Source: a virus
Strand: one strand, 5' to 3'
Virus record (IMG/VR): IMGVR_UViG_3300036780_000264
Coordinates: 1-33,563 of that record
Length of the DNA: 33,563 bases
The translations under genes were made by a program, and so were the position numbers. Below the pieces are notes generated by a model, which had not been told where the DNA came from, did not search any database, and saw nothing but the letters and a program-made list of their open reading frames with translations. This document shows, in pieces, positions 1-33,563 of this stretch; the first letter of the stretch is position 1, and each line of letters begins with the position of its first letter.

Positions 1-1288
1 TGCCCTTGTCGTCCTCGGCGACGCTGCGCACCCGGACCGGGAACTGGCTGAGCCCGATATGGGCGTCGTTCAACAGCATCAGGTCGCCCGGTTCTAAGAG
101 GCAGAACTCCCAGCCGAGCTTGAAGCCGTAGGTGTTGCGGATATAGGCGGCGCGCTGGCCGATCAGTTGCGCCGCGGTGCTGGCCACCGTGTTCTCGCAG
201 ATCTCGTGCGCCTGCGCCGTCGGCGCATTGATCTGGCCGAACTGGTTGACCAGGGCCTGGTCTTTCCATTCGACCGGCAGGGCGCGGTAATACTGCGGCA
301 TTTGCGGGTCGCCGGTCGGTTCGCGCCACAGGATCTCGAGCAGCACCCGGTTGGGCGCATCGGCCGGGTCGATCCGGGTGACGGTGATCGGCTGCTGCTG
401 GCCCTGCTCGAAGATGTAGTCGTCATAGCCGACGCTGTAGAAGGCGGTCAGGTTCGGGTTGAAGCCGGGACTGCCCCAGCTGCCGGCGGTGATCGGCACG
501 TCGCCCAGCGGCACGAATTTCAAGGCGCTGCCCGACCAGAAGATCCAGCTGTTGCTGAGATTGGCCCAGCGGTCGATGATGCTCGACAGCTGCTCGGCGG
601 TGCTCAAATCGGGCGAGAACAGCAGCCCCTGCGCCCAGCAGTAGCTCTTGTAGAAGGCCAGGCTGACCGCATCGATCGATGTCGACGGCAGGGCGATGCC
701 GTATTGCGGGTTGGTCAACAGGTCCTGGATGATGTCGGCCGGGTTGGCGTCGGGGATGCCGGCGCCCGTCATCGAATTGGTCAGGTTGCCATAGACCTCG
801 ATGCCGAGGTTGGGCAATGCCGAACTCTGGCCGAGGTCGAAACTGGGCGAGTACAGATAGGCGGTGTTCGAATAGCCGAGCGCCTGGTCGGGGTGGCCGT
901 CGGAGACGAAGGATTGCGGCGCCTGGGTAAAGCCGCCGGCGGCGATGCGCAAAACCAAGGTGTCCAGGTCGGTCTGCGTCTGGTTCGACATGCAGGTGCC
1001 GACGCCCGAGATCAGGCCCTCGCACAAGGCCAGGATCACCGCCGCGGTGTAGTCGTATTCGGTGGCGCCCTTCGACCCCATCAGGCCGCCCTTGCCGGGG
1101 CCCGAGCCCTTCTTGCCGCCGTTCAACGGCGTGGCGACGAAGTCGTTGTACCAGATCAGGTTGACCCCGATCATCTTCTGCCCCCAGACGATCGGGATCG
1201 GCAGGTTCAAGGTCGAGGTGTTGAGGTTGATCTGGGTGTAGACTTCGGGCGCCGTGACGGTCGACGACTGGCCGAGGATGCCGCCCAT
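1..1288 (-). CDS. Phage tail tip / host-specificity protein, N-terminal part (runs off left edge)
   Basis: This is an open minus-strand frame of 429 codons from ATG at 1288 to the window edge without a stop, so only the N-terminal part is present. The start is fixed by a strong Shine-Dalgarno GGGAGGG seven bases upstream. The protein opens with MGGILGQSST, has an early segment resembling 'P-IVWGQKMIGVNLIWYNDF', a Gly/Lys-rich loop, then CEGLISGVG at residues 89-97. That layout is typical of the Phage-tail_3 type tail tip proteins, equivalent to the last gene of the gene transfer agent tail cluster. It follows the NlpC/P60 gene, as in that cluster. Its expected role is the tail-tip structure that contacts the host surface. 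Family assignment is from recalled motifs; the missing C-terminus would carry any receptor-binding domains. Confidence 0.85.
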   Translation of the reverse strand, partial: MGGILGQSSTVTAPEVYTQINLNTSTLNLPIPIVWGQKMIGVNLIWYNDFVATPLNGGKKGSGPGKGGLMGSKGATEYDYTAAVILALCEGLISGVGTCMSNQTQTDLDTLVLRIAAGGFTQAPQSFVSDGHPDQALGYSNTAYLYSPSFDLGQSSALPNLGIEVYGNLTNSMTGAGIPDANPADIIQDLLTNPQYGIALPSTSIDAVSLAFYKSYCWAQGLLFSPDLSTAEQLSSIIDRWANLSNSWIFWSGSALKFVPLGDVPITAGSWGSPGFNPNLTAFYSVGYDDYIFEQGQQQPITVTRIDPADAPNRVLLEILWREPTGDPQMPQYYRALPVEWKDQALVNQFGQINAPTAQAHEICENTVASTAAQLIGQRAAYIRNTYGFKLGWEFCLLEPGDLMLLNDAHIGLSQFPVRVRSVAEDDKG

Positions 1289-1430
1289 GACCAACCCTCC
1301 CGTAACTCATCGGCGCCTGGCTGCGGCGCGCGGCAATATCAGCGAGCGCCGGGAGGCGCTGTGGCAGAGCGAAGCGGCCCTGGCGCGCAGGCTGCTCGCC
1401 CTCTTTGGGCTCAGCCTGGTGCTGCTGGCA
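1289..1430. other. 142-base gap between tail tip and NlpC/P60 genes; possible plus-strand membrane ORF
   Basis: No minus-strand gene fits here: ATG at 1431, overlapping the NlpC/P60 stop, gives only six codons. The plus strand has an open frame starting ATG at 1287 that encodes a charged N-terminal helix and then a convincing hydrophobic segment (LLALFGLSLVLLALRLAQW, encoded near 1390-1448). The frame then continues to 1628 antisense to the peptidase gene, where it looks non-natural. It could be a decayed or truncated small membrane gene, or chance. The ribosome-binding site of the tail tip gene lies at the left end of this gap. Confidence 0.25.
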
Positions 1431-1922
1431 TTACGCCTGGCGCAATGGCGCTGCCGCCCCGGCGCGCAGTCGCGCCCACATGTCGATGATCTTCAGCGGG
1501 TGCCGCACCGCCTGGTCCCGCATCAGGCTGCTGCGGCAGACCCGGCGCTCGCGCCAATAGGCATGGATGGCTTCGTCCGGGCCGATGATGATGCCGCCAT
1601 GCGCATAGCAGCGGCCGACTCGCCATAGGATCACGTCGCCGGGCAGGCAGGCCGCGTCGTCGGCCGGCCGCTCGACGCCGTAGCGCAGCACGCCGGCGAG
1701 GAAGCGCTCGTCGTCGCGGTGCAGATGCCATTGCGTCGGGTAGGGGCGCGGGTCGTAAAACGGAAAGACCCCGACGCCCGAAAACACCGCGATGATCAGC
1801 ATCAGGCAATCGGCGCCGCCCGTCTTGCCCTTGACCATGCAGCAATGCCGGAACGGGGTGCCGATCCAGCTCCGGGCCTCGTCGACCACCGCCTGGCGCT
1901 GCTGCCGCTCGAGCTCGCTCAT
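1431..1922 (-). CDS. NlpC/P60 family cell-wall peptidase of the tail tip
   Basis: A 163-residue protein with the NlpC/P60 cysteine-peptidase pattern: GTPF-x-H near residue 21, the catalytic cysteine in GGADC at C39, the PGDV turn at 94-97 and the histidine in YAHGG at H108. This family cleaves peptide cross-links of peptidoglycan, and in GTA-like tails this gene sits between the DUF2163 hub and the tail tip gene to help the tail cross the cell wall. Start ATG 1922 has GGGAGG six bases upstream and overlaps the stop of the upstream gene by four bases (ATGA). TAA stop. I am confident of the family; that it is virion-borne is inferred from gene order. Confidence 0.9.
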   Translation of the reverse strand: MSELERQQRQAVVDEARSWIGTPFRHCCMVKGKTGGADCLMLIIAVFSGVGVFPFYDPRPYPTQWHLHRDDERFLAGVLRYGVERPADDAACLPGDVILWRVGRCYAHGGIIIGPDEAIHAYWRERRVCRSSLMRDQAVRHPLKIIDMWARLRAGAAAPLRQA

Positions 1923-2680
1923 GATGCCCTCCCGGTTGGTACCGCGGGGTACATCGCGGTACCTCGGGGCACCTCGGCGCGCCGATCGACCGGCTCGGCC
2001 AGGCGCAGCCGGCCGCGATGCCGTGCGGCCGGCCGGCCATCGCCATGCCGCCCGAAGAAATAGGAGCTCTGCCGCTGCGGCCAGGCTCGCTCGCGCGCCT
2101 CGCGCAGCGCCCGGTGCTCGGCCGCGAGCGCCGGATTGTCGGCCAGCCGCAGGATCTCGACCCGCGTCTGCGCCAGGGCTTCGAGCTGCAGCGGAAAGAT
2201 CAGGCAGAACGGCTCGCCGGCCTCGAACCGCACGGTGCCGGGGCGCAGCAATTGCCAGTTCATCGTGAACGGGTAGGCCAGCCAGTCGGCCTCGACGATG
2301 CCGGTCAGCGGACAGGCATTGTCCTTGGGCTGGTTGAACGGACCCGACACCGCCAGATCCCAGCCCGGCTCGGTGGCGAACAGATAGCTCGGGAAAAAGG
2401 TGACGATGCCGTGAGTGAAATGAGAATGGCAGAAATAGCCGATCGGCCGTCCGCCCGGCAGCGGCGTCAGCGCCCTGACCGCAAGGTCGGAAGCCGCCGG
2501 GCCCCCGTTCCACTCGAGCTCGAGCGCCGCCGGGCATGACAGTTCCCAGCCGGCGGTGTTGGCGATCGCCAATGGCAGGCAGTGATAAGCATGATGGTTC
2601 GCGTCCATCCAGTCGCGCCGCACCCGCGCCGGCGCGATCGGCATCGGATAGTCGTCGAGTGCATAGCAGCGCAGCTTCAA
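1919..2680 (-). CDS. DUF6065 family protein
   Basis: A 253-residue protein. It shows the marks I associate with DUF6065: MKLRCYALDD at the start, RDWMDANHHAYHCLPL, an AGWELSCP segment, an HFTHGIVTF strand, GPFNQPKD, GIVEADWLAYPFTMNW and EAGEPFCLIFP. The biochemical role is unknown; members occur in phages and in bacterial clusters, with a fold probably rich in beta strands. The only suitable start is TTG at 2680 with GAGG nine bases upstream; no ATG lies between it and the conserved N-terminus. Its C-terminal 15 or so residues are encoded by a tandem 10-bp repeat and look added on. It sits between the DUF2163 hub and NlpC/P60 genes, where GTA-type clusters have no gene, so it is probably an insertion. 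It is coupled to NlpC/P60 by ATGA. Confidence 0.75.
   Translation of the reverse strand: MKLRCYALDDYPMPIAPARVRRDWMDANHHAYHCLPLAIANTAGWELSCPAALELEWNGGPAASDLAVRALTPLPGGRPIGYFCHSHFTHGIVTFFPSYLFATEPGWDLAVSGPFNQPKDNACPLTGIVEADWLAYPFTMNWQLLRPGTVRFEAGEPFCLIFPLQLEALAQTRVEILRLADNPALAAEHRALREARERAWPQRQSSYFFGRHGDGRPAARHRGRLRLAEPVDRRAEVPRGTAMYPAVPTGRAS
1937..1976. repeat. Four tandem 10-bp repeats at the 3' end of the DUF6065 gene
   Basis: Four consecutive 10-base units on the plus strand (TGGTACCGCG, GGGTACATCG, CGGTACCTCG, GGGCACCTCG) share the core GGTACCTCG. Ten is not a multiple of three, so the repeat is read in shifting frames and encodes the tail AEVPRGTAMYPAVP. The block lies 15 bases before the NlpC/P60 start and includes GGTACC palindromes, so it might also affect mRNA structure there. 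Confidence 0.7.
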
Positions 2681-2698
2681 TGCCTCTATCCTCACTGA

Positions 2699-3355
2699 AT
2701 GCGGCAATGGTCCATCTATGCCCTGCACGATCCGCGCGACCGGCCGTTCTATGTCGGCGTGACCAATGACTGCCGCCGCCGGCTCCGCGAGCACAAGAAG
2801 GACCTCGGCTATCGGCCGCGCATGGTCGTCCTCGAAACCGGCCGGGGCGACCGCATCGCCGCCGAACGCCGCTGGATCGAAACCTATCGCCTCGAAGGCA
2901 TCGCCCTGATCAACAAGACCGCCGGCGGCAACGGCCTGCAATTCGCCAGCGCCCAGACCCGCGCGCTGATCTCGGGCCTCCAGAAGGGGCGGCCGAAATC
3001 TGCAGCAAGCAAAGCGAAGAGCTCGGCAACGCAGAAGGGCGTACCAAAGAACTTCTCGCCAGATGCACGCCGACGCATGGCCGTGACGCAGTTCAAACCG
3101 GGTCACGTCATCTCGCGCGATGTCTATTTGGCAAACCGAGAGGCAATCGCGCGGTGGTGGGATGGGCTGTCACCGGAAGAGCGCACGGAACGAGCCCGAG
3201 CCCGATCCAAGGCCGAATGGGATGCGCGCGACGCCAAGGAGCGTGCTGCAGTCGGCCGTAAAATCACCGCCGGCCGGCTGGCGGCATCGACCCCCGAGGA
3301 ACGCTCCGAACGCGCGCGCAAAGCAGCTCTTGCCGGGGTGGCAAAAAGACGCTAA
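2699..3355 (+). CDS. GIY-YIG homing endonuclease (plus strand)
   Basis: A 218-residue protein with the GIY-YIG nuclease fold at the N-terminus: S-I-Y at 5-7, Y-V-G at 18-20, the RRRLREH helix and ERRWIET carrying the likely catalytic Arg and Glu. The rest is a basic DNA-binding tail with NUMOD3-like helices (residues about 80-125) and two similar 'SPEER-ERAR' / 'TPEERSERARKAA' segments near 155-215. It is a free-standing homing endonuclease that would cut a related genome without the insertion. It lies opposite to the operon, between DUF6065 (start 18 bases away, divergent) and DUF2163 (stop nine bases away, convergent). Its 3' half is visibly less GC-rich than neighbours. No clear Shine-Dalgarno precedes the ATG. 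Confidence 0.88.
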   Translation: MRQWSIYALHDPRDRPFYVGVTNDCRRRLREHKKDLGYRPRMVVLETGRGDRIAAERRWIETYRLEGIALINKTAGGNGLQFASAQTRALISGLQKGRPKSAASKAKSSATQKGVPKNFSPDARRRMAVTQFKPGHVISRDVYLANREAIARWWDGLSPEERTERARARSKAEWDARDAKERAAVGRKITAGRLAASTPEERSERARKAALAGVAKRR

Positions 3356-3364
3356 CCTATTGAT

Positions 3365-4234
3365 TTACCCCGCCATTTGTGGGGGCGGAACAAACGGGAA
3401 TCCTCGAAAGTGGATCTGGTTGTTGAAGTCGCCGCAGGACTGGCCCGAGGTGTCGGTATAGGCTTTGTCGCAGCCGCGCAGCAGATAGAAGATGTCGCCG
3501 GCCTGCGGGATGTCGTAGAGCGGGTAGACGAGCTGGACGCCGGCGCCGCTGGTGTTGTTGATGCTGCGGATCTGACCGGCGGCGATGCCGGAGATCATCG
3601 TCGCCTTGCCGTAATTGTAGAGTGCGGCGGCAAAGGGGGGCGCTATCGTCCAGTTGAGGAAATTGGCCGAGGCGCTGGCGATGACATAGGCGTCGGTATA
3701 GGTGTCCTCGTTGAGCGCGCAGCCGGGGTCGCAGAAGGTGTGCAGGCAGGTCAGCTGGTAGACGTTGCGCGGCACCATCTGGTTCATCAGGACGTTGTCG
3801 CCCTTGACCGTCAGGGTGGCGCCGACGGCGGTGATCTGGGCCTTCGACATGCGGCCGACGAACAGCACCACCAGCCCGAGGGAGAGGTCGCCGGCGGTCG
3901 GCATGAAGACGCGGTCGAGCTCGACCCGGGCGCCGTCGAAGATGCCGTTGTGGATCTGGGTCTTGATGTTCTTGCCGTTGATCAGGTCGGTGTCGTTGGC
4001 GCCGAGGGCGATCTCCATCTCCGGCACTTCGACGGTGTTCTTGACCGACCAGGAGGTGCGCGCCAGCAACGGGCCCTTGGCGCTCCAGGTGGTGTTGCCG
4101 AGGCTCAGCGACTGATCGAAGTCGGTCCAGGTCAGCACCGTCCCGTCGAGCAGTGAGATCGTAAACAGATCGGCCTTGAGGCAAGGCTGGCGCGACGCCA
4201 GGAACGCCAGCAAGGCAGGGCTCGCGTCGCGCAT
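3365..4234 (-). CDS. DUF2163 / phage BR0599-like tail hub protein
   Basis: A 289-residue protein from the ATG at 4234. It matches the family that includes the GTA ORFG13-type tail hub: N-terminal MRDASPALLAFLAS, a beta domain with DLFTISLLDGTVLTWTD, a middle segment VYQLTCLHTFCDPGCAL with paired cysteines, and a C-terminus with CDKAYTD...SCGDFNNQIHFRGFPFVP, the family's usual Cys/Asn/Arg-rich ending. Its role is the baseplate-like hub between the distal tail protein and the tip. An upstream TTG at 4282 is possible, but the ATG begins the conserved part; the Shine-Dalgarno is weak (CCGGAA ten bases before). It lies between DUF2460 and the inserted endonuclease, as expected for this gene order. 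Confidence 0.85.
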   Translation of the reverse strand: MRDASPALLAFLASRQPCLKADLFTISLLDGTVLTWTDFDQSLSLGNTTWSAKGPLLARTSWSVKNTVEVPEMEIALGANDTDLINGKNIKTQIHNGIFDGARVELDRVFMPTAGDLSLGLVVLFVGRMSKAQITAVGATLTVKGDNVLMNQMVPRNVYQLTCLHTFCDPGCALNEDTYTDAYVIASASANFLNWTIAPPFAAALYNYGKATMISGIAAGQIRSINNTSGAGVQLVYPLYDIPQAGDIFYLLRGCDKAYTDTSGQSCGDFNNQIHFRGFPFVPPPQMAG

Positions 4235-4310
4235 CGGGGGGGTTCCGGTAAAATAGTTGCGGTGGGAGGCGGATTTCAGCAATCCGGTTGCTTTTCGCCG
4301 CGCGTGAATT

Positions 4311-4970
4311 TCAGTCGCGCAGGCTCTGCAGGGTCAGCTTCTTCACTGCCCAAAAGGTCGACGAAAACTTGACGAACTCCTGGGTGTCGCTCTGGAAGCG
4401 GACCCAATACCAGTAGGCCATGTCGCAGGTGACGACCTGGCCGCTGCCCGGCACGACGTTGAAGATCACCTTCATCGCCACCGGGGTGCCGTCGAGGGTG
4501 TAATCGGCGGTCAGGGTTTGGGCGACGCCGTCGACATAGACGACGAACGGCACGCCGAGCGCGCTCTGGAAATCGACATAGCCGACCGGTTCGGTGCCGA
4601 TATAGCCGGCCGGGGCGTAGCCATAGGTGCGCACGAACAGAAAGGTCGAATTGACCCCGTCGCCGGTGCCGAGCAGCTGGCCTTTGACATACCAGTCGTC
4701 GGGGTCCTGAAAGACGAACGGGGTCAGCGAGCCGGCGTTGGCGAGATAGAACCCGAGCAGCTTTTTGAGCGCGTCGGGATCGGTGCCGACGGTGCCGCCG
4801 TCGCGCAGCACGTCAAAGATCAGGTCCCACTCCCACAGCGGGAACTCCCAGTAGCCGATCCTGACCTCGCGGCCCGAGACATGCGGCTGCACCGAGTTCG
4901 AGTTCTTCAGCCGTTTGACCCAGTCGTAGCCGAGGTTCTTGCTGAACGGCGGGAACACCAGCAGGGTCAT
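4311..4970 (-). CDS. DUF2460 distal tail protein, short copy
   Basis: A 219-residue protein of the DUF2460 family, equivalent to the distal tail protein of GTA-like siphophages. Visible family marks are NLGYDWVKR near the start, HVSGREVRIGYWEFPLWEWDL, LLGFYLANAGSLTPFVFQDPDDW, RTYGYAP with a GTEPVGY motif and the C-terminal FSSTFWAVKKLTLQSLRD. The next gene upstream encodes the same domain with the same motifs, so the two are paralogues from a tandem duplication. This copy is the plain family length. It forms part of the ring at the end of the tail tube and leads into the DUF2163 hub gene. Confidence 0.88.
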   Translation of the reverse strand: MTLLVFPPFSKNLGYDWVKRLKNSNSVQPHVSGREVRIGYWEFPLWEWDLIFDVLRDGGTVGTDPDALKKLLGFYLANAGSLTPFVFQDPDDWYVKGQLLGTGDGVNSTFLFVRTYGYAPAGYIGTEPVGYVDFQSALGVPFVVYVDGVAQTLTADYTLDGTPVAMKVIFNVVPGSGQVVTCDMAYWYWVRFQSDTQEFVKFSSTFWAVKKLTLQSLRD

Positions 4971-4982
4971 CGCCGCCTCGCT

Positions 4983-6641
4983 TTATGCCGCACGCAATGC
5001 ATCGACCAGCATCAGCCACCACGGGTGGGCAGTGCTGTAGTTCAAGGCGGTGATGTCGCTTTGCGGCCCGGCGGTCGGCAATTTGCAGATGCTGTCCGAC
5101 ATCGCGATGCCGACAAAGACCTGGCTGGCAAAGCCGCCGGAGGCGAGGCCGGGAAGGATCGGATCCCAGCCGTAGTCGCCGGCATTGACGAACGGGCCGA
5201 GCCAGGAGCCGAGCAACGACAGCACCATGCCGGGCTCGTCGGTGCTGATCCCGGTTTTCGTCGGCACGACATCGCTGATGCTTGGGTTGCTGGCGAAGGT
5301 CGGCAGCGAACCGTTCGCAGTCCACGGATCGGCCATGTTGACGCCGGAAAAGGCGTAGACCTGGGTCAATGCCGCGGCGCAGCCGCCCGCGTAGCCGACG
5401 GTGACGATCTCTTCGGTCAGGTCGCCGGGGGCGATCGCGTACCAGATCTCGACCGCACCGAAACCGGGCGGGAACAGCCCGGCATTGGTCGGATCCTGAC
5501 CATAGGAGGCGCGTTGGGTGAAGGCGCCGAGCGAGGAGCCCGACACCCCGCTGGTAAAGGCGTTGCCGCCGCTGACCTCGGCGGTCTCCAAGGCGCAGAT
5601 GAAGGCGACGACGACGGTCGGCACCGAGGTCGTCAGCCCGGTCGGCCCCGGCCCTAGAGTGGTGTTCTTGGCGCTGATCGCAAACGGGCCGAGCGGCCCG
5701 GCCGGTGCGGCGACGTCGCCACTGGGCGAATCCGCGGCGGCGACGATGACGATGCCGCCGGGTGGCGGCGGCGGTGGCGGTGGCGGTGGCGGCGGCGGCG
5801 GCGGCGGCGGCGGCAGGGTCTTGCCGGAAAACGGCGTCGCCGCCGGCACGCTGGTCAGCGTCAGCTTTTTGAGGGTCCAGAACGAGTCGGCGAACTTGTC
5901 GAAATCGTAGGGGTCCATCGCCAGGTGGACCGAGTACCAGTAGCCCATGTCGACGGCGATGACCTGGCCGGCGGCCGGGGCGGTATCGAACACCAGCAGC
6001 TGCTGGCCGAGGACCCGGCGGTCGAGCGAATAGGTCGAGGCGAGCTGCAGCACATTGTCGAGATAGACCCGGAACGGCTGGCCGAGCGTCCCGTACCGAT
6101 CGAGATAGCCGATCGGCTCAGTGCCGAGGAAGCCCAGCCCGGCATAGCCGTAGGTGCGCACCAGCTCCCAGCTTTTGAGCGTGCCGTCGGCGGTGCCGAT
6201 CTCCTGGTCGACCACGATGCAGTCATCGGGATCGCGAAACAGAAACCCGCGCAGCGAGCCCTGCATTGCAGTGACGAAGCCGAGCAGTTTCTGAAATGCG
6301 CCGGGGTCCGAACCGAACCCGCCGAGGCGCAGCACGTCGTAGGTCAGGTCCCACTGCCAGATCGGATAGGGGAAATACTGCACCCGGGCCTCGCGGCCCG
6401 AGACATGGCTCGAGACCCCCATCGCGACGTGCGGCCGCTTGATCCAGTCATAGCCGAGCCCGACCAGCTCCGGCAGGATCGGCGGGTCCGCCAACTGCGG
6501 CAGATTGAGCTGAAAGGCGAGTTTGCCGTGGATCGGCGCCGCGGCCTCGCCGCGGCCCGCCAGCGCCCAGGCGGCCTCGATCCCGCCGCGTGCCTGGCCG
6601 CCGCCCTGACAGCTGCCGCTGAGCGCCAGGGGCGGGCTCAT
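4983..6641 (-). CDS. DUF2460 tail protein fused through poly-proline to a C-terminal beta domain
   Basis: A 552-residue protein. Residues 1-45 are a Gly/Ala-rich leader, residues about 50-265 a full DUF2460 domain (LGYDWIKR, HVSGREARVQYF, RDPDDCIV, RTYGYAG, GTEPIGY, DSFWTLKKLTL), residues 276-294 an uninterrupted run of about 18 prolines, and the remainder an Ala/Gly/Ser-rich beta domain with FGAVEIWYAIAPGDL and YAFSGVN. That last domain resembles carbohydrate- or receptor-binding modules appended to tail fibres. The poly-proline run looks like a rigid spacer projecting the domain from the tail-tip ring. ATG 6641 lies eight bases after the upstream gene's stop. The tail assignment is firm; the binding role is inferred. 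Confidence 0.85.
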   Translation of the reverse strand: MSPPLALSGSCQGGGQARGGIEAAWALAGRGEAAAPIHGKLAFQLNLPQLADPPILPELVGLGYDWIKRPHVAMGVSSHVSGREARVQYFPYPIWQWDLTYDVLRLGGFGSDPGAFQKLLGFVTAMQGSLRGFLFRDPDDCIVVDQEIGTADGTLKSWELVRTYGYAGLGFLGTEPIGYLDRYGTLGQPFRVYLDNVLQLASTYSLDRRVLGQQLLVFDTAPAAGQVIAVDMGYWYSVHLAMDPYDFDKFADSFWTLKKLTLTSVPAATPFSGKTLPPPPPPPPPPPPPPPPPPGGIVIVAAADSPSGDVAAPAGPLGPFAISAKNTTLGPGPTGLTTSVPTVVVAFICALETAEVSGGNAFTSGVSGSSLGAFTQRASYGQDPTNAGLFPPGFGAVEIWYAIAPGDLTEEIVTVGYAGGCAAALTQVYAFSGVNMADPWTANGSLPTFASNPSISDVVPTKTGISTDEPGMVLSLLGSWLGPFVNAGDYGWDPILPGLASGGFASQVFVGIAMSDSICKLPTAGPQSDITALNYSTAHPWWLMLVDALRAA

Positions 6642-6649
6642 CGCTGCCC

Positions 6650-7489
6650 TCAGCGCTGATCGAAGCGGATCGCCGCGAGCACCTGCTCGACCACCAGCGC
6701 CGGCTCGAACGAGGCGGTGCAGGCATTGTCGCCGCGGCGGCAGTCGAAATACTGGTTCGGCGGCTCGTCGCCGCCGCAGCCGTAGCACGGCATCGGCGTC
6801 GCGATCGGCGTGAAGTTCCAGCCGAGCTCGCCATGCCGATAGGGCATGAAATACTCGGCCCGGGTGATCGTGCACAGCCCGACCGCCGGCGTCTCGGTCG
6901 CACCCACCAGCGTAAAGAGCCCGGAATCCGAGCACAAAAACGCCTGCGCGCCGGCGATCAATTTGGCCTGCCCGGCGAGCGGCAGCCGGCCGCGCAGATC
7001 GAGCAGCGGACCGGTCAGCGCATGGTCGTAAACGGTGCCGGTGACGACGACCTGCTTGCCGGCCACCGCCAGCAGATTGGCGACCCGCTGCCACCATGCG
7101 GCCGGCAGCGTCCGGTTCGGCCAGGAGCACGCCGGGTGGAGCACCACGGCGCGGTGATAGGCCACCGCAAACGGCACCGCCGCGTCCTCGTAAGCGAGGC
7201 AGATCGAGCGGTCGCCGGCGGTGTCGCCAAACGCCTCGCGCATGAAGGCTGCGACCTGGTGCATCCGGCGATCGCGTTCGTAGACCATGTCGAGCTCGAT
7301 GACCCGGTCGAAACATCGCGCCGGCGCCACCGTCAGCCCGGCGATGTGCGGGTTGCCGGCATAGACGTAGCCGTGCTCCGTCTCGACCCCGATCATGGCT
7401 TCCGGGTATTCGGCATGCAGCCGGCGCACGATCGGCGTCGTGTTCAGCACGTCGCCCAAGGCGCCGGTGCGGCGCAGCTTGATCCTCAC
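6650..7489 (-). CDS. Glycosyltransferase family 9-like (heptosyltransferase type)
   Basis: A 279-residue protein with the marks of ADP-heptose:LPS heptosyltransferases (GT9, GT-B fold): N-terminal RRTGALGDVLNTTPIVRRL, HPACSWPNRTLPAAWW, an acceptor-side VVTGTVYD and the nucleotide-sugar binding end LCSDSGLFTLVGATETPAVGL. The C-terminal part has four cysteines (CYGCGG...FDCRRGDNAC), which may bind a metal. GTG start at 7489 overlaps the stop of the upstream gene (GTGA). Being shorter than typical heptosyltransferases (about 320-350), it may be a trimmed version. Together with the adjacent DUF5672 gene it probably glycosylates a virion protein or a host surface glycan; the target is not visible. 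Confidence 0.8.
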   Translation of the reverse strand: MRIKLRRTGALGDVLNTTPIVRRLHAEYPEAMIGVETEHGYVYAGNPHIAGLTVAPARCFDRVIELDMVYERDRRMHQVAAFMREAFGDTAGDRSICLAYEDAAVPFAVAYHRAVVLHPACSWPNRTLPAAWWQRVANLLAVAGKQVVVTGTVYDHALTGPLLDLRGRLPLAGQAKLIAGAQAFLCSDSGLFTLVGATETPAVGLCTITRAEYFMPYRHGELGWNFTPIATPMPCYGCGGDEPPNQYFDCRRGDNACTASFEPALVVEQVLAAIRFDQR

Positions 7490-8136
7490 GCCCCAGCCCG
7501 TATGCCTGCGGCCTCGAGCTCGGCCCATTGCGGCTTCGCCCGCACATAGGGCCCGGCCAGCCGCTTGCGCTCGGCCAGCCGCTCGGCATCGAGCACATGG
7601 CGGAAATTGAAGACGCCGTGGAAGCCGAAGCTCGGCCGCGGCGGGTCGCGCTCGAAGGCGAAGCCGGCGGCGACATTGGCTGGCGGCCAGACAAAGCCGT
7701 GGCGCTCGAGCGCCGCCCGGTAGTAGCGGCAGACCAGCTCGTCTTCCGGCGTGCCGCGCTGGGCCCGGCCGCACAGAAACCGCAGCAGCCGGCGCGAGCG
7801 CAGCGAAAACCCGCCATTGCCGACCTGGTGCCGGGGCTGCCACGGCCACGGCGCCCCGATCCAGTCATAGTCGAGCCAGTCCGGCTGCCAGGCCGCGCCG
7901 TCGACCACCCAGCCGTCATATTCGATGTAGAGGACGTGGCTGGTGCGCACCTGCGGCCAGGTCCGCCACAGCGCGTCGAAGACGCCGAGCAGCGAGGCCG
8001 GCGCATCCCAGCGCGAGATCACCTCAAAGGGCGTCACCTGCCGCAGCGTGTCGGCGATCGCCAGTCGGGTCAATTCCGGGGCGACGCCGCTGTCGATGGT
8101 GACCAGCGTCACATCGGGCAGCGGTTGCGGGCTCAC
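7486..8136 (-). CDS. DUF5672 glycosyltransferase-like protein
   Basis: A 216-residue protein with the DUF5672 pattern: an N-terminal Rossmann-like strand (VTLVTIDSG), LYIEYDGWVVD in the position of a nucleotide-sugar site, DYDWIGAPW, the diagnostic VGNGGFSLRSRR, PEDELVCRYY and a C-terminal FGFHGVFNFRHVL. The family is thought to be GT-A-like glycosyltransferases. Start is GTG at 8136 overlapping the tape measure stop by four bases (GTGA); an upstream in-frame ATG at 8181 would overlap the tape measure gene by 49 bases and is less likely. Coupling to the tape measure gene implies production with tail proteins, which points to virion glycosylation, though this is inference. Confidence 0.78.
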   Translation of the reverse strand: MSPQPLPDVTLVTIDSGVAPELTRLAIADTLRQVTPFEVISRWDAPASLLGVFDALWRTWPQVRTSHVLYIEYDGWVVDGAAWQPDWLDYDWIGAPWPWQPRHQVGNGGFSLRSRRLLRFLCGRAQRGTPEDELVCRYYRAALERHGFVWPPANVAAGFAFERDPPRPSFGFHGVFNFRHVLDAERLAERKRLAGPYVRAKPQWAELEAAGIRAGA

Positions 8137-11100
8137 GAGCGCAGCTTCAGCGAGCCATTGCGGTAGGCGTTTTGCAGCCATGCCTTCATCGTGTCGCCCT
8201 CGCGCGTCAGCAGGGCGTTCAGCCCCATCGCCTCGGGGGCGTTGATCGTCGGGGCGAAATTCAGGTGGACCTGGCTGTCGCCGCCGGCCTGGTTGTTGGT
8301 GGTGTTGCCGCCGAGGCCAAAGCCGCGGGCGCGCGCCTCGCCGGCAAAAGCCGCCGGGACCACGGCCTCGCCCTTGTGGATGTTGGCGACCAGGTCGTGG
8401 CTGATGTCCCAGGCGCCGACATCGAGTTTGGGGATATTGGAGAACAGCGCCGAGATGCTGGCCAGGCCCTCGCGCATGCCGACCGGCGCCGAGCTGTTGG
8501 ACTGCGCCTTCATCGAGAACAGCGCGTCGGTCGGCGACATGGCGCGGGCGCTGCCGCGCGCGGTCGGGGCGCCCTGCAAGGCGGTGCGCAGATAGCCGGC
8601 CTGCGCCGCCGGGATGATCATTTCGCCCTTGTGGATGATGGCCGGCATGTCGCCCGGAATTTCCCAGGCGCCAGTGTCGAAGCCGAACGGCTTGGGCGTG
8701 ATGGTCTGGATGTCGATCGCGGCGACGATCAGCGTCGAGCTGGTCGTCTGCGACGCGGTAGTGGCGGCGGTCTGAGCGAGGGTCGAGGCCTCATTGGCGG
8801 CGGTGCCGCCGGTGGTGACCGCGACATTGCTGGCGGCGCCGACGGTGGTCGCTGCGGTATCGGCGCCGGTCGCCGCGACATTGGCGGCGTGGCCGGCGAC
8901 ATTGCTGGCGGTCCCGGCGGTGACTGCGGCGACGACCGGGGCCGAGCTGGCGGCGGCGGCGCCAGCGCCGCCCGCTACCGCGCCGCCGGCTGCTGCGGCA
9001 CCGCCGCCAATCCCGCCGCTGATCCCGCCGAGGAGCTGCCCCGGCAATTGCAATGCGCTGCCGAGCAGCTTGAACGGCATTTGGATCAGGCTGCCGAGCA
9101 TTCCGAAGATGCCGCCGCCGCCGCCGGCAGCCCCGCCGGCAGCGCCGCCGAACAGGCCGCCGAACAGGCCGCCGCTCGATCCGCCGCTGCCGCCGCCGAA
9201 GATCCCGCCGAGCAGCTGCCCCGGCATTTGCAGGACCGAGCCGAGCAGCTTGAACGGCATCATGATCAGGTTGCCGAGCATCCCGAAGATGCCGCCGCCG
9301 CCGGCAGCACCGCCCAAGCCGCCAAGTCCGCCGGCGCCGCCCAGCGCGCTGGTCGCACCGCCCGCTGCCGCGGTCGTGCCGGCAGTCTGAAATTCGGCCC
9401 CGGCGGTGACCGCCGAGGTTCCGGCGGTGGTCATGCCGGCGCCGGCCGTGGTGGCGCCGACGCCCGCCGTCGTCATCCCGGTCCCGGCGGTCGTCCCGCC
9501 GACACCCGCCGTGGTCATCCCGGTCCCGGCAGTGGTTGCTGCGGTGCCGGTGGTGCTGAGTGCAGTGCCGCTTTGCGCCGCGCTCGACGCGGTCGAGCCG
9601 AGATCGGTCGCAGCCTTTTGTGCCGATGAGCCGAGCTGCTGCAGAGCCGCCGGGCCGGTCGCCGAACTGCCGGCCAAGCCGGGTATCGGGCCGACCGCAC
9701 CGCCGCTGATGCGGGTAAGATCAGTGTTGACCCCGCCAAGCGTCATCTGGCCGCTTTGCACCTGGCTGGACAGGCCGTAGGCGTAGTTGTGCTCCCATGC
9801 GGTCATCGCTTCCGGCGAGCCCGGCAGGAGACCGGTCATCTGGGTACCCGGCGGCGTCATGCCGGGCATCCCGTAGCCGATCGGAGGAAGCTGTCCGTGG
9901 GTGGTCGGGAACAGCTCCGCCATCATCGACTTGTCGTCGTAGAGTCCCGGATAGGACAGTGAGCCGGGCTTGATCCCGGCAACGGTCCCGGCCACGCCGC
10001 CCGCGCTGGCCGTGGTGCCGGCCGTGGCAAATTCCGCCCCGGCCGTGGTTGCCGCCGTCCCGGCAGTGGTCATGCCGGCGCCGGCAGTGGTCGCTCCGGC
10101 CCCCGCCGTGGTCATCCCGGCGCCGGCGGTCGTCGCCCCGGCGCCAGCCGTGGTCATCCCGGCGCCGGCTGTGGTTGCTGCCGTCCCGGTGGTGGCGAGC
10201 GCGCTGCCGCTCTGCGCTGCGCTCGAAGCGGTCGATCCCAGGCTCGACGAGGCCTTTTGCGCCGCCGAGTCGAGCTGCGTCAGCCCGCTTGACCCGGTCG
10301 ACAGCCCCGCGCCGGGATCGTAGCCGAACTGGTTGGTCGCTGCCTCGGGGCTGAAATAGCCGGGCTTATTGCTGCCCAGCAGCGGCGTGCCGGGCAGGTC
10401 GGGCCCGCGCGCGGCATCCAGCTGGGCGAGGCTGAGATTGGGCTGGTTGAACAGGCCTTGCGCCTGCGCCTGTTCATAGGTCGGGCCGATCAGAAGATCG
10501 GGGTTGGCCTTCGAATCGCCGCCGAACAGGCCGGAAAACAGCCCGCCGCTGCTGGTGCTGGAGGCCGCTTCCTTGGCGGCGGCAGGTGCCGCCGCCACGC
10601 CCATCGAGTCGAGGACCGAGCCGACATCGCCGCCCTGAAAGGCGCCGTTGACCCCAGGCGTCAGCGGCGCTTCGTCGGTGCCGCCGAAGCCGAACATTTT
10701 GCCGAGGCCGGAAAACAAGCCGCCGGAACTGCTCGAGCCGAGCCCGAACAGGCTGGTGATCGGGCTGATCAGGTCGCCGAGCAATTTGAACGGCGACATC
10801 AAGAGGCTGCCGAGCCCGCTCAGCAGGCCGCCGCTGGCGGCCGAATTTGTCTCCAGCGCGGCGCTGTTGGTCAGCGTCGCCGCGGTATTTCCAGTGGTCG
10901 CCAGATTATTGGCGGTGGTCGCCACACTGGCGGTGCTGCCGCCGATGCCGCTGAGGTCGGAGAGGCCGGCCAGCGCCTTCGGCAGCCCGGCGATGACGCC
11001 GAACAGTTTGGAGACGCCGGTGATCGCCGCCTCGATCGGGCTGTTCGGGAACAGCCCGCCGATCTGCTGCGCCTCGGAGACGACCGGCGAGGTGTCGGCG

Positions 11101-14100
11101 ATTGCCTGGGTGGTCGGGTCCTTGGCCGCCGCTGCGGCTGCCGTCGGCGCTGCGGTCGGCGCTGCGGCGGCCGCCGTGCCCAGACTGCTCGACACATCGC
11201 CGAGCTTGGCGGTGTTGGCGGTGACTGCGGCAGTATTCGTGCCGACGCTGCTGACGTCCTGGTCGAGGCTGCTGCGGTCGAAATCGAGGCTCGAGCGGGT
11301 GCTTGCGAGGTTGTCCGAAAGACTGGTCGCGGCGTTCATCCCCTCGCGCACCGCCGCCGCATCGGTGCCGAGGCCACTGACGAGATCCTGGTTTGCCGCT
11401 TTTACCGCGGTGCCGATCGCCCCTCCTATTTCGGTGCCGGACGCCTTCAGGCTGTCGGCCAGCTGGGTCGGGAGTTGTGCGATCGCCGTGGTGAGCTGGC
11501 TGCCGGCCTCGGCCGGCAAGCCGCTCTCGAAGCCGGCCGGGGCTGCGGCAAAACTGGCAGCTTTGGTCTGCGCCAGGGCGGCGTCGATCGCCCCGCCGAC
11601 CGACAGATCGGGCGGCGGCCCGGTGGCGACCGGCGCGCCGCTTTGCAGCAGCGCATAGCCGGCGAGGCCCGCGGACCCGGCCGCAGCGCCGCCGGCGGCG
11701 AGCCCGCCGTAGCGGTCCGACAGTGATGCCGGCGGGGTTGGCGGCGCCACCGGCAGGCCGCCTTGCGCGGTGGTCGGCACGGTGATGCCGCGGACCTGCT
11801 GGATGTCGACCGAAACCGGCTTGTTCGCAGCGCCGGCATCCGGCGTCGGCCGGTTGCCGAGCTGCTCGATCAGCTGCTGCCGAACATCCTGCAGCGCTTG
11901 ATCGGGCGCCGGCCCCATGTGCTCGAACGGGGCGATCGGGGTCGAGCCCGGGATCGAATAGCCGCCGAGCTCGTATGGGCCGCCGAGCCGGATCCCCGAA
12001 CTCAGGCTGCCGCCCGGTGCCGCACCGGCGATGTGCTGGGTGACGAAGCCGGCGAGATCGCCGGCCGACATGTTGCCGGCGAGCAGCTGGTTTTCCTGGC
12101 CGAGGTAGTTTTGCGCGGTGCCGGTGAAGGCGCCGCCGACCGCCGCTCCGCCTTCCTTGATCCCTTCCCAGGAGCGCGACAGGTATTCGCCGAAGGACGT
12201 CGTCAGGCTCTGCAGCGCCCCGGTGTTTACGGTCGTCGCCGCGGTGTTGGCCGGATCGGCCGCCGCGGCCGCGCCGCCGCCGCCGGCCGAAATCGCCGAT
12301 GCGGTCGCCGCCCCGCCCGGAACCACCGTCTCGCCGGCGTGGAGCAGCGCCAGGCCGGCGGAGTCGACATGGCCGCCTGACAGCAGCTGCGGGATGTCCG
12401 ACCCGCTGGTGCCCGCGCCAGGGGCCAGCAGGCCGCTTTCCATGCCGGGCGGTGAGGCGGCGTAGGGCGATGGCGCGGGGGCAGGTGCTGGCGGTACCGT
12501 CGTCGTCTGCGTCGGCGGGGTGGCCGGCTCGACCGGGACCGCGCCCGAGGCCGTCGACGGCAGATCGCCGCCCGACACCTTGTCGATGCTGACCGGGATC
12601 GGCTGGCCGCCGGCAGCACCGCCGCTGAATTGGTGGAGGGCCTGGTCGTAGCGGCTCTGGAACCCGGCATTGGTGCCGCCCGGCCATTCGCCGGCCAGCG
12701 CCTGCTTGACCTGGGCGAGGTTGCCGCCGGCCAGCGCCGCGTCGAGATTCTGGCCGCCGGTGTTCTGGCTGAAAATCTTGCGCGCCCACTCGACCTCGGC
12801 GGAGATCTGCCCCTGGGCGGTGACGTTGTTGGAGCTGATTCCGGCGAGCTGGGAGGCCGCATCGTAAGTGCCGGGCTGGAATTGGAAGCCGCCAAAGGCA
12901 TGGCTGCCCGGGAGGCCTTCGATGTTCGGCTGCGGCCCGTTGAGGTCGAAGGTCTGCTTGCCGCCGACGATCTGGTTGAAGTCGTGCGCTTCGCCGCCCA
13001 TCAGCGCGGCGGCCAGCGCCTTTTCCTGCGGCGAGTAAGGCGAGGCGGCGATCTCGCTGGCGGCTTGCGGGCTGATGTTGAGCCCCGGCGCGCTGAGCCC
13101 GGTGCCATAGCCGGCCGGCGCCATTGGCGCCGCTGCCCCCGCCGCCGGGGCCGGGGTCTCGATCGCCTGTTGCTTCTCCGCCAGCAGCTGGGCCAGCTTG
13201 TCGAGCCGGCTGTTGACGTCGACGTTGAGTTTGCCGATCGCCGTCTGTACCGAGGTGTCGGTGACGTGCTGGGTTCCGAGCCCGAACAGCCCGCCGACCA
13301 TCTTGCCGAGCAGGCCCGACATCGACGGCGTCTCGCCCGGGGCAAAGGATTGCCCGACCATCGGCGCCAGCCAGCCGGCCAGCGCCTGACTGCCGACCTT
13401 GAGGACGGCGTCGATCGTCGCACTCTCGGCCGCCTGCAGCACCTTCAGCGCCGCCGCCTGCAGCGCGGTCTGCTGCACCATCGTCTGGGTGTAGGCAATG
13501 TAGCCGTTGGCCAGCTGGTGCGGCACCTCGGTCAACGTCGTCGAGGCGTGGATCGAACCGTCGATCAGGCCTTTGATCGAGCTGTCGAAGGCCGAACCGA
13601 TCTGGTCGAACGCCTCGGTGAAGGCGGCGACCTGTTTCTTGTTCTCGGCCTCGACCGCCTCGGTGATCTTGGCCTGGTCCTCTTCCAGCTTGGCCGCGGT
13701 CTGCGCCTCGAGCTCGGCGATCTGGGTGTTGATCTTGATCTTGTCGTCGAGGGTGGCGGCGTCGGTGGCGAGGATCTTCTCGAGCCGCTTTTCCTGCTCG
13801 GCCGCCATCTGCGCGGTCAGGTTTTGCTCGGCCTGCAGCTCCTGAACTTTGGAAAGTTTGTGCTGGGCGACCTCCTGATCCAGCGCCGCCTTGGCCTGGT
13901 CGAGCCGCATCTGATTGATGTGCGCATAGCCGCTGGCGACGTTCTCTTCGTCGCTGAGCAGTTTTTGCTGCGCCTGCTGCTGCGCCTTGATGCCCTCGGT
14001 GTCGATGGCCGTGACGACCGACGGGTTCTGGTGGAACCGGTTCTGCGCCGCATTGGCGAGATCGGCATAGATCGCCTTGATCTTGGCGACGTCGCCCCTG

Positions 14101-16448
14101 GCCTGCTCTACTTGCTGCCGCGAGTTCGCTTCGTAGTCGCGGAACTGCTGATCGTTGACCTGGCGGATGACGCTGGCCAGCTGCACCTGCGCCGTAGCGA
14201 CCTCGCGCGCGCTGGCCAAGCCTTGGGCCTGCATCTGCTGCCAAATCGCCACCACCCGGCGTTCGGCCTCAACCCGCGCGTCCGCACCGCGCTCGGCCTC
14301 GGCAACGCTCGCTCGCTCATTGTCGATTTGGATTTGCGCCGTCTCGATCGCCAAATGCCGCTTGGCTTCGGCAACAGCATTGGCGGAGGCGATGACGGTG
14401 GGATCGTCGCCGGCCTGCTTGTAAGCCGGCATCGCGCCGACGACCGGAGCCAGCTTGCCGGTGACAAAGGCGCGAGTCTCCTCATACTCCTGTTGGGCGA
14501 TGGCAACGCGCCGTTGCGCATCGGATTGCGCCTGCTGCATCTCGCCGGCGAGCTGGGCCATGCGCCGTTGGTGCTCTTGCTCGTCGGCAGCACCGACAAT
14601 ATGCGCGGCCGCGACCGCGGCATTCGCCTGGGCTTCGCGGTTGCGCGACAGATCGTAGAGATCCACCAGCAACTTCGCCTGCCCGGCCGCCGTCTTGGCG
14701 TCGGCCGCGGCGATGTCGTGGGTAATCGAAACTTCGGCCCGCTTCAGGTTGTTGATCTGCTCCTGCAGGGTGGCGCGCCGATCTTCCTCCGGGGTCAGCT
14801 TGACTTCGGCGATCTCGCCGGCCTTCTGTTCCGGCGGTAGTGCGGCTGACACCTTGGCCAGGTCCGGGGCCTTGACCTGACTGAACGCGGCGGCCAGCTC
14901 GATTGCGCCCCTGACCAGCAGCGAGACCGGGTCCCATGCGTCCTTGGTCGTGCCGTAGAGGCGCAGCATCTGCGCATCGAACTTCGCCGCGGCCGCGCCG
15001 GCGACGCCGAACCGCTCGCTCAGCGCGGCCAGAACCTGGTCAAACGCCTGTTCTTCGGAGCCGGCGGCCGCGATGTCGTGCAGGTGCTGCGCCAGGACCG
15101 GACTGATCGCCTGGATATGCGCGGCAAATTTGATGGCGCCTTCGGAGCTCTCGAAGGCCTTGGCGAGTTCCTTCGCGGCGTCTTTGGTCGAAATGTTGAG
15201 AAACGCCGCCAGCGCTTCAGTCAGTTGGATCAGCTGTGGCCGCAGATGGGTGGCGCTGGCGTCGATCTCGTTGAATGCGGTGATGATCGCGCGGGAGCTG
15301 GAAAAGCCCTCGCCGTAGTCATGGATCAAACCATGCTGTTCGCCCTCAACCTGGCGATTGGTCGCCGGCGTCGCCTGGCCAAGCAGCGCAATGCTGCCCA
15401 CGCTGTCGCGGACGGTCTGCCCGGCCTGATAGGCGTCGTAGGCAAACACCGCCAAAGCGGCGCCGATGATGCCAATCTGGCTCGCGGCGACAATGCCGTC
15501 GAGGGTGATCGCTTGCAGCCCTTTCGCCAGCAATCCGCTATCGCGTGCAGCGGCGCCCAGGGTGGCAAAGAACGCCCCCGTCTGATGGCGGCTCAATTCG
15601 TCGAGCCCGCCGATAAAGTGCTTCAGTTCGAGGTTGGCGCCGGTAAACCCGGCGCCGGTTGTTTTGCTGCCTTCTTCGAGCTCGCCCATCGCCGTGCGCA
15701 GAGCGCGCGCCCGCTCGGCGCCGATGCCGAGTGCCCCGCTGAAGACAACGGCACTATCGGCCGCCGATTTGACTTCGTGGTCGAGCCCGGTCGCCGCGGC
15801 GATCGCGTCGCGCGTCGCCACCTGGCTGACCATTGTCGCCGCGCCGGCATCGGCCATCGCCGTGCGCAAGGCTTTGGCGTTGGCGGCCTGGACCCCCATC
15901 ACCTGGGCAAAAACCGCGGCGCTGCTCTCGGCCGATTTGGTCACCGCACCGAGCCCGGTGACGTTGGCGATGGCCTCGGCGGTGGCGATCGCGGTGCGCC
16001 GGATGGCGACGTTCTGGCTCTCGATGCCTTCGGCGATGCTGGTCGCCGCCGCCCCGGCGGTGGTGCCGAACACCGCCGCCGAGGCCGCCGCCGATTTCAA
16101 GACACTGTCGAGCCCGCTGCTGGCGCCGATCGCCTCGCGCACCGATTGGCTGGTCCAGGTCGCTGCCTGGGCCATCTTCTCGAGCCCGGCGCCGGCGTCG
16201 CCGCCGGCCTTCAACGCCTGCAGTTGGGCAAGATTGGCTTTGGTGACGACGAGCCGTTCGTTAACCCGATCGAGTTCAGCAGTGAGACCGGTAAACGAGG
16301 TATTGCCGGGTGCCGCATCCTTCAAAAACCCCTGCAGGCTGCGGACCTCGGCTTCGAGCCCCTTTATCTCGTCTTTGGCGGCGCGGATCTGGCTGGTGTA
16401 ATTGTCGAGTTCGGCGACAATTCGGACGGAGAGGACGTCATCGGGCAT
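8133..16448 (-). CDS. Tail tape measure protein, 2771 residues
   Basis: The tape measure sets tail length, guides tube polymerisation and is ejected ahead of DNA. The N-terminus is coiled coil (1-80), then three related blocks of about 57 residues (near 100, 160 and 220; core 'AIxxxTGLxxxxKSAxxSAxVF'). A hydrophobic segment lies near 325-350 and Ala/Gln/Glu-rich helices run to about 1000. Residues about 1140-1290 form a lysozyme-like domain with candidate catalytic E1153 in MGGEAHDF and a later FGGFQFQPGTYD. The last 1200 residues are Gly/Ala/Thr/Ser-rich with internal repeats, three hydrophobic 'PFKLLG' units and two 'HKGE-x-(I/V)(I/V)PA' motifs. At roughly 1.5 angstrom per residue the tail would be about 400 nm, unless the repeat-rich end is not extended. 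Confidence 0.95.
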   Translation of the reverse strand: MPDDVLSVRIVAELDNYTSQIRAAKDEIKGLEAEVRSLQGFLKDAAPGNTSFTGLTAELDRVNERLVVTKANLAQLQALKAGGDAGAGLEKMAQAATWTSQSVREAIGASSGLDSVLKSAAASAAVFGTTAGAAATSIAEGIESQNVAIRRTAIATAEAIANVTGLGAVTKSAESSAAVFAQVMGVQAANAKALRTAMADAGAATMVSQVATRDAIAAATGLDHEVKSAADSAVVFSGALGIGAERARALRTAMGELEEGSKTTGAGFTGANLELKHFIGGLDELSRHQTGAFFATLGAAARDSGLLAKGLQAITLDGIVAASQIGIIGAALAVFAYDAYQAGQTVRDSVGSIALLGQATPATNRQVEGEQHGLIHDYGEGFSSSRAIITAFNEIDASATHLRPQLIQLTEALAAFLNISTKDAAKELAKAFESSEGAIKFAAHIQAISPVLAQHLHDIAAAGSEEQAFDQVLAALSERFGVAGAAAAKFDAQMLRLYGTTKDAWDPVSLLVRGAIELAAAFSQVKAPDLAKVSAALPPEQKAGEIAEVKLTPEEDRRATLQEQINNLKRAEVSITHDIAAADAKTAAGQAKLLVDLYDLSRNREAQANAAVAAAHIVGAADEQEHQRRMAQLAGEMQQAQSDAQRRVAIAQQEYEETRAFVTGKLAPVVGAMPAYKQAGDDPTVIASANAVAEAKRHLAIETAQIQIDNERASVAEAERGADARVEAERRVVAIWQQMQAQGLASAREVATAQVQLASVIRQVNDQQFRDYEANSRQQVEQARGDVAKIKAIYADLANAAQNRFHQNPSVVTAIDTEGIKAQQQAQQKLLSDEENVASGYAHINQMRLDQAKAALDQEVAQHKLSKVQELQAEQNLTAQMAAEQEKRLEKILATDAATLDDKIKINTQIAELEAQTAAKLEEDQAKITEAVEAENKKQVAAFTEAFDQIGSAFDSSIKGLIDGSIHASTTLTEVPHQLANGYIAYTQTMVQQTALQAAALKVLQAAESATIDAVLKVGSQALAGWLAPMVGQSFAPGETPSMSGLLGKMVGGLFGLGTQHVTDTSVQTAIGKLNVDVNSRLDKLAQLLAEKQQAIETPAPAAGAAAPMAPAGYGTGLSAPGLNISPQAASEIAASPYSPQEKALAAALMGGEAHDFNQIVGGKQTFDLNGPQPNIEGLPGSHAFGGFQFQPGTYDAASQLAGISSNNVTAQGQISAEVEWARKIFSQNTGGQNLDAALAGGNLAQVKQALAGEWPGGTNAGFQSRYDQALHQFSGGAAGGQPIPVSIDKVSGGDLPSTASGAVPVEPATPPTQTTTVPPAPAPAPSPYAASPPGMESGLLAPGAGTSGSDIPQLLSGGHVDSAGLALLHAGETVVPGGAATASAISAGGGGAAAAADPANTAATTVNTGALQSLTTSFGEYLSRSWEGIKEGGAAVGGAFTGTAQNYLGQENQLLAGNMSAGDLAGFVTQHIAGAAPGGSLSSGIRLGGPYELGGYSIPGSTPIAPFEHMGPAPDQALQDVRQQLIEQLGNRPTPDAGAANKPVSVDIQQVRGITVPTTAQGGLPVAPPTPPASLSDRYGGLAAGGAAAGSAGLAGYALLQSGAPVATGPPPDLSVGGAIDAALAQTKAASFAAAPAGFESGLPAEAGSQLTTAIAQLPTQLADSLKASGTEIGGAIGTAVKAANQDLVSGLGTDAAAVREGMNAATSLSDNLASTRSSLDFDRSSLDQDVSSVGTNTAAVTANTAKLGDVSSSLGTAAAAAPTAAPTAAAAAAKDPTTQAIADTSPVVSEAQQIGGLFPNSPIEAAITGVSKLFGVIAGLPKALAGLSDLSGIGGSTASVATTANNLATTGNTAATLTNSAALETNSAASGGLLSGLGSLLMSPFKLLGDLISPITSLFGLGSSSSGGLFSGLGKMFGFGGTDEAPLTPGVNGAFQGGDVGSVLDSMGVAAAPAAAKEAASSTSSGGLFSGLFGGDSKANPDLLIGPTYEQAQAQGLFNQPNLSLAQLDAARGPDLPGTPLLGSNKPGYFSPEAATNQFGYDPGAGLSTGSSGLTQLDSAAQKASSSLGSTASSAAQSGSALATTGTAATTAGAGMTTAGAGATTAGAGMTTAGAGATTAGAGMTTAGTAATTAGAEFATAGTTASAGGVAGTVAGIKPGSLSYPGLYDDKSMMAELFPTTHGQLPPIGYGMPGMTPPGTQMTGLLPGSPEAMTAWEHNYAYGLSSQVQSGQMTLGGVNTDLTRISGGAVGPIPGLAGSSATGPAALQQLGSSAQKAATDLGSTASSAAQSGTALSTTGTAATTAGTGMTTAGVGGTTAGTGMTTAGVGATTAGAGMTTAGTSAVTAGAEFQTAGTTAAAGGATSALGGAGGLGGLGGAAGGGGIFGMLGNLIMMPFKLLGSVLQMPGQLLGGIFGGGSGGSSGGLFGGLFGGAAGGAAGGGGGIFGMLGSLIQMPFKLLGSALQLPGQLLGGISGGIGGGAAAAGGAVAGGAGAAAASSAPVVAAVTAGTASNVAGHAANVAATGADTAATTVGAASNVAVTTGGTAANEASTLAQTAATTASQTTSSTLIVAAIDIQTITPKPFGFDTGAWEIPGDMPAIIHKGEMIIPAAQAGYLRTALQGAPTARGSARAMSPTDALFSMKAQSNSSAPVGMREGLASISALFSNIPKLDVGAWDISHDLVANIHKGEAVVPAAFAGEARARGFGLGGNTTNNQAGGDSQVHLNFAPTINAPEAMGLNALLTREGDTMKAWLQNAYRNGSLKLRS
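9388..9606 (-). repeat. Ala/Gly/Thr heptad repeat block B in the tape measure gene
   Basis: Coding repeat in which 7-residue units of the type GATTAGA / GMTTAGA recur about eight times, flanked by LGSTASSAAQSG on one side and AEFQTAGTTA on the other. It is a second copy of the block at 10024-10248, with about 420 bases between the two, so the pair is a long imperfect direct repeat and a likely site of recombination or length change. It is translated, not an array of spacers. Confidence 0.8.
10024..10248 (-). repeat. Ala/Gly/Thr heptad repeat block A in the tape measure gene
   Basis: First copy, in reading order, of the duplicated block: LGSTASSAAQSGSALATTG followed by alternating GMTTAGA and GATTAGA units and ending AEFATAGTTA. 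The units are more uniform here than in the copy at 9388-9606, as if more recently amplified. The repeat is 21 bases per unit and stays in frame. Confidence 0.8.
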
Positions 16449-16489
16449 GGCCGGACTCCTCTCGTCAGGTTTTCAGGAACGCAGTTGGA

Positions 16490-16717
16490 TCAGTAGCAGC
16501 CGTAGTCGGTCGGGGCCGGTTTGGCCGTCTCGGCGGCCGGGCCCGGATCGGGCACCGAACCCGAACCCTGGCAGGTGCCGCAGGTCGCCGGAAAGCCGTC
16601 GACCGGCGTCGCGTCTTTGGTGATCGGCTGGCCATCGGCAGTCAGCCCAGAAGTGCGCGGCACGGTGCCGGCACCCTGGCAGGTCTTGCACGGTAGGCGC
16701 AGCGGCGGCGGGCTCAT
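16490..16717 (-). CDS. Small zinc-hairpin protein with two CxxCxGxG motifs
   Basis: A 75-residue protein with two DnaJ-like cysteine hairpins: C10-KT-C13-QGAG and C46-GT-C49-QGSG, 36 residues apart. Together they could bind one zinc ion. The rest is Pro/Gly/Thr-rich and disordered-looking. It starts with ATG overlapping the stop of the tail chaperone extension (ATGA at 16714-16717) and ends 41 bases before the tape measure gene. Its place between the chaperone and its client suggests a part in tape measure or tube assembly, by analogy with the zinc-dependent substrate binding of DnaJ; nothing in the sequence proves this. Confidence 0.75.
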   Translation of the reverse strand: MSPPPLRLPCKTCQGAGTVPRTSGLTADGQPITKDATPVDGFPATCGTCQGSGSVPDPGPAAETAKPAPTDYGCY

Positions 16718-17007
16718 CCGGGCATTGCCACAGCACCGCCGCCGATCTTGCCGCTCGGAAATGCCAGCATGAAATTCTCCAGCGGATCGGCTTCCTTCGT
16801 GGGCGGCTTGTAGCCCAGGTAAGCCGCGACCAAGAGATCGACCGGCGGACACTCGAGCCAACCGTCTTGTATTGCGGTCAGCCGCGGCACCGTCAGATCG
16901 TGCTCCCAATCTTCCCAGCGGCCCTTTTCGTAGCGAATCACTCGGGCGATGATGCGGTCCCAGTCGGGGAGTCCGTCGCCGTCGCCCCTTCCGGGGCCGG
17001 CGAAGGG
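16714..17007 (-). CDS. Tail assembly chaperone extension (T part), reached by -1 frameshift
   Basis: This frame is offset -1 relative to the chaperone gene and has no good start of its own. It encodes a compact domain after the overlap: LPDWDRIIARVIRYEKGRW, EDWEHDLTVPRL, PPVDLLVAAYLGYKPP and a C-terminal AFPSGKIGGGAVAMPG. The Trp/Arg/Tyr-rich 'W-x-x-W' helix and AAYLGYKP are natural protein sequence, unlike the Gly/Arg-rich reading upstream in the same frame. Lambda-like phages make such an extension as a G-T fusion that recruits tube subunits. The coordinates given start at the candidate slip site; the full GT product would run from 17495 to 16714. Confidence 0.72.
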   Translation of the reverse strand, partial: PFAGPGRGDGDGLPDWDRIIARVIRYEKGRWEDWEHDLTVPRLTAIQDGWLECPPVDLLVAAYLGYKPPTKEADPLENFMLAFPSGKIGGGAVAMPG

Positions 17008-17495
17008 TTTTCCGGCGCAGCCGCCGCCGCCGGCCGCTGCATCAACCCGGTTTGCTGCGCGATGATGCCCGAGGCCTGGATCAGCTCGAGCGTCGTCACC
17101 GGCATGTTGTCGAACTCGTCGCGGGTCAGCCCCGGATGCGCCCGGGTCAGCGCGTGATAGACCGCGGTGCACAGATCGTCGAAGCCCTGCGCGCCAGCGA
17201 CCATGAAGCGGCTGACCAGGAGCGGCGTCTGAAACAGCCGGTTCTTGGTCTGCTGTTCGCCGCCGAACTGCTCGACCTGCTCCGGGGTCAATTCGGCGTA
17301 GAGCTCGCTGACCAGTTTGCGCAGCAGATCCATGACGCGCACGATCGCCGGGCCGACGACGCGGTTTTGCTTCGGCGCCAGCAGCGGCACCGGCCAGTCC
17401 TTCTCGGCCAGCCGGATCGTCGGCGTGGAGCCGTCGAGCAGCAGCTTATTGGGCTCGGTCGGGGCGGTGTCGTCGTGTCCGTTGGCAAGCGCCAT
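16938..17495 (-). CDS. Tail assembly chaperone (G-type protein)
   Basis: A 185-residue acidic/helical protein placed between the tail tube and tape measure genes, the usual site of the lambda G/GT-type tail assembly chaperone. It has a beta-like N-terminus (IRLAEKDWPVPLLAPKQNRVV), a helical core (LLRKLVSELYAELTPEQVEQF, TPLLVSRFMVAGAQGFDDLCTAVYHAL) and a low-complexity Ala/Pro/Thr tail. Such proteins hold tape measure and tube subunits before assembly. Start ATG 17495 has GGAGGG five bases upstream. A second frame in -1 register overlaps its 3' end and continues to 16714, so a fraction of ribosomes probably makes a longer GT form of about 260 residues. Confidence 0.82.
   Translation of the reverse strand: MALANGHDDTAPTEPNKLLLDGSTPTIRLAEKDWPVPLLAPKQNRVVGPAIVRVMDLLRKLVSELYAELTPEQVEQFGGEQQTKNRLFQTPLLVSRFMVAGAQGFDDLCTAVYHALTRAHPGLTRDEFDNMPVTTLELIQASGIIAQQTGLMQRPAAAAAPENPSPAPEGATATDSPTGTASSPE
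17007..17013 (-). promoter_or_regulatory. Candidate -1 frameshift heptamer (GGAAAAC)
   Basis: The minus-strand heptamer G GAA AAC lies in the right register (0-frame codons CCG GAA AAC CCT) within the overlap of the chaperone and its -1 extension. It is not a canonical X XXY YYZ site: the A-site AAC to AAA slip is good but the P-site GAA to GGA slip has a mismatch. It is the best slip candidate I found in the overlap between 17040 and 16940. GC-rich sequence follows. Confidence 0.45.
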
Positions 17496-17512
17496 GATCC
17501 CTCCGTGGCTGG

Positions 17513-17545
17513 CAAAGAAAAGGCCGCCGGCACGATGCCGGCGGC
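17513..17545 (-). terminator. Rho-independent terminator after the tail tube gene
   Basis: On the minus strand, GCCGCCGGCA and TGCCGGCGGC (17545-17523) form a perfect 10-bp stem with a 3-base loop, followed by CTTTTCTTT (17522-17514). It begins 23 bases after the tail tube stop codon and ends before the chaperone Shine-Dalgarno. It would leave the tube protein more abundant than the chaperone and tape measure. Confidence 0.85.
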
Positions 17546-17567
17546 GTCAATCTACAAGGTGGAAGTT

Positions 17568-18323
17568 TTACTCGGTTAGCGCCCAAACTCCCCAATTGCC
17601 CGCGCTGTCGCCGAAGGCCTGAAATTCGAGGTCCATGATAGTGTAATCGACGTTCTTGAACGGGAAGTTGACCTTCGAGGCGCGGCACTGATTGAGCTTG
17701 ATGTTGAACTTCTTGGGAGTGCCCTGGACCGAATAGGTGTTGGCGAACAGCAGCTCGAATTGCGGCCCCTCGCCCATCAGCACATTGGCCATGGTCAGCT
17801 GGGTCAGCGAGCTGACGGCAAAGGTGTAGTAGACATCGAGCGCCACGCTCGCATCGCCGGCGGCGATCGCATAGGTGCCGCTGCCGGAGGCATAGGAGCC
17901 GGTGCCGGGGGCGCCGGTCACCGGGGTCAGCTGGATGCCGGTGAGGTGATAGAAGACGCCCATGTCCTCGACAAAGGAGGCGCCGGCATTGGTCACGGTC
18001 AAGGCCGTGGTCGTCGGCGTGTGGGCTTCGGCGATCGCCATGTCGAAGCCCGACCCGGTGGCTTCGGTGACCTCTTGCCCCAGGATCGTGTTGTAGATCG
18101 TGTCGGCCTGCACCCGGGCGAACTTGGCGGTGCCGGTGATCTTCATCTGCGCCGGGGCGATGTCGACCGGCAGCTTGTATTGGCCCTGCAGCTCTTTCAG
18201 CGTCTGGTCGACGTTGAGGGTCAGCTCCTGCAGCACGCCGAGAAAGCTCGGCTTGGTGACGGCAGTGGCAGTGTCGGTGCGGCGGGCGAATGCAGAACCA
18301 GCGCCAAAGTTGTAATGGCTCAA
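17568..18323 (-). CDS. Major tail protein (tail tube subunit)
   Basis: A 251-residue protein in the position of the tube protein, directly before the tail chaperone. It begins SHYNFGAGSAFARR and has strand-rich segments typical of tube subunits: QELTLNVDQTLKELQGQYKLPVDIA, KITGTAKFARVQADTIYNTILG, ALDVYYTFAV, KFNIKLNQCRASKVNFPFKNVDYTIMDLEFQAFGD near the C-terminus. The start is taken as TTG 18323 because GGAGG lies five bases before it; ATG codons at 18335 and 18347 are in frame but have no ribosome-binding site. A strong terminator follows. It is separated from the tail terminator gene by a large cargo region. Confidence 0.85.
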   Translation of the reverse strand: MSHYNFGAGSAFARRTDTATAVTKPSFLGVLQELTLNVDQTLKELQGQYKLPVDIAPAQMKITGTAKFARVQADTIYNTILGQEVTEATGSGFDMAIAEAHTPTTTALTVTNAGASFVEDMGVFYHLTGIQLTPVTGAPGTGSYASGSGTYAIAAGDASVALDVYYTFAVSSLTQLTMANVLMGEGPQFELLFANTYSVQGTPKKFNIKLNQCRASKVNFPFKNVDYTIMDLEFQAFGDSAGNWGVWALTE

Positions 18324-18333
18324 ACAAACCTCC

Positions 18334-18362
18334 ATTATAGCGTGCATCGCCCATCAGTGCAA
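18334..18362 (-). promoter_or_regulatory. Possible sigma-70 type promoter at the tail tube gene
   Basis: A perfect TATAAT (18339-18334) stands 17 bases after TTGCAC (18362-18357) on the minus strand, rare in such GC-rich DNA. The -35 matches consensus at only three of six positions. If used, transcription would start at about 18327, at or just past the GGAGG, giving a nearly leaderless message. It could instead be chance or be recognised by another factor. Confidence 0.35.
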
Positions 18363-18454
18363 TGAGCGATTGACTGACCGAGCCGGAATGGCTTCGGCCG
18401 GGAGGCTCCTGAGGTCGTCGGGCTGCTCGACACTTAGTTGCCGATCGGGTTCAA

Positions 18455-18475
18455 TGACTGCCGAAAGGCAGGTCA
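18455..18475 (+). promoter_or_regulatory. GNRA-loop hairpin covering the HNH gene's ribosome-binding site
   Basis: TGAC-TGCC-GAAA-GGCA-G-GTCA folds into an 8-bp stem with a GAAA tetraloop and one bulged G, ending one base before the ATG at 18476. The AAAGG that could act as Shine-Dalgarno is in the loop and stem, so folding would hide it. Similar hairpins repress translation of phage homing endonucleases such as I-TevI. Confidence 0.55.
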
Positions 18476-19198
18476 ATGATCGTAATCACGCGGCGCGAGG
18501 CGAAGGCTCGCGGGTTGAAACGGTTTTATTCAGGGAAGCGCTGCCCCAAAGGGCATCTGGCAGAGCGGTTCGTGGCGAAGTCAAAATGCGTTCAGTGCTC
18601 ATCAGAAAGCGCGCGCAGATACGCCCGGCGCCCAGCCGTGAAGCCCCTAGTCGACCTGCGACCGGACGGCATCATCTCGCGGGCTGATGCGAAGCGACTT
18701 GGCCTGACGCGCTACCGAACTGGAACGGCCTGTGTGAAGGGCCACATTGCCGAGCGCATGGTCAGCAATTATCGCTGCGTCGTTTGCTTGCAGGCGCAAT
18801 CGGCGCCCTACATCAAAGCTAACCAAGCCAGACGAAAGAAGGTCGACGCGATATTCCGCGTGGCCTGGAACCTTCGCTGTAACATGTCGCATCTCATCCG
18901 CGGCAAGATCAAATCGGGCTCGGCGGTGCGCGACCTCGGCTGCACGGTCGAGGAGTTGCGGGCGCATTTGCAGGGCCAGTTCCGCGACGGGATGACATGG
19001 GCGAATTACGGGGCATTGTGGGAGGTCGACCATGTCGAGGCATTGGTCCGCTTCGACCTGACCGACCGCGCCCAGCTGCTGCGCGCCTGCCATTTCACCA
19101 ACCTTCAGCCGCTGCTGGTGCTGGAGAACCGGCACAAGCATGCGCTGACGATGGCCGAATGGTCTCAGGCGGCGTGCGCTGGACGCCCGGTGTCTTGA
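18476..19198 (+). CDS. HNH homing endonuclease with duplicated zinc-binding modules
   Basis: A 240-residue protein on the strand opposite to the operon. The N-terminal half holds two copies of one module, residues 6-41 and 69-104, each with C-x3-H-x10-C-x2-C spacing (C23, H27, C38, C41; C86, H90, C101, C104) preceded by an 'R-x-x-A-K-x-x-G-L-x-R-(F/Y)' helix. These probably bind zinc and DNA. The C-terminal part is an HNH nuclease with VDH at 184-186 and HFTNLQPL before a final ENRHKH. It is a free-standing homing endonuclease. Its 3' end overlaps the convergent gene by 34 bases. Base composition is less GC-rich than the flanking structural genes, consistent with transfer. Confidence 0.85.
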   Translation: MIVITRREAKARGLKRFYSGKRCPKGHLAERFVAKSKCVQCSSESARRYARRPAVKPLVDLRPDGIISRADAKRLGLTRYRTGTACVKGHIAERMVSNYRCVVCLQAQSAPYIKANQARRKKVDAIFRVAWNLRCNMSHLIRGKIKSGSAVRDLGCTVEELRAHLQGQFRDGMTWANYGALWEVDHVEALVRFDLTDRAQLLRACHFTNLQPLLVLENRHKHALTMAEWSQAACAGRPVS

Positions 19199-19614
19199 TC
19201 GAGGCGAGCGCTGCCGAAGAAGGTTTCGCCGCCGGCCGCGACCACGGCGTTGTGCTCGCCGGTCGCCTGCTGTTGCTCGGCGGTCAGGGCGACGTCGACC
19301 GGGAACTGGCTGTCGCCGCCGTAGAGCGTCGCCGGCGTTTCTTTCTCGACGAACTCGAACATGATCGCCTGCATTGAATAGTCGGCGATTTCGGCAATGA
19401 CACCGGAATGGACCTTCTGCATCAGGTAGTCGCCGCGCTCGATGGCGTCGGCGAAGCGGCGCAGCTCGGCGGCAATGCCGGCCGCATCGTTCATGCCGAA
19501 GCGGAAATAATGGGTCTGCTGGCTCTTTGCCGGGCTGATATTCGGCCTGGCGAACTTGCGTGCGTCGATCAATTGATCCTCGCTCTTGGTGGCGGTAGGG
19601 TGGCTGCGCTCCAA
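19165..19614 (-). CDS. Hypothetical phage protein, 149 residues at most
   Basis: Not recognised. The believable core is helical: GMNDAAGIAAELRRFADAIERGDYLMQKVHSG followed by AEIADYSMQAIMFEFVEKE, then a Gln/Ala-rich tail. Three starts are possible: TTG at 19614, TTG near 19572 (GAGG five bases before) and ATG at 19494. I give the longest because the segment before the ATG (THYFRFG) looks like protein. It is read convergently with the HNH gene and divergently from the next small plus-strand gene, whose ATG is 20 bases from the longest start. No function is suggested by context. Confidence 0.6.
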   Translation of the reverse strand: MERSHPTATKSEDQLIDARKFARPNISPAKSQQTHYFRFGMNDAAGIAAELRRFADAIERGDYLMQKVHSGVIAEIADYSMQAIMFEFVEKETPATLYGGDSQFPVDVALTAEQQQATGEHNAVVAAGGETFFGSARLDQDTGRPAHAA

Positions 19615-19634
19615 CCCACCAGGGGGAAATCCAA

Positions 19635-19853
19635 ATGGGAATGATGAACCGGCTCGATCACCGCGGGCACGGCCCGATTGCCGAGTGGTCGCGTGACGCC
19701 GCCAGCCGGCGGCGCGCCGCCGCCGAGTTCGCGCAGCATCGGGCGCGGGGCTATCGCATGGTCGATGTCAGCGATGGTTCGGGGAAGGCGATGACGGTGT
19801 TCGATGCCGAGGTCGCCGAGATCCTGGCGATCCCGCAGCTCGCCGGCGGGTGA
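19635..19853 (+). CDS. Hypothetical small protein, 72 residues
   Basis: Not recognised. Short and basic at the N-terminus (IAEWSRDAASRRRAAAEFAQHRARGY) and then acidic (MVDVSDGSGKAMTVFDAEVAEILAIP). AGGGGG lies about nine bases before the ATG. The stop overlaps the GTG start of the next gene by four bases, which supports both genes being real and co-translated. They form a short plus-strand operon within an otherwise minus-strand region. Confidence 0.6.
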   Translation: MGMMNRLDHRGHGPIAEWSRDAASRRRAAAEFAQHRARGYRMVDVSDGSGKAMTVFDAEVAEILAIPQLAGG

Positions 19854-20485
19854 ACCCGTCCTTCGTCGCGATCGGCGCCGCGGCCGGCTTTCCGATCGGC
19901 TGCTTGCTCGCGCGTGCGGTCAGCTGGGTCGGACGCCGCCGGCATCGGGTAGGACGGCGCTGGCGGCCGTGCTGGATCGACGGGCCGCCGGTTTGGCCGC
20001 CGCCAGGGGCGGCCGCGACGCGGGCGCGGGGCTTGCTGTTGCGGCTCTTGACGCCGGAACAGCGCACCATGCTGGCGACGACCGGCAGTTTCACCGAGCG
20101 GACGGCGACGACCGAATATACGCTGCAGCCGGCCGGCCTGCTCATGGCCCGCCGTAACGGCGACAGTTTTCATCTGTGCGTGGTGTTCAAGAACCTGGGT
20201 CTGCCGAATGACGATCTGACGATCGCCCAGCTATTGCTGATCCGCACCGATGAAGCGGGGTTGTGGCGGATTGCGAATTTGAGCCAGGCGACGCGTATAT
20301 TCAATCCGCCCGAACTCCATCCGATCTATCCCGGGCCCGCCCAGTGCTGCACCCATACGGTGCGGTCCCCGCAAATGCAGGTCGAGGCCGGCGGCGGCTT
20401 CTACGCCGGCGCGCAGCAAGTGCAGCGGGACGCTCCGTTGGCTTTGCCGCCGACGCAGAGGCAAATCGAGACTTGGCCTGAGTGA
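19850..20485 (+). CDS. Hypothetical protein, 211 residues, with N-terminal hydrophobic segment
   Basis: Not recognised. It starts at GTG 19850, coupled to the gene before. Residues 4-25 are hydrophobic (FVAIGAAAGFPIGCLLARAVSW), possibly a membrane anchor, then a basic Pro-rich stretch. Residues about 65-145 look like a folded domain (LLTPEQRTMLATTGSFTER, LLMARRNGDSFHLCVVF, LPNDDLTIAQLLLIRTDEAGLWRIANL). The C-terminus is low in complexity. The helix 'AQLLLIRTDEAGLWRIAN' recalls short conserved host/phage proteins of unknown role. A structured gap follows its stop. Confidence 0.6.
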   Translation: MNPSFVAIGAAAGFPIGCLLARAVSWVGRRRHRVGRRWRPCWIDGPPVWPPPGAAATRARGLLLRLLTPEQRTMLATTGSFTERTATTEYTLQPAGLLMARRNGDSFHLCVVFKNLGLPNDDLTIAQLLLIRTDEAGLWRIANLSQATRIFNPPELHPIYPGPAQCCTHTVRSPQMQVEAGGGFYAGAQQVQRDAPLALPPTQRQIETWPE

Positions 20486-20618
20486 AGGACTCCATCGGAT
20501 CCCGGCCAGCCACGCCCCGACGCGAGTGGGGGGGTCTTTCGACCACCGGGTCCGATGGAGGGCTCTTCGAGACTCGCGACGACCCCGTGGCTCGGGGTGT
20601 GAGGGAATTGAAGTTGGT
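20486..20618. terminator. Structured gap between convergent genes, possible two-way terminator
   Basis: CTCCATCGGATCCCGG (20490-20505) pairs with CCGGGTCCGATGGAG (20546-20560) over 15 bp with one bulged base. Inside and after it lie CGCGAGT / ACTCGCG (20521-20527 / 20572-20578) and ACCCCG-TGGCT-CGGGGT (20582-20598). No long T-run follows, so it is not a textbook terminator. Alternatives are a structured RNA or a recombination scar. Confidence 0.45.
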
Positions 20619-21332
20619 TCAGGCCGCCTGTTGCGCCGCCCAGGTGGTGCGCCCCGAACGCAGCGCTCGATAGGAATGCGCACCCGACTGATCGAAGTCG
20701 CTGACCTGGGACCAGCGCTTTGTCGTCGGGTTGTAGATGCCGAGATAGCCGCCCTTCGTCAGCGCCGGGGCGAGCGCACCCGCGGGCAGGTGGCTGCGGA
20801 AATCCATCGCCGCCCCCCAGCTGCCGTGGTTCGGCTCGCCGAAATAGGCCGGCACGACAAAGTCGCTGAGCCGCACCGGCTTGCCGTCGGCCCCGGGCCG
20901 GGAGTAGCCGAGGGCGTCGTCTTCGACCGCGTCGCACACCTCGCGCAGGCATTGCAGCCCGGCGTAGCGGCCGACGAGGTTGATCAGCGTCCTGGTCGTC
21001 GGGTCGGCCAGCATCTCCAATCCCTCGTGGGTGAGACTGACCGTGGGGCTGACCCCGTATTTGAGGGCGTCGAGCCAGAACACCTTGCCGGAAACCCGAC
21101 CCTTCTGGTCGACGTGATAGCCGCCGGCGCCGGCGACGTCGGTGTGGTCGTACACCACCAGGGGCCAGTCATCGACCGAGAGCTTTTCGTTGCGGCCACA
21201 GAAATCGATGATCGCGTCGACGCCCCAGATTGGGGCAAAATCCTCATGCACCTGGGCTTGAAAGGCCGGAATGGGGTTGCTGATCTCGCTGTCCGGCCGG
21301 CTCGATCGATTGACGACGACGATGTGATCCAA
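20619..21332 (-). CDS. Conserved phage protein with HExxE motif (possible metalloprotein)
   Basis: About 237 residues. It belongs to a family I recall from phages and bacteria, without a firm function, that shares 'DFAPIWG-x-D', 'YDHTDVAGAGGYH', 'KYGVSPTVSLTHEGLEMLADP' and 'REVCDAVEDDALGY'. H102-E103-xx-E106 falls in a helix and resembles a metalloprotease site, but lacks the second His of HExxH; family relatives that I recall also read HExxE. Later cysteine- and acid-rich segments could complete a metal site. I chose TTG 21332 because GGAAAGG lies eight bases upstream; GTG at 21341 would sit directly against that sequence. It starts head to head with the next plus-strand gene. Confidence 0.65.
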   Translation of the reverse strand: MDHIVVVNRSSRPDSEISNPIPAFQAQVHEDFAPIWGVDAIIDFCGRNEKLSVDDWPLVVYDHTDVAGAGGYHVDQKGRVSGKVFWLDALKYGVSPTVSLTHEGLEMLADPTTRTLINLVGRYAGLQCLREVCDAVEDDALGYSRPGADGKPVRLSDFVVPAYFGEPNHGSWGAAMDFRSHLPAGALAPALTKGGYLGIYNPTTKRWSQVSDFDQSGAHSYRALRSGRTTWAAQQAA

Positions 21333-21595
21333 TGATGACACCTTTCCGCGGGATATGGTGGCGACGCAGAAAACCGACGCTGAAGCTCAGCACCGCGCCC
21401 GAACATCAAAATCTGTGGGAGATCCGCGCCGACATCGCGACGCCGACGATGACGGTCAAGCTGACCCGCCCGGTGCAATGCACCGAGGATGAAATCGCCC
21501 TTCACGTCGAGAACTTCTGCTGCCGACTGACCGCCGAGGGTTGGCCGGTCGATCCGGCCAAGGTCTACCCGCTCCGGCTGGTCGTCACCGCATGA
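21332..21595 (+). CDS. Hypothetical small protein, 87 residues
   Basis: Not recognised. The N-terminal dozen residues are basic and aromatic (FRGIWWRRRKP); the rest looks like a small alpha/beta domain (LWEIRADIATPTMTVKLTRPV, EDEIALHVENFCCRLTAEGWPVDP, LRLVVTA). The start codon ATG 21332 overlaps the start of the opposite gene. No good Shine-Dalgarno precedes it. The stop overlaps the next ATG by four bases, which supports translation of both. Confidence 0.55.
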   Translation: MMTPFRGIWWRRRKPTLKLSTAPEHQNLWEIRADIATPTMTVKLTRPVQCTEDEIALHVENFCCRLTAEGWPVDPAKVYPLRLVVTA

Positions 21596-21804
21596 CCTTG
21601 CTGCGCGGCAGCGGCAGGGACCCGAACTGGGGGTTCCGGCTTGGCGATCGTCTTTACGGGCTGCAGAGCGCCGCCAAACTGGCGACGATGCAACGGATCT
21701 GCGACGCTTACGGATCAGTGCCAGCGGGCGATGTGGAGGTCGTCGCTGAGCGAGCCGACCCGGCAGCCGACCAGGCGCCAGGCGAGCGCCAGAGCGGCGC
21801 GTGA
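21592..21804 (+). CDS. Hypothetical small protein, 70 residues, overlapping the methyltransferase 3' end
   Basis: Not recognised. It is coupled to the preceding gene by ATGA. The first 45 residues (WGFRLGDRLYGLQSAAKLATMQRICDAYG) are credible; the last 25 are Ala/Glu/Asp-rich and lie antisense to the methyltransferase C-terminus over 90 bases. The C-terminal part may therefore be unimportant or the gene recently truncated or extended. Confidence 0.4.
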   Translation: MTLLRGSGRDPNWGFRLGDRLYGLQSAAKLATMQRICDAYGSVPAGDVEVVAERADPAADQAPGERQSGA

Positions 21805-22422
21805 GAACAGCGAGATATGCCCGTTGCGCGGCGCCAGGTACCACCAGTCGACGCCCTGATCGTCCGGCATCAGCAGGGTCGAGAACAGCACCACACCCGA
21901 TGCCGACATCTTGCTGGCGAGGGCGGCGATCGTCGCCCGCGGGTCGGGGACGTGCTCGAGCACCTCGAAACAGCTGACCAGGCCGAAGATGCCGGCCGGC
22001 AAGTCGTCCTCGCCCGGCGTGAAGGGATCATAGGAGTGCGCGTCGAAGCCGCGCTGGCGCAGCAATTGGGCGAGCCGTCCATTGCCGCCGCCATAGTCGA
22101 GGCAGGTCATGCCGGGCTTGACCCGGGTGGCGATCAGGTTGGCGTTGGCGCGCGGCCGGCGGTCGCGGTAGTCGGGGTCGACCGCGTCATATTCGGCGTT
22201 GTAGATGCGCTCGCGGAACTCGGCGAGCGACCAGCTGTCGAATGCGTCGGTAAAGACGAACCGGCATTGGCCGCACTGGCGATAGTAGACCGGGGTGCCC
22301 GACAAGGCCGGGCGCAGGCTGTTGCATTGCTTGGCGAAGTCGACCACGCCAAACAGCGGGGCATCGCCGCCGCAGATCTTGCAAGGGGGTGTCGAGGATG
22401 GCGCCGTGCGCGTCGTCAGCAT
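21715..22422 (-). CDS. SAM-dependent methyltransferase with N-terminal zinc ribbon
   Basis: A 235-residue class I methyltransferase. The N-terminus carries C14-x2-C17 and C50-x2-C53, resembling the putative zinc-binding module that precedes sugar C-methyltransferases. SAM motif I follows as CLDYGGGNGRL (about 108-118), an acidic motif II region, FEVLEHVPDP (motif near 160) and FSTLLMPD. This combination (zinc module plus Methyltransf_23-like domain) is common in enzymes acting on sugars in LPS or antibiotic pathways. ATG 22422 has GAGG six bases upstream. It lies next to a glycosyltransferase gene, which fits a role in modifying a glycan, but the substrate is unknown. Confidence 0.8.
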   Translation of the reverse strand: MLTTRTAPSSTPPCKICGGDAPLFGVVDFAKQCNSLRPALSGTPVYYRQCGQCRFVFTDAFDSWSLAEFRERIYNAEYDAVDPDYRDRRPRANANLIATRVKPGMTCLDYGGGNGRLAQLLRQRGFDAHSYDPFTPGEDDLPAGIFGLVSCFEVLEHVPDPRATIAALASKMSASGVVLFSTLLMPDDQGVDWWYLAPRNGHISLFSRAALALAWRLVGCRVGSLSDDLHIARWH

Positions 22423-22439
22423 CGGCCCGCCTCGTCAAT

Positions 22440-22455
22440 ATATCAAAATTGATAT
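22440..22455. promoter_or_regulatory. AT-rich inverted repeat between divergent genes
   Basis: ATATCAA-AA-TTGATAT is a perfect 7-bp inverted repeat with a 2-base centre, in the most AT-rich 20 bases of this GC-rich neighbourhood. It lies 17 bases before the minus-strand methyltransferase start and 5 bases before the ATG of a plus-strand zinc-ribbon frame. It has the size and symmetry of an operator for a dimeric repressor and could also supply -10 elements. Confidence 0.5.
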
Positions 22456-22460
22456 GGGCA

Positions 22461-22742
22461 ATGCTGCCGCTCGAATGGTTCTGCCGCGAGTGCGGCAAGG
22501 GCCATCTCGCCACGCCGGGCGGCGGCGCGTGCCGCGAATGCGGCAGTGAGCGGCTGGTGTTCCGGGCGCACCCGAGCCGCCTGCGGGCGCTGCGGGCGCC
22601 GCCGCCGGCGGTTGTCAAATCGCCGTTTATGTCGGATTTCGTTGCGCCGCAGTCTCTGCAACCAAAGCCGAAACCACGGCGTCGGCGTCACCCGGGTCGC
22701 GCGGGATCGCCGGGGCCACCCGGCTCGGCCGGGAGACGGTGA
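22461..22742 (+). CDS. Possible zinc-ribbon protein (plus strand)
   Basis: A 93-residue frame. Its N-terminus looks like a true zinc ribbon: W-F-C8-x2-C11-GKGHLATPGGGA-C24-x2-C27-GSERLVF. The second half (from about residue 56) runs antisense to the glycosyltransferase C-terminus and is Pro/Arg/Lys-rich, which could be a basic tail or an artefact. The ribbon lies in the 204-base gap between minus-strand genes, where no minus-strand gene is convincing. The Shine-Dalgarno is weak. An AT-rich inverted repeat sits just upstream. Could be a DNA-binding regulator; real-gene status is about even. Confidence 0.45.
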   Translation: MLPLEWFCRECGKGHLATPGGGACRECGSERLVFRAHPSRLRALRAPPPAVVKSPFMSDFVAPQSLQPKPKPRRRRHPGRAGSPGPPGSAGRR

Positions 22743-24192
22743 CCGGCTCGGGCAATAGCGCCAGCGACACGCGGTTGATCAGCTCGGCCCAATCGCTTGG
22801 CTGCGACTGCTCCCACAGGCTGACCGAGCGGTACCACGGCGTATCGCTGCGGCCGCGCAGCCAGCGCCAGCAGCGCGGGTGGGCGAGCAAGGCAAAGCAC
22901 GGCACGTCGAGCGCCCCGGCCAGATGGACGACCGCGCTGTCGATCGAAATCACCAGGTCGAGCTGGCGCAGGAGCGCGCCGGTATCGGCAAAGTCGCCGA
23001 TCAGCGGAGCCAGGTCGTCGACGACGTGGCCGGCGCCGTGCGCCGCGATGTCGGCGCTGCGCGGCCCGTATTGCAGCGAGTAAAGGCTGACCCCGGGGAT
23101 TTCGGCCAGCGGCAGCATCGCGGTGAACGGCATCGAGCGGTAGAGGTCGAGCTCGTGGTGGGTCGATCCGGCCCAGACGATGCCGACCGCCAGGCGGGTG
23201 CCGCGCTTGCGGGTGATCTGCGCTACGGCGCTATCCGGCAAACGCAGGTAGGGCGCCGGCGGGACCGTCTCGGGGGTCAGCTCGAAAAACCCCGGCGCCG
23301 ACAGCATCGGCGACCAAAAATCGAAAACAAAGCTGTCGCGGCTGCGATGCAATTCCTTCCAGTCGATGACCGCGTCGGCGAGATCGGAGGCGGCGAACAG
23401 GCGCAGCAATTCCGGCCGATCGGCGACCGTCACATGCGCGCCGCGCTGGCGCAGCAGTCGGGCAAACCGGACGAATTGCAGGCTGTCGCCAAACCCCTGC
23501 TCGTGATGCAGCAGAAAGCGGGTGCCGGCGATCGGCTCGCCCTGCCAGCGCGGGATGCCGAAATGCCAGACCGGAAACTTGTAGAGGTTGGCCCAGCGGC
23601 CCTCGTTGGCGCGGAACCCGCCCTGGTAGTCGCCGGCGGCCAGCATCGCCAGCCCATAATCACCCATCAGCCGCTTGTCGCCGGGCTTCAGGTGAAACGC
23701 CGCCAGATGGCAGCTCATGGTCAGCTCGGGATCGCCCATCGCATAGGCGGCGGCACCCAGGTTGTGCCAGGCCGCGTAATTTTCGCGGTCGAGGGCGAGC
23801 GCGTGCTGGAACGCGTCGGCGGCTTCCGGGAAGCGCTGCAGCCGCATCAGCACGGTACCGAGGTTGCCCCAGGGGATCGGGCTTTCGGGATGCTGCAGGG
23901 CGAGGCTGCGCCGGGCGCAGACCAGCGCGGTATGGTAGTGGCGCTGGCGCACCATGATTTCGCCGATGTTGCCCCACACCACCGGCAGCAGCGCGTCGAT
24001 CTTCAGCAGGCGCTGATAAATCGCCAGCGCGCCGACGTCGTCCTTGGCCTTCCAGGCGGCGATCGCCGCGTCGAACAGCGCGTTTACCGCCGGATCGCGA
24101 TGCTCGATCCGGGGCTGCGGCGGGGACGGCGCGAGGTCGAGAAAGTTGAACTCGGCACCGACCGCGAGATCGGCCAGCTCGGCCGCGCTCAT
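22627..24192 (-). CDS. TPR-containing glycosyltransferase (GT9/GT41-like)
   Basis: A 521-residue protein. Residues about 35-190 are tetratricopeptide repeats (WGNIGEIMVRQRHY, WGNLGTVLMRLQRF, WHNLGAAAYAMGD). Residues about 215-490 form a GT-B glycosyltransferase end: FLLHHEQGFGDSLQFVRFARLL, VGIVWAGSTHHELD, RSMPFTAMLPLAE, LVISIDSAVVHLAGAL. The TPR-plus-heptosyltransferase-like layout is widespread in proteobacteria. The TPR part probably binds a protein acceptor, so protein glycosylation (for example of virion or host surface proteins) is a reasonable guess. It is coupled to the gene upstream by ATGA. The C-terminal 35 residues are disordered-looking. Confidence 0.85.
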   Translation of the reverse strand: MSAAELADLAVGAEFNFLDLAPSPPQPRIEHRDPAVNALFDAAIAAWKAKDDVGALAIYQRLLKIDALLPVVWGNIGEIMVRQRHYHTALVCARRSLALQHPESPIPWGNLGTVLMRLQRFPEAADAFQHALALDRENYAAWHNLGAAAYAMGDPELTMSCHLAAFHLKPGDKRLMGDYGLAMLAAGDYQGGFRANEGRWANLYKFPVWHFGIPRWQGEPIAGTRFLLHHEQGFGDSLQFVRFARLLRQRGAHVTVADRPELLRLFAASDLADAVIDWKELHRSRDSFVFDFWSPMLSAPGFFELTPETVPPAPYLRLPDSAVAQITRKRGTRLAVGIVWAGSTHHELDLYRSMPFTAMLPLAEIPGVSLYSLQYGPRSADIAAHGAGHVVDDLAPLIGDFADTGALLRQLDLVISIDSAVVHLAGALDVPCFALLAHPRCWRWLRGRSDTPWYRSVSLWEQSQPSDWAELINRVSLALLPEPVTVSRPSRVAPAIPRDPGDADAVVSALVAETAAQRNPT

Positions 24193-24476
24193 TCCTTGGC
24201 GGGGCGTTTCTCGGCCGGAGCGTCGGTCGCCTGGCTCTCGCCGGCTACCGCCGGGCTGTCGCCGGCCGCCGGCAGCGGCGGCCGGGCGCCTTCGCCTTTG
24301 ATCGGCTCGCCCGGTTGGAGGCTCTGTACAGCGGTACAGCCGTGCGCCAGCAGCTCGCCCTCATCCTGCGGAAGGATGTCGTGCAGGACGCCCTGCTCGT
24401 CGGCGCCGTAGTGCTGGCCCGAGCGGCAGACAAAACGCTGGCCCGGACCGCCGGGGGCTACGAGATCACGCGGCAT
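24189..24476 (-). CDS. Hypothetical small phage protein, 95 residues
   Basis: The N-terminal 50 residues form a small domain (LVAPGGPGQRFVCRSGQHYGADEQG, ILPQDEGELLAHGCTAV) of a type often found as tiny phage proteins near structural genes; no function is known to me. The C-terminal 45 residues are Pro/Ala/Glu-rich and likely disordered. ATG 24476 has AAAGGA six bases upstream. The stop overlaps the glycosyltransferase start (ATGA). Confidence 0.65.
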   Translation of the reverse strand: MPRDLVAPGGPGQRFVCRSGQHYGADEQGVLHDILPQDEGELLAHGCTAVQSLQPGEPIKGEGARPPLPAAGDSPAVAGESQATDAPAEKRPAKE

Positions 24477-24544
24477 GTTGGTCCTTTCCCTGGAGGCAGT
24501 GGCGGAAAGCATAGCGCAGTCCGTCCGCCACGTAGGCGCCGAGC

Positions 24545-24736
24545 TCAAGCATGGAACAGCACCGCGCGCACGGCGCAGTCCTTGGCCTCCAAAAGTTTCC
24601 GCAGCGCCGTAGTCTTTTCCGGGTTGTCGGGCAGTCGATCGACGATCTGCGCCAGTTCGCCGAACGGTCGGCTGACCGCCTGCAGGTTCTCCGGCAGATG
24701 CGCAAACTCGAAGAACTGCAGCAGATAGTGCCTCAC
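24545..24736 (-). CDS. Acb2/Tad1-like small helical protein, possible cyclic-nucleotide sponge
   Basis: A 63-residue protein, two-helix in appearance: F8-F9-E-F11-A-H13-L-P15, QAVSRPFGELAQIVDRLP, then NPEKTTALRKLLEAKDCAVRAVLF. The layout aromatic-x-H-x-P / amphipathic helix / 'P-x-(S/N)-x-E-(K/R)-(S/T)-x-AL-x-K-L-x-EA' is the one I associate with the Acb2/Tad1 hairpin domain. Members of that group bind cyclic oligonucleotide or cyclic ADP-ribose signals and block CBASS or Thoeris defence. That identification is by remembered motif, not by search. The start is GTG 24736, overlapping the methyltransferase stop (GTGA). An upstream ATG at 24778 would overlap the methyltransferase and adds non-conserved residues. 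Confidence 0.6.
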   Translation of the reverse strand: MRHYLLQFFEFAHLPENLQAVSRPFGELAQIVDRLPDNPEKTTALRKLLEAKDCAVRAVLFHA

Positions 24737-25419
24737 AGCACTGGCCCCGATCCGATCCCGTCGCGGGCTTTCGGCCAATCCGTGGTCAGCGCGCCGCCGT
24801 TGCTGGCAGCACCGCCGGTCTTGTGCATGACGATCATCACTTCGGCGGCGACGTTGGCATGGGTCTCGACCGCTGCAGCCAGCTCATCGTTGCTGACTTC
24901 GCCGTTTTTCAGGGCTTGCGCCCAGCGCGGCAGCAGGCTGATCGTCACCGTGTCGATCTCGAAATCGATGTCGCGCTCGAGCGCCACCGTCGGCCACGGC
25001 AGATTCATCTCGAGCACCTGGTGATTGAGCCGCTTGCAAAAGCTCTGCAGCAGCCCGACGGTCACCGGCCGCACCCGCGGGTCGCGCCAGAAATCATCCG
25101 AGCGCATGTGCGGCACGACGACGGTCAAGACGCCGCCTGGTTCGAGCACGCGATGGAGTTCGGCCATCATCTCAATGAACCAGTCGCCGCTCGGGGCCAG
25201 TGTGTGCAGGACATGCACCAGCCGAACCTCGTGCACGGCGCCGTCGTCCCACGGCCAGGGCAGCGTTTCGAGGTCCCAGACGAGGTCGGGCGCGGTTTCC
25301 GGCGCCCGGTCGACGTTGGTCCAGCCGCTCGGCGCCGGGCGCCAGCCCGAACCGAGGTTGAGGCGCAGTTTGCCGTCTACCGGCGGCGGGTCCGCCGGCA
25401 GTTCGGTGGTCTCGGTCAT
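24733..25419 (-). CDS. Class I SAM-dependent methyltransferase
   Basis: A 228-residue Methyltransf_11-like protein. SAM motif I is LRLNLGSGW near residues 18-26, followed by GWTNVDR with the acidic residue that binds the ribose, a DLVWDLETLPWPWDDG segment, LHRVLEPGGVLTVVVPHM and a lid region SDDFWRDPRVRPVT. 'KLNLGSG...GWxNVD' enzymes are frequent beside glycosyltransferases in polysaccharide clusters. ATG 25419 is preceded by AAGGAG eight bases upstream. It is coupled to the Acb2-like gene downstream. The C-terminus is Gly/Asn-rich. The substrate is not evident. Confidence 0.8.
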   Translation of the reverse strand: MTETTELPADPPPVDGKLRLNLGSGWRPAPSGWTNVDRAPETAPDLVWDLETLPWPWDDGAVHEVRLVHVLHTLAPSGDWFIEMMAELHRVLEPGGVLTVVVPHMRSDDFWRDPRVRPVTVGLLQSFCKRLNHQVLEMNLPWPTVALERDIDFEIDTVTISLLPRWAQALKNGEVSNDELAAAVETHANVAAEVMIVMHKTGGAASNGGALTTDWPKARDGIGSGPVL

Positions 25420-25438
25420 TCGTGGCTCCTTGGTGGGG

Positions 25439-25702
25439 TTAGGGGTCGGCAATCCGTTCGAGGATGCCGGCGGTAACGGTTTTCGGCGGGTTGAGGTGCT
25501 GCGCGATCTCGGCGCGGACGCTGCGCAACAGCCCCTGCATTGCCCAGATAAAGACCTCGTCCGGGCCGTCGAGATCGAGCACGATGCTTTCGACCAGCAC
25601 GTCGCGGCCGACGCAGTCGCAGGCATAGCGGGCGGTGATCAGCAGCGGCCGAAACGGGCGCTCGGTCACCGCCGGCTGGTGCGGGTTCAGCGGGTCGGCC
25701 AT
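25439..25702 (-). CDS. Hypothetical phage protein, 87 residues
   Basis: Not recognised. It looks like a small alpha/beta protein (RPFRPLLITARYACDCVGRDV, VESIVLDLDGPDEVFIWAMQG, LLRSVRAEIAQHL). The ATG at 25702 overlaps the stop of the gene upstream by one base (TGATG), typical of translational coupling. It ends 19 bases before the methyltransferase start. Confidence 0.6.
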   Translation of the reverse strand: MADPLNPHQPAVTERPFRPLLITARYACDCVGRDVLVESIVLDLDGPDEVFIWAMQGLLRSVRAEIAQHLNPPKTVTAGILERIADP

Positions 25703-25995
25703 CAGTGCGGCGCCGGCGTCTCGGCGCCGAACCCGGTCATCGCCTTGAGCCGGTCCTCGTTTTTGGCAAAGAAACTCTCCCAGGTCGCGTCGGGATGCTT
25801 CGCCTTGTAGCTCTCCCAGGCGTCGGCCATGACCCGGCCGGCGGCACAGCCGCCGGCGGCGCCGATGAAGGTGTGGTGATACTTGTGGCCAAGCCAGGCG
25901 CCGAAGGCCATGCCAAGCAGGCAGCCGCGCGCTTCGGCCGGCGGCGACAGCAGCGCGCCGGCGGCGACGATCAGGACCGCGAGCAGCGCTTTCAT
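25702..25995 (-). CDS. Small exported Gly/Ala-rich protein, 97 residues
   Basis: It has a signal peptide-like start: MKALLAVLIVAAGALL, with a likely signal peptidase I site after AEA at residue 22. The mature part has a glycine-rich hydrophobic stretch (GCLLGMAFGAWLGHKYHHTFIGAAGGCAAG) that could insert in a membrane, then a charged helix (WESYKAKHPDATWESFFAKNEDRLKAM). GGAG lies seven bases before the ATG, which overlaps the upstream stop. Unknown function; an envelope-altering role such as superinfection exclusion is possible but not shown. Confidence 0.6.
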   Translation of the reverse strand: MKALLAVLIVAAGALLSPPAEARGCLLGMAFGAWLGHKYHHTFIGAAGGCAAGRVMADAWESYKAKHPDATWESFFAKNEDRLKAMTGFGAETPAPH

Positions 25996-26177
25996 TGTCG
26001 TCTCCGTGGTGGGGCCGGGCGCGGCCAGGGTTCCGGCGGGGTGCGGCCGAGCTCCGCCGGCGTGCGCTCGCAGCCGACGCAGATCGGTTCGCGCCGCAGG
26101 GTCTCGGCATAGCAGATGTCGCCGTCGCGTAAGACGCACGGGGTCATGTCGGAGCGCGCATAAGGACAGTCGATCAT
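25992..26177 (-). CDS. Small cysteine-rich protein, 61 residues
   Basis: Contains five cysteines (C4, C14, C22, C33, C36), the last two as CVGC, with a Pro/Arg-rich C-terminus. A metal-binding knuckle is possible. ATGA overlaps at both ends (with the GIY-YIG gene and with the exported-protein gene) are the main support. Not recognised as a family. Confidence 0.5.
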   Translation of the reverse strand: MIDCPYARSDMTPCVLRDGDICYAETLRREPICVGCERTPAELGRTPPEPWPRPAPPRRRQ

Positions 26178-26854
26178 ATTCGCCCCAAACGATAACGGCG
26201 CAGACCGGCCGAGATGTTTGCACGATGCCGATCTGTGAGGATCTTGCCTGTAAGCGTAGCAGCAATCTTCGCACGGTGTTCTGGGCTCTTGGTCAGCCCC
26301 TTTTTCGCTCGGCTTCGCCTGGCCGAGGTTTCAGCCGATTCTACTGGATTGCGGCGGCGGTGGTCTCGCTGCCCCTCCGACATCTTACGTCTGGTGGCCG
26401 CGGAATGTGAGAGCCCAAGGTTCCACGCAGGGCGCCCCTTGCGGCTGGCGCTCATCTTGGCGCGCGTCTCTGACGATGCCTTTCGCCCGGTGGTAGCTAT
26501 CGCTATCCGTCTCCTGGTGGCGGCCGAGCGGAGCGTAGTTGCCACCGTGCCGGCGAAGGGCGCTCGGTTATAGCCATGCCCGCGTTTGGCAGCATGGAGG
26601 TTGTCGATCCAGTGCTGCTCAGCTGTGATCCGCTCGGCGTTATTTTCGCAAACCTGCAAAATCGTGAAGCTGAAAGCTAAGGCGCCGTATTTGCGCCAGG
26701 CGTGTTGGAGAAGGATGCTGTGATGCCGCGCCTCGTTGAGAGCCTGTTTATGGCGCCGCCAGCGATCGCGAATGTTTCCTGACGACCCGACATAACTTCG
26801 GCCGGTGACCAGGCACAGGATGCGATAGACGCCGGGAATGGCTTTATAAGGCAT
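26174..26854 (-). CDS. GIY-YIG homing endonuclease with NUMOD repeats (minus strand)
   Basis: A 226-residue protein. The nuclease domain has G8-V-Y10, Y21-V-G23, the RDRWRRHKQALNE helix, KYGALAFSFTIL and AEQHWID with the metal-binding Glu. Residues about 110-220 are basic NUMOD3-type helix-turn modules (SSETRAKMSASRKGR, SAATRRKMSEGQ, SPEHRAKIAATLTGK, DRHRANISAGLRRY). It sits in the operon direction, 12 bases after the tail terminator gene, and is coupled to the next small gene by ATGA. The DNA is visibly less GC-rich than neighbouring genes, which points to transfer. It differs from the plus-strand GIY-YIG gene in sequence, so the two were probably acquired separately. Confidence 0.9.
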   Translation of the reverse strand: MPYKAIPGVYRILCLVTGRSYVGSSGNIRDRWRRHKQALNEARHHSILLQHAWRKYGALAFSFTILQVCENNAERITAEQHWIDNLHAAKRGHGYNRAPFAGTVATTLRSAATRRRIAIATTGRKASSETRAKMSASRKGRPAWNLGLSHSAATRRKMSEGQRDHRRRNPVESAETSARRSRAKKGLTKSPEHRAKIAATLTGKILTDRHRANISAGLRRYRLGRI

Positions 26855-26866
26855 TGACCCGTTGTA

Positions 26867-27319
26867 TCAGGGGACGAGCATGCGCACTGGAATCACGGCC
26901 CCGCCAAGATAGTCGGTATCGGTGTCGCCGGTCTCCTTGACCGTGGTGCCCTCGACCCGGCACCAGGTCACCAGCCCGCCGAGATTCTGCACGTTGGTCA
27001 TCGGGCTGGGCGCGATCGCGTTGCGCACCGCGTCCAATAACGGGTTGAGGATCGTCGCCCCCGGCACCGAGACGTCCGGGTTCTTGAAGACGATGACGAG
27101 CCAGGCTTCCCAGGTGTCTTCGGGCAGGCCCATGCCCTGCTGCTTGGTTTCCTCGGGCTGCTCCCATTGCATCAGCGCCGGCAGGGGCAGGTTGCTGTCG
27201 GCGGTGATCTGCGAGGGATGGGTGAAGCGCCGGGTGACGGTTGCGAAGCTGCCCGGCATCAGCGGCGTCAGCAGCGCGAACAGCGCCTCGAAGACCGCCT
27301 CGCGCGATGTGCCGGCCAT
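26867..27319 (-). CDS. Tail terminator / tail completion protein
   Basis: A 150-residue protein. It follows the HK97 gp10-like gene and would normally precede the tail tube gene, the place of the tail terminator (lambda gpU-like). Sequence features fit that alpha/beta family: helix SREAVFEALFALLTPL, LPLPALMQWEQPEE, TWEAWLVIVFKN, ILNPLLDAVRNAIAPSP, LGGLVTWCRVEGTTVKETGD and the final strand AVIPVRMLVP. Such proteins cap the finished tail tube and provide the joint with the head. ATG 27319 directly follows the stop of the small membrane protein gene. The function is from position plus pattern. Confidence 0.72.
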   Translation of the reverse strand: MAGTSREAVFEALFALLTPLMPGSFATVTRRFTHPSQITADSNLPLPALMQWEQPEETKQQGMGLPEDTWEAWLVIVFKNPDVSVPGATILNPLLDAVRNAIAPSPMTNVQNLGGLVTWCRVEGTTVKETGDTDTDYLGGAVIPVRMLVP

Positions 27320-27460
27320 CTAGCGCCTCGCAAACAGGTTGATGCAGATCAGCAGCACCAGGCTGAGCATCACCATGGCGACGGCGATGCCGACCGGCCG
27401 GTCGAAGCTGGCGAACCAGGTTGCGATCGGGTCGTTGAGCGCCATGGTGTCGTCGGTCAT
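27320..27460 (-). CDS. Small single-pass membrane protein, 46 residues
   Basis: An easily missed gene. ATG at 27460 overlaps the stop of the HK97 gp10-like gene (ATGA) and its TAG is followed at once by the ATG of the tail terminator gene. The protein starts MTDDTMALNDPIATWFASF and has one hydrophobic segment (about 21-42, VGIAVAMVMLSLVLLICINLF) ending in ARR, so N-out/C-in is likely. It fills the gap between two structural genes exactly, which argues for a real gene. The role is unknown; a small inhibitor or holin partner is possible. Confidence 0.7.
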   Translation of the reverse strand: MTDDTMALNDPIATWFASFDRPVGIAVAMVMLSLVLLICINLFARR

Positions 27461-27960
27461 GGCGCGGTCAACGCCGCGCGGAACATCTCCCGGATCTCGG
27501 TGCGCCGGGTCGCCAGCGCATAGCGCAGATACGAGCGTTCCGGGATGGGCGTCGGATGCGGCCGGGTCGATTTGGCGAAGACCATGCCCTGCACCGCCGA
27601 TTTGCCGATCGCCAGCGGCTGGCCCGGGACGTTGAAGGCCAGCGCCTGCGCGGCCTTGGGGAAGATCGCCGGCGTCTGGATGACGCCGCCGTATTCGTGG
27701 ATCCGCAGATACGGCAGCCCGGAGGCAGTGACCGTGCCGAACACGGTGTCGCCATCGCCTTCGACAGTGTGCGACAGCGCTGCCTGCATCCGGCCCGGGT
27801 TGCGGAACAATGCCGCCATCCGCTCGCGCGCGACCTGCTCGACGAGCGCGGTCGCCCTGGTCATCGTCGCGGCAATGCGGACCCGCGCCGCCCCCAGGTG
27901 GTCGAGATCGATGTAGAGCTTGTCCAGCCCGACCAGCTGAATGTCGAACAGGCTCATCAT
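27457..27960 (-). CDS. HK97 gp10-like neck / head-tail joining protein
   Basis: A 167-residue protein of the HK97-gp10 / minor neck protein type: N-terminal beta strand, a long helix (RIAATMTRATALVEQVARERMAALF), a middle beta part (VFGTVTASGLPYLRIHEYGGVIQTP) with the 'HEYGG' turn typical of the family, and the C-terminal PIPERSYLRYALATRRTEI helix. Its place between the head-tail connector and the tail terminator is as expected. It links the connector to the tail. ATG 27960 is coupled to the upstream gene by ATGA. Confidence 0.82.
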   Translation of the reverse strand: MMSLFDIQLVGLDKLYIDLDHLGAARVRIAATMTRATALVEQVARERMAALFRNPGRMQAALSHTVEGDGDTVFGTVTASGLPYLRIHEYGGVIQTPAIFPKAAQALAFNVPGQPLAIGKSAVQGMVFAKSTRPHPTPIPERSYLRYALATRRTEIREMFRAALTAP

Positions 27961-28424
27961 TGAACCCCCCGTGCCGGGACGATAGTTTTGGCCAGTATCA
28001 CCTCGAAACGCTTTTCCTGCCGGTCGAGCGCCCCCATCAACCCGTTGACCGCGTCGGTCAGATCGCTGCGCCGGACCATCTCGACCCGCATCGAGGTCAC
28101 TTTCTCGTCGAGCGCGCGGGTGTCGCGGCGCACTTCGGCGAGTGCGGCCTGCAATGCCGTGGAGAGCTCATTGCGCGAGCGCGCCTCGGCTTCGCGCACC
28201 GACTCGATCATCAGCCGCGTCTGCTCGACAACCGCGTCGATTTTATTCGACGCTTTTTCCGCTTCCGTGGCGATCCGCGTATTCAAGGTTTCCTTGTCGG
28301 CCAGCATGCGGCTGCTGAGCGTTTCGCGAATGCCGACGATGTAGCGGAACACCGCCACGGCAAAACCAACAGCCCCGAAAAATGCACCGAGCGCGGTGAA
28401 ATCCCAGTTGCCCGGCATGGTCAC
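27957..28424 (-). CDS. Membrane-anchored coiled-coil protein
   Basis: A 155-residue protein with one transmembrane segment at about 11-32 (TALGAFFGAVGFAVAVFRYIVG) followed by a long Ala/Glu/Arg-rich coiled coil (about 35-130) and a short basic C-terminus. The shape matches inner-membrane spanins or anchored coiled-coil proteins, but no spanin partner adjoins it and I recognise no specific family. Coupled at both ends by ATGA, between a multi-pass membrane protein and the neck protein. Confidence 0.65.
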   Translation of the reverse strand: MTMPGNWDFTALGAFFGAVGFAVAVFRYIVGIRETLSSRMLADKETLNTRIATEAEKASNKIDAVVEQTRLMIESVREAEARSRNELSTALQAALAEVRRDTRALDEKVTSMRVEMVRRSDLTDAVNGLMGALDRQEKRFEVILAKTIVPARGVQ

Positions 28425-28936
28425 GCCGGAAACAAGTCGAAGGAACGCTGCGCGGTGGCGACGGCAAAACCGATGCCGCCCAACAATTCAAAGCCGCCCC
28501 AGACCGGCAGCAGGACGCCATTGAATAGCGAGAAGGCGATCTGCCAGATGCCGATGGTGGTCCACACCAGCGCGCCGAGGGCGCAGGCCGTCGGGCACCA
28601 GTAGCTTTTGCCGCCAAAGAAGAAGACTGCAACGATCGAGGCACTGCCATGGCCGAGCGCCGCCCAGCCGAGCAGGACGGGATCAATTCTCATGCCGGTC
28701 AACAGCCGCCAGGTCGAGCTGGCGCCGACCAGCCCCGGCCACAGCAGCCCGGCACCGTAAGCGATGCCGTAAAGCCCCATGCACAGTTGCCACCCGTTTG
28801 CCCCCTTGGGGGCACGCCAGCGCGCCCGCTTTGCGGGGCTGCGGAGTTGGCGCGAAGTGACGAGCGCGGCGCTGCCGAGCGTCGCAGCGACGACCAGCGC
28901 GGCGCCCAGCGGTATCCAGATGCCAGGGCCGATCAT
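28421..28936 (-). CDS. Multi-pass membrane protein, 171 residues
   Basis: Four or five predicted transmembrane helices (about 5-27, 50-72, 84-108, 117-140, 143-163) separated by a basic loop after the first (RQLRSPAKRARWRAPKG). Contains FFFGGKSYWCPTACALGALVW. No recognised family. It is one of a run of overlapping membrane protein genes inserted between two head-tail joining genes. Candidate roles are holin, superinfection exclusion or partner of the ethylene-receptor-like protein; none is shown. Confidence 0.65.
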   Translation of the reverse strand: MIGPGIWIPLGAALVVAATLGSAALVTSRQLRSPAKRARWRAPKGANGWQLCMGLYGIAYGAGLLWPGLVGASSTWRLLTGMRIDPVLLGWAALGHGSASIVAVFFFGGKSYWCPTACALGALVWTTIGIWQIAFSLFNGVLLPVWGGFELLGGIGFAVATAQRSFDLFPA

Positions 28937-29364
28937 TGTCTTAGATGCCGCCAGATCGCGACGCTATGGACGATCGCCAGAATGATGCGCGGCGCTTGAT
29001 CGACCAGAATAAAGAGCCATCCGCCCTGCGGCACATAGCCGTCGGCATATTGCCCAAGGACGACTTCCCGCCCGGCGCCGATCGCCGGGATCACGGCCAG
29101 TAATTGCTGCGGCACCAGCGCCGCGGCGCACCACAGCGGCGCAGCGATCGTGCCGCCGATCACCCATAGCGTCAGCAGCGATGCGACCAGAAGCGCCGCG
29201 ACAAGAACGGCGTGGTCCGGGATCACCAGCAGCAGCGTCGCGACCCCGGTCGACTTGTCGGCGTGGTTCGAGAACGCAAGCGCCGCTGCAATAATGAGGT
29301 GCTTACAGGTGACGCAGCAGAAGACAGCGCGCGCAGTCCATTCAGTCGTCCGGTCGCAGATCAT
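28933..29364 (-). CDS. Multi-pass membrane protein, 143 residues at most
   Basis: Three or four hydrophobic segments: CKHLIIAAALAF (about 20-31), HAVLVAALLVASLLTLWVIGGTIAAPLW (about 51-78), a weaker one near 80-95 and WLFILVDQAPRIILAIVHSVAI (about 115-136). 'GQYADGYVPQGGW' before the last helix is a compact loop. The first 23 bases overlap the end of the ethylene-receptor-like gene, and the N-terminus is Cys-rich, so the true start may be slightly downstream. Followed by ATGA coupling. Family unknown. Confidence 0.6.
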   Translation of the reverse strand: MICDRTTEWTARAVFCCVTCKHLIIAAALAFSNHADKSTGVATLLLVIPDHAVLVAALLVASLLTLWVIGGTIAAPLWCAAALVPQQLLAVIPAIGAGREVVLGQYADGYVPQGGWLFILVDQAPRIILAIVHSVAIWRHLRQ

Positions 29365-29725
29365 CGGTCGACTCCTTCAGCGCGGAGTGCTGACGTTCGA
29401 GGATCTGCACGATGCCAAGCGGCAGAAAATAGAGCGTGGCGAGACTGACGATCGCGGTCAGGAACACTTCGATTGCCAACTCCCAATAGTCCGGGACCCA
29501 GAGCACCAGGACCTCGAGGAGATGGCTCAACCCGCACAGAAAAATGAAGGCGGCGAACAGCGCGCCGAGCCAGCGCGGCACCGCCAAGACCTCGCGGCTT
29601 GTCAGCAACAGCATGCACGGGATGCCGAAATAGGCGAACGCCGTCCCCAGATGACCGATCACGGTCAGCCACAACAGATCGGGATCCCAAGCAAGGCAAT
29701 AGCCGTGCGGCGTGAACTGTTGCAT
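29342..29725 (-). CDS. Stand-alone ethylene-receptor-like transmembrane domain
   Basis: A 127-residue protein with three transmembrane helices (about 17-41, 51-75, 80-105). It matches the ethylene-binding domain of ETR1-type receptors and cyanobacterial homologues: PHGYCLAWDPDLLWL at the start, the A31-Y32-F33-G-I35-P36 core, and A-F-I61-x-L-C64-G-L-S-H68 in helix 2. C64 and H68 correspond to the copper ligands Cys65/His69 of Arabidopsis ETR1, Y32, I35 and P36 align in place, and I61 matches Ile62. The position of the essential Asp25 is His25. The chain ends soon after helix 3 with a charged tail; no GAF or kinase domain follows. ATG 29725 is preceded by a GGGGGG stretch. Copper binding is likely; ethylene binding is uncertain. 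Confidence 0.75.
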   Translation of the reverse strand: MQQFTPHGYCLAWDPDLLWLTVIGHLGTAFAYFGIPCMLLLTSREVLAVPRWLGALFAAFIFLCGLSHLLEVLVLWVPDYWELAIEVFLTAIVSLATLYFLPLGIVQILERQHSALKESTDDLRPDD

Positions 29726-29754
29726 TTACCCCCCAGGTGCTTGCCGACCCTAAG

Positions 29755-30222
29755 TCAGACGCCCTCGCCCTCGCCGGCACTGATGGTTTCATTGTTGTCG
29801 CCGGCCGAATAGGGCTCGGAAAAGTTGTCATCCATCCCGATGGTATATTCCGGCGGGACGCGGTCGGCATTGAGCTCGTCGACGCTCTTGTCGGCGAAGC
29901 TGATGCCGCCGGCATAGGGAAAGGCGACGCGCGCCATCGCCTGGTTCTCGAAATGGGCGCCGCGCACCGCATAGGCGCGGGCCCGCGACGAGTACATCGT
30001 GCGGGTCTCGCCCTGCACCGCGTCGGCCTGGCGCGACATCCGGGTCGCCAGCGAGCCGCAGCACAAGGCGGCGGCACCCCAGACGTTCGCGCGCTGGGTC
30101 AGGGCGAAGCTGATTTCCTCGTCCTCGAGCTGCTGGTCGTTGGTCAGCGTGTCGCCGATCAGCCAGCGCACCTGGTCTTTCTGAACGGTGGCAAGATCGC
30201 TGACTGTGTACGACCAGCTCAC
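29755..30222 (-). CDS. Head-tail connector protein (HK97 gp6-like)
   Basis: A 155-residue protein starting at GTG 30222, which overlaps the stop of the gene upstream (GTGA) and has GAAGG about nine bases before. The N-terminal region has the typical pattern of head-completion adaptors: KDQVRWLIGDTLTNDQQLEDEEISFALTQ, then an Ala-rich helix (NVWGAAALCCGSLATRM) and RTMYSSRARAYAVRGAHF. Such proteins form the ring under the portal. The C-terminal 45 residues are acidic and disordered-looking, making it longer than usual for the family (about 100-110). Confidence 0.82.
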   Translation of the reverse strand: MSWSYTVSDLATVQKDQVRWLIGDTLTNDQQLEDEEISFALTQRANVWGAAALCCGSLATRMSRQADAVQGETRTMYSSRARAYAVRGAHFENQAMARVAFPYAGGISFADKSVDELNADRVPPEYTIGMDDNFSEPYSAGDNNETISAGEGEGV

Positions 30223-30692
30223 TGGTAGCTGCCTTCGATGTAGATTCCGGCCGCGGCATTGGTGTTGTCGGTGTCGGCGCCGCCGCCGGTGACGCAATAG
30301 GCAAAGCCCAGGCTGTACCACTCGCCAAACAGCGCCTTCGGCGCCACCAGACCGCCGGCGCCGCCCGAGCCGCTCGCCGGCGGTATCGGGTAGACGTGCT
30401 TGATCCCGGTGGCGCTCGAACAGGTCGGCGCCGTCGCCAGATCGTATACCTTCAAGTAATAGAGCGTGGTCGTCGTGTTGATCAGCGCCAACGTGCACAG
30501 CTGCGTCGGCTTGGTGGTGACCGAGGTCGGGTTGGTGCTGGCCGCGGTGCCGCCGGCAAGATGGTACGGCAGGCACGGCGCTTGGGTGTGCAGGCCGCCG
30601 AGCGGGTCGTAGAATTGCAGGCTGCTGGCGTATGCCGGCAGAGCGATGCCGGCGGCGAGCGACGCCGCCAGCAGCAGTGAGCGCAAAAGCAT
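30219..30692 (-). CDS. Secreted phage protein with signal peptide
   Basis: A 157-residue protein with a Sec signal peptide (MLLRSLLLAASLAAGIALPAYA, cleavage after A22). The mature part is beta-rich, with segments CTLALINTTTTLYYLKVYDLATAPTC, GIKHVYPIPPASGSGGAGGLV, and SLGFAYCVTGGGADTDNTNAAAG. I recall similar mature sequences in phage- and prophage-associated proteins of unknown function from alphaproteobacteria. Several cysteines (C40, C66, C91, C133 or nearby) could form disulfides in the periplasm. GGAGG lies seven bases before the ATG. Its stop overlaps the connector start, so it is expressed with virion genes although exported. Confidence 0.7.
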   Translation of the reverse strand: MLLRSLLLAASLAAGIALPAYASSLQFYDPLGGLHTQAPCLPYHLAGGTAASTNPTSVTTKPTQLCTLALINTTTTLYYLKVYDLATAPTCSSATGIKHVYPIPPASGSGGAGGLVAPKALFGEWYSLGFAYCVTGGGADTDNTNAAAGIYIEGSYQ

Positions 30693-30720
30693 GGCCGCGC
30701 CTCCGAGGCGTTAAAGGGGT

Positions 30721-31218
30721 TCAGATCTTGAAATCGCAGCACAGGTTGACGCGGGTTCTGAACTCGTCCTCGGTCGTGGCTCCGGCCTCGGTGTTGAAGT
30801 AGCGCTTGTACGGGTCCCACAGCGCCTGAAAGCTGCGCACGGTCGGCATGGCGAAGGGCTTGAGCCAGTAGAAGATGCGGGCGTAGAGCGTCGCCAGCAT
30901 CAGATCGCCGACCGAGTATTGCAGGGCGGTGCGCGGGGTCCAGCCCGGGTCGGCGCGGAAGGCGCGCAGCACGGCAACGTATTTCGGCTTCAAGAGCTCG
31001 GTCCAGACATCGCCGAAACCGATCATCTCCATCTCGAAGATGTTCTGCGCCGGCCCGCCCGCTTGCTGCGCCAGCCAGGTGCCGAGCAGCGTTTCGGTTG
31101 CCGCGGTCGCCATCAGCAAGTCTTGCGCCAGCGGCACCGGCTCGATCGCGACCTGGTGCAGGATGCCGAGCGCGGGGATCAGGATCTCGGCGCGGAACTG
31201 GCCGGCGTCGATCGTCAT
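30721..31218 (-). CDS. Lytic transglycosylase-like phage protein (candidate endolysin or tail lysin)
   Basis: A 165-residue protein. It resembles a phage family with a lysozyme-like fold: an N-terminal helix (AEILIPALGILHQV), LLMATAATETLLGTWL with the candidate catalytic E42, then GGPAQNIFEME with a 'GP-x-x-(I/L)-(F/Y)-x-ME' turn like the SLT 'GLFQ' signature, and a C-terminal helical part with RIFYWLKPFAMPTV and LWDPYKRYFNT. The proposed role is cleavage of the glycan strand at lysis or entry. It overlaps an upstream small lipoprotein gene by four bases and lies close to a holin-like gene, which supports a lysis role. The final C-C (CCDF) is unusual. Confidence 0.6.
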   Translation of the reverse strand: MTIDAGQFRAEILIPALGILHQVAIEPVPLAQDLLMATAATETLLGTWLAQQAGGPAQNIFEMEMIGFGDVWTELLKPKYVAVLRAFRADPGWTPRTALQYSVGDLMLATLYARIFYWLKPFAMPTVRSFQALWDPYKRYFNTEAGATTEDEFRTRVNLCCDFKI

Positions 31219-31346
31219 AGCGCGCAGGAGATGGCAAAGCCCCAGCCATAGGTGTGGCCGCAGTAACTGGCCGCACCCAGCGCCGCGCAGCCGTCAAGTG
31301 CCAGCCCTACCGCCAGCAAGGTGAGGGCGGCGACCAGGTCGCGCAT
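31215..31346 (-). CDS. Very small lipoprotein, 43 residues
   Basis: Starts at ATG 31346 inside the TGATG overlap with the preceding gene and ends overlapping the transglycosylase-like start (ATGA). Signal part RDLVAALTLLAVGLALDG is followed by C20, a lipobox (L-D-G-C) with an unusual Asp at -2. The 24-residue mature peptide is short and not Pro-rich. Outer membrane spanin subunits of the Rz1 type are this size and sit next to endolysin genes, but no Rz-like partner is adjacent, so the role is open. Confidence 0.55.
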   Translation of the reverse strand: MRDLVAALTLLAVGLALDGCAALGAASYCGHTYGWGFAISCAL

Positions 31347-31543
31347 CAGGCGCCCTGGACCTGGGTGTTGGCCGCGCTCAGCGCGGCGAAGATCGCCTGC
31401 TCCTGCGCGGCGGTCAGCGCCGGTTGTGCCGGGTCGATGCCGGCGAAGATCGCCTTCACTTCGGCGACCAGCGCCGGCGCTTCGGTCACACCCTCTTCGA
31501 TCAGTTGCAGCAGCACCGGGACCAAGGCGACGAGTGCACCCAT
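31346..31543 (-). CDS. Small hypothetical phage protein, 65 residues
   Basis: Acidic, helical protein: an N-terminal hydrophobic helix (ALVALVPVLLQLIEEG), then EAPALVAEVKAIFAGIDP and a second helix ALTAAQEQAIFAALSAAN. A perfect AAGGAGG lies seven bases before ATG 31543. Similar tiny proteins accompany lysis genes in alphaproteobacterial phages in my recollection; no function known. Confidence 0.65.
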   Translation of the reverse strand: MGALVALVPVLLQLIEEGVTEAPALVAEVKAIFAGIDPAQPALTAAQEQAIFAALSAANTQVQGA

Positions 31544-31567
31544 CGGAACCTCCTTGAGCGAGAATGA

Positions 31568-31939
31568 TCAGCTGGCTTTCGGCAGAGCGCTGGTGGCGAC
31601 GGCGAACGCGGCGGTCGCGGCATTGAGATCGGTGACCGCTGCCGTCGCGGCCGACCCGCCATTCGGGTTGGCCTCGATGATCGGGCGCGCCGCGACGATC
31701 GCCGCATAGGCCTTGGCGCTGGCGATCTTGAGCTCGGCCTTGACCGCGGGCGTCTGGCAAAGAGGTGCAGCAGTCGGGCAGGGCGGCAGTTTCTCGTAGG
31801 CGGCGATCGCCTGGTCGCCGAACAACACCGCGTTCTCGGCCGCGATCAGGCTATTGATCGGCGGCGGCACCGGCGCGGTTGCGGTTCCGGCGCACGCTGC
31901 CAGCACGACGGCGGGCAGCACAGCAAGCATCCGCTTCAT
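31568..31939 (-). CDS. Phage lipoprotein, 123 residues
   Basis: Clear lipoprotein signal: MKRMLAVLPAVVLAA followed by C16 in an L-A-A-C lipobox. The mature part is helical and Ala-rich, with a Cys pair in LPPCPTAAPLCQTPAV and helices SLIAAENAVLFGDQAIAAYEKL and KAELKIASAKAYAAIVAARPII. GAGGA lies six bases before the ATG. It would sit in the inner leaflet of the outer membrane. Placed among small membrane and lysis-like genes. Possible spanin-related or superinfection-exclusion role; unproven. Confidence 0.7.
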   Translation of the reverse strand: MKRMLAVLPAVVLAACAGTATAPVPPPINSLIAAENAVLFGDQAIAAYEKLPPCPTAAPLCQTPAVKAELKIASAKAYAAIVAARPIIEANPNGGSAATAAVTDLNAATAAFAVATSALPKAS

Positions 31940-31963
31940 GGCGATTCCTCGATTGGTTTGAGA

Positions 31964-32146
31964 TCAGGACTGCCCGGCTTTTTCCGGCAGGAAGATCGCG
32001 GCCAGGCCGGCCAGCGAGGTGATCGCCTGGATCGCCAGCTGCAGCACCGGGTCGGAAGCGTGGATGCCGAACGCGGCAAACAGCGCGCCGGCGCCGGCAA
32101 AGGTCGAGGGCTCTTTGAGGCGCGCGAGGAGGAAGGCGAGCGACAT
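31964..32146 (-). CDS. Holin-like small membrane protein, 60 residues
   Basis: A short basic N-terminus (MSLAFLLARLKEPS) precedes two hydrophobic segments (about 14-27 and 32-53), ending in a charged tail (LPEKAGQS). The size and two-segment layout suit a class II holin. I chose ATG 32146 because GAGG lies nine bases before it; ATG 32161 has no ribosome-binding site. It is the first gene after a strong terminator, so it needs its own promoter or read-through. Confidence 0.5.
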   Translation of the reverse strand: MSLAFLLARLKEPSTFAGAGALFAAFGIHASDPVLQLAIQAITSLAGLAAIFLPEKAGQS

Positions 32147-32170
32147 CAGGGGCGGCCTCATTTAAGGGTG

Positions 32171-32211
32171 AAAAAACTGACAGGCCCGCCGGGTAGGGGT
32201 CACCCGGCGGG
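32171..32211 (-). terminator. Rho-independent terminator after the decoration-like gene
   Basis: On the minus strand, CCCGCCGGGT and ACCCGGCGGG form a perfect 10-bp GC stem (32211-32185) with a 7-base loop, followed eight bases later by TTTTTT (32176-32171). It lies 44 bases after the stop of the gene at 32256-32963. Confidence 0.85.
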
Positions 32212-32255
32212 TCGCAAGCCGCTGAAACCGCGCCTCGATTTGCGCCTAAATGAAA

Positions 32256-32963
32256 TCAGGCGCTGAGCAGCCGCGCGTAGTTGCCGGCGGCAAAGCAGTA
32301 GAACAGGCCGAGCTTGCCGGCCGCTTGCGCGACGCCGGTAGACGCCGTCACGCCATTGATCGTGTCCGAACCGGTGCCGTAGACCTGCATCGAGTTCGAC
32401 GCGGCGTTGTTCAGCACCAGGAACGTCTTGCCCGCGCCCGAGGCCGGCAATTTGACCGAATCGTTGCCGGCAGCGACGGTGTCGACCGAGCTGGCGAAGT
32501 GGGTCAGGGCAAAGGCCGAGGACTGGCCGCCGCCCGAATGCGCGGTGATCCCGGTGGCGACGTCGCTGAGCGTGAGCAGCCCGCTGGCGAGCAGCGTGGT
32601 AAAGCCGCCGGCCGCCTTGGTGGTGCCGCCGATCGCCGAGTTGTCGATCGTGACGCCGCTGATCGTGCCGCTGGTGATGCCGGCCGCCCCGGTCAATGGT
32701 GCGGCGGTCCAGGTCGGCGAGGCCTGGGTCCCGGTGTTCTGGTAGAGCGCCGGTTCGGCCGTAACCAGCAGGTCGCCGGGTAGCGCATATTTGGCGAAGG
32801 TGCCGCTGGTGCCGTTGGTCGGGGCGCCGGTCTGGCTCCACACCGAACCCATGCGGCCGCCGCTGCCGCTGTCGAAGAGGCCCTTCGTGGCGCTGGCGAA
32901 GTCGCCATAAGCCTCGGCGAACTTGATCTTGCCTTTGAAGCGTTGGATGAAACCGGTCGTCAT
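32256..32963 (-). CDS. Head decoration / fibre-like structural protein
   Basis: A 235-residue, Gly/Ala/Ser/Thr-rich protein of beta-structure type. The N-terminus (GFIQRFKGKIKFAEAYGDFASATKGLF) is followed by SVWSQTGAPTNGTSGTFAKYALPGDLL. The middle has fibre-like repeats (ITSGTISGVTIDNSAIGG, AAGGFTTLLAS). The C-terminus, KTFLVLNNAASNSMQVYGTG with SDTINGVTAS, is a pattern seen in phage decoration and fibre proteins. ATG 32963 was chosen because AAAGGA lies nine bases before; TTG 32972 is possible. A strong terminator follows, as expected for an abundant virion protein. It could decorate the head or form a head fibre; a tail fibre is less likely at this position. Confidence 0.65.
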   Translation of the reverse strand: MTTGFIQRFKGKIKFAEAYGDFASATKGLFDSGSGGRMGSVWSQTGAPTNGTSGTFAKYALPGDLLVTAEPALYQNTGTQASPTWTAAPLTGAAGITSGTISGVTIDNSAIGGTTKAAGGFTTLLASGLLTLSDVATGITAHSGGGQSSAFALTHFASSVDTVAAGNDSVKLPASGAGKTFLVLNNAASNSMQVYGTGSDTINGVTASTGVAQAAGKLGLFYCFAAGNYARLLSA

Positions 32964-33162
32964 GGAGGTCAATCCTTTGGTTTTGATTCTGAGGATGACC
33001 GTGGCTGCGATCGGGTTGACGCTGGATGGTCATTGCCGCAAAAGTCGGCGCGGCTAGCAATCCCCTCGGCGGAACTCCATTTGGCGCCCTGGAGTCAGGC
33101 GGGGACCTTGCGGGCCAGGCCGGCCGGGGCGCGCTTCTGAACCGGGCGCGCCCCGGTTTGGG
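32964..33162. other. 199-base gap with inverted repeats before the decoration-like gene
   Basis: It holds alternative hairpins close after the stop of the upstream gene: AACCGGG / CCCGGTT (33140-33158, 5-base loop) and GGGGCGCGC / GCGCGCCCC (33126-33154). Neither has a T-run on the minus strand, so termination is uncertain. A promoter for the decoration-like gene may lie in the left part, but I cannot point to one. No gene is convincing here. Confidence 0.5.
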
Positions 33163-33447
33163 TCAGGCTGCCGGGGCTGCCGGAGCCGCCGGAAGTGCCG
33201 CCGCCGCCGCCGCATCGGCCGATGCGAGCGCATCGGTCGCCGCCTTGGCGTTGGCGACCTCGGCTTCGATCTGTGGCACCAGCGCTTCAACCGCCGCCGC
33301 ATCGGCCGAGCTGCTGGCGAGTTGCTGAACCAGCGCGCCGAGGTTCGAGATCGCGGTGGTGATTTCGGTCAGCGTCGCGGTGGCTTGCGCCTGCGCGTCG
33401 GCGACCGCCTGGGTCAGATCGGCAACGGCTTGGTCGAGTGTGGCCAT
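33163..33447 (-). CDS. Ala-rich coiled-coil phage protein
   Basis: A 94-residue protein composed almost entirely of heptad-like helix (LDQAVADLTQAVADAQAQATATLTEI, ALVQQLASSSADAAAVEALV), ending in an Ala/Pro tail. The start ATG 33447 has a strong AAGGAG about eight bases before. The frame is also open upstream to ATG 33561, giving 132 residues. Such small coiled-coil proteins are common near decoration and fibre genes in phages; they may be trimeric stems or chaperones. Not assigned to a family. Confidence 0.6.
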   Translation of the reverse strand: MATLDQAVADLTQAVADAQAQATATLTEITTAISNLGALVQQLASSSADAAAVEALVPQIEAEVANAKAATDALASADAAAAAALPAAPAAPAA

Positions 33448-33563
33448 CAGTTGTGCTCCTTGTTGGGTGATGGTGGTGCGCAAGTCGGCGATCAGGCTCG
33501 GGCCATTGAGCCAGAACGAGACGATCGTATCGAGTTTCTGGCCGAAAGCGGCGAAGATCATTT
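33448..33563 (-). other. Window-edge segment: alternative N-terminus and end of an upstream gene
   Basis: In frame with the coiled-coil protein, this segment would add 38 residues (MIFAAFGQKLDTIVSFWLNG...). At 33558-33561 there is an ATGA, the overlap used at many junctions in this genome, so a gene upstream of the window probably ends in TGA at 33558-33560 and couples to ATG 33561. The strong internal Shine-Dalgarno at 33455-33460 nevertheless favours the shorter protein; both may be made. Confidence 0.4.

Follow-up and report, generated by a model that had tools for sequence, protein, structure and literature searches.

In plants, cyanobacteria and proteobacteria, the sensor domains of ethylene receptors are known to feed signals into kinases and cyclases, and the locus analyzed here raises the question of what such a domain does when a virus encodes it on its own. 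The window, that is, the whole stretch of DNA analyzed, is a virus record of 33,563 bases, and the gene lies in it as an ORF of 127 aa with an ATG start and a G-run (29729-29734) immediately upstream.

A stand-alone ethylene-receptor sensor domain

The original prediction of an ethylene-receptor-like membrane domain was borne out by a match to the Pfam profile ETR1_N (PF25487; E 4.9e-21), in which residues 17–109 aligned with profile positions 2–95 of 97, scoring 75.2 bits against a curated cut-off of 27 bits. The gene and its relevant codons, all on the minus strand, are as follows (the codons for His25, Cys64 and His68 were read directly):

29342-29725 (-), stand-alone ETR1_N (ethylene-receptor sensor) membrane protein, identified from PF25487, its relatives and an AlphaFold2 three-helix model
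29705-29707 (-), codon for His7
29696-29698 (-), codon for Cys10
29651-29653 (-), codon for His25, CAT
29534-29536 (-), codon for Cys64, TGC
29522-29524 (-), codon for His68, CAT
29465-29467 (-), codon for Val87, at the position of Lys91

The window protein was compared with Arabidopsis ETR1. As had been claimed, the two proteins have the same numbers at D25, Y32, I35 and P36, and I61, C64 and H68 of the window protein, one lower, correspond to I62, C65 and H69; helix 1 aligns gap-free with that of ETR1 family receptors, and the motif PHGxC is common to the window protein and the bacterial ETR1_N members. The residues reported as required for ethylene binding (in part by Wang et al. 2006) are D25, Y32, I35, P36, I62, C65 and H69. 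The reported number of such residues is seven (PMC11819568), and the window protein retains six of them (Y32, I35, P36, I61, C64 and H68), the seventh, Asp25, being replaced by His, which leaves the set incomplete. Mutation of D25 in AtETR1 is reported to abolish ethylene binding (PMC11819568), and a change from Asp to Asn to lower affinity about 100-fold (PMC13012798). Lys91, the partner of Asp25, is also replaced, by Val87. Nothing but a short tail follows helix 3 in the ORF, which has no covalently joined output domain, so the description of the protein as kinase-less and carrying His in place of Asp25 was accurate. ETR1 (Arabidopsis), SynEtr1 (Synechocystis) and AzoEtr1 (Azospirillum) share with it the three-helix domain and Tyr32, Ile35, Pro36, Ile62, Cys65 and His69; unlike them, the window protein lacks a GAF, PAS or kinase output, has His for Asp25 and Val for Lys91, is encoded by a phage, and has relatives in lysis-type neighbourhoods.

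An AlphaFold2 model built from 11 viral sequences (mean pLDDT 86.8) has three long helices, at residues 15–42, 51–76 and 80–123, in agreement with three hydropathy peaks indicative of transmembrane helices. Hydropathy and loop charges together suggest an N-out/C-in topology, and the C-terminal tail contains three basic and six acidic residues. Searches of PHROGs and PADLOC gave no match for the ETR1_N protein; among solved structures there was no relative by sequence, and by fold the best match had an E-value of 1.0. The ORF is not a chance reading frame, since its frame, ligands and His25 are all retained in two close relatives (L009 and L010), with dN of 0.16–0.23 and dS of 0.70–0.88, as expected under purifying selection. 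The window protein is thus a real stand-alone sensor domain of the ethylene-receptor type.

Viral relatives and origin

A pattern scan of IMG/VR confirmed 13 viral loci, to which a later scan added L029, and every one exceeds the PF25487 family cut-off; the loci come from metagenomic contigs that IMG/VR classes as viral, of which many are fragments, and the groups they form are small. Group A (L009/L022, L010 and L011/L023, with L011 and L010 appearing to be one phage) is 69–71% identical to the window protein and has His25 throughout, and so provides the phage homologues with His25 that the original prediction had proposed looking for. Group B (L014–L020 and L029) consists of proteins of about 125 aa with the motif ERYSQHxxCLTNDP and with Asp, Asn, Gly or Tyr at position 25. 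L012 has Asp25, and L013, a contig of 349,660 bases, has both Asp25 and Lys91. The L013 gene (7956-8375(+)) encodes a canonical stand-alone ETR1_N domain, on a contig that also bears apparent tRNA-gene arrays and two distant GH108 genes.

Among the 14 distinct viral proteins, 13 have the stand-alone form, and the only fused one is that of L021, whose partner is a STAS domain. The same family search retrieved more than 120 matches in 194 cyanobacterial genomes, nearly all in frames longer than 300 aa, with three full-length matches in short frames of about 200 aa; this comparison covers cyanobacterial genomes. Most of the annotated relatives on plasmids are kinases or proteins with PAS domains. 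Among isolated phages, tblastn against 50,697 INPHARED records gave no match, and for the window protein none even at E 10. Group A patterns had no match in a collection of bacterial and archaeal genomes. In the literature collection covered, a search combining ethylene-binding domains or receptors with phages or holins returned only chance co-occurrences of words and no report of a phage-encoded member.

In a phylogenetic tree, the viral rows group with plasmid proteins from Novosphingobium, Blastomonas, Rhodovastum, Azospirillum and Rhizobium, so that their neighbours are proteins of Sphingomonadales, Rhodospirillales and Rhizobium plasmids. A single group holds all viral rows except L013, with weak support (88/63), and the pairing of L012 with group A is well supported (99/92); the placement is provisional because the alignment has few columns and the branches are long. 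On the basis of this tree, the phages most likely took ETR1_N from an alphaproteobacterial receptor, and the stand-alone form recurring in several phage lineages probably represents one family of such derivation.

This clustering also means that the host could itself have an ETR1_N kinase, and the phage protein might then act as a decoy, forming mixed dimers with the host ethylene-receptor kinase and blocking or altering its output. Receptors of the ETR1 type are described as functioning as dimers (PMC12643061, PMC6566107). Nevertheless, the window protein is only about 32–47% identical to known bacterial receptor domains, and such a decoy does not predict the linkage to lysis genes described below. 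Nothing was found that points to the mixed dimers previously suggested, and we regard this role as improbable.

The predicted copper site and positions 25 and 91

Residues Cys65, His69, Tyr32, Ile35 and Ile62 (ETR1 numbers) are invariant across all 14 viral rows. An N-terminal pair, His7 and Cys10, is conserved to the same degree as the copper ligands, being invariant in the 13 rows that reach that region, and position 25 is occupied by His, Asp, Asn, Gly or Tyr. Since the ligands and the His7/Cys10 pair are invariant while position 25 varies, the copper site was seemingly kept in the phages and the function of Asp25 was not. We would expect the window protein to bind Cu(I). These invariant residues (C64, H68, H7 and C10), along with the variable position 25, would also suit a protein that serves, during infection, simply to bind Cu(I) or to buffer it in the membrane; neither a copper chaperone nor a copper ATPase occurs among the neighbours examined, and we consider copper handling the least probable of the roles weighed here.

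We tabulated positions 25 and 91 in a profile-based, deduplicated set of cyanobacterial, plasmid and viral domains, 131 of which have Cys65 and His69 intact. Asp25 was accompanied by Lys or Arg at position 91 in 102 of the 131 domains and by another residue in five; for domains with a residue other than Asp at position 25, the corresponding numbers were eight and 16. Loss of Asp25 is thus associated with loss of Lys/Arg91 (Fisher p 8e-11, a value inflated by shared ancestry), and this coupling fits the Asp25-Lys91 bond that has been proposed (PMC11819568, PMC13012798). None of the eight domains with His25 (three from phages and five from cyanobacteria) has Lys or Arg at position 91, which makes plausible the suggestion that His25 is an additional, neutral copper ligand; in such proteins, we infer, His25 may complete a neutral His-Cys-His site for Cu(I), in which Lys91 has become dispensable. 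These natural variants at positions 25 and 91, including His25, are ready-made material for the question of what part Asp25 and Lys91 play in the binding of copper and ethylene.

His25 is not specific to phages, because bacteria also have natural variants of Asp25, including His in cyanobacterial diguanylate cyclases. The domain scan covered one of these cyanobacterial proteins, with the architecture ETR1_N-PAS-GAF-GGDEF (L263:1741-3498(+)), which has His25, Leu91 and intact copper ligands; proteins of the same type occur in L264–L266, and together they form a natural branch of His25 receptors outside phages. Like the window protein they have His25, keep Cys65/His69 and have lost Lys91, which in them is Leu or Ile; unlike it, they are diguanylate cyclases of 585 aa and are distant in the tree. 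A single origin of His25 for phages and cyanobacteria is disfavoured by the tree, which favours two, yet it is not rejected by an AU test (p 0.166).

Gene neighbourhood and a possible role in lysis

The ETR1_N gene leads an overlapping run of four genes for membrane proteins, with overlaps of 23, 4 and 4 nt; gene calls in the neighbourhoods followed a simple longest-ORF rule complemented by inspection by eye. The three downstream genes are:

28933-29364 (-), 143-aa multi-helix membrane protein with four predicted helices, its start sharing 23 nt with the end of the ETR1_N gene; a 67% identical homologue occupies the same overlapping place in L022
28421-28936 (-), 171-aa multi-helix membrane protein, overlapping the preceding 143-aa gene by 4 nt; homologues of about 60% identity occur in the same order in L022 and L010
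27957-28424 (-), 155-aa protein with an N-terminal helix followed by a highly charged coiled coil, as judged from hydropathy, with a 4-nt overlap at either side; a 73% identical homologue occurs in the same order in L010

A Pfam search with the 143-aa and 171-aa proteins gave no match. The last gene of the cassette overlaps one with a neck/tail-completion match, placing the cassette among head-tail genes; the claim that the domain belongs to a head-tail operon therefore holds for the window. It does not hold for most relatives, where the closeness of the gene to lysis genes suggests a different role. In L022 and L010, the homologues are not at the head-tail junction but follow the tail-tip gene (in L010, PF13550 with Rcc01698_C); L010 lacks the 143-aa gene and the L022 contig stops before the coiled-coil gene. 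Because the order is the same, we conclude that the cassette travels largely as a unit.

The distance from ETR1_N to an endolysin gene is 0.1–2.3 kb in most contigs, and the endolysins belong to five different families. A GH108 gene lies 1.5–1.7 kb from ETR1_N in five group B contigs, and in L012 the start of a GH108 endolysin overlaps the ETR1_N stop; a GH25 lysozyme is found 2.3 kb away in L010, after the cassette and two PAS ORFs, and the endolysins of L029, L030 and L028 are of the GH19 type, Phage_lysozyme2 and an N-acetylmuramidase, respectively. Pooled across six contigs or groups, the chance of such proximity is 0.003, a rough and post hoc estimate. No endolysin linkage was found at the window fragment, L013 or L021. 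In addition, ETR1_N usually has beside it a gene encoding a membrane protein of one helix and a coiled coil; this gene is directly downstream in the group B contigs, and L028 has one whose protein has the same layout.

Another gene of these neighbourhoods, P157 (L026:9538-10011(+)), encodes one N-terminal helix and a beta-sandwich in which two Cys-Pro motifs are conserved, and was found only in the seven group B contigs having the cassette. The matches of its model (pLDDT 78.5) were all to generic beta-sandwich folds and none to a known copper protein, and a similarly laid-out gene of L012 is not a proven homologue (hhalign probability 0.2%).

We favour, at a probability of roughly 40%, a role for the ETR1_N protein as a lysis-module membrane protein of the holin or antiholin type that has a copper site. 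After its probable acquisition from an alphaproteobacterial receptor, the stand-alone copper-site sensor domain would act as a small three-helix, N-out/C-in protein of the inner membrane within a cassette of membrane proteins, and, along with the coiled-coil protein that is anchored in the membrane and encoded by a gene close by, would control lysis. The lambda holin S105 has three transmembrane domains in an N-out/C-in arrangement, and holins are typically shorter than 150 aa with a charged C-terminus (PMC6116005); phage lysis cassettes often contain several holin-like proteins, including N-out/C-in ones with one transmembrane domain and large cytoplasmic tails (PMC9671378). This reading is favoured by the likeness of the window protein to class I holins (127 aa, three transmembrane domains, predicted N-out/C-in topology, charged C-terminus) and by the resemblance of the coiled-coil partner to members of multi-holin cassettes. 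Class I holin genes lie near an endolysin gene; most relatives have one close to ETR1_N, and none was found within the 33.6 kb window fragment. Unlike class I holins, the window protein, whose holin function is putative, has conserved metal-ligand residues. Holin profiles gave no significant match in Pfam (best, Phage_holin_3_6, E 0.12) and none in PHROGs; in BFVD, the fold of a Gordonia phage holin matched too weakly (E 0.12, TM about 0.6) to be retained.

Several observations argue against a role in lysis: the window cassette lies among head-tail genes of a fragment lacking an endolysin gene, the canonical stand-alone domain of L013 is distant from the GH108 genes of its contig, other holin-like candidates, judged by eye, exist in L012 and L028, and unrelated accessory genes also gather in lysis regions. 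This last point leads to the reading of the protein as an accessory (moron) membrane protein for superinfection exclusion or lysogenic conversion, parked near lysis genes. The cassette does change place, from the head-tail junction in the window to a site after the tail-tip gene, in the lysis region, in relatives, and an integrase in L024 indicates a temperate relative; on the other hand, the occurrence of five endolysin families and a recurring coiled-coil partner argue for a functional link, and the ETR1_N proteins have no PADLOC hit.

PAS domains are the customary partners of ETR1_N in bacterial receptors. Two stand-alone PAS ORFs, 56% identical to each other (L010:8282-8653(+) and 8676-9212(+); E 5.8e-13 and 1.3e-15), are placed in L010 directly after the coiled-coil gene and before the GH25 lysozyme gene. 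They would be in keeping with a split signalling module, with ETR1_N as the sensor of Cu(I) or a small ligand and separate coiled-coil and PAS proteins relaying the signal, much as AzoEtr1-like bacterial receptors combine ETR1_N, PAS and kinase in one chain (PMC11819568). The PAS proteins, however, have relatives neither in the window nor in the contigs of group B, and a kinase, cyclase or other output was not found nearby. We hold the accessory and split-module readings to be about equally probable, both unlikely, and next after the lysis role, with receptor interference and copper handling less likely.

A further point against the lysis role is that a plain holin would not need invariant copper ligands. 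One speculative version of that role, to which we give little weight, is that Cu(I), and perhaps ethylene where Asp25 and Lys/Arg91 are kept, gates the triggering of a holin or antiholin; if it is true, host lysis would respond to a metal or a plant gas. If a family of phage proteins consists of ETR1_N alone and is tied to lysis, the domain would have been put to a new use, and an effect of copper or ethylene on the timing of lysis becomes a directly testable question.

Other genes of the window deserve mention. Two GIY-YIG endonuclease genes, probably encoding homing endonucleases, are found among the tail genes (26174-26854(-) and 2699-3355(+)), one of them with NUMOD3. Inside the tail operon, the region 21715-25560(-) contains two methyltransferase-like genes and a gene combining TPR with a glycosyltransferase-9-like domain, perhaps involved in glycan modification.
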